Shown here: piece after piece, positions 1 through 57,263 of the stretch | Layout of the letters: every line of letters starts with the position of its first letter | Position numbering within the stretch: the first letter of the stretch is position 1 | NCBI GenBank assembly: GCA_003140895.1 | Contig: PLLH01000043.1 | Span: forward strand, 1-57,263 | Source: Elusimicrobiota bacterium | Lineage (GTDB): Bacteria; Elusimicrobiota; Elusimicrobia; F11 | Length of the DNA: 57,263 nucleotides | Direction of reading: 5' to 3' | Translations under genes and position numbers: made by a program | Notes under the pieces: model-generated | What the model saw: the letters and a program-made list of their open reading frames with translations, nothing else | Told to the model about the DNA's origin: nothing | Database searches by the model: none

Positions 1-2
1 TG

Positions 3-1130
3 GAAGCGGGCCGCCTCAAAGGGGAATCCAAAAAATTGATTGTGACCGGCTGCATGGTTCAGCATCATGGAAAAGAAATGCTGGCGGAGCTGCCGGAAGC
101 GGATATTTTGTTGGGAACCGGCCAATTGGGCCAAATCCCGGATCTCCTTCAAAAAGAATTTCCCCGATTCCTCGATCGCCGGGACCCCGGCGGATTTTTT
201 GATCCGGACGCGCCCCGGCATCTTTCGACGAGCGGCCCGACGGCCACGTTGCGTCTGTCGGAAGGCTGCGGCCATCCCTGTTCCTTTTGCGTGATCCCGA
301 AACTTCGAGGCGGCCTTCAGAGCCGGCCGGAAGAACACATCCTGGACGAAGCGAAGACCCTCATTCAAAACGGCGTTCAGGAATTGATGTTGATCGGGCA
401 AGACACGGGAGATTGGGGACGCGACAAAGGAAGCGGAACACGGCTCCCCGCTCTCCTTCGGAAATTAGGGGCGTTGAACGGGATCCGTTGGATCCGCCTT
501 ATGTACATGCATCCCGTCTCGTTTAACGCCGATCTCCTGTCTGTGTTAGCGGAATCGCCGTCCCTCTTCCCGTATCTGGACATGCCTCTCCAGCACATCG
601 ACGACGGAATCCTTAAAAACATGAATCGCAACATAGGCGAAGACGAGACGCGGCGCCTGCTCGACACCGTCCACGAAAAGCTCCCCCACATTAGCTTGAG
701 GACCACCTTTATCGTCGGCTTCCCCGGCGAAACGGGAAAAGAATTCGCTAAATTAAACGCTTACGTTAAAGAGGGGCACTTCGATACCATGGGGGCGTTC
801 GCTTATTCAGCGGAAGAAGGAACACCGGCGGCGCTTCTTCCCAACCAAATCCCGGACCACGTCAAAATAGAACGGCACGCCGCCCTCATTGAAAGCCAAT
901 TCGATGTTTTTCAGAGGAAAGCGAAGGCGAGAGTGGGAAGAACGGAACAGGTTGTCCTGGAAGAACAGGAAGATGGATTTTTGTATGGACGGACGTCCCG
1001 CGAAGCGCCTGAGATTGACGCCGTCGTCCGCCTCTCGGACAAGAAATGTAAACCGGGTCAGTTTGTGGAAGCCACCTTGACCGGCGTGGACGGCTACGAA
1101 TTGACCGCGGACCTCAAAGCGTCCCTTTAA
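3..1130 (+). CDS. rimO: Ribosomal protein S12 methylthiotransferase RimO (5' end cut by window)
   Basis: Radical-SAM enzyme that adds a methylthio group to the conserved aspartate of ribosomal protein S12. The frame is open from base 3, so the first part of the N-terminal UPF0004 cluster domain lies outside the window; its Cys in VTGCMVQ is visible. The radical SAM motif CxxxCxxC is seen in SEGCGHPCSFC, followed by a RimO-like block including IPKLRG, SRP and IGQDTGDWG. The last roughly 65 residues form a TRAM domain. RimO is preferred over MiaB because of the SEGC..PCSFCVIP..RG pattern and the SRP motif. A short hairpin (1143-1162) follows the stop, without a clear T-run. Confidence 0.93.
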   Translation, partial: EAGRLKGESKKLIVTGCMVQHHGKEMLAELPEADILLGTGQLGQIPDLLQKEFPRFLDRRDPGGFFDPDAPRHLSTSGPTATLRLSEGCGHPCSFCVIPKLRGGLQSRPEEHILDEAKTLIQNGVQELMLIGQDTGDWGRDKGSGTRLPALLRKLGALNGIRWIRLMYMHPVSFNADLLSVLAESPSLFPYLDMPLQHIDDGILKNMNRNIGEDETRRLLDTVHEKLPHISLRTTFIVGFPGETGKEFAKLNAYVKEGHFDTMGAFAYSAEEGTPAALLPNQIPDHVKIERHAALIESQFDVFQRKAKARVGRTEQVVLEEQEDGFLYGRTSREAPEIDAVVRLSDKKCKPGQFVEATLTGVDGYELTADLKASL

Positions 1131-1217
1131 AAATCTTCGCCCTGGCCCGAGGGATGGGGCCATTCTGACCTACAGCTGCCCCCTCTCCCTCGTATCTCAT
1201 TCCCCCTTTCTGTTTAA

Positions 1218-1823
1218 TTAATACGCTTTTATATTCCCTTTGTTGATTGTCGTTGGAGTCCAAGGGACCGCCGGCTTGCTTGGCGGTAACGGCGCTGGAG
1301 ATGGCGATGGTTTAAAGATCTGAGTGCAGCAGCATTGTCCGTCTCCTTCAATATCTTTAACCCATTGAATCGTCCACTGCTCGGTGGTCAACCCTCCCCC
1401 CTTCGGCTTATGAACCGTCACCCAGACTTTCGCTGCGTCCGGATGAGGAGTGATAACCTGATGCCATTCACCGCTGTATCTTGTCGAATTCGAATTTGGA
1501 GACAGCTCTTTTTGACATGTCGTGCTGGGAACACCCTTGCAAGCAGTTGCCTTTTGACCCAGAGCCACATTGACCAACCTCGCGTTTTCCGCTCCCCGGG
1601 AATTCAATTGTTGTTGTAGCTTGTAGGCTGCCTCATGATCCATTTTAGCTGGAACGTTTGGAATCAAGGTTTTTTCGGTGTGAAAACGTCCCGCCGCTAC
1701 TGAACCATAGCACCGGATCGCATCATCGACAGTCGGTGGTTTTTTGACCCCACTCGCCAAGGCCACATATGCGGTGAGCGTAGCCATGATGGCAAGATAA
1801 ACTGACATTTTGAAGTATTTCAT
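1218..1823 (-). CDS. Secreted hypothetical protein
   Basis: Not recognised. The 201-residue product starts with a short basic n-region and a hydrophobic stretch (about residues 5-24, ending ALASG), so it is probably exported. The mature part has Cys residues, including a CCC triplet near residue 165, and a proline-rich tail (SPSPAPLPPSKP). It stands alone between the convergent rimO and the divergent HlyIII gene. I see no enzymatic motif. The signal peptide and the absence of a longer ORF on the other strand support it being a real gene. Confidence 0.6.
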   Translation of the reverse strand: MKYFKMSVYLAIMATLTAYVALASGVKKPPTVDDAIRCYGSVAAGRFHTEKTLIPNVPAKMDHEAAYKLQQQLNSRGAENARLVNVALGQKATACKGVPSTTCQKELSPNSNSTRYSGEWHQVITPHPDAAKVWVTVHKPKGGGLTTEQWTIQWVKDIEGDGQCCCTQIFKPSPSPAPLPPSKPAVPWTPTTINKGNIKAY

Positions 1824-2039
1824 ACACAGTCCTCCATTCTAAGGCACCCTTCTGTTAGGTAAACGAAGTGTAACGAGGGCGCATTAATTTCTCCTTAAGA
1901 TCTTATTAAAAAACGACGAAGATTCAAGTTTTCCGACGAGCCGAGCGCGGGGCGGAGCTAAAACACCCTGATTTTTCGGGGTGATTCAAAAACGATGAAA
2001 TCGGGAGGAAAAGTTGTTGCTGAATCAGGGGTTTCTAAA

Positions 2040-2061
2040 ATGGAGAGATTTTTTTCTCCAT
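2040..2061 (+). other. Hairpin upstream of the HlyIII gene
   Basis: Perfect 7-bp inverted repeat ATGGAGA / TCTCCAT around a T-rich 8-base loop (GATTTTTT), 35 bases before the HlyIII start. It lies in the spacer shared by two divergent genes. It could be a protein-binding dyad or a leader hairpin; a terminator role is less likely because the T-run sits in the loop. Confidence 0.4.
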
Positions 2062-2095
2062 AGCGATCGGCCCCGTTTTTTTATATGAACCCGTT

Positions 2096-2749
2096 ATGGA
2101 AATCGGCCCCAACATTCAATCTCCCCGGGAGGAGGCGGTCAACTCCCTCCTTCATCTGGCCGGGTTCGTCTTCAGTCTGGCGGCGGTGACGGCGCTGGTC
2201 GCGTTGGCGAGCTTGAACGGAACGACCCGGCATATCGTGAGTTGCAGCATCTACGGCGGAACTCTTCTGGTTCTTTATCTCTCATCCACCCTGTATCATT
2301 CCCTTCCTTGGGGAACCGCCAAAAAACTGTTTCGATATTTTGATCACAGTTCCATCTTCCTGTTGATCGCGGGCACCTACACGCCCTTCACGCTCGTGAC
2401 TCTGCGGGGCGAATGGGGATGGTCCCTGTTCGGAGCCATTTGGGGAATGGCCGTTATTGGGATTCTAATGAGGGTCTTCATAGAGAAACAGCATCCGTTG
2501 GTTTCAACGATCTACTTTCTCCTCATGGGCTGGCTGATTGTGATCGCGATCAAACCGCTCGTCGCGGCGATGCCTCTGGGCGGGTTCGAATGGCTAGCGG
2601 CGGGCGGGCTTTTCTACACGGCGGGGGTGATTTTCTACGGGCTGGACCGCTTCCGTTATTTTCACGCGGTGTGGCATCTCTTTGTTATGGCCGGAAGCGC
2701 GTGCCACTTTTTCTCCATCTTCCTATACGTGTTGCCGCGTCCGCAGTGA
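2096..2749 (+). CDS. Hemolysin III / PAQR family membrane protein
   Basis: Seven-pass inner-membrane protein of the HlyIII (YqfA/PAQR) family. Family landmarks are visible: an N-terminal NSLLHLAG block, the segment STLYHS with the conserved His, FDHSSIFLLIAGTYTPF with Asp and His, and a C-terminal H-x-x-H pair (YFHAVWHLFVMAG) thought to form a metal site. The length of 217 residues is normal. There is no convincing ribosome-binding site before the ATG at 2096, so the exact start or mode of initiation is uncertain. The cellular role of bacterial HlyIII proteins is not settled; receptor-like or hydrolase activity has been proposed. Confidence 0.9.
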   Translation: MEIGPNIQSPREEAVNSLLHLAGFVFSLAAVTALVALASLNGTTRHIVSCSIYGGTLLVLYLSSTLYHSLPWGTAKKLFRYFDHSSIFLLIAGTYTPFTLVTLRGEWGWSLFGAIWGMAVIGILMRVFIEKQHPLVSTIYFLLMGWLIVIAIKPLVAAMPLGGFEWLAAGGLFYTAGVIFYGLDRFRYFHAVWHLFVMAGSACHFFSIFLYVLPRPQ

Positions 2750-2761
2750 GTAAAAGTATCC

Positions 2762-2977
2762 TTACTTTTTGAGTGTTTGGATGTGCTTGTCGTTGCAGGG
2801 GGAAAGCGTTGATTTTTCTACCCGATAATCCCCGCGCGCAGCGCAGCTGGAGCAAAGATAATACGTATTGCATCCCAAGAGGGTGCCCGCCACGCCAAAC
2901 GTCGACGCGTGACAAAGATCTCTGGGTTTCCCGCAAAGAGTACAGACGGTTTCATCGGTTTTTTCCAAGATTCTCAT
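2762..2977 (-). CDS. Small zinc-ribbon-like hypothetical protein
   Basis: Not recognised as a named family. The 71-residue product has two CxxC knuckles (CTLCG near residue 12 and CSSC near residue 42) plus extra Cys at 22, 36 and 61, a pattern typical of small zinc-ribbon proteins. It ends just after the HlyIII gene on the opposite strand. An AAAGGG sequence precedes the ATG, but with very short spacing. The antiparallel ORF over the same bases lacks any such motif, which favours this strand. Confidence 0.5.
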   Translation of the reverse strand: MRILEKTDETVCTLCGKPRDLCHASTFGVAGTLLGCNTYYLCSSCAARGDYRVEKSTLSPCNDKHIQTLKK

Positions 2978-3148
2978 ATCCCTTTATTCGAGCGAACCAT
3001 GCGTCATTTTGTTCTTTTGAACACAAATCCTTCGTTGAACCAAAAACAGAACTCCATGAAAGGATTGAAGAGAACCATTCATGGAGCCCCATTCGTCACG
3101 TCTTCGAGTTTCGTCCGAAGATTCGTGAACGTTTTTTATTAATACGGT

Positions 3149-3184
3149 CTATTTCTTCTTTTTTTTCTTTTTCTTGGGTGCCAT
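3149..3184 (-). CDS. Candidate 11-residue lysine-tract micro-ORF
   Basis: A very short ORF reads MAPKKKKKKKK and stops at TAG (11 residues, eight consecutive Lys with mixed AAA/AAG codons). It begins 13 bases after the stop of the upstream 89-residue protein on the same strand. It has one of the best Shine-Dalgarno sequences in the region: AAAGGAG, 6 bases before the ATG. It could be a translated leader, a tiny nucleic-acid-binding peptide, or chance; no T-run hairpin follows. Too short for homology-based recognition. Confidence 0.4.
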   Translation of the reverse strand: MAPKKKKKKKK

Positions 3185-3197
3185 AGCGTCTCCTTTC

Positions 3198-3467
3198 TCA
3201 ACGGCCTTTAAAAATACGGTGGTATTGCGAATCGTCGTAATAAGACTGCATCGCCTCTTTTAAGAGACCTTTGGGTTGTTTGACGGAGTCTATAAGTTCT
3301 CGGAAGGTCAGTCCGCCTTTCGCGTAACTGGTGTAATCCCTGCAAAACAGTTTGTAGTTTTTTTCGTCGATATTCTTGTCTTTGAGTCCGCTAAGGCAGA
3401 GCGTTAAAAGCTTTTTATCTTTCGTCATTGTTCGACGATACCACTTCTGAAAGGCGTACGGAAACAT
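3198..3467 (-). CDS. Small hypothetical protein
   Basis: Not recognised. It is an 89-residue, Lys/Tyr-rich, soluble-looking product. An internal Met at residue 14 (MTKDKKLL) is an alternative start; neither start has a clear ribosome-binding site. The composition is ordinary for a cytoplasmic protein and no signal peptide or membrane segment is visible. It is followed within 13 bases by the Lys-tract micro-ORF, so the two may be co-transcribed. Confidence 0.5.
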   Translation of the reverse strand: MFPYAFQKWYRRTMTKDKKLLTLCLSGLKDKNIDEKNYKLFCRDYTSYAKGGLTFRELIDSVKQPKGLLKEAMQSYYDDSQYHRIFKGR

Positions 3468-3545
3468 TATTTGGTTTCAATTTTAAAAATTCGCGTCTTT
3501 TCTCAATGAGACGTTCCTTCCGGCCAAAAAAATTATCGTTTCCCT

Positions 3546-4232
3546 CTAGAGCAATCCATTTTCCAGAAAACTGAAGTACCCCTGCTGACCGACGATGATG
3601 TGATCGAGGAGGCGGATCTCCAGCAGGCGGACGGCGTCTTTAATGGAGCGCGTCAGAGATTTATCTTCATCCGAAGGATCGGTGTAGCCGCTCGGGTGAT
3701 TGTGAACGATGATGAGTCCCGCCGCATGCCGGGCCAACGCTTTCTCCACAATCCGACGAGGATACACGGCCACCTGATCAATCGTCCCTTCGTTTATTAT
3801 TTCGTGGCCGATCATTTCATTCTGCGTGTTGAGGAAGAGAGTCATAAAGGCTTCGTGAGAAAGCCCGGCCAGTTTCATGCGAGAAAAATGTACCACCCGG
3901 TCGGGCGAGGTCAGCAAATTTCTTTTTTCCAGGTGGCCGGCCAGATAAAGCCCGCAGACGTCTTTGACCAGTTTGATATGAGTGGCTGAAACCAGCCCGA
4001 CGTCTTCAATGGTTTGGAGTTCTTCGGGCGCCGCGTCCAGAACGCCGGACAAGCTCCCAAATCGAGCGATCAAATTTTTGGCGATGGGCTTCACGTCTTT
4101 CCGAGGAATGGAATAGGTTAACAGCAATTCCAATACCTCATAGTCATGCATCCCGTCGCTCCGCGCTCGCACAAACCGCTCGCGAAGCCGCTGCCGATGG
4201 CCTTCATTGCCGTTTGTTTCGTTGGGTTGGAT
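3546..4232 (-). CDS. radC: RadC-family JAB-domain protein with an unusual start
   Basis: RadC/YsxA family protein: N-terminal helix-hairpin-helix region (DYEVLELLL, then SLSGVLDA..E..L..I..VG) and a C-terminal JAB/MPN-like metal domain with HNHPSG and a downstream PSDED. No nuclease or peptidase activity is firmly established for the family. The first ordinary start codon (GTG at 4172) would remove the family-typical GHRQRLRERF segment. That segment is encoded in frame just upstream, with no ATG, GTG or TTG before the stop at 4310. A good Shine-Dalgarno sequence (AAAAGGGAG, 4247-4239) sits 6 bases before an in-frame ATC at 4232; an ATT lies at 4238. I therefore give 4232 as the probable start, with low confidence in that codon. 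Confidence 0.85.
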   Translation of the reverse strand: MQPNETNGNEGHRQRLRERFVRARSDGMHDYEVLELLLTYSIPRKDVKPIAKNLIARFGSLSGVLDAAPEELQTIEDVGLVSATHIKLVKDVCGLYLAGHLEKRNLLTSPDRVVHFSRMKLAGLSHEAFMTLFLNTQNEMIGHEIINEGTIDQVAVYPRRIVEKALARHAAGLIIVHNHPSGYTDPSDEDKSLTRSIKDAVRLLEIRLLDHIIVGQQGYFSFLENGLL

Positions 4233-4443
4233 AGAAATCTCCCTTTTGGAAGGGGAAAATAAGCGGAGGGGGGCGCCCTCCGAAGCTCGAAGAGCGGTGG
4301 AGGGATCTTACCAAATCGTCGACGCGAAAAAGAGGCGACAAAGCGCAAGAGGCCTCGTTAAGACCCTGCCCGGATCCTCTTAGGTTTCGTAATATCTCTC
4401 AATAAGTGATAGGGTCAATCATTCGAACTAAAAGGAATTTATC

Positions 4444-4878
4444 ATGGCTTTCAAAAAACGTCGGCCTCATAAACGCGTTAATAAAAATGAAGTGCGTCTC
4501 ATGGAGCGGGCCGCCCAAGAACGGCAGGTGATGAGCGTCGGAAGTCTCTTGACGCGCTTCCCCTCGGTGAGCCGCTTGGATATTCAAATGGACTTCGTGA
4601 GTCATCACGGGCATCTGCTCGGTTCGGAGCATCGAACCTTTGAAGCGAACGATTTGCTCAATTTTTTCGCTGACTGCCCGGGCCGCTGCGGAAACGGCCG
4701 GATGGACGTGGAGGCGGCGGTGAAACAAATGATCAACAACCAACAAACTTCCAGAGACACCAACGGAACGTGCAAGGAAACTCTTTTCGCCGGATCGAGT
4801 GAAACCTGCGACTGCGAGCTTCGGTGCAAAATCACCGCTCAATACGCGCCTGTCACCGCGGAGGAAGCGAAAGAGTAA
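4444..4878 (+). CDS. Cys-containing conserved-looking hypothetical protein
   Basis: Not recognised. The 144-residue product begins with a basic stretch (MAFKKRRPHKRVNKNE) and has six Cys in the C-terminal half, including CPGRCG and CDCELRC, suggesting a metal site. The Shine-Dalgarno sequence AAAGGA is well spaced before the ATG. A 147-residue ORF overlaps on the other strand, but it lacks a ribosome-binding site and has a shadow-like composition, so this strand is preferred. The gene converges with the RNase R gene 25 bases downstream. Confidence 0.65.
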   Translation: MAFKKRRPHKRVNKNEVRLMERAAQERQVMSVGSLLTRFPSVSRLDIQMDFVSHHGHLLGSEHRTFEANDLLNFFADCPGRCGNGRMDVEAAVKQMINNQQTSRDTNGTCKETLFAGSSETCDCELRCKITAQYAPVTAEEAKE

Positions 4879-4903
4879 AGGGCCCGCGTTCGCGACAGGG
4901 CCC

Positions 4904-6991
4904 TTATCCGGGCCGCCGTCGCCCGCCTTTCTGACCGGCGCGGGAATGATGTTTCCGGTGAGGATGGGGCGTTTGATGGGGATGAGGCGGCCGCGGGGCC
5001 GGCTTCTCGCTCACGAGTTCAAGATCCAACTGGTGTTTGAGGATGTTGACCCCCGCCAACCGAATCTTTACTTTCTGACCCGTGGCAAACACGCGGCCGG
5101 TGCGCCGGCCTAGAAGCGTCATGCGCGCTTCGTTGAAAATAAAATAATCATGGCCGAGGTTCGTCACGCGAACCAACCCTTCGACAAAAAATTCATCCAG
5201 CTGAACAAAAAATCCGAAGTTCGTGACCGATGAGATCACTCCGCTGAAGTCTTCCCCCACATGAGGCTCCATGAGCCGCGCTTTTTGAATATCCAGAAAT
5301 TCACGTTCGGCCTCGGTCGCAACACGTTCGCGCTTGGAGGCGTGCTCGCAGATTTCCGGCAAGGTTCTCGACCAGTGCTCCGGGCGTTCCTGGTCCCGCA
5401 GGCGTTCCTTGAGAAGCCGGTGAACGATCAGATCCGGATAGCGGCGAATGGGAGAGGTGAAATGCGTGTAGCACCGGGAGGCCAGCCCGTAATGGCCCTT
5501 GTTAACCGGAGAATAGACCGCCTGTTTCAAACTTCGCAAGACCATGAGATGCACCAGCGGCTGAAGCGGCGTCCCTTCGCTCCTTGATAGAACGGCGCTC
5601 AAGGCCGACGGATGGGAGAGATCGCCGCCCCGCGGAAGGCTTAACCCAACCCCTTCCAACGACTTTTTTAATTTTTCCATGCGGACCGGGTCGGGAGATT
5701 CATGGACGCGATAGAGAAACGGCTGCAGTTGCATGTGCCGGGCCACCGTCTCGTTGGCGAGCACCATAAAGTCTTCAATCAGCCGGTGGGATTCAAGACG
5801 GGCGCGGCGGCGGATGTCGATGGGGCGCCCCGTCAAATCCGTGATGACAGAGGGTTCCGGAAAATCAAAATCGAGCGACCCCCGGCCGAAACGCTTTTCT
5901 CTTAAGAGCCGCGCGAGGCGGCCCATTTCCTTCACATCCGACGCGATCAAAGAATCCAACCCCGGCAGACTTCCGCCGGTCAAAATGGTTTCCACCTCTT
6001 CATAGGTGAACCGCCGGGCGCTTCGAATGGCGCTCTCCACCACCTGTTCACCTCTCACCCGTCCGTCCCGGTCTATGTCCATCATGCACGTGAGCGTGAG
6101 CCGGATCACGTCGGGGCGCAGGCTGCAGAGGCCGTCCGAGAGAGGAAAGGGGAGCATCGGCAAAACGCTTCCGGTGAAATACACGCTTGTTCCCCGGCGG
6201 CGCGCCTCCTGATCTAAAACGGACCCCTCCCGCACGTAATGCGACACATCGGCGATATGCACAGAGAGCCGCCACCCGTCGGCCAACGTCTCGAGAGACA
6301 CGGCATCGTCAAAATCTTTGGCGTCGGCGCCGTCAATCGTAAAAATCCGCTGATCAAAAAAGCGCGTTCGAGACGGCGACCGCCACGCCTCCTCCGGCAC
6401 GTCCCTCCCGAACGCCGCGGCTTCTTGTTCCACCTCGGGAGAAAATTTCTGTGGAAGCTCATATTGGCGGATCACGGCGGCGAGGGCGACCCCGGGGTCC
6501 TCGCGCGTCCCCAGGACTTCGGTGAGGTCTCCCGCGGCCGGCGCCTCTAGCGTCGGCCAGCGCGTGATTCGGACCACGGCCAGGTCTCCCGCCTTGGGAG
6601 ACAACCCGTTCATCTCCAAAATGTGAACCGGGCCTTCATCGGCCTCCGTCATGAGAACCGCGTTCGGGCCCACCCGTTTAAAGGTTCCGACCACGGTCTG
6701 GTGGGCGCGGCTTAAGACCTCCACGATGTTGCCCGAACGCCGGGCTTCCGACGGCGCGGAGGTAACACGGGCCTTGACCCGGTCTTCTCCCATGGCCAAT
6801 CGAAGGCTGGGCCCCTGGATCAGAACGTCACCGACAAGCGGATCCGCCGACAGGACAAAACCAAACTTCCCTTTGTTTTGGAAAACGCCTTCCACAAATA
6901 ACGACGGCCCGGAGTGATGAGGCGGATGTTTGGAATGTAAAATTTTTTTCTTTTTAAATGATTTGAAAGGCCGGTGGCCGGAATGAGTCAT
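4904..6991 (-). CDS. rnr: Ribonuclease R
   Basis: 3'-5' exoribonuclease of the RNase II/R (RNB) family that degrades structured RNA. After a basic N-terminus come cold-shock-like OB domains (residues about 28-180), then the RNB catalytic core with the metal-binding Asp cluster in IDGADAKDFDDAV, and a C-terminal S1 domain (GVISSVTNFGFFVQL). A Pro/His/Arg-rich basic tail follows, as often seen in RNase R. About 695 residues is normal. An in-frame GTG two codons upstream of the ATG at 6991 is an alternative start; no strong ribosome-binding site decides it. The GGDEF gene upstream ends 42 bases away on the same strand. Confidence 0.95.
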   Translation of the reverse strand: MTHSGHRPFKSFKKKKILHSKHPPHHSGPSLFVEGVFQNKGKFGFVLSADPLVGDVLIQGPSLRLAMGEDRVKARVTSAPSEARRSGNIVEVLSRAHQTVVGTFKRVGPNAVLMTEADEGPVHILEMNGLSPKAGDLAVVRITRWPTLEAPAAGDLTEVLGTREDPGVALAAVIRQYELPQKFSPEVEQEAAAFGRDVPEEAWRSPSRTRFFDQRIFTIDGADAKDFDDAVSLETLADGWRLSVHIADVSHYVREGSVLDQEARRRGTSVYFTGSVLPMLPFPLSDGLCSLRPDVIRLTLTCMMDIDRDGRVRGEQVVESAIRSARRFTYEEVETILTGGSLPGLDSLIASDVKEMGRLARLLREKRFGRGSLDFDFPEPSVITDLTGRPIDIRRRARLESHRLIEDFMVLANETVARHMQLQPFLYRVHESPDPVRMEKLKKSLEGVGLSLPRGGDLSHPSALSAVLSRSEGTPLQPLVHLMVLRSLKQAVYSPVNKGHYGLASRCYTHFTSPIRRYPDLIVHRLLKERLRDQERPEHWSRTLPEICEHASKRERVATEAEREFLDIQKARLMEPHVGEDFSGVISSVTNFGFFVQLDEFFVEGLVRVTNLGHDYFIFNEARMTLLGRRTGRVFATGQKVKIRLAGVNILKHQLDLELVSEKPAPRPPHPHQTPHPHRKHHSRAGQKGGRRRPG

Positions 6992-7033
6992 AGGCACATC
7001 ATAACACGGAAAGAGGGGCAGGTCTCTAAGGGA

Positions 7034-8347
7034 TCATTTCGGAACCGGACTTGTTCCCCCGCGTTTCTTATCTCTCTTGTGCTTGTACATGAGGTCGTCC
7101 GCTTCGCGGAGAATGTCTTCGGCGGACCGGTTCTTCTTAAAATCGTGGTGCACCACGCCCACACTCATGGCGAGCCGGTACGACCGTTCTTCCGCTTGAT
7201 TCCACTTGTCGACGCCCTCCGTGAGCCGCTTCTTCACGATATCGATTTGAATTCCGTTTTCTCCGTCCGTCAAAAAGACGACGAATTCGTCTCCGCCCAA
7301 CCGCGCGATGACGTCGGCGTCCCGAAACGTGTTTTTGAGGATGGCCGCCGCTTGGACAAGCGCCTTGTCCCCCTCTTTGTGACCCAGCGTGTCATTGATC
7401 CCCTTAAACCCGTCTAAGTCGATGAAGAGAAGATGAAACCCTTTTTTGTTGGTTCGCCGGACGATCTTGAGTTGAGTCTCAAAGGTCGTGACAAACGACC
7501 GGCGGTTGTGAAGCCCGGTGAGCTCATCCCGGAGCGATAACGACCGGAGTTCCTCCTCCAGTTTGACCCGGTGAGACACGTCGTGGGAATTGAGAACGCA
7601 GACGCGGACGCCGTCGGGGTTTCTCACCACGCGTCCTTTCCCTTCCATGTGCAGCCACTCCGACGCGGCTCCCGTGACGCCGGGCAAGCGAAACCGGAAT
7701 TGAATAAACCCCAACTCCCCCGTTTCAAACGCTTTTTCAAAGGAGTCCAGAAACGGACGCCGGTCGTCTCGGTGCAGGTAGTCAAGCGCGTTTTTATGGA
7801 GGAGATCGATGGGGTCCACCCCCAGAATCCGTTTGGTGGAGGGGCCCGCGAACGTGATGACGCCCCCTTTATCCAACATCAGTATCACGTCGGAGGCGTT
7901 TTCAATCATGAGGCGGAAGCGCTCTTCGCTTTCTCGAATGGCGTTTTGAGCCACGGCGCGCTCGAAGGTGCGAAGGAGAAAGGCCGGGAGCGTTTCTTCG
8001 CTGATTTGATTCTCGAGAATGTAGCGGTGGGCGCCCGCCTGAAGAACTTTAAGCGCCTCCGGCTGGTGGTTGCCCGCCAGAAGTGCGACCACGGGAACAT
8101 GGGGCGCGTGTTTGCGAAGCCGGGATAAATGGGTGAACTCCGGGTCCTCAATGGGATTGATTTCCATGAGGACCATGTCCAGCGTGTCTTCGTCGATTTT
8201 TTGGAAGGCTCTTTTCAGGTTGGGAACCGACACCGTATCAAACATCCGGAGCGCGGATTTACCCAGAAGTATGTTTTCGACTTTGATTGAGAGCGGTTTG
8301 ATCGTCTCAATCAGAACGACGCGAATGCGATGAGATGAACCCGGCAT
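7034..8347 (-). CDS. Pseudo-receiver - PAS - GGDEF diguanylate cyclase
   Basis: Probable c-di-GMP synthase. Residues 1-125 fold like a response-regulator receiver, but the phospho-acceptor Asp is replaced by Glu (VLMEINP, E62) and the acidic pair is missing, so it is a non-phosphorylatable pseudo-receiver. A PAS domain covers about 140-260. The GGDEF domain has an intact active-site motif (351-355) and an RxxD product-inhibition site (RDAD, 342-345) exactly five residues before it. No membrane segment is visible, so it is cytoplasmic. It may be transcribed together with rnr, which lies downstream on the same strand. No clear ribosome-binding site precedes the ATG. Confidence 0.92.
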   Translation of the reverse strand: MPGSSHRIRVVLIETIKPLSIKVENILLGKSALRMFDTVSVPNLKRAFQKIDEDTLDMVLMEINPIEDPEFTHLSRLRKHAPHVPVVALLAGNHQPEALKVLQAGAHRYILENQISEETLPAFLLRTFERAVAQNAIRESEERFRLMIENASDVILMLDKGGVITFAGPSTKRILGVDPIDLLHKNALDYLHRDDRRPFLDSFEKAFETGELGFIQFRFRLPGVTGAASEWLHMEGKGRVVRNPDGVRVCVLNSHDVSHRVKLEEELRSLSLRDELTGLHNRRSFVTTFETQLKIVRRTNKKGFHLLFIDLDGFKGINDTLGHKEGDKALVQAAAILKNTFRDADVIARLGGDEFVVFLTDGENGIQIDIVKKRLTEGVDKWNQAEERSYRLAMSVGVVHHDFKKNRSAEDILREADDLMYKHKRDKKRGGTSPVPK

Positions 8348-8543
8348 ACAGGGACTTTATGGAATCTCAGAAGGAAAGTCCAGATGCGGATTACTCCATA
8401 TGGGCGCGGCGGGCGGCTTTGAGAGATAATCCACAAATGAGGCCTGGCCCCAACCGTTTTCAGGAACTTATTCCCTTGTTGGTTCATTCCATAGAGGTAG
8501 CTAGATGGGACTTACCCATGCGAAAATCATAAAGGAGAAAGGT

Positions 8544-8849
8544 ATGAGTCATGTTCTTATTCGGCATAAAATTAAGAATTATGAGAGCTGGAAACCGGTG
8601 TTCGATCGATTCAAAGAGACCCGCCGTTTGGGTGGAGAGAAATCCTATTGGATCTCTCATCCCTCTGACGACCCCAATAATCTCTTCCTGCTATTCGAGT
8701 GGGACACACTTGAAAACGCGAAGAAATTCTTGGGTTCGCCTATCCTCAGAGACACCATGCAAAAGGCAGGCGTTACGGAACTTCCCGAGGTCCATTTCTT
8801 GGAAGAGGTTGAGAAAGGAGCCGCCACCCTGAGTTACGCCAGAACTTGA
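8544..8849 (+). CDS. Dimeric alpha-beta barrel (ABM-like) protein
   Basis: 101-residue protein resembling the antibiotic-biosynthesis-monooxygenase/dimeric alpha-beta barrel superfamily: an N-terminal strand with H..I.NYESWKPVFD, a central FLLFEWDTLENAKKF and a C-terminal strand ending EVHFLEEV. Such proteins act as small oxygenases or heme- or ligand-handling proteins; the substrate cannot be told here. The start at 8544 is chosen because AAAGGAG lies 7 bases upstream; an upstream in-frame start at 8505 has none. It stands alone on the plus strand. Confidence 0.7.
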   Translation: MSHVLIRHKIKNYESWKPVFDRFKETRRLGGEKSYWISHPSDDPNNLFLLFEWDTLENAKKFLGSPILRDTMQKAGVTELPEVHFLEEVEKGAATLSYART

Positions 8850-8857
8850 CGAAAGGG

Positions 8858-8885
8858 TGTCCCTTTAAGAACCGGGGCCGTTCCC
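8858..8885 (+). repeat. Dispersed direct repeat, copy A
   Basis: 28-base element beginning TGTCCCTTTAAGAACCGG. It matches 21 of 28 positions with a second copy at 12364-12391 in the same orientation. The two copies bracket hipBA, the DUF1353 gene and mrr. It lies in non-coding sequence just after the ABM-like gene. Confidence 0.45.
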
Positions 8886-8910
8886 AGCTTCGTTCATCAT
8901 GGGGACTCCT

Positions 8911-10161
8911 CTAGGATTTCTCCGTGAGAACCGTCTTCAAATGAGCAATCATTTTGTCGGAATGAGTTTTAATTTTGTCGACGATCGAGTATTTCCCCGG
9001 GCCCGAAACCAGGTCGTTTCGTGTCTTATGAAAAGCGGCCGGCCATTTTTCGAGCAGCTCCTCTATGACCGCAAACACGGCTCTGGGCCCCACGTTGCCG
9101 TCGGTGGCGAGCTCCTCCCAATGGCGCAGCATGACCCAGTCGGGGCGGTTTTCCCCTCCCACTTTCATCGCTAATTTCTGGGAAATCCCCGGGTATATCG
9201 CCGTTGAAAGCAAATCATAAAAAGGGGCCAGCTTAACGCCGTCTCGAGAGAGAAGCAGCGAAATATTTTTTCCGTGCGCGTCATTATTTCCAATGATGTT
9301 ATTGAACACCAACCATTGTAAGAGCCGCTGTTTGTCGAGAGCGGGCGAGGCCGCGTATTGATCGACGAGAGCAAAACACATTTTTAACGTAGGACCCCCT
9401 TCCGATTCGTACTTCCGATTGGAGCCAAATCCAAGCGCCTGGCAAAAATCTTCCTGATGAAGCCGCGCCAAGTGGCCGCCTTCATCAGTGCGGTCGTAGC
9501 GTTCGGTGAGAAAAAGGGGCATCGGATCCGGCCAAAATTGGGCTTTCGCCGTCGGCAATCCCAAATGCGCGGCGAGCCTCATGCAGAACACCTCGTTCTC
9601 CACGGAATGGTCCACTTTATCGATGGGCGGTTTGAGAATATGCGAACTCGCGCGCGCCCCATGCGGCAGGAAGAATTTATCGTCCTTCATATAAACCGGA
9701 AGCTTGTTTTGGACACCGGCGAGCGAGAGCCGCAAGCCTTCGCCAGGGGACAAAAGCGGGCGTTGCGGCATTTGCTCAATCATTTTGCGGAGACTTTCAG
9801 GGGAAAGCGGCTCATAGAAACCGTCTTGATCGGGTGATTGTCCGGGAAGAAGCAGCGAGAGCGCGCCCGCGCAGTCCCCGCCCAAGGCCTCCAACAGCTT
9901 GAAGTCGTTTCCGACGCTCACGCCCAGGCGTTGCGCGATCAGAGCGCGCACCCCGGTTTCCGGCAGGAGGTTGGAAAAAAAGGGCGCGGCTTTGTTGTTG
10001 AGGAACGGTTCTTTTTGAAGCGGGAGGCTTAAAGAAATCGGCAGGCGCAAAGGGTTGGCCAGCCAGTCCGGGTCATAACGGAAAATGAGGAACCGGTTTT
10101 CGTCCTGCTCAAGATGGCCGACAAGGTGAGATTCCCAATAAACAAATAGTTCCGCGCTCAA
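8911..10161 (-). CDS. hipA: HipA-type Ser/Thr kinase toxin
   Basis: Toxin of a HipAB toxin-antitoxin module. HipA kinases phosphorylate targets such as glutamyl-tRNA synthetase and cause growth arrest. The N-terminal subdomain (APFFSNLLPE) is followed by the kinase core with LSLAGVQNKLPVY, the catalytic loop NNDAHGKNISLLLS and the metal-binding APFYDLLST. At 416 residues it is full length. It starts with TTG overlapping the hipB stop (TTGA), with AAAGGA 8 bases upstream, so it is translationally coupled to the antitoxin. Expression should be governed by HipB binding to the three operators upstream. The target protein cannot be told from sequence. Confidence 0.93.
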   Translation of the reverse strand: MSAELFVYWESHLVGHLEQDENRFLIFRYDPDWLANPLRLPISLSLPLQKEPFLNNKAAPFFSNLLPETGVRALIAQRLGVSVGNDFKLLEALGGDCAGALSLLLPGQSPDQDGFYEPLSPESLRKMIEQMPQRPLLSPGEGLRLSLAGVQNKLPVYMKDDKFFLPHGARASSHILKPPIDKVDHSVENEVFCMRLAAHLGLPTAKAQFWPDPMPLFLTERYDRTDEGGHLARLHQEDFCQALGFGSNRKYESEGGPTLKMCFALVDQYAASPALDKQRLLQWLVFNNIIGNNDAHGKNISLLLSRDGVKLAPFYDLLSTAIYPGISQKLAMKVGGENRPDWVMLRHWEELATDGNVGPRAVFAVIEELLEKWPAAFHKTRNDLVSGPGKYSIVDKIKTHSDKMIAHLKTVLTEKS

Positions 10162-10397
10162 ACCAGCCGTCCTTTCTCGCCCACAAGAAGATTGAGTCCC
10201 AGCCCGTTCAAGACGCTGAAAACTTTCCCCATGTGAAGAGAGGTCTTCCCATTTTCAAGATCAGACAGGAACCGTGTGCCGACTTTGCAAAGGGCGGCCG
10301 CCTCGGCTTGCTTCAAGCCCAATTGGGTCCGCTTGACCTTCACAATCTCACCCAGTTTAACGAAATCGCTAATAATTTGTGTTTTCGAAGTATTCAT
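10158..10397 (-). CDS. hipB: HipB-type antitoxin, Xre-family HTH repressor
   Basis: 79-residue Xre/Cro-type helix-turn-helix protein (LKQAEAAALCKVGTRFLSDLENGKTSLHMGKV covers the recognition region). It neutralises HipA and represses the operon. The last bases overlap the hipA start. Its ATG lies inside operator O1, so bound repressor would cover the start of its own gene. Confidence 0.92.
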   Translation of the reverse strand: MNTSKTQIISDFVKLGEIVKVKRTQLGLKQAEAAALCKVGTRFLSDLENGKTSLHMGKVFSVLNGLGLNLLVGEKGRLV

Positions 10398-10415
10398 ATT
10401 CCCGATCGGTAATAT
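10396..10415. promoter_or_regulatory. hipBA operator O1
   Basis: Near-palindrome ATATTCCCGATCGGTAATAT overlapping the hipB start codon. It is one of three like sites with a CCGATCGG-type core spaced exactly 49 bases centre to centre. Confidence 0.75.
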
Positions 10416-10444
10416 ATAACATAAAAAACAAGTTTTCCAGAGAA

Positions 10445-10464
10445 ATATTCCCGATCGGGAATAA
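10445..10464. promoter_or_regulatory. hipBA operator O2
   Basis: ATATTCCCGATCGGGAATAA contains the perfect 16-bp palindrome ATTCCCGATCGGGAAT. It lies 49 bases from both O1 and O3. The AT-rich stretch between O2 and O1 (10416-10440) is the likely promoter position for minus-strand transcription of hipBA. Confidence 0.78.
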
Positions 10465-10493
10465 ATTAAACAGAAATGAAGAATTTTCCGCCA

Positions 10494-10513
10494 ATATTAC
10501 CGATCGGGAATAT
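10494..10513. promoter_or_regulatory. hipBA operator O3
   Basis: ATATTACCGATCGGGAATAT, the outermost of the three operators. It mirrors O1 in having one arm base changed next to the GATC core. Confidence 0.72.
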
Positions 10514-10608
10514 CAACAGAGGAAGGGGGAGAAGGAATCAGATATGGGGAGTCCAATCAAAATGCCGCCTGTCGCGACTGGACCCCAATTATTCACTCCC
10601 GTCCTTTT

Positions 10609-11322
10609 TTACAGATGAAAATTCTGAATTTCCTCAAGGGACATCGGCCCTTGTTTTGATGTCTCGCGCTCTTTAATAATGGTTTTTAACTTTTCGAAAT
10701 CAGTCTCTTTTATTTGTCTTTCCGGTGGATTAACAAGAACGGTGACCTCGGTCATTTTTGGATCTTCCTTGGACTCTTCGGTATTTAATATTTCGATCTG
10801 ACTGCTTTCGTCAATTCGCAGGCTGGTTCTACTCGCATTCTTAATGTTGGCGACAGAAGCCGTGCTAAACGTGCATTTAACCGGCCATCGGGGGCCGAAG
10901 TGATACACGGCCGTATACATGATTTTTGCCGTGGCCAAATTAACCTTCGAAGCCAACATCGCGTTATAAAACGCTTCATGAACAGCCTTCCAATCCCGGG
11001 TCTTTTCGTCGCAGGCAACGTCATGAATGACGGACGCGTTTCTATACTTCCCTTCGTAGGGGCCGCCGATGACAGACCAGGCAACCTGAGGAATCGAAGC
11101 GCCGTCCACTATGGCCCCCTCGGGGGCCAACCATTCAACATGATACGGATCGATGTAGATAAACGGCTTAAGGAGCTGCATTTTCCTTCCATCGTTTAAC
11201 CACTTGGTTTCAACCGAGCCAATGAATTGTCCATGCGCCCCCCCGCCAAGAGGGAGTGACGCGCATCCCAACAAATTAATTAACGATCCGAATAACAGCG
11301 GAGTTGTGTATCTCATATTCAT
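10609..11322 (-). CDS. DUF1353-family lipoprotein
   Basis: The 237-residue product has a signal peptide with a lipobox (LLGC, Cys20), so it is likely anchored in a membrane. Residues about 60-150 match the DUF1353 family: DGASIP, then VIHDVACD with a His-Asp pair and a downstream FGPRWP. The molecular function of DUF1353 is unknown; a hydrolase-like role has been discussed because of the conserved H and D. The C-terminal third, after about residue 155, is extra, polar and charged. A GGGGGA sequence lies 8 bases before the ATG. It lies between hipBA and mrr, inside the segment bracketed by direct repeats. Confidence 0.75.
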   Translation of the reverse strand: MNMRYTTPLLFGSLINLLGCASLPLGGGAHGQFIGSVETKWLNDGRKMQLLKPFIYIDPYHVEWLAPEGAIVDGASIPQVAWSVIGGPYEGKYRNASVIHDVACDEKTRDWKAVHEAFYNAMLASKVNLATAKIMYTAVYHFGPRWPVKCTFSTASVANIKNASRTSLRIDESSQIEILNTEESKEDPKMTEVTVLVNPPERQIKETDFEKLKTIIKERETSKQGPMSLEEIQNFHL

Positions 11323-11392
11323 GAAAAGATTCCCCCTAATTTCCCCGTTTGTTGAGAGTGACCCCTTCTTTATAAGTAGGACCCCTTCTTTT

Positions 11393-12277
11393 TTAGCCTG
11401 GCTTAGTCGCTAAATAATGAATTGCTTTAAGCGGAAGCAAATTCTTTCCTTCTTCATCGATTTTCGAGTAATGCTCGACCCAAAGATCAAACAATTTTTC
11501 AGCATCGATGAACGTCACTTGGCGTTTTTCTTGGCGCCGGGAGCTTTTTGCCGCCTCGGTTGAAAACCCTCCAAGAGAAACATAGACACCCCTATCATTT
11601 TCACCCAAGCAAGAGAGGAATGAAGCAAATTCGCTACTGTCAACCTTCGTATCAATTCGCCGCTTTACCTGAACCTTCATTCTTGGGCCATTAATGCCAA
11701 GGGGATCAGTAAGAGCGACAATATCAATTCCTTCGTCGGGACCCGGCGGAGCAATCCAGTCAATATGGTAACCCATGGCCCGAATAAGAGAAGCAACGAG
11801 CTTTTGAAAGTCGTAGGGGTTCATCGCACCGAGATATTCTTGAATGGTCGACCAAGCAGCCTCTTCCGCTTCCTCGAGGCTACTAATCGCTTGCGCAACA
11901 TCCGATTCGGCTTCCTCGTCATTAGGTTGAGAGAGTTTCCATTCCTGATACAACTCATGCTCTCTTTTCGCCAATTCCTCTGGATCGTGATACTTCGCGA
12001 TGACTTTTCGTCCTTCATCTGTGATAGCCCAAAACCCTTTTGTCTTCGTTATCCAACCGGCTTTCACAGGTCCGATTGAAAAAAACCGTGCAATCTTTTC
12101 GTAACGTCGAATCTTGGGGTGGTTTGGGTAGAAAGCCGCTTCGAAGGGTGTTGGAGGTAGTAGCTTTTCAAGTCGCTTCAAAAGCTCGCTAGCCTGGAGT
12201 GGGCCATCTGCTTTAACTAAAATTTCGAGAGTTGCACGTTGAAATTCACCGCGACGCTTTAGTGTCATTTCCGCCAT
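11393..12277 (-). CDS. mrr: Mrr-type (type IV) restriction endonuclease
   Basis: Endonuclease that cuts modified or foreign DNA. An N-terminal winged-helix Mrr_N domain (residues about 5-100) is followed by a charged linker and a C-terminal Mrr_cat PD-(D/E)XK domain. Catalytic signatures are visible as DEGIDIVA (the Asp) and VQVKRR (Q-x-K). It starts at ATG 12277 with AAGGAG 7 bases upstream; a TTG two codons earlier is less likely. It lies 135 bases downstream of the coupled nuclease/kinase/unknown cassette on the same strand, so it may belong to the same operon. Confidence 0.88.
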   Translation of the reverse strand: MAEMTLKRRGEFQRATLEILVKADGPLQASELLKRLEKLLPPTPFEAAFYPNHPKIRRYEKIARFFSIGPVKAGWITKTKGFWAITDEGRKVIAKYHDPEELAKREHELYQEWKLSQPNDEEAESDVAQAISSLEEAEEAAWSTIQEYLGAMNPYDFQKLVASLIRAMGYHIDWIAPPGPDEGIDIVALTDPLGINGPRMKVQVKRRIDTKVDSSEFASFLSCLGENDRGVYVSLGGFSTEAAKSSRRQEKRQVTFIDAEKLFDLWVEHYSKIDEEGKNLLPLKAIHYLATKPG

Positions 12278-12363
12278 TTTCAATCTCCTTTTCGTCGTCT
12301 TTCTTAATTTAGGATTTAAAATTGCTGTCCGCTGTTGGGGTGATAGTTTTCGACATTTAAAAG

Positions 12364-12391
12364 TGTCTCTTTAAGAAACGGCACTATTTCC
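12364..12391 (+). repeat. Dispersed direct repeat, copy B
   Basis: 28-base element beginning TGTCTCTTTAAGAAACGG, matching copy A at 8858-8885 at 21 of 28 positions in the same orientation. It sits in the gap between mrr and the three-gene cassette. Confidence 0.45.
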
Positions 12392-12412
12392 CCATTGCAA
12401 GAAAGGAAAAAG

Positions 12413-13606
12413 TTAGATCTGGCTTAGGTCAAAGAAATCAAAGTCCCCTTGATTCTCTCTTAACAATTCCTCAAGCGCCGCCTTCCAGTTGGCCTGATAT
12501 GCGCTTGTATTGTCACCTAAAGATTCGATCTTCTGGATGTCCGCATGAAGGCTAATAGCCCTATCCAAAAGGTCGATTGCTGTTTGGGCGTTCTTTCGCG
12601 GGTCCTTTTCTGTGGCCATTGCCGTAAATTGTTTGGCGAGCATGTATACAAGATGCTTACCGGAATCCCAGCGAGACCATGGTAGATTCGAGGTGACCGG
12701 TATAGAAAACGGAGAGAGCGTTAAGACCTGGTCTCGAAGGTTGGGGGGAAGCCGAACTGTTTCGTCTGGATGGATTATAGTACCCCAAAGAGCACTGGAA
12801 AAAAAGCGCGCGGGGGCGTCGCCCCCTCCACCCTGGGATGCAGCCTCCATCCAACGACCGCGCGTAAATTGCCAGAGGTTCTGGCTATGGCCGATGGCGA
12901 CACCGGTGGCTCCAAATCCAAACGACAACAACCCCATCGGACCGGCATAGGCGTGGAGCACAGGCTTACCTGTACATGCAAGGGTCAATCCTGCGACACA
13001 GCATCTTTTTACCGTTTCGCGGACGCTGGGGAGACGCTCTCCTTCGAACTCAAACCCGAAGTACCAACCATCTGAGTTCAACGCCGTTGCATAAGAAAGA
13101 ACAGCCTGTAATGGTTGATCTGCTGAGGTGACAGAGTGGCCGAGAACGATGGTGGCGTATATTGGAAGCTTGAGGTCATTGGCAACACGCTTTGATGCGG
13201 AGAACAAACGAGCGTTCAGCTGAAGAATATCCATCCGCCCCGCCTCGTAAACGACTGCCGGGGCGATAACGGCGTCCGCTTTCATACTTTCGTTGTCGAC
13301 ACGAAGCTCGTTTGTAAAATCAGTTAAATCCTGGTCGGAAATCTTATTGAGAGACGACACCCCTTTTCGAAACCGCGAGATGGGGTATGAATCAAATTTT
13401 GCATTTGTGAACTCAGGATTGTAGTACTGATGGTCAAGTAGAACCTCCGCGCCTAGGGCCTTATAACGTTTTGCATATGCTATAGCATTGTCCCGACTGA
13501 GGTCTCGGGGACTAATGATGACTCCAACCCCAACCTTTTGCGCAAGTTGTTCTTCCACTAGTATCTGGCTACGATCCCCACATTGATGCCACGCTCCGCG
13601 GCGCAT
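12413..13606 (-). CDS. Unknown protein of the kinase/nuclease cassette
   Basis: Not recognised. The 397-residue, soluble product has alternating strands and helices (VGVGVIISPRDLS, AEVLLDHQYYNPEF, PIYATIVLGHSV, KPVLHAYAG) that suggest a TIM-barrel-like fold in the first 270 residues, followed by a helical C-terminal part (about 310-397). It might be an enzyme acting on a nucleotide or tRNA/DNA base; that is a guess from the overall look only. Its ATG overlaps the kinase stop (TGATG) and has GGGAGG 6 bases upstream, so it is translated in step with the kinase. Confidence 0.8.
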   Translation of the reverse strand: MRRGAWHQCGDRSQILVEEQLAQKVGVGVIISPRDLSRDNAIAYAKRYKALGAEVLLDHQYYNPEFTNAKFDSYPISRFRKGVSSLNKISDQDLTDFTNELRVDNESMKADAVIAPAVVYEAGRMDILQLNARLFSASKRVANDLKLPIYATIVLGHSVTSADQPLQAVLSYATALNSDGWYFGFEFEGERLPSVRETVKRCCVAGLTLACTGKPVLHAYAGPMGLLSFGFGATGVAIGHSQNLWQFTRGRWMEAASQGGGGDAPARFFSSALWGTIIHPDETVRLPPNLRDQVLTLSPFSIPVTSNLPWSRWDSGKHLVYMLAKQFTAMATEKDPRKNAQTAIDLLDRAISLHADIQKIESLGDNTSAYQANWKAALEELLRENQGDFDFFDLSQI

Positions 13607-14463
13607 CAGAGGCCTCCCATCTTTCTAAGAATCGCACCGACTTGTCGAGCATCAGACGGTCGTTTGACCCGTTCTTTCTCCAATAGTCGAGTGAGAAGAA
13701 TTTTCCAATTCTGACCAAGCCCTTGAAAGGACGACTTTGTTAAGTGGACGGTCGATTCGCAGACTGCCTGGCGAAGCTGGCTTTCCGTCCTTATCGTCTT
13801 GGGATCATAAAAAGGGGACTCACCAGTAAGGGCCTCATAGAGCAGAATACCGAACGCAAATAGATCCGTGCGATGGTCGATGTCGTGTTTGGTGCCGTCA
13901 AACTGTTCGGGGGCAAAGTATCGAGGTGTTCCTATAGCCGCACCAGCGATCGTTTGAGTCAGGGCAGGAAGCTTAAGGTGACGAGCGAGACCAAAATCGA
14001 TGATTACAGGAGATCCACTGGGTCTTACGCGAATATTGGCGGGCTTCATGTCGCGATGAACGATCTCTTGTTCTTTCAAGGCGGACAGTCCATCACTGAG
14101 ACTAGAAAAGAATTCTACTACATACTTGATAAGCAACGGCTTCTCCGAAATCAACAAGTCCTGAAAATCTTGACCTTCGACGAACTCCTCGACAATATAG
14201 TGGCGCTGTTGGCCCGGTTTCGATGAAAACGTGTATTCAATGAGCTTAACGACGTTAGGATGGTTGATCGCCTGTAGGGCCAAAATCTCTCGGTCGAACC
14301 GGTCGCGCTCATAGTTGGGAGATATCAGCTTGAGGCATAGGTCGGCCCCAGATTTGTCCTTCACATGAAAAGCCGCTTTCTGTTCACTTGGGGTTAATGC
14401 CCGGACGAAAGAATAGTCTGGGAAGTTCTTCTCCGCATCCTTGATGTCAACGACATAGGCCAT
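13606..14463 (-). CDS. Hanks-type Ser/Thr protein kinase
   Basis: Cytoplasmic eukaryotic-like kinase of 285 residues with no membrane or sensor domain. Visible elements are a beta-3 Lys (LCLKL, K45), the alpha-C Glu (REIL, E59), catalytic loop HRDMKPANI (H136-I144), IDFGLA (D156) and the activation segment GTPRYFAPEQ. The glycine-rich loop is poorly conserved. The start at 14463 is chosen because its ATG overlaps the stop of the preceding nuclease-like gene (TAATG). The tight coupling to a nuclease-like and an unknown protein suggests these are its partners or substrates. Confidence 0.92.
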   Translation of the reverse strand: MAYVVDIKDAEKNFPDYSFVRALTPSEQKAAFHVKDKSGADLCLKLISPNYERDRFDREILALQAINHPNVVKLIEYTFSSKPGQQRHYIVEEFVEGQDFQDLLISEKPLLIKYVVEFFSSLSDGLSALKEQEIVHRDMKPANIRVRPSGSPVIIDFGLARHLKLPALTQTIAGAAIGTPRYFAPEQFDGTKHDIDHRTDLFAFGILLYEALTGESPFYDPKTIRTESQLRQAVCESTVHLTKSSFQGLGQNWKILLTRLLEKERVKRPSDARQVGAILRKMGGL

Positions 14464-15164
14464 TAGTTTGCGCGATTCCGAGCAAGAAGGGATGCGAGCT
14501 GGTAGTAATATGTCCAAACAGTAGGCTGGCTGCGCCGGGGCTTTCTTGCAATAGTTGCCGTGCCGTCATCGGATACGGAAATTAATCCGATGCCGATTTT
14601 TCCAAACACGAATTCCTTGCGAACGCGCTGAGCCACTTTCTCTGGCAATGCAACAAATGATAGATGTGCAAAAATCCTATTTCGGGCCGCTTGCTCGACT
14701 GCCCTTTGCCAGTTTGAAACCTTTACTTCAATGGTGATTATTTCTGGGAGAATCTGCCTCCAAGGCGGCGAAAGCGAAAAACTATTGGCCGACGTTTCAA
14801 TCGCTGCCGCATCCACAAGACAGGCAAGCCGGTCACTCAGTTTTCTTGGAGATGTGCCCATTCTCTGCGCAATCGTCTCTAGCCGAGCTTTGCCGACTGC
14901 TCGAAGGTAGGCAAGAATTTGGGCATCGGAAATTTCGATATTCGCCAGAGCGAAAACCTGGGGGTTGTACGAGACCAAGACAAGATCTGGGATACCCGCG
15001 CCAATTGGAATGGACGCGGCGGCCCACGAGTGCACGCCCGGGCAAAAGAGTTCTGGAATTTGGTCAGCGACGATGTCCTGCATAAGGGCCTCGGGCCCTT
15101 GACGACGTGGGCGGAACTGGGTCACTGCAATTGAGTCTATGGTCGGTGGCATTGAACATAGCAT
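14463..15164 (-). CDS. PD-(D/E)XK nuclease-like protein with inserted winged helix
   Basis: I read this as a restriction-endonuclease-fold protein. A first helix (EALMQDIVADQIPELF) and strand lead to GIPDLVLV (Asp60); further on, ITIEVKV gives Glu146 and Lys148, completing PD...ExK. Between them, residues about 78-135 look like a winged helix (AQILAYLRAVGKARLETIAQRM). That arrangement would couple DNA recognition to cleavage. It is the first gene of the three-gene coupled cassette. A GGAG lies 10 bases before the ATG; a second Met at residue 5 is also possible. The family name is not known to me. Confidence 0.75.
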   Translation of the reverse strand: MLCSMPPTIDSIAVTQFRPRRQGPEALMQDIVADQIPELFCPGVHSWAAASIPIGAGIPDLVLVSYNPQVFALANIEISDAQILAYLRAVGKARLETIAQRMGTSPRKLSDRLACLVDAAAIETSANSFSLSPPWRQILPEIITIEVKVSNWQRAVEQAARNRIFAHLSFVALPEKVAQRVRKEFVFGKIGIGLISVSDDGTATIARKPRRSQPTVWTYYYQLASLLARNRAN

Positions 15165-15322
15165 AGCGGAAATACTCCATTATCAGCCAGCAAGTTTTCT
15201 AAATTCTTCAAATTGAGCCCTGGTAAAGCAAGAGTCGGGACTGCTCCAAATACACTAACCGGCCCCAATTTTATCATTGGAAACAGGTAAAAGAAATCAA
15301 ACAGGCGATAAAAAGACGGGGG
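15165..15322. other. Intergenic region upstream of the defence cassette
   Basis: No gene seen. It should hold the promoter of the minus-strand cassette (15164 to 12413). A small inverted repeat CCAAT...ATTGG (around 15265-15280) is present. It borders the decayed hydrolase tail. I could not assign -35/-10 boxes with confidence. Confidence 0.4.
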
Positions 15323-15412
15323 TTAGAACCAGGAACGGCTGGGGGTGGGCGATATTTTCTGGCGGTTGGTGTTTTTGGTGAGGCGGAATAAATTTTTATT
15401 CAGGCGGCGGGG
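15323..15412 (-). pseudogene. Remnant of the C-terminal tail of the 16217-17572 hydrolase
   Basis: In one minus-strand frame this stretch encodes RRLNKNLFRLTKNTNRQKIS followed by PTPSR and a stop at 15323. The intact hydrolase ends with RRKLNKNLFRLTKNTHRQKI followed by STTPSR. Most DNA differences are synonymous (for example AAC/AAT, CTA/TTA, AGA/CGC, CAA/CAG), so the copy diverged while still under protein-level selection. Its own upstream frame is closed by TAA at 15427-15425. It is the relic of a second paralogue, now separated from the intact gene by the outer-membrane protein gene. Confidence 0.75.
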
Positions 15413-15432
15413 AAGGGAGGGTTTTTATAGAG

Positions 15433-15464
15433 AGATGGGAGAGGCTTGGCGGCCCCTCCCATCT
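15433..15464 (-). terminator. Strong hairpin after the outer-membrane protein gene
   Basis: Perfect 9-bp stem AGATGGGAG / CTCCCATCT with a 14-base GC-rich loop, 20 bases after the stop at 15485. No T-run follows, so it may act as a factor-assisted terminator or an mRNA-stabilising hairpin. Confidence 0.55.
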
Positions 15465-15484
15465 TACAACTAGATAAGATTTGG

Positions 15485-16057
15485 TTAGAAATTCCAGCCG
15501 GCGAAGAGGCCCCAGTGCCATCCTCCCGCCTGGATTTTATCGCCGTTGATTTCCGTTTCCGCCTGGGAATAACGGACATCGGCGCCAACGTTTAATGCTT
15601 TTATCGGATTAAATTTGACGCCTCCGTCAATCCAAGGGCCGATTTGTGAAGCGGAAGAGGAATTGTCTCCCGAACTCATTTCCGCCGTGATATTGGCCAG
15701 TCCTCCGCCCACATAAGGCTTCACCAATTGGTCTTCCCTAAAATATTTCCGAACACCCAAGGCAAATTCAGATGTTTTTCCATCGACGTCTCTCCCGTGA
15801 ATGGTTACGGTTTTTTTGGAGCTCAGCAAGTCAAGCGCGATATTGACGGGCCACGATTTCTCCCGAATATCAAACATGATCCCCGCCTCGAATTGCTTTG
15901 ACCAATCCGCCCCGCCTTCCGTGGTCCAATCTCTCTCGGACAAGATCTTCTCTCCGAGAAGCAGATTCAGATTTCCCGTGACCTCCGCGGCGCGCGCTTT
16001 TGAACCAACCAAAACGCAGGACGCGATCAGCATACACACCATAACAGTTCGTTTCAT
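15485..16057 (-). CDS. Outer-membrane beta-barrel protein
   Basis: 190-residue exported protein: signal peptide of about 23 residues ending ARA-A, then amphipathic beta strands and a C-terminal aromatic (GLFAGWNF), the typical outer-membrane insertion signal. The pattern KPYVGGGLANI and NVGADVRYSQ fits the OmpW/OmpA-like 8-stranded barrel group. The precise role is unknown; such barrels are often small porins or adhesins. It has its own spacer upstream and a hairpin downstream, so it is probably monocistronic. Confidence 0.75.
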   Translation of the reverse strand: MKRTVMVCMLIASCVLVGSKARAAEVTGNLNLLLGEKILSERDWTTEGGADWSKQFEAGIMFDIREKSWPVNIALDLLSSKKTVTIHGRDVDGKTSEFALGVRKYFREDQLVKPYVGGGLANITAEMSSGDNSSSASQIGPWIDGGVKFNPIKALNVGADVRYSQAETEINGDKIQAGGWHWGLFAGWNF

Positions 16058-16197
16058 AATTTTCCCTTTTAATAGATAGATTTCTAAACGCGCATAGACT
16101 TGAAATAAAAAAAGACAGGCTTACTGGACCTTAATCTTTGACACCTCAAGTGTTCGGAGGGTTACAACTTAACGGTACGGTTTTTGAGGGGCGACGC

Positions 16198-16216
16198 GAG
16201 GAGGGGACCTCCTCGA
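16198..16216 (-). terminator. Hairpin directly after the hydrolase stop
   Basis: Perfect 8-bp stem CGAGGAGG / CCTCCTCG with a 3-base loop, starting at the base after the stop codon of the hydrolase. It marks the end of the five-gene lipoprotein operon. No long T-run follows on the minus strand. Confidence 0.6.
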
Positions 16217-17572
16217 CTAGGATTCGAGCCTAAACTCCTCGGTTAAGATCGTTTCGCGGCTGGGGGTGGTCGATATTTTTTGGCGGTGGGTGTTTTTGGT
16301 GAGTCTAAATAGGTTTTTGTTGAGTTTGCGGCGGAGAACAACTTCGATCAGCGTGGTTTGATTGGGTTTGACGAGCGTTCCGACGGCATTCTTGGGGCCT
16401 TGGAACGTCAAATCTTCATATGAGACGAGCGGTGAGGCCGAAGGCGCGTGGACGGTGAACCCCAATTTCCCCTCCCGGAGTTCGGTGAGCTGGTCAAAGT
16501 TCAGATAAAAAGAAAAATAATCCGGGTGGGTTGTGTTTTTGTGCTGATGTTCCAAAAACCGCATCGGAAGACGATCGCCCCGGCCTTCGGAATCAATCCA
16601 TTCAATGGCGTAATCGCTCAACCCATTCCCTTGATCGTCCACCACGTGAAAAACAACCTGAGAGTAACGGTCGAGCTTTGTTCGGTCGTGATAAACGTCG
16701 TCTATTTGAAGGGCGTGCGTGCGCGCGGCAAACTCTGCTTCGAGCTTTTCATACGACCGAAGGGTGCTGACCTGTAACGCGGCTTTAATAGCGCTCAACA
16801 CGGTGTGCTCTTTTTTGGGGGAAGCGGGGATTCCTTCCACAATGCCGTACGGAATATCACCATGCGACGTTTTGGGAGCAATAAGGAACGGAACGTTTTC
16901 AATTTTTCCGGTGGAACGGATTCCTTTCGCATCAACAACGACCTTCTGCATGTTGAGGTTGGCTGCGGAGGCGCGAACCGTGCCATCAGACCCTTTCTCA
17001 TACGACGCCGGAACAAGCACGTCGCAATAGCGGATATCAATCCACTGGCCCGTGATCACAAACGGATAGAAACCCGGGAGTTGATGGGTTTTCTTTTTCA
17101 TCCAGACCGAATTGATGTTCCACTCGAAGGGGCTGGCGAGCTGAAGGGCGTTTAAGATATGAACGCCGGGCTCAACTCCTAGTCGCGCGCGGAAGCGGCT
17201 CATTTTGGCTTTGCTGACAGAAGCGAGCCGGGAGCCGTTGTTGGGAGGCGAGAGCATGACCAGGTGGGTCATCGGGTTCCTCCGGCCCATCTTGGCGCCA
17301 TAGGAATCAACCCAGGCGCGCGCGATCATGCCGCCGGTCGAATGCGTGATGCAGGCAAACTTCTTCTTCCCCCACGACGCGCCGTACAAATCACGGAGGG
17401 CACCGTTAAACCCCAGAATGAGATCCTGGACGGTCACGGAGTCGTCCAACGTGACGTACTTCGCCAGATGGAGATGCTTAACGCCAATCCCGAGGGACTT
17501 CAACCGCGCGGGCAGATGCCCGTAGGTTTTGGTGGAGGTGACGTTATAGCCGTGAAGAAGAAGGACGTCCAT
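16217..17572 (-). CDS. Alpha/beta-hydrolase (lipase/esterase-like) with C-terminal extension
   Basis: Serine hydrolase. LLHGYN near the N-terminus forms the oxyanion region. The nucleophile elbow is THSTGG (Ser near residue 88), a variant of GHSxGG. An Asp in KGSDGTV and a His in SHGDIP complete a likely triad. Residues about 290-451 form a beta-rich extension ending in the very basic RRKLNKNLFRLTKNT tail. There is no signal peptide. It follows csgG by 9 bases, so it is the last gene of the lipoprotein operon. A decayed copy of its tail lies at 15323-15412. The substrate is unknown. Confidence 0.82.
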   Translation of the reverse strand: MDVLLLHGYNVTSTKTYGHLPARLKSLGIGVKHLHLAKYVTLDDSVTVQDLILGFNGALRDLYGASWGKKKFACITHSTGGMIARAWVDSYGAKMGRRNPMTHLVMLSPPNNGSRLASVSKAKMSRFRARLGVEPGVHILNALQLASPFEWNINSVWMKKKTHQLPGFYPFVITGQWIDIRYCDVLVPASYEKGSDGTVRASAANLNMQKVVVDAKGIRSTGKIENVPFLIAPKTSHGDIPYGIVEGIPASPKKEHTVLSAIKAALQVSTLRSYEKLEAEFAARTHALQIDDVYHDRTKLDRYSQVVFHVVDDQGNGLSDYAIEWIDSEGRGDRLPMRFLEHQHKNTTHPDYFSFYLNFDQLTELREGKLGFTVHAPSASPLVSYEDLTFQGPKNAVGTLVKPNQTTLIEVVLRRKLNKNLFRLTKNTHRQKISTTPSRETILTEEFRLES

Positions 17573-17581
17573 TCGACGTCG

Positions 17582-18520
17582 TTATTCTTCCAGTCGGCAG
17601 AGGTACGACTGGGCCGGCATGCTCCCTGAGACCACGGTCGCCACAGCGCCGTTATCTCCAAAGAAGGACGCCACTTTGAGGACGCCTATTTCTTTCTCGG
17701 TGCGGCCCAAAACAAGACCCGTTGTGGGGTCTTTGATTTCGCGCCCCTGAGAAAACACTTTCAGTTTCTGACCCACTTGAAGCCCGGCCTCGAGGCCCGC
17801 GTTCAAATAGATGGCTCCGTCTTCCACGGCCGCCACCCGGCACGACCACGGTTTCTTGTTCACCTGGGAGATCAAATTGTCCATGAATTTCACGATGGCC
17901 GCCCGAAGCGCTTCCCCTTCCAGGGTCTCGTCATACTTGGATTTGTTGCCCATGCCGAGGACCTGTCCTGTGGCTTTGCGAACCACGCCTTTCCCGGAAT
18001 CGGCGAAGAGAATTTGGCCGGTTTCGGCGTCCACGACGCGGATATCAACGGTGCATTCCACAATCTGTTGTTTGCTTTGGGTGATAAGGAAATCTTTCCC
18101 TTCGGATTTGGCGCCGAATTGCGAAACGCTGCCGGTGAGGATCGCGTTAAGACCCAGGACTTTGCCCACCTGAGCCGCCGTGCCCGGGTCGATGACGCCG
18201 GTCTGGCCCAGTTTCTGCTCGTCCAGCAGTTTGTCCATCTTGTCCCGCTCAACGACGATAAATTTTCCCGTCTTAGAGAGTTCGGTCATCATAATATCGG
18301 TGGCCGTGGTGCCGAGGCGCGCCGCCGCGTAAGGCGCTTTGACGTCAAAGCCCACGACTCCGATCCGCCGCTTCGGCGCCGTGTACTTGGATTCCACTTT
18401 CTCGGTCACTTTCACCGTGGTTCCTTGTTTCTGTTTGATGGAGGTGGACGGCGCGCACGCGCTCACAAGCGCCATGACGCCGGCCACGAACAAAGATAAA
18501 TGTTTTTGAGTATTCTTCAC
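17582..18520 (-). CDS. CsgG/HfaB-family lipoprotein
   Basis: Signal peptide with lipobox (VSAC, Cys22), then a CsgG-like domain (RRIGVVGFDVK, MMTELSKTGKFIVVERDKMDKLLDE, QVGKVLGLNAILTGSVSQFG). CsgG proteins form outer-membrane secretion channels for curli, but many relatives have other envelope roles. The C-terminal 90 residues (about 220-312) look like a beta-rich domain (DGAIYLNAGLEAGLQVGQKL) as in other CsgG/FlgT-type proteins. GTG start with AGGAGG 9 bases upstream. No curlin subunit genes are nearby, so a classical curli role is not supported. Confidence 0.88.
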   Translation of the reverse strand: MKNTQKHLSLFVAGVMALVSACAPSTSIKQKQGTTVKVTEKVESKYTAPKRRIGVVGFDVKAPYAAARLGTTATDIMMTELSKTGKFIVVERDKMDKLLDEQKLGQTGVIDPGTAAQVGKVLGLNAILTGSVSQFGAKSEGKDFLITQSKQQIVECTVDIRVVDAETGQILFADSGKGVVRKATGQVLGMGNKSKYDETLEGEALRAAIVKFMDNLISQVNKKPWSCRVAAVEDGAIYLNAGLEAGLQVGQKLKVFSQGREIKDPTTGLVLGRTEKEIGVLKVASFFGDNGAVATVVSGSMPAQSYLCRLEE

Positions 18521-18544
18521 GATACAGTCCTCCTGTTTGAATTT

Positions 18545-19246
18545 TTACTTGTTGCGAATAATTCCTTTGATGATGTTTTTACCGGCGCGTTTTCCTTGCG
18601 CGCTGGCGTTATCATCTTCGGCAAAGCCGCTGAACCGATACCCCGGCAGCGTTGAAAGCGTTTTGACGGTGGCTTGCCTCGCCTCTTCTTCCAGCGGCGA
18701 ATTGAAAAGCTTGTCCGTCAATTTCTCCGCCAAGCCTGTCGCTAAATTCTTTTTGGCCTGCTCCGGGTCCAACGTCATGTTGCGCGTGGCGCCGGTCTGC
18801 GAATTCTCCCAGAGGGTGGCGCCCGTCGCGGCGTCCACCATTTTAAGCTGGAGCGTGACTTTCTTCTGGGTGTAGAACCCGATGTTCAAATATCCAAAGG
18901 ATTCCACGTAACCGTACAACAAACCTTGAACACCCAAATCCTGGCCGATTTTGACGGGGTCCAGCGCCCCCAGCTGCCCGCCCTCCGAAATCCCGGCTTC
19001 TTTCAGCTTGTCGTTCACAGTCTGAACGTCTGACACCCGGTACACGGAGTTCTTGAGCGCCAGATACACGTAGCGCTGCATGATGTCGGCGGCGTCCACG
19101 TCATTAGACTCGTTGTCAAAAGGAAGAACCGCCACTGTTTCAACCAAAGGCGGAAGGGTCGGCTTCGCTTTGCATCCCGCTAAGACCAACGCCCCTCCTA
19201 TAAGAAGGAACAGGGCGCTCCGTATTTTTTGTCGGGCCTGGGTCAT
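18545..19246 (-). CDS. GNA1162/DUF799-family lipoprotein
   Basis: 233-residue lipoprotein (lipobox LAGC, Cys25) of the GNA1162 (DUF799) type: VAVLPFDNESNDVDAADIMQ, then a QDLGVQGLLYGYVESFGY block typical of the family. Such proteins are periplasmic-facing outer-membrane lipoproteins related to the CsgG/LpoB fold. The start overlaps the stop of the upstream FlgT-like gene (ATGA), and csgG follows 24 bases downstream, so all are co-expressed. Confidence 0.8.
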   Translation of the reverse strand: MTQARQKIRSALFLLIGGALVLAGCKAKPTLPPLVETVAVLPFDNESNDVDAADIMQRYVYLALKNSVYRVSDVQTVNDKLKEAGISEGGQLGALDPVKIGQDLGVQGLLYGYVESFGYLNIGFYTQKKVTLQLKMVDAATGATLWENSQTGATRNMTLDPEQAKKNLATGLAEKLTDKLFNSPLEEEARQATVKTLSTLPGYRFSGFAEDDNASAQGKRAGKNIIKGIIRNK

Positions 19247-20391
19247 TCCAACTGAAGCATCATCGTGTGGGCTTTGGATTCGATGATTTTAAGCGGGAGC
19301 GTTTTGCTGGCCGAGAGGGCTGAGGCCAACTCCATGGCGTCCGCGCCGTTCTTGAGCTGCACTTCAAATTGAGCTGTTTTTTCGTCGTAGGAACGGAACA
19401 TGAGGTCCGCGATAACCGGCTGGGACACCAGGTGTTTTTTCACGCGGTCCACGTCGGAGAACGACCCCACGCCCTGCACATACACGAGAACCGTTCCGGC
19501 TTTGGCCAAGTTGTCCGCCAGTTGGGCCGAGGTCTCTTCTCCCACCAGATTTCCGACGGTCTCAAGCGATTTGAAGCCGGCCAGCTCGGCGTTGCCGCCC
19601 AAACCGCTGGCTTCCTTGCTTAAGGAAAGGACCACGTCGCTACTGCCGGGGCGCGTGGCTTGAATGGAGAGCCTCGCCCGGTAGGACACGAACCCGCCCA
19701 GCCCGTCCGTCTGAAACGGATAGGCCGACGCGCGGCCGGTGATGTTCACCTCCGCCTCTTTAAGGCGGTCCTGGCCCACCACCACATATCCGCTGTCAAT
19801 CAAACTTTTCTCGAGAGCGCTGGCGGCCGGCCGCTCGGATATGGTTTTTTTATCCACTTCTTCCGACACCAAAACGCTCACGCGCGGCCGTTTGAGAGGC
19901 GGCGCTTTAAGAAGAGACATCCCTTTTAAATCCGCCTCCAAATCTTTAATGGCGACAAGCGCCCGGATCTTGGTTTTATAAAGCCCCTGATCCACGGTCT
20001 CGCTTAAAATGTCGTACTTTTTCACGTAGCCTTCGGTCCGGGCCAGGATGTTGTTTTCAATGGCGATGGCCTGCTCCACCATGGTCTTCGCCGACACAAA
20101 CACCCCGACCGCTTTCTCGACGGCGTTCCGCTGGGCGTCCGTGAGAGAGCCTCGTTTTGTTTTGATGAGATCATTGGCCTCGTACGGCGCCAAGCCTTCG
20201 GCCTCCACCACTTCTCCCTGGTCGGTCTGGCCGATTTTTAAACGGGATTTATTGGCGGCGCACCCGCTTAAAAGAAGCGCGGTTCCCGCCAGAAGCGTCA
20301 GGGCCCCCGAAAAAAAACCCCCGGCTCCCCGCCATACAGTGTGGCGAGGGGCCAGGGGCGACAAAACTCCAATGCTCATAGGCGCCTTCAT
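19243..20391 (-). CDS. Lipoprotein with FlgT-N/LPP20-like domain
   Basis: The mature protein starts at a lipobox Cys (LLSGC) about 44 residues in. Residues about 60-150 resemble the FlgT N-terminal domain (TDAQRNAVEKAVGVFVSAKT, then ILARTEGYVKKYDIL and a TKIRALVAI strand), known from outer-membrane lipoproteins that assemble around flagellar or pilus bases. The rest resembles a CsgG-like middle domain. The n-region is oddly long and reads APRHTVWRGAGG, encoded by a strong hairpin (20327-20351). Met5 (20379), preceded by GAAGG, is an alternative start. No flagellar genes are in the window. Confidence 0.75.
   Translation of the reverse strand: MKAPMSIGVLSPLAPRHTVWRGAGGFFSGALTLLAGTALLLSGCAANKSRLKIGQTDQGEVVEAEGLAPYEANDLIKTKRGSLTDAQRNAVEKAVGVFVSAKTMVEQAIAIENNILARTEGYVKKYDILSETVDQGLYKTKIRALVAIKDLEADLKGMSLLKAPPLKRPRVSVLVSEEVDKKTISERPAASALEKSLIDSGYVVVGQDRLKEAEVNITGRASAYPFQTDGLGGFVSYRARLSIQATRPGSSDVVLSLSKEASGLGGNAELAGFKSLETVGNLVGEETSAQLADNLAKAGTVLVYVQGVGSFSDVDRVKKHLVSQPVIADLMFRSYDEKTAQFEVQLKNGADAMELASALSASKTLPLKIIESKAHTMMLQLE
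20327..20351. repeat. REP-like hairpin inside the signal-peptide region
   Basis: Stem CGCCA/TGGCG extended by CCC/GGG across one bulged base, with a 7-base loop. It is coding sequence for the unusual PRHTVWRG stretch before the signal peptide of the FlgT-like lipoprotein. It looks like an inserted REP-type palindrome; only one copy was seen in the window. Confidence 0.4.
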
Positions 20392-20404
20392 ATTAATGAA
20401 TGGG

Positions 20405-20845
20405 TTATTTAAACTTGACGCCCATCATGTCTTGCAGCCGCTTCTTGTCCAAGCGAAGCGTGACAAGGCATCCGTCGTCGTTGGTCCATTCGGTTTTGAC
20501 GATCTCGGCGCCTTTGATGGCCGCGTCAATCTTGGTTTGAAGAACGGAGTCGGTCTCCATGGCTTTCTCAACCCGGATTCCGCCTTCCAGTTCAACGCCT
20601 TTCACCATGGAAAGCATTTCGTACTGGGCCGCGACAATGGCGGCATTGCGGGAGGTCGCTTTTCTCTGCGTGGAATTTTCCAGCTTGGCGTCAGCCGCGC
20701 CGATGCCGATGGATTCAATCACTTTCTTTTGAACGGCTTCCTGCTCCAGGGTCTTACTGAGTTCGCCCTTTTTCACGTACTCTTTTTGTCCGCCACAGCC
20801 AGCCAACAACAACGCGCCACAAGCAACAATCAGCAACTTATTCAT
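20405..20845 (-). CDS. LPP20-family lipoprotein
   Basis: 146-residue lipoprotein (lipobox LAGC, Cys17) with an LPP20 domain: GIGAADAKLENSTQRKATSR, then AAIVAAQYEMLSMVKGVEL and a final strand LVTLRLDKKRL. LPP20/FlgP proteins form outer-membrane-associated discs or rings in some bacteria. It is the first gene of the operon that continues through the FlgT-like, GNA1162-like, CsgG and hydrolase genes. AAGGAGG lies 7 bases before the ATG. Confidence 0.82.
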   Translation of the reverse strand: MNKLLIVACGALLLAGCGGQKEYVKKGELSKTLEQEAVQKKVIESIGIGAADAKLENSTQRKATSRNAAIVAAQYEMLSMVKGVELEGGIRVEKAMETDSVLQTKIDAAIKGAEIVKTEWTNDDGCLVTLRLDKKRLQDMMGVKFK

Positions 20846-20928
20846 TTACGGCCTCCTTAAAGGTGAGGTTTGGATGTTTTTGATTCTACGAATAAAAGTG
20901 CTTCTGGGAATGACTTTTATCAGTTGTT

Positions 20929-21999
20929 TTACGGGGCGATGGGAACAGCGCCCTTCTCGAATTGAGCCACGCTGACCTGGGCCGCGGCGAGCTCCGCCAT
21001 ATGAGTGAAGGCCACCGCCGCCAGGGACTCGGGGTGCGAAAGAACGATGGGGCGACCGGTGTCCCCGCTTGTGACCACCTCGGCCTCCAGGGGAACCGCG
21101 CCCAAAAAGGGAATTCCGTAATGCGCCGCTTCGGCTTCCGCTCCGCCGCGCGAAAAAATGTTGGTGACGTGTCCGCAGTCGGGACATTTAAACCCGGACA
21201 TATTTTCAACGATCCCCAAAATCGGCACGTCTAATTTCTTGAACATCTCGATGCCTTTGACGCCGTCCGCCAACGACACCGCCTGGGGCGTCGAGACGAA
21301 AATGACGCCGGCCAAAGGCACGGATTGAATCAAGGTGAGCTGGGCGTCGCCGGTTCCGGGTGGAAGATCCACAATCAAATAATCCAAATCGGCCCAATCG
21401 GTTTCCCGAAGAAGTTGTTGAAGAGCGCCGTGCACCATGGGCCCCCGCCAAATCATGGGGGTTTTGGCGTCGGTTAAAAATCCAAGGGACATCAGCTTCA
21501 CGCCGTGCGCCACAAGCGGCGCGATCTTGTTTTCGCCGGAGCCTTCGGGGCGGCCGCTGGCGCCCATCATCAACGGAATATTGGGGCCGTAAATGTCCGC
21601 GTCCAGAAGTCCTACTTTGGCCCCTCGGGCGGCCAAGGCCGTCGCGATATTGACCGCCACGGTTGATTTCCCGACGCCGCCTTTGCAGGCGTAGACGGCG
21701 ATCACGTTCTTGACGCCCTCAATCGGCATTTTCCCCGTCACGGGGCGGGCCTGCGCCACGCGCGCGGTAAATTCAACGTCCACTTTTTTGACGCCGGAGA
21801 GTTTTCCGACCGCGGTTTCAATTCTTTGGCGAAGTTCGTCTTTCAACGGACACGCCGGGGTGGTGAGTTCCAACGTCACATGCACGGCTCCGTTGTCATG
21901 CGACACATTCTTGATCATGCCGAGAGACACGACGTCCCGGTGAAGTTCGGGTTCCTGGACGGTGGAAAGGGCGGATTTGATTTCTTCGAGTGTGGGCAT
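20929..21999 (-). CDS. mrp: Mrp/ApbC-type iron-sulfur cluster carrier ATPase
   Basis: P-loop ATPase that carries Fe-S clusters to target proteins. An N-terminal MIP18/DUF59 domain (about 1-85) is followed by the deviant Walker A CKGGVGKST, LLDADIYGPN (Walker A' region), DLPPGTGDAQ and the CxxC cluster-binding motif (KCPDCG). Length is normal. It lies 12 bases downstream of an NfuA-like gene on the same strand, which fits a joint role in Fe-S cluster delivery. Confidence 0.95.
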   Translation of the reverse strand: MPTLEEIKSALSTVQEPELHRDVVSLGMIKNVSHDNGAVHVTLELTTPACPLKDELRQRIETAVGKLSGVKKVDVEFTARVAQARPVTGKMPIEGVKNVIAVYACKGGVGKSTVAVNIATALAARGAKVGLLDADIYGPNIPLMMGASGRPEGSGENKIAPLVAHGVKLMSLGFLTDAKTPMIWRGPMVHGALQQLLRETDWADLDYLIVDLPPGTGDAQLTLIQSVPLAGVIFVSTPQAVSLADGVKGIEMFKKLDVPILGIVENMSGFKCPDCGHVTNIFSRGGAEAEAAHYGIPFLGAVPLEAEVVTSGDTGRPIVLSHPESLAAVAFTHMAELAAAQVSVAQFEKGAVPIAP

Positions 22000-22011
22000 G
22001 GGGGGTCCGGG

Positions 22012-22290
22012 TCAGTAAAGTTGCTGGGCTTCGATGGCGGTCACTTCAGGGACTTCCATCATGACAATCCGTTCAATGCCGTTTTTAAGCGTCATCGAGG
22101 CCATGGGGCAGCCGCCGCAGGCGCCCTGGAGTTGAAGGGTCAAAACCCCTTCGGGAGACAAATCGACAATCGCGGCGTCGCCGCCGTCGGCCTGAAGCGC
22201 CGGGCGCACTTTGTTGAGCGCCGCTTCAATGCGTTTCTTGGTTCCTTCAATATCGGTGATGAGGTTGGGCTTGTCCTGCTCGGTTGTCAT
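22012..22290 (-). CDS. NifU-C-terminal-domain (Nfu) Fe-S scaffold
   Basis: 92-residue stand-alone Nfu domain: VRPALQADGGDAAIVD, then the cluster-binding CxxC in GACGGCPMAS. It assembles and hands over Fe-S clusters. The start at 22290 is supported by GGAGG 5 bases upstream; a Met four codons earlier lies within that signal. It precedes mrp in the same transcription unit. Confidence 0.93.
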   Translation of the reverse strand: MTTEQDKPNLITDIEGTKKRIEAALNKVRPALQADGGDAAIVDLSPEGVLTLQLQGACGGCPMASMTLKNGIERIVMMEVPEVTAIEAQQLY

Positions 22291-22365
22291 GACGTCCTCC
22301 ATGGGGTTCTCACAAAATTCATTTTACCATTTCTCCGACGACACTTAAGGCCTTTGTCGCGGTCT

Positions 22366-23433
22366 CTACGAATAATAGTGCTGTTGATTGATAAGGAGAT
22401 TCTCCTCTCGGGTTCGAACCAGAAGCCCCAACACCACCTTGGCGATCACGGTCACGGGAATCGCGAAAATAAGGCCGAAAAAGCCCCCCACCTCCACCCC
22501 GGCCAACACCGCGAACAGGATAATCAGCGGATGAAGCTGGACGTGATGCCCGATGATGAGCGGGATCAAAACAAAGTCGTCAAATAATCTAACAAGGAGG
22601 AAGAGGAAAAAGATCCCGAGAAGAAGAGAGAAACTCGCCCCCTGAAAATACGCCACGAGAAGCGCCAGGGATCCTCCCACCACGGGAGCCAAAAAGGGAA
22701 CCAGATTCAGCAGTCCCGTCACGCATCCGAGAAGGACCGCTCCTTTAACGCCAAACAGCCCCAAGCCCGCCATGGACAAAAGCCCCACGCACATGGATTC
22801 CAATAAAATCCCCCGGAAATATCCGCCCAGCTTGGCGTTGATTTCGGCTAGAAGCCCCAGCAGGCTCTCCACGTGTTCGCTGGGCGTCCATTCAAAGAGC
22901 GTATCAATCCATTTCTGGCCTTGGGCAAGGCCGAAAAAGCAGGAGAACGGGATAATGAACACCCACAATCCCAAATGGGCGAAATCAAGAAGATGGGCCG
23001 GCAGGCTCATGAGCACGCTTTCCAAAAACCGGTCCACGCGGAAGGGAATCGTGAACGATTTCGCGTGCGCCCCGATTAATTTTTGGAGAAAAGGCTGGAG
23101 GTGGACATTGATATGGTCGACAAGAGCATTGAGGGTTCCGGCGTAGGTCGGAATTTCGGTCATCGCGGCGCTGGCTTCCCGAACCAAAATCGGGATGAAC
23201 CAACTCGCCATCAATACGGTGCCGCCGAAAAGAAACAAATAGAGGACCATCACCACGCGGCCCCGGCGCAGGCCAAAGCCGACAAACCGGTCCACGAGGG
23301 GATTCACAAAATAGGCGGCCGTGAGCCCCAGGAAAAAAGGGAGAATGACATTCCACGCTCGAAAAAAAACAAACGCGGCCGCGCCCAGACCCGCCAGAAC
23401 AAACACACTGCGCCAGAACCGTCCTTCATTCAT
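22366..23433 (-). CDS. AI-2E/PerM family transporter (UPF0118)
   Basis: Eight-segment integral membrane protein of 355 residues: paired N-terminal helices (VLAGLGAAAFVFFRAWNVIL), a central extracytoplasmic amphipathic region (about 90-160) and C-terminal helices with the family block containing NLVPFLAPVVGG. Members export diverse small molecules or act as Na+/H+ antiporters; the substrate cannot be told. It starts 12 bases after the cyclic-nucleotide-binding gene, so both belong to the GH94 operon. Confidence 0.9.
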   Translation of the reverse strand: MNEGRFWRSVFVLAGLGAAAFVFFRAWNVILPFFLGLTAAYFVNPLVDRFVGFGLRRGRVVMVLYLFLFGGTVLMASWFIPILVREASAAMTEIPTYAGTLNALVDHINVHLQPFLQKLIGAHAKSFTIPFRVDRFLESVLMSLPAHLLDFAHLGLWVFIIPFSCFFGLAQGQKWIDTLFEWTPSEHVESLLGLLAEINAKLGGYFRGILLESMCVGLLSMAGLGLFGVKGAVLLGCVTGLLNLVPFLAPVVGGSLALLVAYFQGASFSLLLGIFFLFLLVRLFDDFVLIPLIIGHHVQLHPLIILFAVLAGVEVGGFFGLIFAIPVTVIAKVVLGLLVRTREENLLINQQHYYS

Positions 23434-23445
23434 AGAAAAGAGGCC

Positions 23446-23958
23446 TCAGCCCTGTCCCTGGCGCGCGACCTGATCCAACTCTTTGTTGGTTTTGCGGAGC
23501 AGCGCCGACAAAAAGATGGCCATGTTCTTCATGAGTTTGACCCCCACCGCCGGATGATGCCGGATCAGGGTGTCCAGCGTCGCCGTGTAAAAAAGGTAGA
23601 TGACGCCGTCTTCGGCCACGGTGGCGGTCGCCGTGCGGGGCATTTGTTCCAAGAGCGCCATTTCCCCGAAGATGTGCCCCGGCCCCAAGGCGCCCAGAAC
23701 GCGCGCCCCTTCACCGGAGGTCCGAGTCAATTCAACGCGGGCCGATTTGATGATAAAAACGGCCTGGCCGATCTGCCCTTCCTTAAACAAAACCTCTCCG
23801 GCCCGGTACGTCCGTTTCTGCATGGCCTGCTTGATCCGCCCCAACTGCCAGGAGTTCATTCCATGGAAAAGCGTGACCTCTCTAAAAAAGGCCAGATCGT
23901 CCCAATGCTGCTCATCTCGAAAAAATTTCCGAAACCACCGCGGTAAAATACTCGTCAT
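23446..23958 (-). CDS. Cyclic-nucleotide-binding domain protein
   Basis: 170-residue soluble protein made of one CRP-type cNMP-binding domain (YRAGEVLFKEGQIGQAVFII, GHIFGEMALLEQMPRTATATV). The phosphate-binding cassette FGEMALL..PRTATA keeps the Arg. There is no DNA-binding domain, so it acts through protein contacts or as a sensor. The ATG at 23958 overlaps the TGA of the GH94 gene (ATGA), which decides the start against an upstream in-frame Met. The coupling suggests control of, or scaffolding with, the phosphorylase or the permease. Confidence 0.88.
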   Translation of the reverse strand: MTSILPRWFRKFFRDEQHWDDLAFFREVTLFHGMNSWQLGRIKQAMQKRTYRAGEVLFKEGQIGQAVFIIKSARVELTRTSGEGARVLGALGPGHIFGEMALLEQMPRTATATVAEDGVIYLFYTATLDTLIRHHPAVGVKLMKNMAIFLSALLRKTNKELDQVARQGQG

Positions 23959-26801
23959 GAGGCCCGTCCTTTTTTTACGAGTTCGACGACAATGTTCCAT
24001 TCTTTTTTCTGCGACAAAATTTCCCGTTGGATGAGCGCCTCGCAAGGCGAGCGGCGGGTGAAGGGGATGTCTGAGTCGCCGCTTCGAACGTCTTTGATCA
24101 CGAGGTCGCTATTTGGCACGCCCGCTTTGTTTTGATACACAACGGTGAGCGTGGCCCCGGCGAATTGAGTCTGGACCGTGGCTTCTCCGCTCGAGTTAAA
24201 CTGGGACGGCACGAGTTTGGGGGCGATCAGCAAATCCCCCGCGTCACCCCGGAGGCCGAAGACATGGGTGAGCATCGTCAAAATATACCAGCTCGCGGAC
24301 CCGGTCAAATAGGCGTAGCGGCCCCGCCCTTCGTTGTTGAAATATTCGGGAAGACCCGGGAAGATGCGGCTTTTCTCCGCGTCCACCGCCAGTTTATAGA
24401 GGGATTCAAAGACGCGGTGGCCGTCGGCCACAAACCCTTTCTGGTAAAGAGCGTTGGCGTACATCACGACCATGTGGCTGAACACCGCTCCGTTTTCTTT
24501 TTCCCCGTAGGCGAACGAGAAGGCGCGGCCCAGGTCCGGCTGAAGGGATCCGAAATTGGTGTTCAGGCGCAGGCCGCCCAACTCCCGGTCCCAGAGGTAA
24601 GAGTCCACCGCCTTTATGATTTTTGAAATTCGTTCGGGGCTGGCCACGCCGGACATAATCTGAAACACCTGCCCCGTGAGCGTCATGCGGGTTTTTCCAT
24701 CGGGGCCTATTCCTTCCACGCGAGCGCCTTTGTTGTCGTAATACCCGTTGAACCAGCCGGCGGGTTTCTCCTCCAGCCATTCATTCTGATTGAGATGGTC
24801 TTTCATGGATCGGGCTTTTTCCCGCAAGTCCGAGACCAATATCGCCACCGGAAGCGACGCCTGCTTGCCGCTGAGAGAGGCCGAGACCACCTCGAAATAG
24901 TCTTTCAACCGCCGGTTCTTTTCCGAGACGGCTCCGTAGTCGACGCGTTTGCCGGCGCGGTCCACGAGAAGCAAGATTTCCTCCGCGACGCTGAACTCCG
25001 TCCAGCCGAACCGCTCTCGGCCCGTCTCCAAAACGTCGGCCAACGCGTCCAAATTCCCCGCGTAAAGCGCCGTGAAGGCCACGCTCTCGCCGCGCTCAGG
25101 GGCCATGTCCAGGCCGTCGTTCCAGTCGGCGTCTTCCAGCCGGATGTTGTTGTGCTCTCCGACGTTAAAGAACTGGACCAACAGTTGAACCAGGATATGC
25201 TCCAAAACGGTCCCGTTGTAGATTTTCCCGTCGGCGGATTTAAGCTGAAGGGGTTCGTTTGAGGCCTCGGCGCCCTTTTGAGACTCCAGCCAGGCGGCGT
25301 CCTGCTTTCGGCCGCGGTGGATCTGGGCGTCCCGAAAGAAAGGCACTTTTTCCAGGAGAAGAGACCAGTCGCCGGTTTGATTGAGATAAAGCTGAGTCGT
25401 TAAGAAAGGCCAGACGCCGTGGTCCATCCAGGTCCGAACGAGGTTGTTCCGGTCGGCCTTGAACTCCGGGAATTGAACGACGTGGTTCGTTCCGTCGGCG
25501 GAATGGGCGATGTGATGGGAGGCGCGCTTCCCGATCACGGTGGCGTTGGAGCCGTCGATGCGGACCCCGGCGAAGTTTCCGATGATATCGCTTCGGACCT
25601 CAAGCGGATCGGCCAGGAGAAGCGCCAGGCAATCCTGCCACAGGTCTCTCCATCCGCGGCCGCCTCGGCCGTAATCGAAATCCGGAAGGAAGGAACATCC
25701 GAACAGTTTCCGAAGCACCGGCTGTATTCCCACCCACCGGATCCATTGGTTAAACGTGTCGTCTCCCGTTTTGAACACGAGGCGGGAGGCCTTTTCCCTC
25801 CAGTTCTCCTTCGTTTCCTCCAGGCACGCCAACACTTTTTTACGGGAATTCAATGATTCAATGAGGTCGTCATGCGATCCTTCTTCGGGATCGATGCCCA
25901 GAAGAAGAATGAACTCCGTGGAGTCGCCCGGTTTCAGGGTCAATGGTTTAAATTGGAGCGCGCCGATCGCTTCTTTTCCCTGGTGCTCCCGAAGAACCTC
26001 GTGGAAAGGCGCGGTTTGACTGAGAATCGCCGCCGGACGTTCCAGGTCGCCGCCGTCTCCCACAAACGAATCGACGGTCGGGAAAAGGCCGACGGGCGCC
26101 TCTCCTTCTCCGTCCACGCCCACGACATAATAAGAGGTCTCGTTCAACCGGTGGCCCCGTTCGTTGAACGACATCGTTGGAGTCAGGCAAAGGCCGTACG
26201 TTTCTTTTCTGACGCGGTTAAGGAGTGATGTCACATGGCGGTGGTCGCGAAGGTTGTCGGCGGATCGGCCGAAGAGCGGAATCGCGGAGGTGGCCGTCAT
26301 TTTGATCGCTTTCTTGGAAACGTTTTTCACCTCCACCATCATTACTTCAAAGGGTCCGCCGGACGTGATTTTTCCCGGGGCTGGGACAAAGTTCAGCGTC
26401 CGCGTTTCAAGCCCCACGGTTTTATTGGCGCGCCGGCATTGGTGCCACAGGAGTCCCGCTTCAATGTCGCTCTCTTCAACGCCGACGCCCAAGGCCCGCT
26501 GCGCGGGAGACTGTCCGGCCACCGACCAACACGTCGCCGCCTCGCCTTTCCTGGAGGGCGCCAGGGTGAACCAAAAATTCCGGGAGGCGCGGCTTAAGTG
26601 GAGATCTTCGATGGAGACGGGAATATTAAAAAAGGAATGTTGATCCAATTTGATGTCGCCTTGAAGGCGCGGGGAAATGGAGGAGAGCAGGCCGGCGTCG
26701 TTCACCAACGGAAAATAGACGGGCCCGAATTGGTCTGAGTTTTTCGCCGCAAAGGATCCTTCGTCATCCGTAAATCGATAATTGAAAACGGGCTTCTTCA
26801 T
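23955..26801 (-). CDS. GH94-family glycoside phosphorylase (GT36)
   Basis: 948-residue cytoplasmic enzyme of the cellobiose/chitobiose phosphorylase family, which breaks beta-glycosidic bonds with inorganic phosphate. The N-terminal beta-sandwich (to about residue 330) includes SFAAKNSDQFGPVYFPLVND. The (alpha/alpha)6 barrel carries GRGWRDLWQD and the catalytic DADWNDGLDM, with the general-acid Asp. The exact sugar (cellobiose, cellobionate, chitobiose or laminaribiose) cannot be read off. It heads an operon with a cNMP-binding protein and a PerM permease. Confidence 0.9.
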   Translation of the reverse strand: MKKPVFNYRFTDDEGSFAAKNSDQFGPVYFPLVNDAGLLSSISPRLQGDIKLDQHSFFNIPVSIEDLHLSRASRNFWFTLAPSRKGEAATCWSVAGQSPAQRALGVGVEESDIEAGLLWHQCRRANKTVGLETRTLNFVPAPGKITSGGPFEVMMVEVKNVSKKAIKMTATSAIPLFGRSADNLRDHRHVTSLLNRVRKETYGLCLTPTMSFNERGHRLNETSYYVVGVDGEGEAPVGLFPTVDSFVGDGGDLERPAAILSQTAPFHEVLREHQGKEAIGALQFKPLTLKPGDSTEFILLLGIDPEEGSHDDLIESLNSRKKVLACLEETKENWREKASRLVFKTGDDTFNQWIRWVGIQPVLRKLFGCSFLPDFDYGRGGRGWRDLWQDCLALLLADPLEVRSDIIGNFAGVRIDGSNATVIGKRASHHIAHSADGTNHVVQFPEFKADRNNLVRTWMDHGVWPFLTTQLYLNQTGDWSLLLEKVPFFRDAQIHRGRKQDAAWLESQKGAEASNEPLQLKSADGKIYNGTVLEHILVQLLVQFFNVGEHNNIRLEDADWNDGLDMAPERGESVAFTALYAGNLDALADVLETGRERFGWTEFSVAEEILLLVDRAGKRVDYGAVSEKNRRLKDYFEVVSASLSGKQASLPVAILVSDLREKARSMKDHLNQNEWLEEKPAGWFNGYYDNKGARVEGIGPDGKTRMTLTGQVFQIMSGVASPERISKIIKAVDSYLWDRELGGLRLNTNFGSLQPDLGRAFSFAYGEKENGAVFSHMVVMYANALYQKGFVADGHRVFESLYKLAVDAEKSRIFPGLPEYFNNEGRGRYAYLTGSASWYILTMLTHVFGLRGDAGDLLIAPKLVPSQFNSSGEATVQTQFAGATLTVVYQNKAGVPNSDLVIKDVRSGDSDIPFTRRSPCEALIQREILSQKKEWNIVVELVKKGRAS

Positions 26802-26852
26802 AAGGGGCGTATTCTACAACTTCTTAGGAACGGGAATCGGGATTTGGGGCTT

Positions 26853-28628
26853 TCAACTGTTTGGGGTGGTGGAGGTGACGGGAGAGACCGCCGGGCGGGC
26901 GAAAAGGAACCCCTGGCCCAGAACAACCCCGGCGCTCCTGGCAATGGCGGCATCGGCGCGGGATTCGAGCTTCGTGCAAATGAGTTCCGAGCCCACCTGG
27001 CGAACCATGTGAACGACGTCTAAAAATTCTTTTCGTTTCTGGGGGTCCGCGCTCATCTCTTTGTAATGCATCATGTTGACTTTGATGTAATCGGGTTTGA
27101 GCTCCGGCAGGAATTTGAGCCCGTGGCCGGTGAGCGCCGCGGTCCCGTCGATGCAAATCCGGCGGCCCTTCTCTTTAAGTCTGCGAAGCGTGGCGAACAA
27201 ATCGCTGGTGTCCGAGGCGCGCTGGGACCCGGAAAGCTCCAGAATCAAATCGACGTGTTCTATTTTAGGATCCTGAAAAATTTCTTTCTCGATCGTGTTT
27301 TCCTCGAGCAGGGTTTCCGGATAAATATTGATGAAGAGTTTAATCCCTTTTCGGAGTTCGCGGCACGAAGCCAGGATTTGCTTGATGCACAACATGTCTA
27401 ACTCCACGACGGATTTGGCCGTCCGCGCCGTTTGAAATAACGCGTCCGGAAATTCCAGCGGCGTTCCCGCCGGGCCCCGCACGAGGCCTTCGTGCCCCAT
27501 GACCTCGTCCGTGTTCATGTCCAATACCGGCTGGAATAAAACGGATATTTTTTTCTCTTTGATGATATCGGACAACTGCCCCGGGAGATAAGAGCCCAGC
27601 GCCGTCGTGATGCTCTCCAACACTTTGGACGATCCGCCGGCCGATCCGGCCCCCCAGGTAAATTCGGCGAGCGTGGCGGCCAGCGTACGCCGGTCCCGCA
27701 CATAAGCGCTTCCTTGAAACGACTTCGCGTATTTCTTGAGCTGCGTCAGCGAATGGTTGATTTGCCCCAGATTGGAAAACTTCCGCCCCTCGTCCGACAC
27801 CATCCCGATCGCGATGGAGAGGAGCGGGAACTGAGAAACGATCCCCCGGCGGTCTTCCACGACGATGTATCCCTTGGCCTTGTCTTCCGTTGAGTAAAAT
27901 TTGGGCGCTTCCCGGTCGAAGGTCTCCGTGATGAGCTGGCAAATGTCGTTGGCTTTTTCATACGACACAATGAAAATGAAATCGTCTCCGCCCACGTGCC
28001 CGACAAAATTGTCGCGCGGCGAGAGGCGCTGGCAGGCTCCCACGATCACCTTGGCCGAGAACGTGATCACGTCGTCCCCTTTGGCGAACCCGTACTTGTC
28101 GTTGTACGCTTTGAAATTGTTCAAGTCCGCATAGCCCACGGCGTAGGGAACCCCCGCTCCAATCCGGGCCTTCAAGGCCTTGATGATTTCCATGTTGCCG
28201 GGGAGTTTCGTGAGGGGGTTGGCGTCCAAATTGGTCCGGGCTCGCTGAAGAACCAACTTGGCCCGAAGCAAAATATCCTGAACATCAAAGGGTTTCATGA
28301 GGTATTCATCCACCACGACATCCAGGCTTTTCATCTTCTCAAGAAAATCGGTCCGTCCCGAAAGAAGCATGATGGGGATGTAGCGGAGCATCATGTTCCG
28401 CTTCAGTTCTTTCACCACATGGAACCCGTCTAAATCAGGCAAATTGATGTCCAAAACAATCAAGTCCGGCGGGGTCTTGAAAATGCAGGCGAAAGCGTCT
28501 CGGGCTGTTTTGGCGACGACCACCTTGTAATGGGCGTCCGTGAACGTCGATTGAATGGCGGACATCACATCTCCACTCTCCTCAATGAGGAGAATGAGGC
28601 CTTCGCTGTTGTGGTTGGTTTCGGTCAT
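26853..28628 (-). CDS. REC - GGDEF(GGDDF) - EAL(EGL) signalling protein
   Basis: 591-residue soluble protein. The receiver domain has the phospho-acceptor Asp60 (IVLDINLP) and the conserved Lys112 (LMKPF). The GGDEF-type domain reads GGDDF (213-217), so cyclase activity is doubtful. The EAL-type domain starts with EGL instead of EAL (380-382); its DDFG motif is degraded to IDGTA and EGVE to TKLE, so phosphodiesterase activity is probably lost. It is likely a phosphorylation-controlled c-di-GMP or GTP binding effector. A histidine kinase partner is not adjacent. Confidence 0.92.
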   Translation of the reverse strand: MTETNHNSEGLILLIEESGDVMSAIQSTFTDAHYKVVVAKTARDAFACIFKTPPDLIVLDINLPDLDGFHVVKELKRNMMLRYIPIMLLSGRTDFLEKMKSLDVVVDEYLMKPFDVQDILLRAKLVLQRARTNLDANPLTKLPGNMEIIKALKARIGAGVPYAVGYADLNNFKAYNDKYGFAKGDDVITFSAKVIVGACQRLSPRDNFVGHVGGDDFIFIVSYEKANDICQLITETFDREAPKFYSTEDKAKGYIVVEDRRGIVSQFPLLSIAIGMVSDEGRKFSNLGQINHSLTQLKKYAKSFQGSAYVRDRRTLAATLAEFTWGAGSAGGSSKVLESITTALGSYLPGQLSDIIKEKKISVLFQPVLDMNTDEVMGHEGLVRGPAGTPLEFPDALFQTARTAKSVVELDMLCIKQILASCRELRKGIKLFINIYPETLLEENTIEKEIFQDPKIEHVDLILELSGSQRASDTSDLFATLRRLKEKGRRICIDGTAALTGHGLKFLPELKPDYIKVNMMHYKEMSADPQKRKEFLDVVHMVRQVGSELICTKLESRADAAIARSAGVVLGQGFLFARPAVSPVTSTTPNS

Positions 28629-28809
28629 AGATATATGATTCGTTCCGGGTAATCGCTACTGATCTAGTGTATTGTCAAAACCTCCCGTTCGCAAGGGGAC
28701 GAAAGCATTTTCCACTCAATAAATAGAATCGAATTTAGGCAGGAACTTCGTAGCGCCCCAGGAGGTTCTTATATATGCTTTCAGACACTTTTAACCCCAG
28801 GGAGGACGT

Positions 28810-29397
28810 ATGGTTCAATTCAAAGAATACACCCCGCAGACGTTTGTCGTGGACGGGCTGGCCGGACTCAACAAGGACATGATGGAGGAGCATATCACCC
28901 TTTATAAGGGCTATGTGACGAACACAAACAAAGCCAACGCGGCGTTGGCTCAATTGATTTCCGATAACAAGGCCGATGGCCCGGACGCGGCGGAGATCCG
29001 GCGGCGCCTGGGGTTTGAATTCAGCGGCATGCGCCTGCACGAAACTTATTTCGGCGAGATGAAGCCCGGTGGAAGCCCGGTGGACGAGAAAATCAAGAAG
29101 GCCGTGACCGCCGCCTGGGGGTCCTGGGAAACCTGGTCTCAGGATTTCGTTCGGACGGGAATGATGAGAGGCATCGGCTGGGGCATCCTGTATCAGGATC
29201 CGGTCGGCGGATCCCTCCAAAATTTCTGGGTGAGCGACCACGAAAACGGCCATCCGGCCGGGTTCAAGCCCATTCTCGTGATGGACGTGTGGGAACACGC
29301 TTACATCAAACAATTTGGCGCCACGGGCCGGAAAAGCTACGTGGAAGCGTTCTTTAAAAACATCGATTGGAGCGTCGTCACAAAAAGAATGGCCTAG
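28810..29397 (+). CDS. Atypical Fe/Mn superoxide dismutase family protein
   Basis: 195-residue protein of the Fe/Mn SOD family. The four metal ligands are present: His28 (EEHITLY), His77 (MRLHETYF), Asp159 and His163 (MDVWEHAY). However, the family's H-x-x-x-H second-sphere His after His28 is absent and the usual active-site Gln position reads Asn (SDHENGHP), so the activity may differ from classical SOD. GGGAGG precedes the ATG. A 251-residue antisense ORF over the same bases is a shadow. It converges with glcF, whose end is only 4 bases away. Confidence 0.87.
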   Translation: MVQFKEYTPQTFVVDGLAGLNKDMMEEHITLYKGYVTNTNKANAALAQLISDNKADGPDAAEIRRRLGFEFSGMRLHETYFGEMKPGGSPVDEKIKKAVTAAWGSWETWSQDFVRTGMMRGIGWGILYQDPVGGSLQNFWVSDHENGHPAGFKPILVMDVWEHAYIKQFGATGRKSYVEAFFKNIDWSVVTKRMA

Positions 29398-29401
29398 TTT
29401 T

Positions 29402-30817
29402 TTATTTTTTGTTCTTAAGAACGCGGACGAGGAACTCCGACAGGTGCAGGACTTCGATGGTCGACCCCTTCTTCTTGAGTCCGGAGGCAAGTTGGATGAG
29501 GCATGAGGACCCGGAAGTGACCACCGTCCGGCACTGGGTGTCCGTGATGTTTTTTATTTTCCGAGAGAGGACGTCCCGGGACATATCCGGATGCACGAAA
29601 CTGTAGGTCCCCCCGCCGCCGCAGCATTGATCGGCCTCGGCAATGGGCACAAGCTGAAGCCCGGGAATAGCTGAAAGAAGGGCCCGGGGCGGACTGACGA
29701 TTTTCTGCCCATACTGCGCTTTGCAGGGATCGTGATACGCGACCGGCCCATAGGCCCAATGGGCTTTCTTCAGATGCTCAATGAGACCCCACTGAACCAG
29801 GAAGCTGGACAATTCCCGAACGCTTTGCGAAACGGCCGTGGACCTCTTTAACCAGTCCGGATCGTCCTGAAAAAATTTCGGATACTCCTTCGCGTGCGCC
29901 GCGCAGGAGGAATCGTCGGCCAAAACACTCTCGTAGCGCCCGCGTTCAAGCCGCTTGATGTTCTCTTTCGCCATCTCCCGAACGCTCTCCAGCATACCGT
30001 AACTGGCCGCCGGCAGGCCGCAGCAGAGAAGATCCGGAATCACGAAATCCAATTTAAGAAATTGTAGAAGCTCCAGAGTGGCAAGCCCGATCGAAGGCCG
30101 AAGGTATTGACTTCCGCACACGGGAAGATAGGCGATTTTGGGACGCTGCGGTTTCGCGTCGACGGCTCGAAGAAGGCTCTCCGGCACTTTCTTCCCGGCC
30201 GCTTTGATTGAGACGAGTTTCTGCTGATTCTCGAAATAGGCGTGCTCCGCTCGAAGAATCGCCTCTTCCTGATGGGCCCGGGCGCGGTCGTGATCCTTAA
30301 GAAACCGGAGCGGCACCCGATCCACCAATTGATCGGCGGCGGCGAGGGCCGGCGCCAATTTTCCCAGAATCCCCGCCTTTCTAAAAAGCCAGGACAGGCC
30401 CAGCCGCTTGGCGAAGAACGACCCCTTCAACATCCAATAGAAGAGGCTGGGGCGAGGCAGGATAAATTTAATGATGACCTTGAGGGAGAGCGGAAGCCCG
30501 ATCGACTTATTGGTCAAGTCCCGGGCCAGCATCATGAGCTGGGCCGTTGGAACTTCAGAGAAACAAATGGTCGTGCATTCGCCGCACAAGAGACAGGTAT
30601 CAATAATATCTTTGGTGAGCGCCGGGTCCGTGATTTTTCCTTCGAGAAGCGCCCGGAACGCCTGGTTTCGCCCGCGGGGCGAATATTGTTCGGAGCCGGT
30701 GGCGTTGTACGTGGGGCAATACGACGTGCAGAACCCGCAGCGGTTGCAGGCCGCCACGACGTCCTCAAATTTCTTGAGGCTTTTCAACGATTTGATATCC
30801 ACGTGGGAATGGGTCAT
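29402..30817 (-). CDS. glcF: Glycolate/lactate oxidase iron-sulfur subunit (GlcF-like)
   Basis: (Fe-S)-binding electron-transfer subunit. Two [4Fe-4S] motifs CNRCGFCTSYCP (about residue 24) and CLLCGECTTICF (about 75), then two CCG domains, one ending DLLCCGLP and one CCGGGG (QCCGGGGTYSF). It passes electrons from the flavin subunit to the quinone pool at the membrane face. It follows the fused GlcD-GlcE gene by 5 bases. The actual 2-hydroxy acid (glycolate or lactate) is not determined by sequence. Confidence 0.9.
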   Translation of the reverse strand: MTHSHVDIKSLKSLKKFEDVVAACNRCGFCTSYCPTYNATGSEQYSPRGRNQAFRALLEGKITDPALTKDIIDTCLLCGECTTICFSEVPTAQLMMLARDLTNKSIGLPLSLKVIIKFILPRPSLFYWMLKGSFFAKRLGLSWLFRKAGILGKLAPALAAADQLVDRVPLRFLKDHDRARAHQEEAILRAEHAYFENQQKLVSIKAAGKKVPESLLRAVDAKPQRPKIAYLPVCGSQYLRPSIGLATLELLQFLKLDFVIPDLLCCGLPAASYGMLESVREMAKENIKRLERGRYESVLADDSSCAAHAKEYPKFFQDDPDWLKRSTAVSQSVRELSSFLVQWGLIEHLKKAHWAYGPVAYHDPCKAQYGQKIVSPPRALLSAIPGLQLVPIAEADQCCGGGGTYSFVHPDMSRDVLSRKIKNITDTQCRTVVTSGSSCLIQLASGLKKKGSTIEVLHLSEFLVRVLKNKK

Positions 30818-30822
30818 GGGTT

Positions 30823-32961
30823 CTACATCCAGAACTTATCTTTGATTTTCCGCATCGCCTCATCCACTTCGCTTGGTTCGGGCGCGTTGGGCCCCGCCGG
30901 CGCCGGAGGCGGCGCCGCGATTTCTTCGGCGGTCAACGCCGACGTGCGGGTTGAGAGAATCCCTTGGGGGTCAAAAGCGGTTTTAATTCTCCGGTGAATG
31001 TCTTTAAAGACAAACGGCACCGGCGTCTGCGCTTGCGTTGATTTTGGCGGGGTGGGAAAAAGCCGGAAGGTGACATCCAGGATGATGCCGAGCGTGCCCC
31101 AGGATCCAATGAACAGCTTGGGGACGTCGTAGCCGGCCACGTTTTTCATCGTTTTGGCGCCGAACTGGACCACTTCTCCCGTCGGAAGAAGGACGCGCAT
31201 GCCCAAAATAAGGTCCCGGAGAGGCGGCGTCACGCTGGATTTGGTCGCGATCACGCCTCCCACCGTTCCCTCGCCCGCCACCCATAAAAATTGTTTCGCC
31301 TTTTCCACATGCGTCCGGAGGTCCTGCACCAACGCTCCCGCCTGAACCGTCAACGTCAGGTTCCCCTTATCAAAATCCAGAATTTTGTTGAGTTTGGCTG
31401 TCGAGATCACCGCGTGTTCATGAACACCGTGTTTCGTCCTGGCTCCCTGGACGCCGAAAGGCTTCGTTTGAGACGAAAGCATTTTGACGGAAACGATCAT
31501 CTCCTGCTCATTCTGCGGGACCAGAGGGCCAAAACCGTCCTCCGACTCCTTGCCGATTCTCACAACCGGATCCGGAGGAAGAACGGCTTTGCTGACCAGA
31601 GGAATCAACTTATCCGGGTTGGAGAGATTCTCCGGATCAAACACGTTTTTGAGCCGCCGAAAGAGCGACAGGGTTTCCCGGGTGAAAAGCCACCGCATGG
31701 CTTCTCTCTTGTCGGACCCGATTCCATGCTCGCCGGAAATGGTCCCCCCCAAATCGACGCAGGCTTTGAGCATTTTATGCCCCGCCTCTTTAACGATTTT
31801 CGTTTGGGCGGCGTTCCGTTCATCGAACAAAATCTGAGGGTGGAGATTGCCGTCTCCCGCGTGAAAGAGGAGCGCCACTTTGAGTCCGGCGGCCGAGGCG
31901 ATCTCCTGAATTTTCTTGAGCGCCTCAGGAAGCTTGGTCCGGGGAACGGCGCCGTCTTCCACGAGAACGTTGGGCGCCAAACGGGCCATCGCCGCGTAAG
32001 CGCCGCGGCGGCCTTCCCACAATTTCGCCCGTTCGGCTTCGTCTTTGGCGAACCGGAATTCTCGGCAATCGTTTTTATCGCACAACTCTTTAATCCGAAC
32101 CGCCTGGAAATTGAGCTCCGCCGGTTTATCGCCGTCCACTTCAATCAAGAGAACCGCGGCGGCGTCCAGGGGATACCCGGCGTGGACAAACGCTTCGATG
32201 GCCTTGACCACCAGGCTGTCCATGGCTTCCAGCGTCGCCGGAAGAATCCCGGCGGCAATAATGTCCGTGACCGTTTGGATGGCCGCTTCAATAGAAGAGA
32301 AGCTCACCAACATGGTGCGCACGTAAGCGGGAAGCGGAAGAAGTTTAAGACGCATCCCCGTGGCAATCCCAAGCGTCCCTTCGGATCCCACCAAAAGTCC
32401 GACGATGTCAAAGCCGGGGTCTTCAACGTTCAACCGCGTGACGCGCCCGTCGGGCATCACCCAATCAAGCCCCATCACGTATTGGGAGGTGACGCCGTAC
32501 TTAAGACAATGGGGCCCGCCGGCGTTGGCTCCCACGTTGCCACCGAGGGTGCACGCCTTTTGGCTCCCCGGATCCGGCGGATAAAACAAATGTTCGGCTT
32601 CGACGGCTTGTTGCAAACGAAGATTCACGACGCCGGGCTCAACGTGAATTTCCATGCCTTCTTTATTGAGTTTTTTAATTTTCGTGAGACGCGCCAAGGC
32701 AATCACAACGGCATTTTGGAGAGGAATGGGGCCTCCGCAAAGGCTGGTCGCCGCTCCGCGAGCCACGAACGGCTGTTTGTACATGGCCAAGACCGCGACC
32801 ACCTTCGCCACCTGATCGGTGTTGCCGGGGAGAACGACGGCGGAGGGAAGCGCCCTGTCCAAACCGGAATCGTAAGAATAGAGATAGAGATCGGCTGGAT
32901 TGGTTAAAACCCAGTCTTCCCCAACACATGTGACGAGATCAGCAATGAGAGATGAATTCAT
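30823..32961 (-). CDS. Fused GlcD-GlcE FAD-linked oxidase
   Basis: 712 residues carrying two FAD_binding_4 modules. The first (about 1-460) is a complete GlcD-like protein: ARGAATSLCGG, LGGNVGANAGG, SEGTLGIAT and a C-terminal GEHGIG. The second (about 480-670) is a GlcE-like FAD module (VQGARTKHG, VAGEGTVGGVIATKSS, GYDVPKLFIGSWGTLGII), followed by a Pro/Ala-rich linker and tail. In most bacteria these are separate proteins. With glcF next to it, this one polypeptide plus the Fe-S subunit would make the whole oxidase. Confidence 0.9.
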   Translation of the reverse strand: MNSSLIADLVTCVGEDWVLTNPADLYLYSYDSGLDRALPSAVVLPGNTDQVAKVVAVLAMYKQPFVARGAATSLCGGPIPLQNAVVIALARLTKIKKLNKEGMEIHVEPGVVNLRLQQAVEAEHLFYPPDPGSQKACTLGGNVGANAGGPHCLKYGVTSQYVMGLDWVMPDGRVTRLNVEDPGFDIVGLLVGSEGTLGIATGMRLKLLPLPAYVRTMLVSFSSIEAAIQTVTDIIAAGILPATLEAMDSLVVKAIEAFVHAGYPLDAAAVLLIEVDGDKPAELNFQAVRIKELCDKNDCREFRFAKDEAERAKLWEGRRGAYAAMARLAPNVLVEDGAVPRTKLPEALKKIQEIASAAGLKVALLFHAGDGNLHPQILFDERNAAQTKIVKEAGHKMLKACVDLGGTISGEHGIGSDKREAMRWLFTRETLSLFRRLKNVFDPENLSNPDKLIPLVSKAVLPPDPVVRIGKESEDGFGPLVPQNEQEMIVSVKMLSSQTKPFGVQGARTKHGVHEHAVISTAKLNKILDFDKGNLTLTVQAGALVQDLRTHVEKAKQFLWVAGEGTVGGVIATKSSVTPPLRDLILGMRVLLPTGEVVQFGAKTMKNVAGYDVPKLFIGSWGTLGIILDVTFRLFPTPPKSTQAQTPVPFVFKDIHRRIKTAFDPQGILSTRTSALTAEEIAAPPPAPAGPNAPEPSEVDEAMRKIKDKFWM

Positions 32962-32969
32962 GCTGAAAC

Positions 32970-35624
32970 TTATTTGTCTCTGTGCGGGGCAGCCTTTTTC
33001 GATTCAATCACCGCTTGAGCGGCGGCCAACCGGGCGATCGGAACGCGGAACGGGCTCGCGGACACGTACGAGAATTTACTCCGGTGACAGAACTTCACCG
33101 ATTCCGGATCTCCTCCGTGCTCGCCGCAGATCCCGATTTTGAGATCTTTCTTCACTTTCCGGCCCTTTTTGATGGCGATGTCGATGAGCTGACCCACGCC
33201 GGTTTGATCCAGCGTTTGGAACGGATCGTCGCGGAAGATTTTCTTATCGAGATAAACCTTAATGAATTTTCCGGCGTCATCGCGAGAGAAGCCCATGGTC
33301 ATTTGGGTGAGGTCGTTCGTTCCGAAGGAGAAGAACTCCGCCACTTCGGCGATTTCATCCGCCGTGAGGGCTCCCCGGGGAACTTCGATCATGGTTCCGA
33401 CCATGTATTTCACTTTTTGGCCGGTGGATTCCATCGCGTCTTTGGCGGCCTTGTGAACAATGGCCACCTGGTCTTTGAGTTCCGCCACGAAGCCCACCAG
33501 CGGAATCATGATTTCCGGGATGACTTTGATGTTCTCTTTGGCCAATTCGCAAGCGGCCGTGATGATGGCGCGCGCCTGCATTTCGGTGATTTCAGGATAG
33601 GTGATTCCTAAGCGGCATCCCCGGTGACCCAACATCGGGTTGAACTCATGAAGATCCTGGGCTTTTTGCCAGATTTTCTCTCCGGACACATTGATCTTTT
33701 TCGAAAGCTCTTCCGACGCTTCTTTTGTTTTCGGCAAGAACTCGTGCAACGGCGGATCCAGGGTTCGGATGGTGACGGGGTAGCCTTTCATTTCCTTAAA
33801 GAGTCCTTTGAAGTCGTCCTTTTGGAATTTGAAGAGCTTGTCCAAAGCCACGCGGCGAGCCGGTTCGTCGTCGGCCACGATCATTTCCTGCATGAACGGG
33901 AGCCGGTCTTCGGCGAAGAACATGTGCTCGGTTCGGCAAAGCCCGATCCCTTCGGCGCCGAACTTGATGGCTTGAATAGCGTCTCTGGGAACATCGGCGT
34001 TGGCGCGAACTTTGAGAGTCCGAATCGCGTCCGCCCATTTCATGAGCTCGCCGAATTCAGCGGAGAGCGCCGCTTCTTTGAGCGTCACTTTTCCTTCGAT
34101 CACGCGGCCTGTTCCGCCGTCGATGGTGATCCAATCGTTCTCTTTAACGACGGTGCCGTTCACGACAAACTGTTTCTTTTCTTCGCTGACGCGGATGGTT
34201 TCGCACCCGGCGACGCAGGGTTTCCCCATGCCTCGGGCCACAACGGCCGCGTGAGAGGTCATGCCTCCCCGAGCGGTCAGAATTCCTTTGGCGGCGTCCA
34301 TTCCGTGAATGTCATCGGGGTTCGTTTCTTCGCGAACCAAGATCACGGGTTCCGTCTTGCCGCGTTCGGCGGCATCGTCCGCCGTGAACACCGCTTTCCC
34401 CGTGGCGGCTCCCGGCGAGGCCGGAAGACCTTTCGTCAACACTTTGACGGAAACGGACGGGTCAATAATCGGATGGAGGAGTTGGTTGATCTGGTCCGGG
34501 TCCAACCGCATGATCGCTTCTTCCTTTGAAAGGACTTTCTCTTTCACCATGTCGACGGCGATCTTCACGGCGGCAAACGCGGTCCTCTTTCCGGTCCGGG
34601 TCTGGAGCATGTAGAGACGGCCTTTTTCAAAGGTGAACTCGAAGTCCTGAACGTCCCGGTAATGCTTCTCCAGTTTGGCCGTGATGCTCCGCAATTCCGC
34701 GTAAACGGCGGGCATGTCTTTTTCAAGTTCGACGATGGGCCGTGGGGTTCGGATGCCGGCCACGACGTCTTCGCCTTGGGCGTTCGTCAGATATTCTCCA
34801 TAAAACTCTTTGGCGCCGGTGGACGGGTTTCGCGTGAAGCCCACGCCGGTTCCCGAATCATTGCCCATATTTCCGAACACCATGGCCTGAACGTTCACGG
34901 CCGTTCCGAGATCGTCCGGAATCTTGTTGAGCCGCCGGTAGGTTACCGCGCGATCGTTGCCCCAGGATCGGAACACGGCGTTCCGGGCCTCAACCAACTG
35001 GATCCACGGATCCTGCGGGAATTCGCTCCCATATTCTTTCAAGAAAAGCTCTTTATACCGCTTCACCACGTCCTGAAGGTCATTCACATTGAGGTCGGTG
35101 TCTTGCTTCGCCCCTTTGGCGTGCTTGACGGCGTCGAGCTCGTGTTCAAACTTGGCTTTCGACACATCGCAGACCACATCGCCGAACATCTGAATGAAAC
35201 GGCGGTAGGCGTCCCAGGCGAACCGGGGGTTCCCCGTGGCGTCCGCCATGCCGAGAACGGCTTGATCGTTCATGCCGAGGTTTAAAATCGTGTCCATCAT
35301 GCCGGGCATGGAGAATTTGGCGCCCGAGCGAACCGAGACCAGGAGCGGTAATTTGTTGTCGCCGAACTTCTTCCCAGCCTGCTTCTCCAATAACACCATG
35401 GATTGTTTCATCGTCGCTTCAAAATCTTTCGGGAGCTTTTTTCCGTTGGCGTAGTAATAACGGCACATGTCGGTCGTGATCGTGAATCCTGGCGGAACCG
35501 GAACGCCGGATCTGGACATCTCCGCCAAGCCGGCGCCTTTGCCGCCCAACAAATCTTTCATGCTTCCATTGCCATCGGCCTTGCCGCCGCCGAACGAATA
35601 AACGTATTTGTTCTTTTTAGACAT
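32970..35624 (-). CDS. ppdK: Pyruvate, phosphate dikinase
   Basis: 884-residue PPDK interconverting pyruvate + ATP + Pi and PEP + AMP + PPi. An N-terminal ATP-grasp domain (to about 340) is followed by the phosphohistidine domain with GGMTSHAAVVARGMGKPCV and a C-terminal PEP/pyruvate TIM barrel with GTNDLTQMTMGFSRDD and the catalytic Cys in GICGEHGGDP. AAGGAG lies 9 bases before the ATG. glcDE starts 8 bases after its stop, so carbon metabolism and 2-hydroxy-acid oxidation are co-transcribed. A terminator closes off the Yip1 gene upstream. Confidence 0.97.
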   Translation of the reverse strand: MSKKNKYVYSFGGGKADGNGSMKDLLGGKGAGLAEMSRSGVPVPPGFTITTDMCRYYYANGKKLPKDFEATMKQSMVLLEKQAGKKFGDNKLPLLVSVRSGAKFSMPGMMDTILNLGMNDQAVLGMADATGNPRFAWDAYRRFIQMFGDVVCDVSKAKFEHELDAVKHAKGAKQDTDLNVNDLQDVVKRYKELFLKEYGSEFPQDPWIQLVEARNAVFRSWGNDRAVTYRRLNKIPDDLGTAVNVQAMVFGNMGNDSGTGVGFTRNPSTGAKEFYGEYLTNAQGEDVVAGIRTPRPIVELEKDMPAVYAELRSITAKLEKHYRDVQDFEFTFEKGRLYMLQTRTGKRTAFAAVKIAVDMVKEKVLSKEEAIMRLDPDQINQLLHPIIDPSVSVKVLTKGLPASPGAATGKAVFTADDAAERGKTEPVILVREETNPDDIHGMDAAKGILTARGGMTSHAAVVARGMGKPCVAGCETIRVSEEKKQFVVNGTVVKENDWITIDGGTGRVIEGKVTLKEAALSAEFGELMKWADAIRTLKVRANADVPRDAIQAIKFGAEGIGLCRTEHMFFAEDRLPFMQEMIVADDEPARRVALDKLFKFQKDDFKGLFKEMKGYPVTIRTLDPPLHEFLPKTKEASEELSKKINVSGEKIWQKAQDLHEFNPMLGHRGCRLGITYPEITEMQARAIITAACELAKENIKVIPEIMIPLVGFVAELKDQVAIVHKAAKDAMESTGQKVKYMVGTMIEVPRGALTADEIAEVAEFFSFGTNDLTQMTMGFSRDDAGKFIKVYLDKKIFRDDPFQTLDQTGVGQLIDIAIKKGRKVKKDLKIGICGEHGGDPESVKFCHRSKFSYVSASPFRVPIARLAAAQAVIESKKAAPHRDK

Positions 35625-35674
35625 ACACTAACTCTCCTTATTAATATGAATGTAATTTAAATCAAAGGTCTCTT

Positions 35675-35720
35675 TAAAAAAACCGATCCCCTGAGGAGTT
35701 GGGTTCCAACTCCTCAAGGG
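35675..35720 (-). terminator. Intrinsic terminator after the Yip1 gene
   Basis: On the minus strand a long GC-rich stem (TGAGGAGTTGG / CCAACTCCTCA, extended by CCC/GGG over a bulge, 3-base loop) is followed by a run of seven T (35682-35676). It lies 21 bases after the Yip1 stop and before the ppdK start, so it separates the two units. Confidence 0.88.
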
Positions 35721-35740
35721 ATGGCTGCTCTGTTCGAATC

Positions 35741-36454
35741 TTATTTTTTCTCCGCTTCGGCGGCCGGCGCTTTGGCTTTCTCAGCTAAACTTTGAAGTTT
35801 TTTATCAAGACTTTCTTCGCCCAAACCCAATTCTTCGTCGCCCATGGCGGTGCCTCTGGTATCAAACTGAGGGTAAGCCGAGGCGGCTCTCATGGGATTG
35901 CCGGCTGTCACGCGGGCATAGAGCGTCAAGAGCAACAAGAGTCCAAACACGAATCCGCACACGATCCAGGTTCGAATCGCTTTGGTGTCCATCACAATCA
36001 CGAGTCCCTGAATCATGACGATCACGGCCCAAATATTGATGGCGATGGCGAGATACGAACCGATCTTAGGGATTGGAGAGAATAGCGCCGACACGGGAGA
36101 AAAGGCCGCGATGAGCGCCAGGATCCGGTAACATGTTTTGTACTCCGATGACGACCCTTTAATCAGACCGCTCACCAATCCCCAAAGAACCGCGGCTCCG
36201 ATGAAACTGCCGAGGAAGGAAGCGACCGGAATCACGGGAATCATCAGCCACAAAGACCATTTCGGAACCTCGCCGGAAACGATATTGGCCGGAGGGAAAG
36301 CCATCCCCATAACAGAAGCGATAACGCCGCCCAACACGCCCATGACCACGATGAACATCATCGAGGATTTGATGGAAGCGCCTTCTCCTTCCGCTTTGAG
36401 GTCGTTTAACGTCGTAAACGGGTGAAGCCATGCCGACATGAATTTACTGATCAT
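35741..36454 (-). CDS. Yip1-domain membrane protein
   Basis: 237-residue inner-membrane protein with five hydrophobic segments and a cytoplasmic-looking charged tail (KLQSLAEKAKAPAAEAEKK). The N-terminal WLHPFTTLNDLK and the arrangement of helices fit the bacterial Yip1 family, whose function is unknown. AAGGAG lies 6 bases before the ATG. It is followed by a strong intrinsic terminator and preceded by a PHP gene on the same strand 34 bases away. Confidence 0.75.
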   Translation of the reverse strand: MISKFMSAWLHPFTTLNDLKAEGEGASIKSSMMFIVVMGVLGGVIASVMGMAFPPANIVSGEVPKWSLWLMIPVIPVASFLGSFIGAAVLWGLVSGLIKGSSSEYKTCYRILALIAAFSPVSALFSPIPKIGSYLAIAINIWAVIVMIQGLVIVMDTKAIRTWIVCGFVFGLLLLLTLYARVTAGNPMRAASAYPQFDTRGTAMGDEELGLGEESLDKKLQSLAEKAKAPAAEAEKK

Positions 36455-36488
36455 TCGAGTCTCCTTAAGGTTTGTGACATCTGCCGTA

Positions 36489-37343
36489 TTATACGGCTTT
36501 TAGAATCTGATCTCTCCTGTCAAGAAGAGGGGTTATCAAGTGGTCCGGCACATGCAGATCGCCGGATCCCACTCCAATTCGAATCGACGGCTTGTTGTCT
36601 CCATGAAAATCCGAGCCGCCCGTCATAAGAAAATCAAATTTGGACGCCATCCGCTGAAAAAAAATCCGTTGTTCGTTCGAGTATCCGGGGTAAATCGCTT
36701 CAATGCCGTCCAACCCCCACCCCCGCCATTCGTCAAACGAGGTTTCCAACTCTCCCGGCGTTCTTTTTAAGAGCCCCGGGTGAGCCACCACCGCCACCGC
36801 TCCGGCTCCGTGAAGAAGATCAATGCCCTCCCGCAGGGGAACCTCCTCTTTGGGAACATACGCCGCGCCCCGCGAGCTTAAGAACCGGCCAAACGCTTCC
36901 CGAAGGCTGTGAACAATTCCTTTTTGAACGAGAAGCTGCGCGATATGAGGGCGTCCGAAACTGCCTTGCCCGACCAGGCTCTTCACTTCTTCCTCGGACA
37001 CGTTATAGCCCAATTTTTGAAGCTTTCCAATAATCAAACCATTTCGAACAACCCGGCCTTTTCGCAAAAAAACGAGTTTTTCCTCCAGCGGCCCCAGCGG
37101 CCCGTCAAAAAAATAGCCCAACAGATGAACGGGCTGTCCGTTTTCACGCGTGCTGAGCTCAAGACCGGGAATGGCCAAAAGGTCCCGCCCCTTTCCCCAC
37201 GCGAGGATCTCATCCCGGCGATAAATCGTGTCATGATCCGTGATGGCGAAGGCTTTGAGCCCCGCCGACACGCAGGCCTCGGCCACCCGAAGCCAGGTCC
37301 AAGTCCCATCCGAATCGGTGGTATGAAGCTGCAGATCAATCAT
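36489..37343 (-). CDS. PHP-domain phosphoesterase (RNase AM/YciV-like)
   Basis: 284-residue metal-dependent PHP hydrolase. Metal-ligand motifs are complete: LQLHTTDSDGTW, AITDHDT, IPGLELST, VVAHPG and GGSDFHGDNK. The family cleaves nucleoside 3',5'-bisphosphates and trims RNA 5' ends. It has the inserted alpha-helical subdomain typical of the YciV group (about 100-185). It precedes the Yip1 gene on the same strand. Confidence 0.9.
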   Translation of the reverse strand: MIDLQLHTTDSDGTWTWLRVAEACVSAGLKAFAITDHDTIYRRDEILAWGKGRDLLAIPGLELSTRENGQPVHLLGYFFDGPLGPLEEKLVFLRKGRVVRNGLIIGKLQKLGYNVSEEEVKSLVGQGSFGRPHIAQLLVQKGIVHSLREAFGRFLSSRGAAYVPKEEVPLREGIDLLHGAGAVAVVAHPGLLKRTPGELETSFDEWRGWGLDGIEAIYPGYSNEQRIFFQRMASKFDFLMTGGSDFHGDNKPSIRIGVGSGDLHVPDHLITPLLDRRDQILKAV

Positions 37344-37394
37344 GAGGTTAGGTGGAAATCCTTTAGGTGAACGATGCGGGATGATTATAGGATA

Positions 37395-39185
37395 TTAATG
37401 GTTTTCCTGAAGCTCTTGAATCGCCCGGTTGTACGCCATGTGGGCCGGGTTGTTTTTCCCGTCAAATTGGATGGCTTTCCCCCACGCGTCCACCGCGTCT
37501 TTCAGTTTTCCTTCCGAATAAAGTTTCAAACCCTGGCTATAGAGCTCGCGGCTCTTATTGGTGTCGCGAGGCACGTCCGCGCGCTCCGCGGAATTGCTCG
37601 GCTCCGCCACGCGGGCCTGTTTTTCCAGCGCGTTCATCGTTCTCGACATCAACTGGGACGCCTCTTTGTTTTCGGTATCCAATTTCTGCACGTCGTGAAG
37701 AACCTTGATGGCCCCCAAGTAGTCGCCGGCGTCATAGTTCTTTTGGGCGCTCTTCAGGCCTTTCTCAATGGGCTCTCTCACGCGGCGCCGGGAATCTTCC
37801 AAATACGCCGACGCCTTCAGATTGTTCGGCTCAAACACCAGGACTTTTTCGCAGGCCTTAATGGCCTCCCGGTAGAGACCTTTCTTGTAGTACGTTTTCA
37901 TGAGCGACATTTCATCGGTCACGATCTCGCGGGTCCGCTCTTCCGTCATCATCGCGCGCGCCTTCTCCAGATGCTTCGAAAGCGTATTGTCCGTGGGCGC
38001 CAAGGCCAACGCCTCGCCCAGAGACAGGATGCTCTTTTCAAACTCTTTCTGGAAATAATGAATGTATCCTTGCGCGGCGTAAAGCTCGCTGGGATTAATA
38101 AATCCTTTTTGCTTGATGACCTCATCGGTGTTCGCCAACAGACGATCCATCTCTTTCGAATCGATCCGGCGACGAGGTGTGTCCATTTTCCCTCGAAGAT
38201 CGGCCAGGCAGCTCTTCGCTCTCTTCTGCCAGCGGGCGCTGCTCCCTTGCTCCACAATGGACGAACCAAAGCGGATATGAACGCCAAACCGGTGGGAATT
38301 ACCCAAATCCTGGACGCCGGCGGCGGCGTCGTTGTAGCCGAACGCGTAATCAAGTCCCCAATCCTTCAATTCAATTCCCATTCCGGCGGTGATTTCCGAT
38401 TCGTTGATCCCGGCGCGGAGGCTTAAGAACCGGGCCAGCTTGTATTCCGTTCCGAACCGAACTTTGAGGCTTCGTTTCTCCGGTTTAATCAAATCCGTCA
38501 AAATCGTGAAGCGGGAACCCGGTTGAGCCATCACGCCGAAACGAATGTCGCGCGGATATTTATCGGCCACGGACCGGAGTTTTATTTGCGGGGCCAGGAT
38601 GTTTGTCACGGCCAACCCCGTTTGAAGCCCGGGTCGAATATGAACCATCGTGCCGGCGTCAAACCCGTATCCCATGGCGGAATAGGTGTCGATCTCTTCC
38701 CGAATCGCTTTGAAGGTGGCGCCGAACGACCAGCGTTTGTTGTACCGGACGCTGTGAGAATAAAGGAAAGCGGTCTCGGCCTGGCTGAAGGAGCCGATGT
38801 CGGCGCCGATGGAATCTCTCTTGTTGAAATTGCCGGAACGCAAAGACACCACGCTGAGCCCGAAGGATCCGTAATCCAGCGTGGGCTGAGCATAGCTGAA
38901 AAAGCCGTATCCCGACTGTTCCGGGAGAAGGGAATAAAGGCTCACGAAATCTTTTCTCTGCAGTTGAGAGAGCCCGGCCGGGTTCAAATATCCGGCGCTG
39001 GCATCATCTCCCATTCCGACGCCGGCGTGACCCATGGAGAGGGAACGGGCGCTCGCCGCGAAATCCAAAAAGGCGCCGGGCTGCCCCGCGTCTTCCTTGG
39101 CGAAACCGAGGTCCAGCGCCTGAGAGCGAAGTACGAACGCTCCCAACAAAAGAAGAACGGCGCATGAGGACCGAAGCGTCTTCAT
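37395..39185 (-). CDS. PorV/PorQ-like outer-membrane barrel fused to TPR repeats
   Basis: Signal peptide, then a PorV/PorQ-like beta-barrel (about 30-310; FLDFAASARSLSMGHAGVG, NPAGLSQLQ), the family that helps type IX secretion and attachment of cargo in Bacteroidota and relatives. The C-terminal part (about 340-596) contains TPR-like helical pairs (ELYAAQGYIHYFQKEFEKSI, AIKACEKVLVFEPNNLKASA, DAVDAWGKAIQFDGKNNPAH). The start overlaps the stop of the 1223-residue surface protein (ATGA). The barrel-TPR fusion is unusual. Confidence 0.82.
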   Translation of the reverse strand: MKTLRSSCAVLLLLGAFVLRSQALDLGFAKEDAGQPGAFLDFAASARSLSMGHAGVGMGDDASAGYLNPAGLSQLQRKDFVSLYSLLPEQSGYGFFSYAQPTLDYGSFGLSVVSLRSGNFNKRDSIGADIGSFSQAETAFLYSHSVRYNKRWSFGATFKAIREEIDTYSAMGYGFDAGTMVHIRPGLQTGLAVTNILAPQIKLRSVADKYPRDIRFGVMAQPGSRFTILTDLIKPEKRSLKVRFGTEYKLARFLSLRAGINESEITAGMGIELKDWGLDYAFGYNDAAAGVQDLGNSHRFGVHIRFGSSIVEQGSSARWQKRAKSCLADLRGKMDTPRRRIDSKEMDRLLANTDEVIKQKGFINPSELYAAQGYIHYFQKEFEKSILSLGEALALAPTDNTLSKHLEKARAMMTEERTREIVTDEMSLMKTYYKKGLYREAIKACEKVLVFEPNNLKASAYLEDSRRRVREPIEKGLKSAQKNYDAGDYLGAIKVLHDVQKLDTENKEASQLMSRTMNALEKQARVAEPSNSAERADVPRDTNKSRELYSQGLKLYSEGKLKDAVDAWGKAIQFDGKNNPAHMAYNRAIQELQENH

Positions 39186-42100
39186 TTGACCACTCCTATC
39201 TTTCGTTTAACGACCGTCACGTTGCCTTGGCTGTCTTTGGCTCTCATCTGGATGATATAGCCGCCGTTGGCCACCACGTCGCCCTGGCCGTTCCGGCCGT
39301 CCCACGACCAAATGTTCTGGCCCAATTGGCTTTTCAAAGCCGTCCCGCTCGCGAAATCAAACTTCCGAACGAGATTGCCGAAGAGATCATAAATGGTGAT
39401 GACCATCTCGCTGTTATCGCCGAGAATATAATGGAGTTCCGTTCCGTTCCCTTCGTAGGGACTGAACGGATTGGGCGCGTTGAAAAATTCGGTGATGCCC
39501 GGCTGCGGAATGGCTTGAGACGTCACGCGGAACACGCCGAAGGTGGTGATGGCGGAGTTCACGGTCCGCACCGTCACAGGGCTTGACTGCGCCAGCTGTT
39601 TGGCAAGGTCGGAGGCCAGAGGACGCCAGAGTCCCATCTGGGAATCAAGTTGATAGATCTGGATGACCCGCGCCTGCTCCTTTAATTCCGTGGGGCGGGG
39701 CTGCGTGAAAGAAAGCGACGCGTCGGGCGACAGAACCGGTTTAACCGGGTTCCCCTGGGCATCTGTTCCGGCGATTTGGTAAGGGCCGGCGACAGAGTTT
39801 AAATCGCTGTTCAGCGCCACCCATTTTTGATCCGCGGCGGAAATATCAGAGGTGGGCCCCGCGTTGGACAATTCAATATACATATCCATCGGCAGCACCC
39901 CCGGCGAGACCGTCAACGCCAGCTTTTGACTGTCAAAGGAAACAGTTCCTCCGGCGGCTCTGGACATCATTCTTTTGAAAGAAACCGTTCTGGAAAGCGG
40001 CATGCTGTTGTCGGAGGTGCACGCGATGTTTTCAACCGAAGCGTTGCAGACAACTGAAACGTTGAATTGCCAGACGATTTTTGAGTTCGCCGGGATCGGG
40101 ATGCTTCCAGAAGGAGTAAAAGAAATAACGTTTTTCCCGTTCTGGATTGTGGCGCTCACGGACCCCTGCAAGGTCTTTGTGACATCCCCCTGAGTGCTCG
40201 TCACCGAAAAGTTGTCGGAAGAAACGGTTCCGCTCAGAACAACATTGTCCAATGTAACGTAAATTTGGGAATCAGTGTTCGTCACGACAAAGCTGTTGTC
40301 CGCCGGGTGAAGTATCACTTTGCCGTTCGAATATTTTGTTTTATCGATTGTGTAGTCGTACTCTATGGTTTTGGTGTTTCCTGCCAAGTCCGTCCCAATG
40401 ACGATGAGCGTTACAAAACTGCCGTTACTCACGTTGGTTAAATCAAGAGGAAAGGAGTAGATGCCCGGATTTTTTTCCGGAGGTGTTGCGACCAGGTCGG
40501 CTCCACCAGGACCCATCCCTGGGAAACGGAACTCCACCCCTTGAACCCCGTTGAGATCCGAAATTTGCGCCGTGAAAATTTGTTGGAATCCGGTTGTCAA
40601 CACACCATTACCGTCAGGAATCGGCGTGACACTCATTGTCGGAGGCGTGTTGTCGACAGTCACATGAATTACTTTTGTGGCGATGGTAGTCGGAGGAGCG
40701 CCGTTGTCGGTAGCGGTGACTGTCATCGTATAGTCTCCGTCCGGATAAGCAGGTCCCGCCAGTTTGGTATTCCAGACGTAGTCAAATCCGTCGGTGGAAT
40801 TTCCGGTGGCATCCACGTTGGTAAAACCGTGACCGTTGCCGGCGGTGACTGTTATTTTAACCCCGCCAGTGGTGGGAGGGACATTGGCGTGGACCGTCAC
40901 CACTCCCGACTCGGGAGTGACGGTAATATCGGTCCCCTTGTTTTTATCCGTGATGGTGATGGGGTTGTGCAAAATGTCCATCGGCCGCCACTCGTCCAGC
41001 GTTTTTGGCACCCCGTGATCAATAATGTTCACTTCGATGTGAACAAGATAAGGGCCCCCGTCCGGAAGCGACTTGGTGGGGTCCGTCCATGTGTAGCCGG
41101 TGCCCGGATTCGGCACCGTGATCGTTATCGGCAGTCCCGTATTCTGATCCAAAACCGGTAGTCCTGTCGTTGGGTCCACAATGGTGATCACCACTGTTTC
41201 GACGGTAATATCAGAACCCGGCGGGTATGTCACAGAAATCGGCAGCGGTTTTTCTCTCGTTGAACCATCCGCGGCGGGATCGATAATTGTGATGGGAATA
41301 TCGATACTGTCTTGGATAGTGATCGTCACTTCAGCCGGAGCCGACAAAAAGCCATTTTGATTTCTTACAACCAGCTGAAATTTGATTGTTTTAACATCGG
41401 CAGGCTTAACAGACGGCATTTTAACGAAAATACGATCCGCGTTGGCCAGGAATCCCACGTTGGGTCCAGACGTCTTGGTCCATATATAAGAGGTGATCGA
41501 GCTTCCGCCGCCCGTAGACGCGGAACCATCCAACGTCAGGGTATCACCTTCATTAATACTTAGACCGCTCGGAGTGATGGACGCTGTCGGCGCTTGAGCT
41601 CCTTTGGCCACCGTGATCGTTTGACTGGCGGTGTTCCCGGCGCCGTCAGCGACGTGCGCGATCAGTTGATAATCCCCTCTATCCAGTAAGGCCGACGTGT
41701 TCCAAGCCGTGGTATAGCCAGGTCCGGGCAGGGTCATGGTTGTTAAATGGTATTTTTTGAGTTGGGTATCGTCCCGCACCGGATAATCCAGCGTCACTGA
41801 ACTTAAGAGGCTGCATCCTCCCGCACCCCCGGTGGTCACCGTCACCGTTTGACTGTTGTTATCCACCACCGCGGCATCGACTGGAACGGTGAAGGACACC
41901 GTCGGGGCCGTCGCGTCAACGTTGAAAGAATAGTCCGTTGAGGCACTGCTCAAAATTCCCGGAATATCTATCGCCCAAAATTTGAATGTATAGGGGCCCG
42001 TCTGCGTTAACTGAAATTCCCAGGGAACGCCGGTCTGAGTTGGCCCAACCGTCACGTTCATGTCTTGCGCCGTATTTTCTGGACCACCGGGCGGCGTTAT

Positions 42101-42853
42101 CTTGACGCGGAATTTAGCCACTCCAGTGTTGTCCGTGGCCGAGAGTTTAAACGTGACAGTTTTGCCGGCGCAGGCCGCCGGAGCCTCTGTGATTGACATC
42201 GTGGGCGGTGTGTTATCAACGGTGATTTTTCGGGTTGCCGTGGCCTTCGCTCCCGTCAAGTCCTTCGCCTGGAGCCACACGTCCACGCTCGGAATGGTCG
42301 TCGAGCTGTTGTCAAGCGAAGAAGTGTCAAACGTCAATGTTTTGGAGCCCGCCCCGGCCGCCGTAGCCAAGGGCACAGCCGCCGGGACGGCGGTATCAGG
42401 ATCCACTGAATATAACTTCACTGTTTGCTGCAAATCGATGCTAATTTTGACGAAGGCGCGGGCGGTCGTCCCATCAACGGGGTTCGAGGCTTCAAAAATT
42501 AAATAATCCGGGCTGACATTTTGAGGGGCGACATCCATGGTATGCGTGTACTTTACGATGGCCTGATTGCTCGCATTTTTGGGGACATCAACAGGACTCC
42601 CAAAATCCTGAGGTTTGGAGAGAGGAGTGCCATCTTTATCAAAGAGATCGCCATATCGCGGTCCAAAAAGCAGGCGATAAGTCCAGGTGGCGTGAGTTCC
42701 AAGAATAATATCGTTCCCGGACGAATGATACGTGACTGTGGTGGTTTGAGGCGTGGCGGTCGGAGCCGCCCAAAGGGTCGCAGACGCCAGGACGAAAAGA
42801 AGCCCCAGAAGCCCGGCAACCGATCGACTGTTGACTCTCACCTTTTGATCCAT
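39182..42853 (-). CDS. Large secreted Ig/PKD-repeat protein with FlgD/T9SS-type C-terminus
   Basis: 1223-residue exported protein: signal peptide (ends LWAAPTA), several Ig-like repeats marked by DNTPPTMS, a PKD-like domain (GLSINEGDTLTLDGSASTGG), further Ig modules and a C-terminal about 90-residue domain (NPFSPYEGNGTELHYILGD, ITIYDLFGNLVRKF, WDGRNGQGDVVANGGYII). The tail is the FlgD-Ig/type A sorting-domain kind that directs cargo to type IX secretion in other phyla. It is translationally coupled to the PorV-like barrel gene downstream. Likely a surface adhesin or envelope protein. Confidence 0.85.
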   Translation of the reverse strand: MDQKVRVNSRSVAGLLGLLFVLASATLWAAPTATPQTTTVTYHSSGNDIILGTHATWTYRLLFGPRYGDLFDKDGTPLSKPQDFGSPVDVPKNASNQAIVKYTHTMDVAPQNVSPDYLIFEASNPVDGTTARAFVKISIDLQQTVKLYSVDPDTAVPAAVPLATAAGAGSKTLTFDTSSLDNSSTTIPSVDVWLQAKDLTGAKATATRKITVDNTPPTMSITEAPAACAGKTVTFKLSATDNTGVAKFRVKITPPGGPENTAQDMNVTVGPTQTGVPWEFQLTQTGPYTFKFWAIDIPGILSSASTDYSFNVDATAPTVSFTVPVDAAVVDNNSQTVTVTTGGAGGCSLLSSVTLDYPVRDDTQLKKYHLTTMTLPGPGYTTAWNTSALLDRGDYQLIAHVADGAGNTASQTITVAKGAQAPTASITPSGLSINEGDTLTLDGSASTGGGSSITSYIWTKTSGPNVGFLANADRIFVKMPSVKPADVKTIKFQLVVRNQNGFLSAPAEVTITIQDSIDIPITIIDPAADGSTREKPLPISVTYPPGSDITVETVVITIVDPTTGLPVLDQNTGLPITITVPNPGTGYTWTDPTKSLPDGGPYLVHIEVNIIDHGVPKTLDEWRPMDILHNPITITDKNKGTDITVTPESGVVTVHANVPPTTGGVKITVTAGNGHGFTNVDATGNSTDGFDYVWNTKLAGPAYPDGDYTMTVTATDNGAPPTTIATKVIHVTVDNTPPTMSVTPIPDGNGVLTTGFQQIFTAQISDLNGVQGVEFRFPGMGPGGADLVATPPEKNPGIYSFPLDLTNVSNGSFVTLIVIGTDLAGNTKTIEYDYTIDKTKYSNGKVILHPADNSFVVTNTDSQIYVTLDNVVLSGTVSSDNFSVTSTQGDVTKTLQGSVSATIQNGKNVISFTPSGSIPIPANSKIVWQFNVSVVCNASVENIACTSDNSMPLSRTVSFKRMMSRAAGGTVSFDSQKLALTVSPGVLPMDMYIELSNAGPTSDISAADQKWVALNSDLNSVAGPYQIAGTDAQGNPVKPVLSPDASLSFTQPRPTELKEQARVIQIYQLDSQMGLWRPLASDLAKQLAQSSPVTVRTVNSAITTFGVFRVTSQAIPQPGITEFFNAPNPFSPYEGNGTELHYILGDNSEMVITIYDLFGNLVRKFDFASGTALKSQLGQNIWSWDGRNGQGDVVANGGYIIQMRAKDSQGNVTVVKRKIGVVK

Positions 42854-42855
42854 TG

Positions 42856-43440
42856 TTATGGCCTCGCTTGGAACGTCACAATAATGGGCACCGGCAGACC
42901 CGACGTTCCGGTCACTTCCGCGTACACGGTAAAATCAACCGGCAACGTGACATTGTAAACGTATGTGTAAATGTAGGACCCGGTCGCCTGAACATAGACG
43001 CAACCTGTAGAATCCCCGTTGCATTCCATCAAAGCCCCCGATCCCACCTGCGTCACCGGAGGCGTGTTCAGAGTCGTGGACAAAACTTTCACATCCAAGC
43101 TGGAAAATTCCGCCGGCGTCGACATGAGCGTCTTCACATCAAAATAACTATCTACCGGAGGAACCGTGATCTGAACGATGGAATTTTCCGTGACCGTCGG
43201 AGGAGTGGGCTTCGCCGCTGTGATATCCGCCCCCATCGTTGCGTTGGCGCCGGAATAGACTTTATCGGCTGGGTCGGTGATCGTGACCTCGTAGACCGGC
43301 ACTAGAGAGGGAGACGGCGACGCATCTCCATGGACGTGCGATAGCCCCAGGACAGTAACAAACGATCCCGCCAGCAGAGTCCTTATGAACCCGCGCTGGG
43401 CCCGCGCACCGACGATGCTGCTGAGAAACAATGAACTCAT
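42856..43440 (-). CDS. Secreted hypothetical protein of the surface-display unit
   Basis: 194-residue exported protein with a long n-region and hydrophobic core (TLLAGSFVTVLGLSHVHG). The mature part is Thr/Val/Pro-rich and beta-strand rich (NVTLPVDFTVYAEVTG), with two Cys (MECNGDSTGC). The start at 43440 is decided by AAAGGAG 7 bases upstream; an earlier Met at 43464 overlaps the kinase stop. The next gene, the giant surface protein, begins 2 bases after its stop. Function unknown; it may be a partner or chaperone of the surface protein. Confidence 0.7.
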   Translation of the reverse strand: MSSLFLSSIVGARAQRGFIRTLLAGSFVTVLGLSHVHGDASPSPSLVPVYEVTITDPADKVYSGANATMGADITAAKPTPPTVTENSIVQITVPPVDSYFDVKTLMSTPAEFSSLDVKVLSTTLNTPPVTQVGSGALMECNGDSTGCVYVQATGSYIYTYVYNVTLPVDFTVYAEVTGTSGLPVPIIVTFQARP

Positions 43441-43460
43441 AACACAACTCCTTTGACGAT

Positions 43461-45002
43461 TCATGCCGCGTTCCTGCTTTTCTCTTCGATAATGACAGGC
43501 TGACGGACATGTTCCGGCTTATTGAAAACCAATTCTTTGTTGTAACCGACGTCGCTGGCAGGCCCCATGAGAGAGCGTTTGGCTTCCGCGCCCGCCGGCG
43601 CCAAGGGCAGCGTGAAGATAAAGCTGGACCCTTTGTCCACTTCGCTTTCAACCCAAATTTTCCCGCCTTGCGCTTTGACGGAATTTTGAACGATGTTGAG
43701 GCCGAGCCCCGAACCCGGGACCGGTTTGTTCACTCTGTTCTTGGTGTCTTTCAGGCACTCAAATTTTTTGAACACCGACTCCAATTTGTCGGAGGGAATT
43801 CCCACGCCGGTGTCTTGAACGGCCACCTGAATACATCCCTCTCCCGCTTTGGCCGAGACGACAATGCCGCCGGTATTGGTGAACTTAATGGCGTTATAAA
43901 TCAGGTTGGAAAGAATTTGGCGCACCCGCTCCGCGTCGGCCATCGCGAACGGAAGCCTCGGCGCAACACTAGAAGCGATCCGGAGTCCTTTTTCCATGGC
44001 TCTCGGTTCAAAGAAATCCGCCATCTCGGTCACGACTGCGGCGAGATCGGTGGGTTGAATATCAAACTGCATTTTGCCGGCTTCCATGCGGGTCAGATCC
44101 AAAATGTTATCGACGAGACGGTTGAGCCGCTCCGACCCGTACGTCAACCGGTCGATGGAACGTTTAAATTTGGGGTCGCTCATCGCTTGAGGCATTTCCG
44201 CGAGAAGCTCGACGGTGGCGATGATGCTGGTGAGAGGCGACCGGAGTTCGTGCGTCACGTGGGACATGAAATCGTCTTTGAGTTCGTCGAGCTTGGTGAG
44301 TTCCTTCGACATGTGATTGAAGGTTTCAACGAGGCGCCCCAGCTCGTCCTGTGTTTCGCCGATGACCTGAACCCCTTTGTTCCCTTTGGCGATTTCCTTG
44401 GCGGCGTTCATCAGCCGGGTGATCGGACGCGTCAACGCTCCGCTCAGGAGTTGCGCCATAAAAAGTCCCACGATAATGGCGATCAAACCGATAACGCTCA
44501 ACAATTGCGCCGTCTGCCTCAAGTTCTCATTGAGGAGGCGGATCGCCATCTCTCTCGAATACCCCAAAAACACGTACCCTTTGTCTTTGACCGGCTCGCT
44601 CACCTCCATTACCGCTTCGCCATCCTGGCTCGTCACCTCGCGGCGAACAAACCGCTTGGATTCTAATATCGACTGGAGAACAGTGCTCTGGGAAACATCG
44701 GAAAGATTGCTTTTATTTTGAGACCAGGCGTGGGATCCGTCTCGGGTTGAATACCCGCCATAGGACACTTTCGGGTTGAGAACGACCGTCTTAACGTAGT
44801 TGAGAAGTACCAGCTCGTCGTCGGCTTTAATCAGGGCTTCGTCGCAGACTTTCGCCAACTTGGCCAAATCGTCTTTTTGCTGGGCCTGCACCTCTTCCCA
44901 AAGCTTTTGCCGTTCGGAGAAATACAAAGACACCATCACTCCAACGACAACGCTCAGGATGAGACCCGCAGTGGCGATTCGAAACTTCGTCCGTAGATTC
45001 AT
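43461..45002 (-). CDS. Membrane sensor histidine kinase (HAMP, HisKA, HATPase)
   Basis: 513-residue bacterial sensor kinase. TM1 is about 9-27 and TM2 about 167-185, enclosing a roughly 140-residue extracytoplasmic sensor. HAMP follows (about 185-240), then HisKA with the phospho-acceptor His251 (SHVTHELRSPL) and the ATPase domain with N (LIYNAIKFTN), G1 (VQDTGVGIP) and G2 (GSGLGLNI) boxes. No response regulator is adjacent. The downstream secreted protein gene begins next to its stop, so kinase and surface genes are transcribed together. Confidence 0.94.
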   Translation of the reverse strand: MNLRTKFRIATAGLILSVVVGVMVSLYFSERQKLWEEVQAQQKDDLAKLAKVCDEALIKADDELVLLNYVKTVVLNPKVSYGGYSTRDGSHAWSQNKSNLSDVSQSTVLQSILESKRFVRREVTSQDGEAVMEVSEPVKDKGYVFLGYSREMAIRLLNENLRQTAQLLSVIGLIAIIVGLFMAQLLSGALTRPITRLMNAAKEIAKGNKGVQVIGETQDELGRLVETFNHMSKELTKLDELKDDFMSHVTHELRSPLTSIIATVELLAEMPQAMSDPKFKRSIDRLTYGSERLNRLVDNILDLTRMEAGKMQFDIQPTDLAAVVTEMADFFEPRAMEKGLRIASSVAPRLPFAMADAERVRQILSNLIYNAIKFTNTGGIVVSAKAGEGCIQVAVQDTGVGIPSDKLESVFKKFECLKDTKNRVNKPVPGSGLGLNIVQNSVKAQGGKIWVESEVDKGSSFIFTLPLAPAGAEAKRSLMGPASDVGYNKELVFNKPEHVRQPVIIEEKSRNAA

Positions 45003-45380
45003 CGAAACCCCTCACCTTTTTGGCCTTTCCCCTAACGCAAGTGTACCCCGACGATAAATGAACCTGCAACAGATTTGTAACGCATTTGTTCTTAACTTCT
45101 CCTGTCGATCCGGTTAAGATTTAACGAACTTGTAAACGCACGATTCAAGATGACAACTAGACGCATTTCTATCGCCCCCCTTTTCCTCCTGGCACCACAA
45201 TGACCGCAACATTAACTCCACATTTTGAAAAAATAAATTTATTGAGTTTAATAAACCACTAGAAATGAGCTATTAATAATGAGGAACGGGAAAAGGCGAG
45301 AACGTCAGAGAGAAGTCGGGAATTCCTTCCCACCTGGGCGGGATTCCCGATGACGATAAACAATCGAATAGGGAGGCATT
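45003..45380. promoter_or_regulatory. Divergent intergenic region between histidine kinase and SemiSWEET-like gene
   Basis: No gene seen in about 380 bases. It should hold the promoters of the minus-strand surface unit and the plus-strand SemiSWEET/clpP unit. Visible elements are a GTTAA-GAT-TTAAC dyad (45113-45125), an AT-rich stretch (about 45215-45275), and an imperfect hairpin TCGGGAAT/ATTCCCGA (45316-45350) just before the ribosome-binding site of the SemiSWEET-like gene. Sigma boxes were not assigned. Confidence 0.5.
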
Positions 45381-45653
45381 TTGAAAAACGCGCTTAATGT
45401 CATCGGACTCGTGGCCGCCGTCACCATGCCGCTCTGGAATATTCCACTGATCCTTCGGATCGTCCGGCGAAAGTCGGCGGAAGACATCAGTTTGGCTTGG
45501 CTCTTCGGAGTGTGGGGGTGCATCCTGGGCATTTTGCCGTCGTCTCTCATGAGCGCGGACCCCGTCTTTAAGGCCTTCGGCCTCACCAACGCCGTTTTGT
45601 TCTCCGTTGTGGTCGCGGTCATCCTGCGATATCGCTTGAGCAAAAAGAAATAG
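45381..45653 (+). CDS. SemiSWEET / PQ-loop-like small membrane protein
   Basis: 90-residue protein with three hydrophobic segments. The first helix and loop read PLWNIPLILRIVRRKSAEDI, resembling the PQ-loop/SemiSWEET pattern (P-x-x-x-x-I-x-x-x-KS-x-x-x-IS), though the PQ pair itself is replaced. SemiSWEETs dimerise to carry sugars. Start is TTG with GGGAGG upstream. clpP follows 48 bases downstream on the same strand. Confidence 0.65.
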   Translation: MKNALNVIGLVAAVTMPLWNIPLILRIVRRKSAEDISLAWLFGVWGCILGILPSSLMSADPVFKAFGLTNAVLFSVVVAVILRYRLSKKK

Positions 45654-45673
45654 AAAAACATTTGTTGTATGAT

Positions 45674-45689
45674 GGGGAAAATTTTCCCC
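45674..45689. promoter_or_regulatory. Perfect 16-bp palindrome before clpP
   Basis: GGGGAAAATTTTCCCC, directly after a TATGAT (-10-like, 45668-45673) and 12 bases before the clpP ATG. It is placed where a repressor would cover the transcription start and leader. It is not the CtsR or CIRCE operator known for clp genes. Confidence 0.6.
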
Positions 45690-45701
45690 TTGAGGTGAAC
45701 C

Positions 45702-46322
45702 ATGATTGTCCCGACCATTCTTGAACGCTGGAACCAAGGCGCCGCCGTCACCTACGATATTTACTCCCGACTTCTCAAAGACCGGATCCTGTTTGTCGGC
45801 GGTTTTGAGGGCCAAGTGGACACGGACTCCGCCAACCTCATCATCGCCCAGCTTCTTTTCTTGGAAGCGGAAGATCCGGAAAAAGAAATCAATCTCTACA
45901 TTAATTCCCCCGGCGGGATGGTGTCGGCGGGGTTGGCCGTCTACGACACGATGCAATACATCCAATCTCCCATCACCACGATCTGCATCGGAATGGCGAT
46001 GTCCTTTGGAGCCGTTCTTCTCGCGGCGGGAACGAAGGGGCGGCGGTTTTGCCTGCCCAATTCCCGGATCATGATTCACCAGCCGCTCATCTACGGGGAA
46101 GGCATTTCGGGACAGGTGACGGACATCGAAATCGAAGCCAAAGAAATGGAAGACACCAAAAATCGCCTCGCGGCGATTATCGCCCGGCACGCGGGACAGC
46201 CCATCGAGAGAGTGACGGCGGACAGCGAGCGGAATTTCTACATGTCGGCGGAAGAAGCGAAAGCGTACGGGCTGGTGGACAACATCATCACATCCCGGAA
46301 AGCTCTCCCGGGACTTAAATAA
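45702..46322 (+). CDS. clpP: ClpP protease subunit with Asn in the catalytic triad
   Basis: 206-residue serine protease subunit that forms the tetradecameric chamber fed by ClpX/ClpA-type unfoldases. Catalytic Ser101 (MSFGAVLL) and His126 (IMIHQP) are present, but the third residue is Asn178 ([10 protein letters not shown]) where most ClpPs have Asp. Such Asn variants exist, for example Listeria ClpP1, and tend to be less active or to need a partner. No clpX or second clpP is in the window. GAGGTG precedes the ATG, behind a 16-bp palindrome. Confidence 0.95.
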
Positions 46323-46325
46323 AAC

Positions 46326-47117
46326 CTACGCGTTTTTTTTGGGGAAGCGGCCCTGCATGGCCTCGTAGCAAATATCAATCACGTCCTGCGAAAAATGACG
46401 GTCGGGCGCTAACAGCCATTGGATATAGTCGGGATGCGATTGCGCCACGTGGTGGAGCGTTTGCGATTTGTATTTCCCGAAATTGAAGACCGCCTCGCCG
46501 TCCCTCCAAAAAAACTTCCCCTCTCCGTCGACAAATCGCTCCTGATCCATCCGACAGAATTGGTGAAGAGCTTTGGCGTCGCGCGGCAGATCCGAGTAAC
46601 GCTCCAACTGCGCCAGGAAAATCTCATAGGTGGCCTTCGTGTCCGCCGCGGCGGAATGGGCGTCCGTTAAACTTTTTTCACAGTAGTATTTATAGGCCGC
46701 CGCCAAATCCCGTTTTTCTTTCTGATGGAAAATGACCTGCGCGTCGATGAGTCCCCGCTGCTCCAACCCGAAATCCCGGCCCAAGCGTTTGTATTCCTCC
46801 ACCATGACTTTGGTGTCGAAACGGGCGATGTTGTAGCCGCAGAGATCGGCGGTGTCAAAAAAGGCCTCGATCTCGGGAAAGAGTTCCGAGAACGACGGGA
46901 GCGAGGCCACGTCCGCGTTCGTGATGCCGATGATGGCCGTCACCTCGGCGGGAATGCGCAGGCCCGGATTCATCCGTTTCAGAAACGTTTCTTCCCGGCC
47001 GTCCGGAAACACTTTGATGGCGCCGATTTCAACGATGCGATCAAATTTAAAGTCGAGACCGGTCGTTTCAAGATCGAAGACAATCAGCGGACGCGTTAAT
47101 TGAAGAGGAAAGGGCAT
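46326..47117 (-). CDS. DnaQ-like 3'-5' exonuclease
   Basis: 263-residue DEDDh exonuclease: motif I FDLETTG, motif II Asp in GYNIARFDTK, motif III HSAAADTKAT. Resembles the exonuclease domain of DNA polymerase III epsilon and related stand-alone proteins used in proofreading or repair. The C-terminal 80 residues (about 180-263) are an extension with FNFGKYKSQTL and YIQWLL, as found in a subset of such exonucleases. It is the last gene of the nth-DUF309-Nudix run, 38 bases after the Nudix stop. Confidence 0.9.
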   Translation of the reverse strand: MPFPLQLTRPLIVFDLETTGLDFKFDRIVEIGAIKVFPDGREETFLKRMNPGLRIPAEVTAIIGITNADVASLPSFSELFPEIEAFFDTADLCGYNIARFDTKVMVEEYKRLGRDFGLEQRGLIDAQVIFHQKEKRDLAAAYKYYCEKSLTDAHSAAADTKATYEIFLAQLERYSDLPRDAKALHQFCRMDQERFVDGEGKFFWRDGEAVFNFGKYKSQTLHHVAQSHPDYIQWLLAPDRHFSQDVIDICYEAMQGRFPKKNA

Positions 47118-47155
47118 AGAGTGTGTTTACCAAGTTTTCGTCATGAATACAAAAA

Positions 47156-47752
47156 TTATCGCGCCCCGATCCCTTTTTCCCAATCGCGAAGAGCCTGGAT
47201 CGTGCTGCGGAAAGCGAGGCGCCCCCAGGGAATTTCATCAACCGGAACCGCTTTGACCGCGCTGGCTTCATCCCCCGGAGACGGCGTTTGGCCCCGACGA
47301 ACAGGCCCTTCAAACACGATCGTCACAACGCCGGAACTGGCATACGAATAAATTCCAACCAGCGACCGGGCCTTAACGCGAAGGTGGATTTCTTCCTGGC
47401 TTTCCCGGGAGGCCGCCTGGGCCACAGTCTCGCCCATCTCCTGGTAACCCGCCGGAAACGTCCATTTTCCTTGGGCCGGAGCCTTGCTTCTTTTGAGGAG
47501 AACGATACGGCCGTCCGGCAAAACGGGAATCAGCCCCGCCACCACCTTCGGATTCATGTAGTTAATGATCCCGCAACAGACACAAACGTCCCGGCGGCGT
47601 TTTTCGTTTTTGACGTACCGTTCCACGAGACGCCCGCCGCAAAGAAAACAGTGTTTGAGCGCCGAGCCGTGGGGCGTCCAATAGAGACGCGGAGGGGCAG
47701 GAGCAAGGAACTTCGCTTTGCCGCTGGTTTTTCCACCGCTTCGTTTTTTCAT
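47156..47752 (-). CDS. Nudix hydrolase with N-terminal zinc ribbon
   Basis: 198-residue Nudix enzyme. The N-terminal zinc ribbon (CFLCGG...CVCCG, about 35-65) recalls NudC-like NADH pyrophosphatases. The Nudix box reads GYQEMGETVAQAASRESQEE followed by IHL, where the box Gly after EEx is replaced by His. It hydrolyses nucleoside-diphosphate-linked compounds; the substrate is not clear. Its ATG overlaps the DUF309 stop (ATGA). Confidence 0.9.
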   Translation of the reverse strand: MKKRSGGKTSGKAKFLAPAPPRLYWTPHGSALKHCFLCGGRLVERYVKNEKRRRDVCVCCGIINYMNPKVVAGLIPVLPDGRIVLLKRSKAPAQGKWTFPAGYQEMGETVAQAASRESQEEIHLRVKARSLVGIYSYASSGVVTIVFEGPVRRGQTPSPGDEASAVKAVPVDEIPWGRLAFRSTIQALRDWEKGIGAR

Positions 47753-48174
47753 TTTTCGGAGAGATCCGTCTTGGGCGGCAACAGGTGGATCGTCGGGACG
47801 AGATCCATGTTCAACCGAACCGGGAATTCCTCTTTTTGAGGATGATATTTTCCGGGAAGGTCGGCTTCAGCATAACAAAGAATTTCCTGGAGACACGCCG
47901 TCATATCGATGATCAATTTCTTAACGGGCAACTCCCAAAAAACGTCGCCGGCGGGAGCCAAAAGTTTCACGCCGTTATCATAGAGAAGCCGGGCGCCGCG
48001 CGCGTTTCGGCGGCGGAAATGATGCAGCGCCGTCGCGAACTGAATGAGACCTTGAACAAATTTTTTGGCTTCTCCCGACTCCTCCCGCCACAACGATTCC
48101 CAGATCTCATGCGCGTCAAAAAAGTCGCGGCGATTGAAACAATCGATCCCCTGAAGATACCTGGGGTCACGCAT
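47749..48174 (-). CDS. DUF309-family protein
   Basis: 141-residue helical protein of the DUF309 family: YLQGIDCFNRRDFFDAHEIW, then ESLWREESGEAKKFVQGLIQ with the conserved His/Glu (DAHEIWE) and LHH pair. The function is unknown; metal binding is suspected. It overlaps the end of nth by 8 bases and the start of the Nudix gene by 4, so all three are coupled. Confidence 0.85.
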   Translation of the reverse strand: MRDPRYLQGIDCFNRRDFFDAHEIWESLWREESGEAKKFVQGLIQFATALHHFRRRNARGARLLYDNGVKLLAPAGDVFWELPVKKLIIDMTACLQEILCYAEADLPGKYHPQKEEFPVRLNMDLVPTIHLLPPKTDLSEK

Positions 48175-48808
48175 AGACGTCCGGGTTGGCGCAGGAGGGT
48201 CGAATGGGGCACGCGAAGCACTTCGGCGAGCGGGCCGTGCAGACGCTCCGCCCGTGCGTGATCAACGCGAACGCCAGCCATATCCACTCGTCCTTCGGGA
48301 CAAAAGACATCAACTCCCGCTCAATTTTCTCCGGCGTTTTTTCAAGAGACAACCCCAACCGCCCGGAGAGGCGCATCACGTGAGTGTCGACGACAATTCC
48401 GGACGCGATGTGAAAAGCCGTTCCCAGAACAACGTTCGCCGTTTTTCGCGCCACACCGGGCAAAAGGAGGAGTTCCTCCATCGTCCTCGGAATCTCGCCG
48501 CCAAATTTTTCCATCACCATGCGGGCCATGCCCCGAATGGATTTCGCCTTGTTCCGAAAAAAACCCGTCGAATGAATGTCGCGTTCAAGGTCTGTTTGGG
48601 AAGCTTCGGCGAAATCACGAGCGGATCGATATTTAACAAAAAGGTTTTCCGTGACTTTATTAACCCGCGCGTCGGTGCATTGAGCCGAAAGGATCGTGGC
48701 CACCAAAAGTTCAACGGGATTCGCGTGACGCAAAGCGCAGGAGGGAGAAGGATATTCTTTCTTGAGCGCCTTTAATAATCCGGGAACGTTCTTATTTTTC
48801 TTTGGCAT
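48167..48808 (-). CDS. nth: Endonuclease III (DNA glycosylase/AP lyase)
   Basis: 213-residue HhH-GPD base-excision repair enzyme for oxidised pyrimidines. The helix-hairpin-helix LLPGVARKTANVVLG holds the catalytic Lys; VDTHVMR holds the catalytic Asp. The C-terminal [4Fe-4S] motif C-x6-C-x2-C-x5-C (CTARSPKCFACPIRPSC) is complete. The ATG at 48808 with GGAAGA 7-8 bases upstream is preferred over a TTG five codons earlier. Confidence 0.96.
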   Translation of the reverse strand: MPKKNKNVPGLLKALKKEYPSPSCALRHANPVELLVATILSAQCTDARVNKVTENLFVKYRSARDFAEASQTDLERDIHSTGFFRNKAKSIRGMARMVMEKFGGEIPRTMEELLLLPGVARKTANVVLGTAFHIASGIVVDTHVMRLSGRLGLSLEKTPEKIERELMSFVPKDEWIWLAFALITHGRSVCTARSPKCFACPIRPSCANPDVYA

Positions 48809-48891
48809 GCGATCATCTTCCAAAAAACGGGCAAGGAAATCACGCGCTATCTAGAGACCGGCCGGGCGAAGCTCTTGGGGGGTGGGTCTTT

Positions 48892-50205
48892 TTACTTGGG
48901 CGCGATCCGCGGCTTGACGATGTCCCCCTTAAAACAGAGAGAAATCTGATTCCGGCCGCCTTTTTTGGCCGCGTAAAGGGCTTGATCGGCGGATTCAATG
49001 AGATCCTGATCGCTCGTCACTTTCCCGTCCGGATAGCAACCGATGCCGATGGAAGCCGTAACTTTCTTCTCGGCCTGCGTTTCCCGAAACGGGAAATGAT
49101 GCTCCTCGATGGATTTCCGAATCTTTTCCGCCACGCCGCAAGCGGACTCCTGCGGCGTTTCCGGGAGCAAAACAACAAACTCCTCCCCGCCGTAACGAGC
49201 CACGATATCGGTCCCCCGCACATTCCGGATTAAAATTCGAGACACCTCTTTTAACACGATGTCGCCGGCCGGGTGGCCGTTCCGGTCGTTGTACGCCTTA
49301 AAGAAATCGACGTCGAGCATGAGAAGAGACAACGGATGGCCGTATCGCTGGCTCCGGGAAAATTCCTCGACCAATTGAAGACGGAAATAACGCATGTTGA
49401 AAAGTCCCGTCAACGAATCGCTTTGAGATTCCGACCGCAATCGTTTTCGCTCAATGTTGAGCTCGTGAGCCATCTCGTTGAAGGCTTCCTGGAGTTCCCC
49501 CAATTCGTCTTTTCCGACGGGCGGAATGCGGACATCCGTTTTCCCCCGGGTAAAATCCCGGATTCCATTAAGAAGGAGGGAAAGAGGGCGCACTAAAAAG
49601 CGCCACAAGTAAAGCGCCAGGAACGCGAAGAAGAGACCGATGGAAAAAAGAAAAATGAACGTGAGCTTGTTGTGATAACGAATTGTTTTTTGGATCCGGT
49701 CCCGATGAACAATGGTCATGCCTTCTCGAAACGCCACGATCTCGTCCACCAAGCCTTGGATTTGGGTCAGATATTGCCCCCCTTTTTCCAATATGTCTTT
49801 GGTAGGGGCCTTTCCATGACTGGCGGCCAAGAGAATTTGACGGGCGTGGTTATCGTACTGGACGTAAAGCTGGTCGATCTCGCTTAATTTATCCCGCTCC
49901 ATGGTTTCCGCCCCGCCTTCTTCGACCTGGGAAAACCAACGCATGTAGTTGAGGCGCTCTTTCTCGAATTCATCCAGCCAGCGAGGCGTCTTTGAATTGA
50001 GATAACGATACACCGCGTTGTCCTGGCGGTTCAGCGCCACTTGCATCTCTCCCAGCGAATGCACCATCGGCAAATGGTTGGTGACGATGTTATTGGCGTC
50101 GTCGGCGATCATGTGCGCGATTTTCGAGCTGACGTAAATCGCGACCAGGAAAGACAACGCAAACAGGCTGAAGAACGTGAGAATTCGGGACCGTATGCTG
50201 TTCAC
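48892..50205 (-). CDS. Membrane diguanylate cyclase (sensor-HAMP-GGDEF)
   Basis: 437-residue c-di-GMP synthase. TM1 is about 8-28, then a roughly 150-residue helical extracytoplasmic sensor (NHLPMVHSLGEMQVALNRQD), TM2 at about 182-203, HAMP, and GGDEF. The active-site motif is GGEEF and is preceded by an RxxD I-site (RGTD) five residues upstream, so product inhibition is expected. It ends an operon-like run after a HAD phosphatase. Confidence 0.93.
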   Translation of the reverse strand: MNSIRSRILTFFSLFALSFLVAIYVSSKIAHMIADDANNIVTNHLPMVHSLGEMQVALNRQDNAVYRYLNSKTPRWLDEFEKERLNYMRWFSQVEEGGAETMERDKLSEIDQLYVQYDNHARQILLAASHGKAPTKDILEKGGQYLTQIQGLVDEIVAFREGMTIVHRDRIQKTIRYHNKLTFIFLFSIGLFFAFLALYLWRFLVRPLSLLLNGIRDFTRGKTDVRIPPVGKDELGELQEAFNEMAHELNIERKRLRSESQSDSLTGLFNMRYFRLQLVEEFSRSQRYGHPLSLLMLDVDFFKAYNDRNGHPAGDIVLKEVSRILIRNVRGTDIVARYGGEEFVVLLPETPQESACGVAEKIRKSIEEHHFPFRETQAEKKVTASIGIGCYPDGKVTSDQDLIESADQALYAAKKGGRNQISLCFKGDIVKPRIAPK

Positions 50206-50223
50206 AAAACCACCCTCTGAAAC

Positions 50224-50958
50224 TTAAGATTCGCTGTACTTGGGGGACGGCATCGGCTGGGGCGCCGGAACGTGAAATAGATCTTCAATCTGAGACACCT
50301 TCAAGGACGAAATACTGGCGACGACCAAATCCGCCCCGGACAATTCGAAGGAAGGATAGGAACTGGCCACGGCGATGCATTTCATGCCGGCGGAATGAGC
50401 GGACGCCACTCCCTCGCGGGAATCTTCAATCACAACGCATTCCTCCGCCCGAATCGCGGTGGACCGCTTTCCCGAGGCGTTCAGAGCGTCCAACGCCTTT
50501 AAATAACTCTCGGGGTTGGGCTTTCCCTTTTCAACGTCGTCGGCGCTGATCACCGCTTCAAAATGAGGACGAATGCCCGCCGTTTCCAAGAGAAATTCCA
50601 CCTCGTGCCGGCGAGACCCCGTGGCCACGGCCAGCGGATACCTCTGAGAAAGCGCCATCACAAGTTCCGGAACCGCCGGGAAAGGAAGAATTCCCTCGCT
50701 CTCGGCCAGCTCGTTGAATACCACGGACTTTTTCTCGATCAATTTTTTCAACAGAGAACCGTCCAAGGGCTTGTGCGCGTCTTCATAAAATTTCGCGAAC
50801 GCGCCGCGATCATCCATGGACAGATAGCGCTCCTTATAGAGGTCTTCCGTTAACTCTTGCCCCAGGGGAGCCAGAGATTTTTTAAAAGACGAAAAGTGCA
50901 AGGCTTCCGAATCCATGAGGACGCCGTCGCAGTCAAAAATAATAGCCCGCAAGGCCAT
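50224..50958 (-). CDS. HAD-superfamily hydrolase (beta-phosphoglucomutase-like)
   Basis: 244-residue HAD phosphatase or mutase: motif I DCDGVLMDSE, motif II ATGSRR (here Thr-Gly-Ser), motif III Lys in KGKPNPE and motif IV EDSREG. The helical cap between motif I and II fits the beta-PGM/GS1 group; the substrate is unknown. The start at 50958 is set by AGGAGG 7-8 bases upstream; a longer in-frame extension is not needed. The tail is Pro-rich. Confidence 0.9.
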   Translation of the reverse strand: MALRAIIFDCDGVLMDSEALHFSSFKKSLAPLGQELTEDLYKERYLSMDDRGAFAKFYEDAHKPLDGSLLKKLIEKKSVVFNELAESEGILPFPAVPELVMALSQRYPLAVATGSRRHEVEFLLETAGIRPHFEAVISADDVEKGKPNPESYLKALDALNASGKRSTAIRAEECVVIEDSREGVASAHSAGMKCIAVASSYPSFELSGADLVVASISSLKVSQIEDLFHVPAPQPMPSPKYSES

Positions 50959-51019
50959 GGGAACTACCTCCTTGATCCTATAAGAGTATGACGCACCAAC
51001 GTGTGATTTCCAGTATGTT

Positions 51020-51844
51020 TTAAGCATGGGGTTCCTTGAGCGATGCCCAGACGGCTTTCCCTTTTTCGAAAAGAGAAAGCCGAACTTTCCGTTCCAACAC
51101 GGGAAAATTTTCTCTCTCAATCTTCTCCAGCAACGAGAAATAAATACGACCCATTATCCGTGCCGGAAGAAGTTCGCGATGCCTCGGGGTAGGGAGAAGC
51201 TCCATCGCTCGCGAGAAATGAGACCGGGCCACCTGAGCTTCATAATGAACGAGGTTTTGAAATTCAGCGCTATTTTTGTGCGCAAATAAGTCATCCATGG
51301 TATACCCAAATTGCTCCAAATGATCAAGGGGAAGATACACCCGATTCATCCTCGTATCATAACCAATATCGCGAAGGATGTTGACCCATTGAACGGCGAT
51401 TCCAAGCCGGACGGCAAAATCTTTGGCCTCATTCATCGGGACTCCGAAAATGGGAAGGCTCGCTAAACCCACCGTGCCGGCCACTCCGTAACAATAATCC
51501 TCCACCTCCAAAGACGTTTGGAACCGGGGTGGAACGAGGTCCATCCACACCCCCTTCTCAATGAAATCGATAAATACAAAAGGTTGAATATCATATGTTT
51601 TAATGACATTGAGGCAATCGGCGGCCAACTCACGTTGACCGAAAGCCGCCACGGCGTCAGGCCGCTCCGTTTGAATTACTTTTTTCCAGGCTTCCAATAA
51701 TTCTTGTGGCCGTTCGAACTCTTCATCGACCGCATCATCTAGAACGCGGAAAACGCTATAAAGGATCCCCAACGCCTTGCGGCGCTCGCTTGATAAAAAG
51801 AAAAAAGCGGGAGCAAAATTGCTTCGCAAAAAACTCAGCATCAT
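51020..51844 (-). CDS. Squalene/phytoene synthase family protein
   Basis: 274-residue head-to-head prenyl synthase. First Asp-rich motif VLDDAVDEE, second ILRDIGYDTRMNRVYLPLD, and YCYGVAGTVG between them, as in HpnC/HpnD and phytoene synthases. It condenses two C15 or C20 prenyl diphosphates to squalene or phytoene in isoprenoid synthesis. No partner desaturase or cyclase gene is in the window, so the product is uncertain. Confidence 0.9.
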   Translation of the reverse strand: MMLSFLRSNFAPAFFFLSSERRKALGILYSVFRVLDDAVDEEFERPQELLEAWKKVIQTERPDAVAAFGQRELAADCLNVIKTYDIQPFVFIDFIEKGVWMDLVPPRFQTSLEVEDYCYGVAGTVGLASLPIFGVPMNEAKDFAVRLGIAVQWVNILRDIGYDTRMNRVYLPLDHLEQFGYTMDDLFAHKNSAEFQNLVHYEAQVARSHFSRAMELLPTPRHRELLPARIMGRIYFSLLEKIERENFPVLERKVRLSLFEKGKAVWASLKEPHA

Positions 51845-51984
51845 CTGAAGGCAACTCCCTTGTTTGCATCTATTGAATTCATGATTTGAACGATGTGGAC
51901 AATGTGCATAACTCTGTGGATAACGTCACTCCTTCGCATCCCTTCGAACCGCCATGGCGAAACGAGATATTTTTCTTTGGGACG

Positions 51985-52944
51985 TTAGCGAACGACAGGA
52001 GAAGAATATAATTCCTCAGGGAAAACGGAATACAATCCTCCCGGAGGCAACTCACGAAAATCATCGGAAGAAAAAATGACCCGGCATTTATATTTGTCGA
52101 GATCATAAATATTGATGGGATGGGTCGCGAGATCATTTCGGAGCCAATAACTTAACCGGCGGAAACGCGCGCGAAAATCATTCACGTTCCCGGGTAACTC
52201 ACCCACGACCTTCAATGGGCCCTGGCCGCGCGCGATATCGAGAACCGAACACCGCTTCCCGCGTTCATCAACAAAGGTAGAGCCGGAGGTGGGGTCCAAA
52301 CAAACCCACTGCTCCAACGAGGGAACCCATACTTCGCACACCTCATGCCCCAAAAGGGTGACATACCTGGCAAAAAAACCCATCGACTGAAGAGCCTGCA
52401 CGCAGACATAGCAGTACTGAGCGCAAAAACCTTTCACCTGTCCCGAACGAAGCAGGGGGATGAGGACAGACGCGTTTTGAGATGGATAGGTGTCGGGATG
52501 CGCTGATTTAAACTGTTTCGACGACCACCGGAGGACCGCCAAAACGGTTTCCCAATCCGATTCCCGCTTTAATAAATTTAATTTTTCATTCACGTAAAGT
52601 GTTTTTAAATCGGCGGGGCGATCGTAATAAAAACGGAAGCGAGACTCGGTGACGCGGGCCATGGCTTTCTGCTCGTCGGTAAAATTGATGATACTACGAC
52701 TCGCCGGGAACTCCAGAAGAGGTTCTTGAGGCTGGCCGGACACGCTAATTGAAAGAAATTGTTCCCCGCGAGTTGGGATGGGAAACCGTTCAGCGTTGAT
52801 CAGAAGACTGTACGATGTCCCGGACTCGGTTTTAACAACCGCTTTTGAAAAGAGCGGCTTCTTCCGACTCAAAAAAAACATCGCTCCCGCTTGAGACAAG
52901 CAGAGGATCAACAAAAACCAGCTGATCAGGCGATTCCATTTCAT
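51985..52944 (-). CDS. Membrane-anchored transglutaminase-like protein
   Basis: N-terminal membrane helix (WFLLILCLSQAGAMFFL) followed by a periplasmic region. Residues about 200-270 show a transglutaminase/protease core: Cys in GFCAQYCYVC, His in LLGHEVCEVWV, Asp in VCLDPTSG. Such domains act as peptidases or amide-forming enzymes on the cell envelope. The role here is not known. The ATG at 52944 is chosen since it begins directly before the membrane helix; an upstream Met at 52971 exists. Confidence 0.8.
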   Translation of the reverse strand: MKWNRLISWFLLILCLSQAGAMFFLSRKKPLFSKAVVKTESGTSYSLLINAERFPIPTRGEQFLSISVSGQPQEPLLEFPASRSIINFTDEQKAMARVTESRFRFYYDRPADLKTLYVNEKLNLLKRESDWETVLAVLRWSSKQFKSAHPDTYPSQNASVLIPLLRSGQVKGFCAQYCYVCVQALQSMGFFARYVTLLGHEVCEVWVPSLEQWVCLDPTSGSTFVDERGKRCSVLDIARGQGPLKVVGELPGNVNDFRARFRRLSYWLRNDLATHPINIYDLDKYKCRVIFSSDDFRELPPGGLYSVFPEELYSSPVVR

Positions 52945-53120
52945 AGAGGAAAATCCGTTGGCCGGCTGCATTCACCGACGATCTAGAAGTTCAGTTTCGT
53001 GAGACAATATAATTACTTTTTGCCCTCGGGCACAACAAAAGCATTTGATTGTTTAGGCGCAGCGGGATTGCGAGTCAATTCTCTCCACAAGCCACCCTTG
53101 GGTTGCTAGAATTCGGCGGC

Positions 53121-53921
53121 ATGAAATCAAAAACGACTCCTGTTCCCTGGGTTCGGTGGGCGACGGCCTTCGGATTCGTCGGGTTTATCTACGCCACCCT
53201 CGGAAGCGTCCGTGGACCCACCGGTTTCCTGCGATCGCATGGCCTCCTGCGGCTATCCCTTCTGAGCCTCTATCTATCCTCCTTCGGATTTTTTCTCATC
53301 GTCTTGCTGAGACAAACGACGCGGGATGTATGGCGCTTTGCCGGACTCATCGGTTGTTTTTTTCTCTATTTTCTCTCAACAAAAGAAGCCGGGATCTTGG
53401 GAGAGAAATTTCGAACCGCCGGCTATGGAGCTCTCGGCACACTTCCCACGTGGATCCTTCCATGGGCCAAGGACATCTCCCCGCATGCGCTTTCGTATCT
53501 CACGCTCATCATCTTCTTCATCCTCTACGCGTTGTTTTTTTCATTGCTCATCCGCGCGCTCATCAACGATAAAAACCCTCTTATCGCCACGCTGGCTCTG
53601 GGAGGAATCTTTGTCCAATATTGGCTGGTCGGCCCTTTGCCCGGATCTCCGGAAGAGGAGATTCATTTCCTCGAGTACGGACTTGTCGGGATCCTTTTCC
53701 TCCGGGCCTTCTTCCTTCACTTCAAAAACGCTCGAACGGCGTTTGTCGCAGCTTTTCTCCTTGGGAGCCTCTGCGGAACCCTTGACGAGTTTATTCAGAA
53801 ACTGATTCCCAGCCGCACGTTTGACACGAACGATATCATCTTAAATTTGATCTCCGTTCAGATGGGACTCGTGATCTATTCCATCTGCGTCCGGGGCCCC
53901 TTTTCCGAGGAGAAAAACTAA
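53121..53921 (+). CDS. VanZ-like membrane protein
   Basis: 266-residue protein with several membrane helices. The C-terminal half carries the VanZ-like landmarks: EIHFLEYGLVGILFLRAF (His, Glu), GTLDEFIQKLIPSRTFDTND (Asp-Glu, then R.FD..D). VanZ proteins give low-level teicoplanin resistance in enterococci, but most homologues have unknown roles. ATG 53121 is the likely start; an in-frame extension begins at 53049. The regulator gene starts directly after its stop. Confidence 0.7.
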   Translation: MKSKTTPVPWVRWATAFGFVGFIYATLGSVRGPTGFLRSHGLLRLSLLSLYLSSFGFFLIVLLRQTTRDVWRFAGLIGCFFLYFLSTKEAGILGEKFRTAGYGALGTLPTWILPWAKDISPHALSYLTLIIFFILYALFFSLLIRALINDKNPLIATLALGGIFVQYWLVGPLPGSPEEEIHFLEYGLVGILFLRAFFLHFKNARTAFVAAFLLGSLCGTLDEFIQKLIPSRTFDTNDIILNLISVQMGLVIYSICVRGPFSEEKN

Positions 53922-54629
53922 ATGGGCAACCTGTTCTTGATCCATTCCGATCCGATCGTTCAAAACGATTGGCGGACCCTTCTCGAGAACGACGGGCATT
54001 GGGTTTTAACCGCCGCCACTGTCCCCTTCGCGTGCCATCGGATTCCCTCACACAAACCGGACCTCATCCTACTGGAGGCGTCGATGCCGCCGGATTCGAC
54101 ATCCGAAAACATCCAAAAACTTCAAGCCCTGCTCCTGGAAGACACCGTTCCCATCGTCCTTCTGGTGAGAAACGCGGAGATCTCAATGTTTCTGAACGCG
54201 TTCCCGGCCATGAGTTCAAAAGAATGTCTTTCCGTCGAGAATCAGAACCCGGACACCCTTACAAACATCATTCAACCGCTCCTGGGACACAAACAAATCC
54301 GCCGGAATAAAAAGCGTTTACTCTGTTATGGGCACATGGAATTGGACCGCCAAAAACGGTCGGCCCGCTTTGGAAATCATGTGGTATCGGGGATTCCCAA
54401 AAAGCTCTTCGAACTCGTCTGGCTTCTCTCAAAACGATCGAAAGACGTCTCAAGCCGGCAACTCATCATTGAAAAAATTTGGCACAAACAAGTCCGCGAC
54501 CGAGAGGTGGATGTGATCGTGAGCCGTCTCAAATCACGCCTTCCCTTCATCGCTCCTTTTGTTGAAACGACGCACGGGAAAGGATACCGGCTTCTCCCGC
54601 CCACTCTCTCCCATATGACTTCCAAATAA
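53922..54629 (+). CDS. OmpR-type regulator with pseudo-receiver domain
   Basis: 235-residue transcription regulator. The N-terminal receiver lacks the phospho-acceptor Asp: the site reads LLEASMP with Glu52, so it is likely phosphorylation-independent. The C-terminal winged helix (about 134-230: FELVWLLSKRSKDVSSRQLI, REVDVIVSRLKSRL, THGKGYRL) is OmpR/PhoB-like. The ATG follows the VanZ-like stop without a gap (TAAATG), so the two are coupled. Target genes are unknown. Confidence 0.85.
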   Translation: MGNLFLIHSDPIVQNDWRTLLENDGHWVLTAATVPFACHRIPSHKPDLILLEASMPPDSTSENIQKLQALLLEDTVPIVLLVRNAEISMFLNAFPAMSSKECLSVENQNPDTLTNIIQPLLGHKQIRRNKKRLLCYGHMELDRQKRSARFGNHVVSGIPKKLFELVWLLSKRSKDVSSRQLIIEKIWHKQVRDREVDVIVSRLKSRLPFIAPFVETTHGKGYRLLPPTLSHMTSK

Positions 54630-55032
54630 ACCAACTAGATCTAATTAATCGAGTTAGTTTTGTTATTGAAAAAACAGTTCGATTTCATCACTCACCTCAC
54701 TTGAACAGAATAATTGAGAAACTAAAAACAAGTCTATAAATAAACATGTTTTTGATTTTTAACGGAACTATCACATTTCAATTTGTTGCAAAATGTTTGC
54801 ATTTTAAATTCATGCATTAATATTCATATTCATTTATAGATATGTTTTTAATACTTGTTGTTCAAAACTAAGATAACTTTTATTCTCTGTCTAGGTAGTT
54901 AAATCGGTTTAATTGGCACGCATCTGCTTATCGAAAACGGTTTTCCTATCCGCTTAACAGAAGATCAGAAAACTAATCAACACAATGAGATATCATAAAA
55001 AAACGGTGCGAATTATAGACGTTAATTTCTCT

Positions 55033-55070
55033 GCCCATAAACAAAAATGGGCCGGGATTTTTTTTGCCCA
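55033..55070 (+). promoter_or_regulatory. Candidate leader attenuator with alternative hairpins
   Basis: GCCCAT (55033-55038) can pair with ATGGGC (55047-55052). TGGGC can instead pair with GCCCA (55066-55070). A run of eight T lies between the second and third elements. The two pairings exclude each other, which is the layout of an attenuator or terminator switch in the leader of the Rrf2-family gene. Confidence 0.4.
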
Positions 55071-55075
55071 ACCAA

Positions 55076-55092
55076 TGGACACCAAGTGTCCA
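55076..55092. promoter_or_regulatory. 17-bp dyad, probable Rrf2-type operator
   Basis: Perfect inverted repeat TGGACAC-CAA-GTGTCCA, 41 bases before the Rrf2-family start codon. The placement fits an autoregulatory site. Confidence 0.6.
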
Positions 55093-55133
55093 GATGTGAT
55101 CCCACGCAACCAGAACGAGATAAGGAGGAGTGT

Positions 55134-55487
55134 ATGAAGCTAAGTCAAAAAGTTAGGTACGCCGTTTCATGTCTGTATGAACTCTCAAACAACCCCGGCG
55201 AATACATGGATACGGAACACCTCGCCGCCAGCCAAAAAATTCCGCCGGCCTACGCCCACAAAGTTATGCAGAGCCTGGCTCACGCTGGGTTCGCGTTCTC
55301 TCTAAAGGGACGAGGGTATAAATTGGCCCTTCCCCTTTCGAGCATCACGGCGCTCGACCTCATCGAAACGCTCATGGTGGACGCGGAAGCGAATCCGGTT
55401 ATTCCTGACATCGCGACGCGGTTTGAAAACAGAGTGAACCAAGCGCTCAGCAGTTTCACGCTTGTTGAGTTGACAGGCGCTCGATAA
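55134..55487 (+). CDS. Rrf2-family transcription regulator without Fe-S cysteines
   Basis: 117-residue Rrf2-type winged helix protein (KLSQKVRYAVSCLYELSNNP, AASQKIPPAYAHKVMQSL, KGRGYKLALP). The Fe-S ligand cysteines of IscR/NsrR-type members are missing; only one Cys (near residue 13) is present. The protein may therefore sense something else or be constitutive. AAGGAGG precedes the ATG at 55134. It lies 47 bases before a set of secreted surface proteins that it may control. Confidence 0.9.
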   Translation: MKLSQKVRYAVSCLYELSNNPGEYMDTEHLAASQKIPPAYAHKVMQSLAHAGFAFSLKGRGYKLALPLSSITALDLIETLMVDAEANPVIPDIATRFENRVNQALSSFTLVELTGAR

Positions 55488-55534
55488 TTCTGGAGAACGG
55501 ATAAGAACAACAAAAAATTCGGGAGGAAGGTTAA

Positions 55535-56497
55535 ATGAACAGACGTATTTCCAAATCATTGAAAACGTGGGCCGTGGGGCTTGTGCTGACCGCCATTCTT
55601 CAGGCCGGTTTCGCGGCGGAGGAAGAACCGAAACCCGCCGGTGGCATCCGGACGGATTTTGGCGACGTGCTGATCGAAAATCTTGGGATCGGACGGTCGT
55701 ATAACCTGCGGGAATTGGCCGGGACGCCGCTCAAAGTCACCAACACGGGGGCTTGGACCATTGACCTTCAGATCGATGTGCAGATCCCCGATGCCAAGCT
55801 GATCACGCAGAACCGAATCGACCAAGGATACAAAGCCATTCCCGCCATTGACTGGGTGAGCTTGTCCAAATCGCAGTTCGTTTTGCCCTCCGGCGAAAGC
55901 GCGTACACGGACGTGATCATCACCATCCCGAACGACCCGGCTCTCTATGGAAAAAAATTCCAAGCCAGCATTTACTCGCGATCGGTTGATAAACGGTTCC
56001 TTAACCTCGGCGTGTGGAGCCATTTGTTCATCAACATGGTTCAAAGCCCGGAAGCGCAGAAAAAAATTGAAGAGAACCGGAAGCGCGGCATTGTCGAGAA
56101 CATGGAATACACGCTCATCCCAGACAAACTCATCATCCTTAACGCTTCCATTGGCCGGCGTCTGGATATCCAAAAAGAATTAAAGAAAACCATCAAGCTC
56201 GCCAACTCAGGAGCGGCTCCCGTTGAACTCACTCTTAAAGTCGTTCCTGTGGGAAACACCCCGCTCACGCTTCAACAAGGCTACGTTGAACCCAAAGACA
56301 TTAACTGGCTGAAACCCAAAGCCAACATTTTCACCGTTGATCCGGATAGCTTTGTCGATCCCGGACTCATTCTCGATTTGCCCAACGATCCATCGCTTCA
56401 TCAAAAGAAACTCATGTTTGTCATCAAGGTCGACCTGGCAAACCCGGACATCACCGGGGTCACTTACTACGGAAAAATTTATGTGGAGGTTAATTAA
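55535..56497 (+). CDS. Secreted Ig-like domain hypothetical protein
   Basis: 320-residue exported protein: signal peptide ends AGFAAEE. The mature part has two similar beta-rich halves. LRELAGTPLKVTNTGAWTID and KELKKTIKLANSGAAPVELT have the look of Fn3/Ig-like envelope modules, and each half ends with a DP-type strand (IPNDPALYGKKFQA, LPNDPSLHQKKLMF). That pair suggests a tandem duplication. No catalytic motif. It precedes a small secreted protein with which it is probably co-transcribed. Confidence 0.75.
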   Translation: MNRRISKSLKTWAVGLVLTAILQAGFAAEEEPKPAGGIRTDFGDVLIENLGIGRSYNLRELAGTPLKVTNTGAWTIDLQIDVQIPDAKLITQNRIDQGYKAIPAIDWVSLSKSQFVLPSGESAYTDVIITIPNDPALYGKKFQASIYSRSVDKRFLNLGVWSHLFINMVQSPEAQKKIEENRKRGIVENMEYTLIPDKLIILNASIGRRLDIQKELKKTIKLANSGAAPVELTLKVVPVGNTPLTLQQGYVEPKDINWLKPKANIFTVDPDSFVDPGLILDLPNDPSLHQKKLMFVIKVDLANPDITGVTYYGKIYVEVN

Positions 56498-56619
56498 CGA
56501 TGACACATCGGATTCAGAAAAAAAATTCAAAGGAGGAATTACAAATGAGAGAAGACAGATTTTCAGCCGAGTTCAATCGGTTGAATATATTCGCCATTAA
56601 AAATACAGGAGGACATACC

Positions 56620-57189
56620 ATGAAAAAAATAAAGACAATGAAACTCTGGTTGATCGGGGCCGCTTTGGTGGTCGCCGGTTTCGCCGGACAGGCTCAAGCC
56701 GTCACAAGCCAGGCCTTGGACATCCATGTGTCCATCAACGCGACGAAATCGCTCACGGCCGCCACGACCTACTACAACTTCGGTGCGCTGGCTGTGAACT
56801 TCTCGTCTGTTTCCCTCACGGCGTTGACGATCACGAACAACTCGGCTGGTTTGGTTGAGACCTACACCATGATCGCCGGCAACGCCGTCTCGGATAGCGG
56901 TGGAACCAACTGGACCTTGGCGTCCTCGGCGGGATCCGATCAGTACGCCCTTGCCGGTCAGTTCAGCACGGCCCAACCGAACAACCTGGATGCCAACTGG
57001 GCCAGCGACGACTTGACGTCGTCTGCGGTGGTTTGCACGTCCACGCAGTTCGGCAACGGCACGGCGGGTGAATCCGGTGCGGCGGTCGCGCCTTCGGCGG
57101 CACGCTCCCTTTGGTTGCGAATCAAAACACCAACGCAGGTAAACGATGCGGGAAGCCACACGGCCACGATCACGGTCGCGGTGCAATAG
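56620..57189 (+). CDS. Small secreted Thr/Ser/Asn-rich surface-type protein
   Basis: 189 residues from ATG 56620 (AGGAGG upstream), with a signal peptide (KLWLIGAALVVAGFAGQAQA) and a Thr/Ser/Asn-rich beta mature part ending SHTATITVAVQ. It may be a surface structural subunit. The same frame is open upstream from 56500; Met at 56545 (AAAGGAGG) is a second well-supported start that would add a 25-residue prefix. The inner start gives a normal signal peptide, so it is preferred. Confidence 0.7.
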   Translation: MKKIKTMKLWLIGAALVVAGFAGQAQAVTSQALDIHVSINATKSLTAATTYYNFGALAVNFSSVSLTALTITNNSAGLVETYTMIAGNAVSDSGGTNWTLASSAGSDQYALAGQFSTAQPNNLDANWASDDLTSSAVVCTSTQFGNGTAGESGAAVAPSAARSLWLRIKTPTQVNDAGSHTATITVAVQ

Positions 57190-57199
57190 GGAGTTTGAA

Positions 57200-57263
57200 A
57201 TGAAAACCAACACATTCGAAATCTTCAAGGAGAGTACGAACATGAAAACATTAACACAGATGA
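57200..57263 (+). CDS. Start of a further secreted-protein gene (cut by window end)
   Basis: ATG 57200 (GGGAG upstream) opens MKTNTFEIFKESTN; in-frame Met 57242 (AAGGAG upstream) follows with MKTLTQM before the window ends. The nested-start pattern repeats that of the previous gene, suggesting a paralogue. Too little sequence is present to name it. Confidence 0.5.
   Translation, partial: MKTNTFEIFKESTNMKTLTQM

Follow-up and report, generated by a model that had tools for sequence, protein, structure and literature searches.

The three-gene locus and its surroundings

The window analysed here, a stretch of 57,263 nucleotides on contig PLLH01000043.1 of an Elusimicrobiota bacterium (assembly GCA_003140895.1), carries on its minus strand three contiguous genes, designated A, B and C, together with neighbouring mrr and hipBA genes:

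14463..15164, minus strand: gene A, predicted PD-(D/E)XK-type nuclease, 233 aa (motif and model topology)
13606..14463, minus strand: gene B, predicted soluble Hanks-type Ser/Thr kinase, 285 aa (Pfam Pkinase)
12413..13606, minus strand: gene C, putative TGT-like TIM barrel, 397 aa (predicted model, PDB fold matches)
11393..12283, minus strand: Mrr-type restriction endonuclease (Mrr_N and Mrr_cat), neighbour outside the unit (domain matches)
8911..10161, minus strand: HipA-type kinase toxin, neighbour outside the unit (domain match)
10158..10397, minus strand: HipB-like helix-turn-helix frame, 80 codons, overlapping hipA, outside the unit (frame reading)

The A/B and B/C junctions are AACTAATGGCC and CTCTGATGCGC, in which the start codons of B and C each have one base in common with the stop codon of the previous gene (TAATG and TGATG), as an earlier, sequence-only reading of this DNA had reported. 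Translation of B probably begins at the ATG at 14463, and a longer frame from a TTG, extending to 14517, is just a mechanical reading; the cassette has a G+C content of 0.49-0.50 vs 0.54-0.58 in much of the window. One-base overlaps alone are ordinary operon structure; it is the recurrence of the trio that exceeds chance. The further proposal that strict coupling imposes a fixed stoichiometry finds no support in the relatives, whose junctions (with starts picked by eye) mostly range from a 59-base overlap to an 84-base gap. The mrr and hipBA neighbours, which had been counted toward a defence or stress pattern, are present in the window but lack recurrence at relatives and carry little weight on their own; we rejected both as parts of the system because neither recurs among the top 25 neighbour families listed per tally.

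Two repeats lie outside the cassette. Just upstream of hipB, at 10396-10481, are two 37-base repeats with TATTCCCGATCGGGAATA-like palindromes, likely to be HipB operators. An 80-base direct repeat (15336-15415 and 16257-16336, 81% identical) flanks an outer-membrane-protein gene at 15485-16057, and one of its copies forms the 3' end of a lipase-like gene at 16217-17572.

Genes A and B encode a predicted nuclease and a predicted kinase

The product of gene B matches the Pfam Pkinase family at E 3.9e-38 and possesses the VAIK Lys, HRD Asp, DFG Asp and APE Glu expected of Hanks-type enzymes; among 24 relatives, K45, E59, the HRD at 136-138, K140, N143, D156, G158 and E186 are invariant. This match and the full catalytic residue set bear out its initial description as a soluble Hanks-type Ser/Thr kinase, and B is predicted to be an intact soluble enzyme. 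From the kinase domain alone, PADLOC labels it PD-T4-6 or Mad6.

Assignment of A as a PD-(D/E)XK-type nuclease depends on motif and predicted topology. The motif residues are E25, D60, E146-x-K148 and Q158. All 24 relatives of A have E146, K148 and Q158, while E25 and D60 are nearly invariant among them. In the model (pLDDT 92.9), a helix leads into two strands, the second of which bears D60; these are followed by a winged helix at approximately residues 78-131, the ExK strand, a Q-bearing helix and one more strand. This order of secondary-structure elements, together with the catalytic E, D, ExK and Q, is that of the PD-(D/E)XK superfamily and agrees with the earlier recognition of such a nuclease with an inserted winged helix. 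A fold search with the model returned winged-helix matches only and no nuclease fold, the insert probably masking the nuclease core. Family libraries yielded just a weak helix-turn-helix match in A, and a PDB sequence search with A and C found nothing significant. Nucleases without the winged-helix insert occur in Polaromonas, in a second Planctomycetota copy and in the sister operons described below. A stand-alone haloarchaeal relative of A (L053:7973-8608, G325; E 8e-23) is encoded without B or C, and its ExK motif seems degraded (VQVYSGDW).

Gene C encodes a putative relative of tRNA-guanine transglycosylases

No match to C was found in Pfam, PADLOC or PHROG and nothing significant in NCBIfam, and weak single-member family-library matches were disregarded. 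Modelling and fold comparison had been suggested for this 397-residue protein by the sequence-only reading. The model (pLDDT 88.5, pTM 0.91) shows a TIM barrel followed by helices at the C terminus, and tRNA-guanine transglycosylases (TGTs) account for its top 41 PDB fold matches, the best with E 2.9e-6, probability 1.00, TM 0.51/0.56 and 13% identity over ~390 columns; the first non-TGT match, pyruvate kinase, follows at 6.6e-5. A search of a viral structure library with C gave weak generic barrels and nothing more. A direct profile comparison of C with TGT is collinear and weak (E 0.11); in this alignment the invariant D58 of C is paired with the DSGG-motif Asp of TGT, and by this weak match and the alignment of strands the segment GVAIGHSQN, which contains no Asp, lies opposite the TGT nucleophile. 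The TGT zinc site, CxCxxC..H, is absent in 24/24 C proteins.

A bridging family, termed C', connects these observations. C and C' are homologous at 98.7% probability (E 2.3e-16, 369 columns), and CxCxxC is found in 5/6 aligned C' proteins, as well as in the C' of locus L106; the motif lines up with the zinc cysteines of TGT. From the sequence comparisons and the predicted fold, a TGT origin is most likely for C, and the sequences indicate that the protein most likely no longer has the zinc site and probably no longer acts as a transglycosylase. Given the top 41 fold matches and a sister family with the TGT zinc motif, a generic TIM barrel is less likely. The earlier reading had also allowed that the protein might be a known metabolic enzyme. 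It is instead a divergent TGT-fold protein, and we rejected a housekeeping Tgt, since an ordinary Tgt is encoded separately in 9/9 genomes tested. The invariant residues of C (Q8, G10, S32, P33, D58, Q60, Y62, P116 and N243) map in the model to the C-terminal ends of the barrel strands, the expected place of a ligand pocket.

At four loci (L015, L016, L021 and L023) the C frame extends upstream, and a start ~80 bases before C looks much like that of C (MELYLHVGM, followed by MELYLQFGYGM at C); it could belong to a leader peptide or have arisen by a small duplication.

The trio is a conserved and mobile unit

Searches with C recovered relatives on plasmids, on a viral contig and at 19 sites among the GTDB genomes. 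At these C-seeded loci B and A lie directly upstream of C with order and strand kept, save at L020, whose contig starts inside B. As a guard against the bias of a C seed, A alone was also used as the query, against 244 haloarchaeal genomes. The strong full-length matches (E 2e-45 or better) numbered 8, all of which adjoin B and C, and an independent C search of the same genomes identified the identical 8; next to weaker A-like haloarchaeal matches, neither B nor C occurred in the flanking stretch examined. At two further loci B-C is intact and A is convergent on the opposite strand. Taking all of these together, the three genes are present at 29/30 distinct loci carrying C, L020 being the lone exception. 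Distance-matrix correlations over 22 loci were 0.858 for A-B, 0.910 for A-C and 0.920 for B-C, values attained by 0/9999 permutations. The question of whether the three genes keep company across genomes, on which the cassette proposal had been made to hinge, is thus answered by their being found together and not apart (29/30 loci; 8/244 haloarchaea): A-B-C shows the pattern of a co-inherited, horizontally moving unit.

The trio occurs in at least ten lineages of bacteria and archaea, and on plasmids and two viral contigs. Proteobacterial hosts comprise Alphaproteobacteria, a Gammaproteobacteria MAG and Polaromonas (Betaproteobacteria); other bacterial hosts are an Actinomycetes MAG, Acidobacteria, Nannocystis (Myxococcota), Marinifilum (Bacteroidota), Planctomycetota, Desulfosarcina and Clostridiales, and the archaeal hosts are haloarchaea. 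The cassette is rare, occurring in 1/295 genomes of the window's phylum, in the 8 haloarchaea above and in 1/240 genomes of the Bradyrhizobium class, that one being the seed, and searches of E. coli genomes and phage records gave no match. In some carriers it is disrupted by a frameshift or insertion. In Nannocystis (L016:6574-9033) an insertion resembling an IS630-type transposase gene splits gene A, while B and C stay open.

Sister operons exchange the kinase for another partner

C' is encoded in Planctomycetota, on the Arthrobacter plasmid pSI-1 and the Haloarcula plasmid pNG400, and in other genomes. Flanking sequence is available for seven C' loci (L093, L094 and L101-L105); in these, a Panacea/SocA-like gene is followed, in some arrangements via a membrane gene, by a gene for a small nuclease, A', and then by C'; no kinase gene was found at these seven loci. 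There are no PADLOC models for A' or C', one weak match aside, and identification of the sister operon with the PADLOC candidate PDC-M19 is not supported, the Panacea domain matching and A' and C' not. With a kinase in the trio and Panacea in the sister operons, the nuclease and barrel therefore appear as a constant pair, and the kinase and Panacea as exchangeable partners. This swap suggests that the role of the kinase is control of a dangerous effector.

At L106:2051-3580 (minus strand), a kinase C-lobe and C' form a single in-frame fusion, and a winged-helix A adjoins it; the fusion has no kinase N-lobe and may be a remnant. In 6/8 haloarchaeal cassettes (L012, L046, L047, L048, L049 and L051), C is directly followed by a gene for a metallophosphatase of 228-242 aa, a natural counterpart to kinase B that possibly reverses its action.

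Association with defence genes and mobile elements

Defence genes and mobile elements accompany a subset of the loci. One Planctomycetota trio (L092) directly follows PglX, PglZ and BrxL of a BREX system (PADLOC E 2.4e-225, 1.5e-258 and 4.4e-287); the combination of PglZ and PglX in one operon, which identifies BREX, is found at this relative and not in the window. A C' operon (L093) lies upstream of type I restriction genes, a Bradyrhizobium plasmid copy is near SAVED-domain and Fic genes, a Natribaculum copy is near a type IIG-like enzyme, and on two viral contigs the trio is beside lysis- or tail-type genes. Defence families among the neighbours include type I and IIG restriction, AbiE, a DISARM methylase and Mrr, and phage-type integrases make up five of the neighbours tallied. 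Across the loci, 116 neighbour proteins matched 196 PADLOC models at E<=1e-10 vs 72 for 116 frames taken at arbitrary positions of those genomes, a rough enrichment in that the models include generic helicases and kinases; one UvrD-type helicase is behind many of the control matches. At several loci, none of the neighbours is recognisable as a defence gene. The anti-phage or stress pattern first proposed for the window therefore stands in part, carried by the defence and mobile context in a subset of relatives and not by mrr and hipBA, which do not recur. This context supports a defence role, short of proof.

Proposed function and alternative explanations

On balance we consider it probable, with a good deal of room for doubt, that A, B and C constitute one mobile anti-invader module in which C provides recognition, A is the effector and B exerts control; the defence role itself we infer from genomic context. 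As a sensor, the TGT-derived barrel C would detect either a nucleotide signal or some feature of the nucleobases in the DNA or RNA of an invader. A would be the nuclease effector, brought onto DNA by its winged helix and probably also by C. B, we infer, would phosphorylate A, C or both, thereby acting as a checkpoint between resting and active states and setting the threshold for activation. In the sister operons, the Panacea antitoxin-domain protein would probably take over this controlling job.

The alternative with the strongest claim, although we think it unlikely, is a toxin-antitoxin-style maintenance module, in which A, alone or with C, would be a toxic nuclease neutralised through phosphorylation by B, and whose chief service would be the keeping of plasmids and islands, with any effect on phages secondary. 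Kinase antitoxins do neutralise toxins by phosphorylation, as in the type VII TakA-TglT system. Coupled genes on plasmids, the substitution of a Panacea antitoxin-domain gene for the kinase in sister operons and the adjoining hipBA in the window are all in keeping with such a module, but three conserved genes, one encoding a TGT-derived barrel, go beyond the usual two-gene design, the trio is also chromosomal and found inside a BREX operon, and the nuclease gene precedes that of the kinase, although in toxin-antitoxin operons it is often the antitoxin gene that leads.

Within the anti-invader module that we prefer, a more specific and quite speculative version, which we would not expect to hold, is that C is a TGT barrel changed from a writer of bases to a reader, binding unusual bases in phage DNA (e.g. 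7-deazaguanines) in its ancestral base pocket and directing the winged-helix nuclease A, with the kinase or Panacea protein as a safety switch. If true, reader-type C proteins would define a new class of modification-dependent immunity common to bacteria and archaea.

The converse arrangement, resembling restriction-modification of the Dpd type, is improbable. Here C would swap a base in host DNA as a mark of self, A would cut unmarked DNA and B would regulate the process. The TGT-like fold of C fits, and TGT homologues do modify DNA in Dpd systems (PMC12839542), but C has no Asp at the segment of the TGT nucleophile and no zinc motif, and Dpd or deazaguanine-synthesis genes are not recurrent among the neighbour families listed. 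Least plausible of all, and very improbable in our estimation, is a regulated DNA/RNA repair or stress module devoid of an immune role: repair could employ a nuclease and a kinase together with a barrel that recognises bases, and some loci have no recognisable defence neighbour, but the cassette is rare, scattered over domains, plasmids and viral contigs, missing from 294/295 genomes of the window's phylum and broken by a frameshift or insertion in some carriers.

Comparison with known systems

Several known systems have individual features of the trio. A single-gene kinase defence, PD-T4-6, provides the best-scoring PADLOC models for the B kinase domain (7e-52), but the match is to the kinase domain, and B always accompanies A and C at the loci examined. 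One copy of the trio is attached to a BREX operon and most are not. With Tgt, C has in common a barrel fold over the whole protein and the Asp ending strand 3, and the sister C' keeps CxCxxC, but C is only 13% identical, has no DSGGFQ or zinc site and apparently has no nucleophile Asp. With Panacea (PanA/SocA-like) toxin-antitoxin operons, the common ground lies in the sister Panacea - A' - C' operons, which have the trio's nuclease and barrel families; the window operon differs in having a kinase and no Panacea gene.

TGT homologues are also found in DNA-targeting defence in Dpd (DpdA) and BREX-Related Capture (BRC) systems (PMC12839542), a setting that resembles the one proposed here. However, no DpdB/DpdC, HerA, GNAT or DUF6079 partners were seen beside the trio, DpdB/DpdC and deazaguanine genes are not among the top 25 families listed per tally for the 116 neighbours, and, besides C being without the zinc motif and apparently the nucleophile Asp, the trio has a kinase and a small nuclease instead. 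PglW of type 2 BREX and DndF are fusions of a NERD nuclease and a Ser/Thr/Tyr kinase (PMC12839542), and like the trio they pair a nuclease with a protein kinase within a defence operon. In the trio, however, these are separate small proteins of other families, joined by a TGT-like third protein; the nuclease has a winged-helix insert and no NERD match, and there is one active kinase.

Searches of the libraries and of the openly available part of the literature turned up no named system built from such components, and A-B-C is apparently undescribed as a system, while its principle, a nuclease effector with a regulator and a recognition subunit, is already known. Two of the three families are unmatched in Pfam, NCBIfam and PADLOC, and current tools report a lone kinase at best. 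A compact unit found from haloarchaea to Planctomycetota and Clostridiales is thus a candidate missing defence system, one that joins a TGT-derived protein to a nuclease outside Dpd and BRC. By analogy, PglW and DndF, together with the kinase antitoxins, would be the closest parallels to the mechanism proposed for it.
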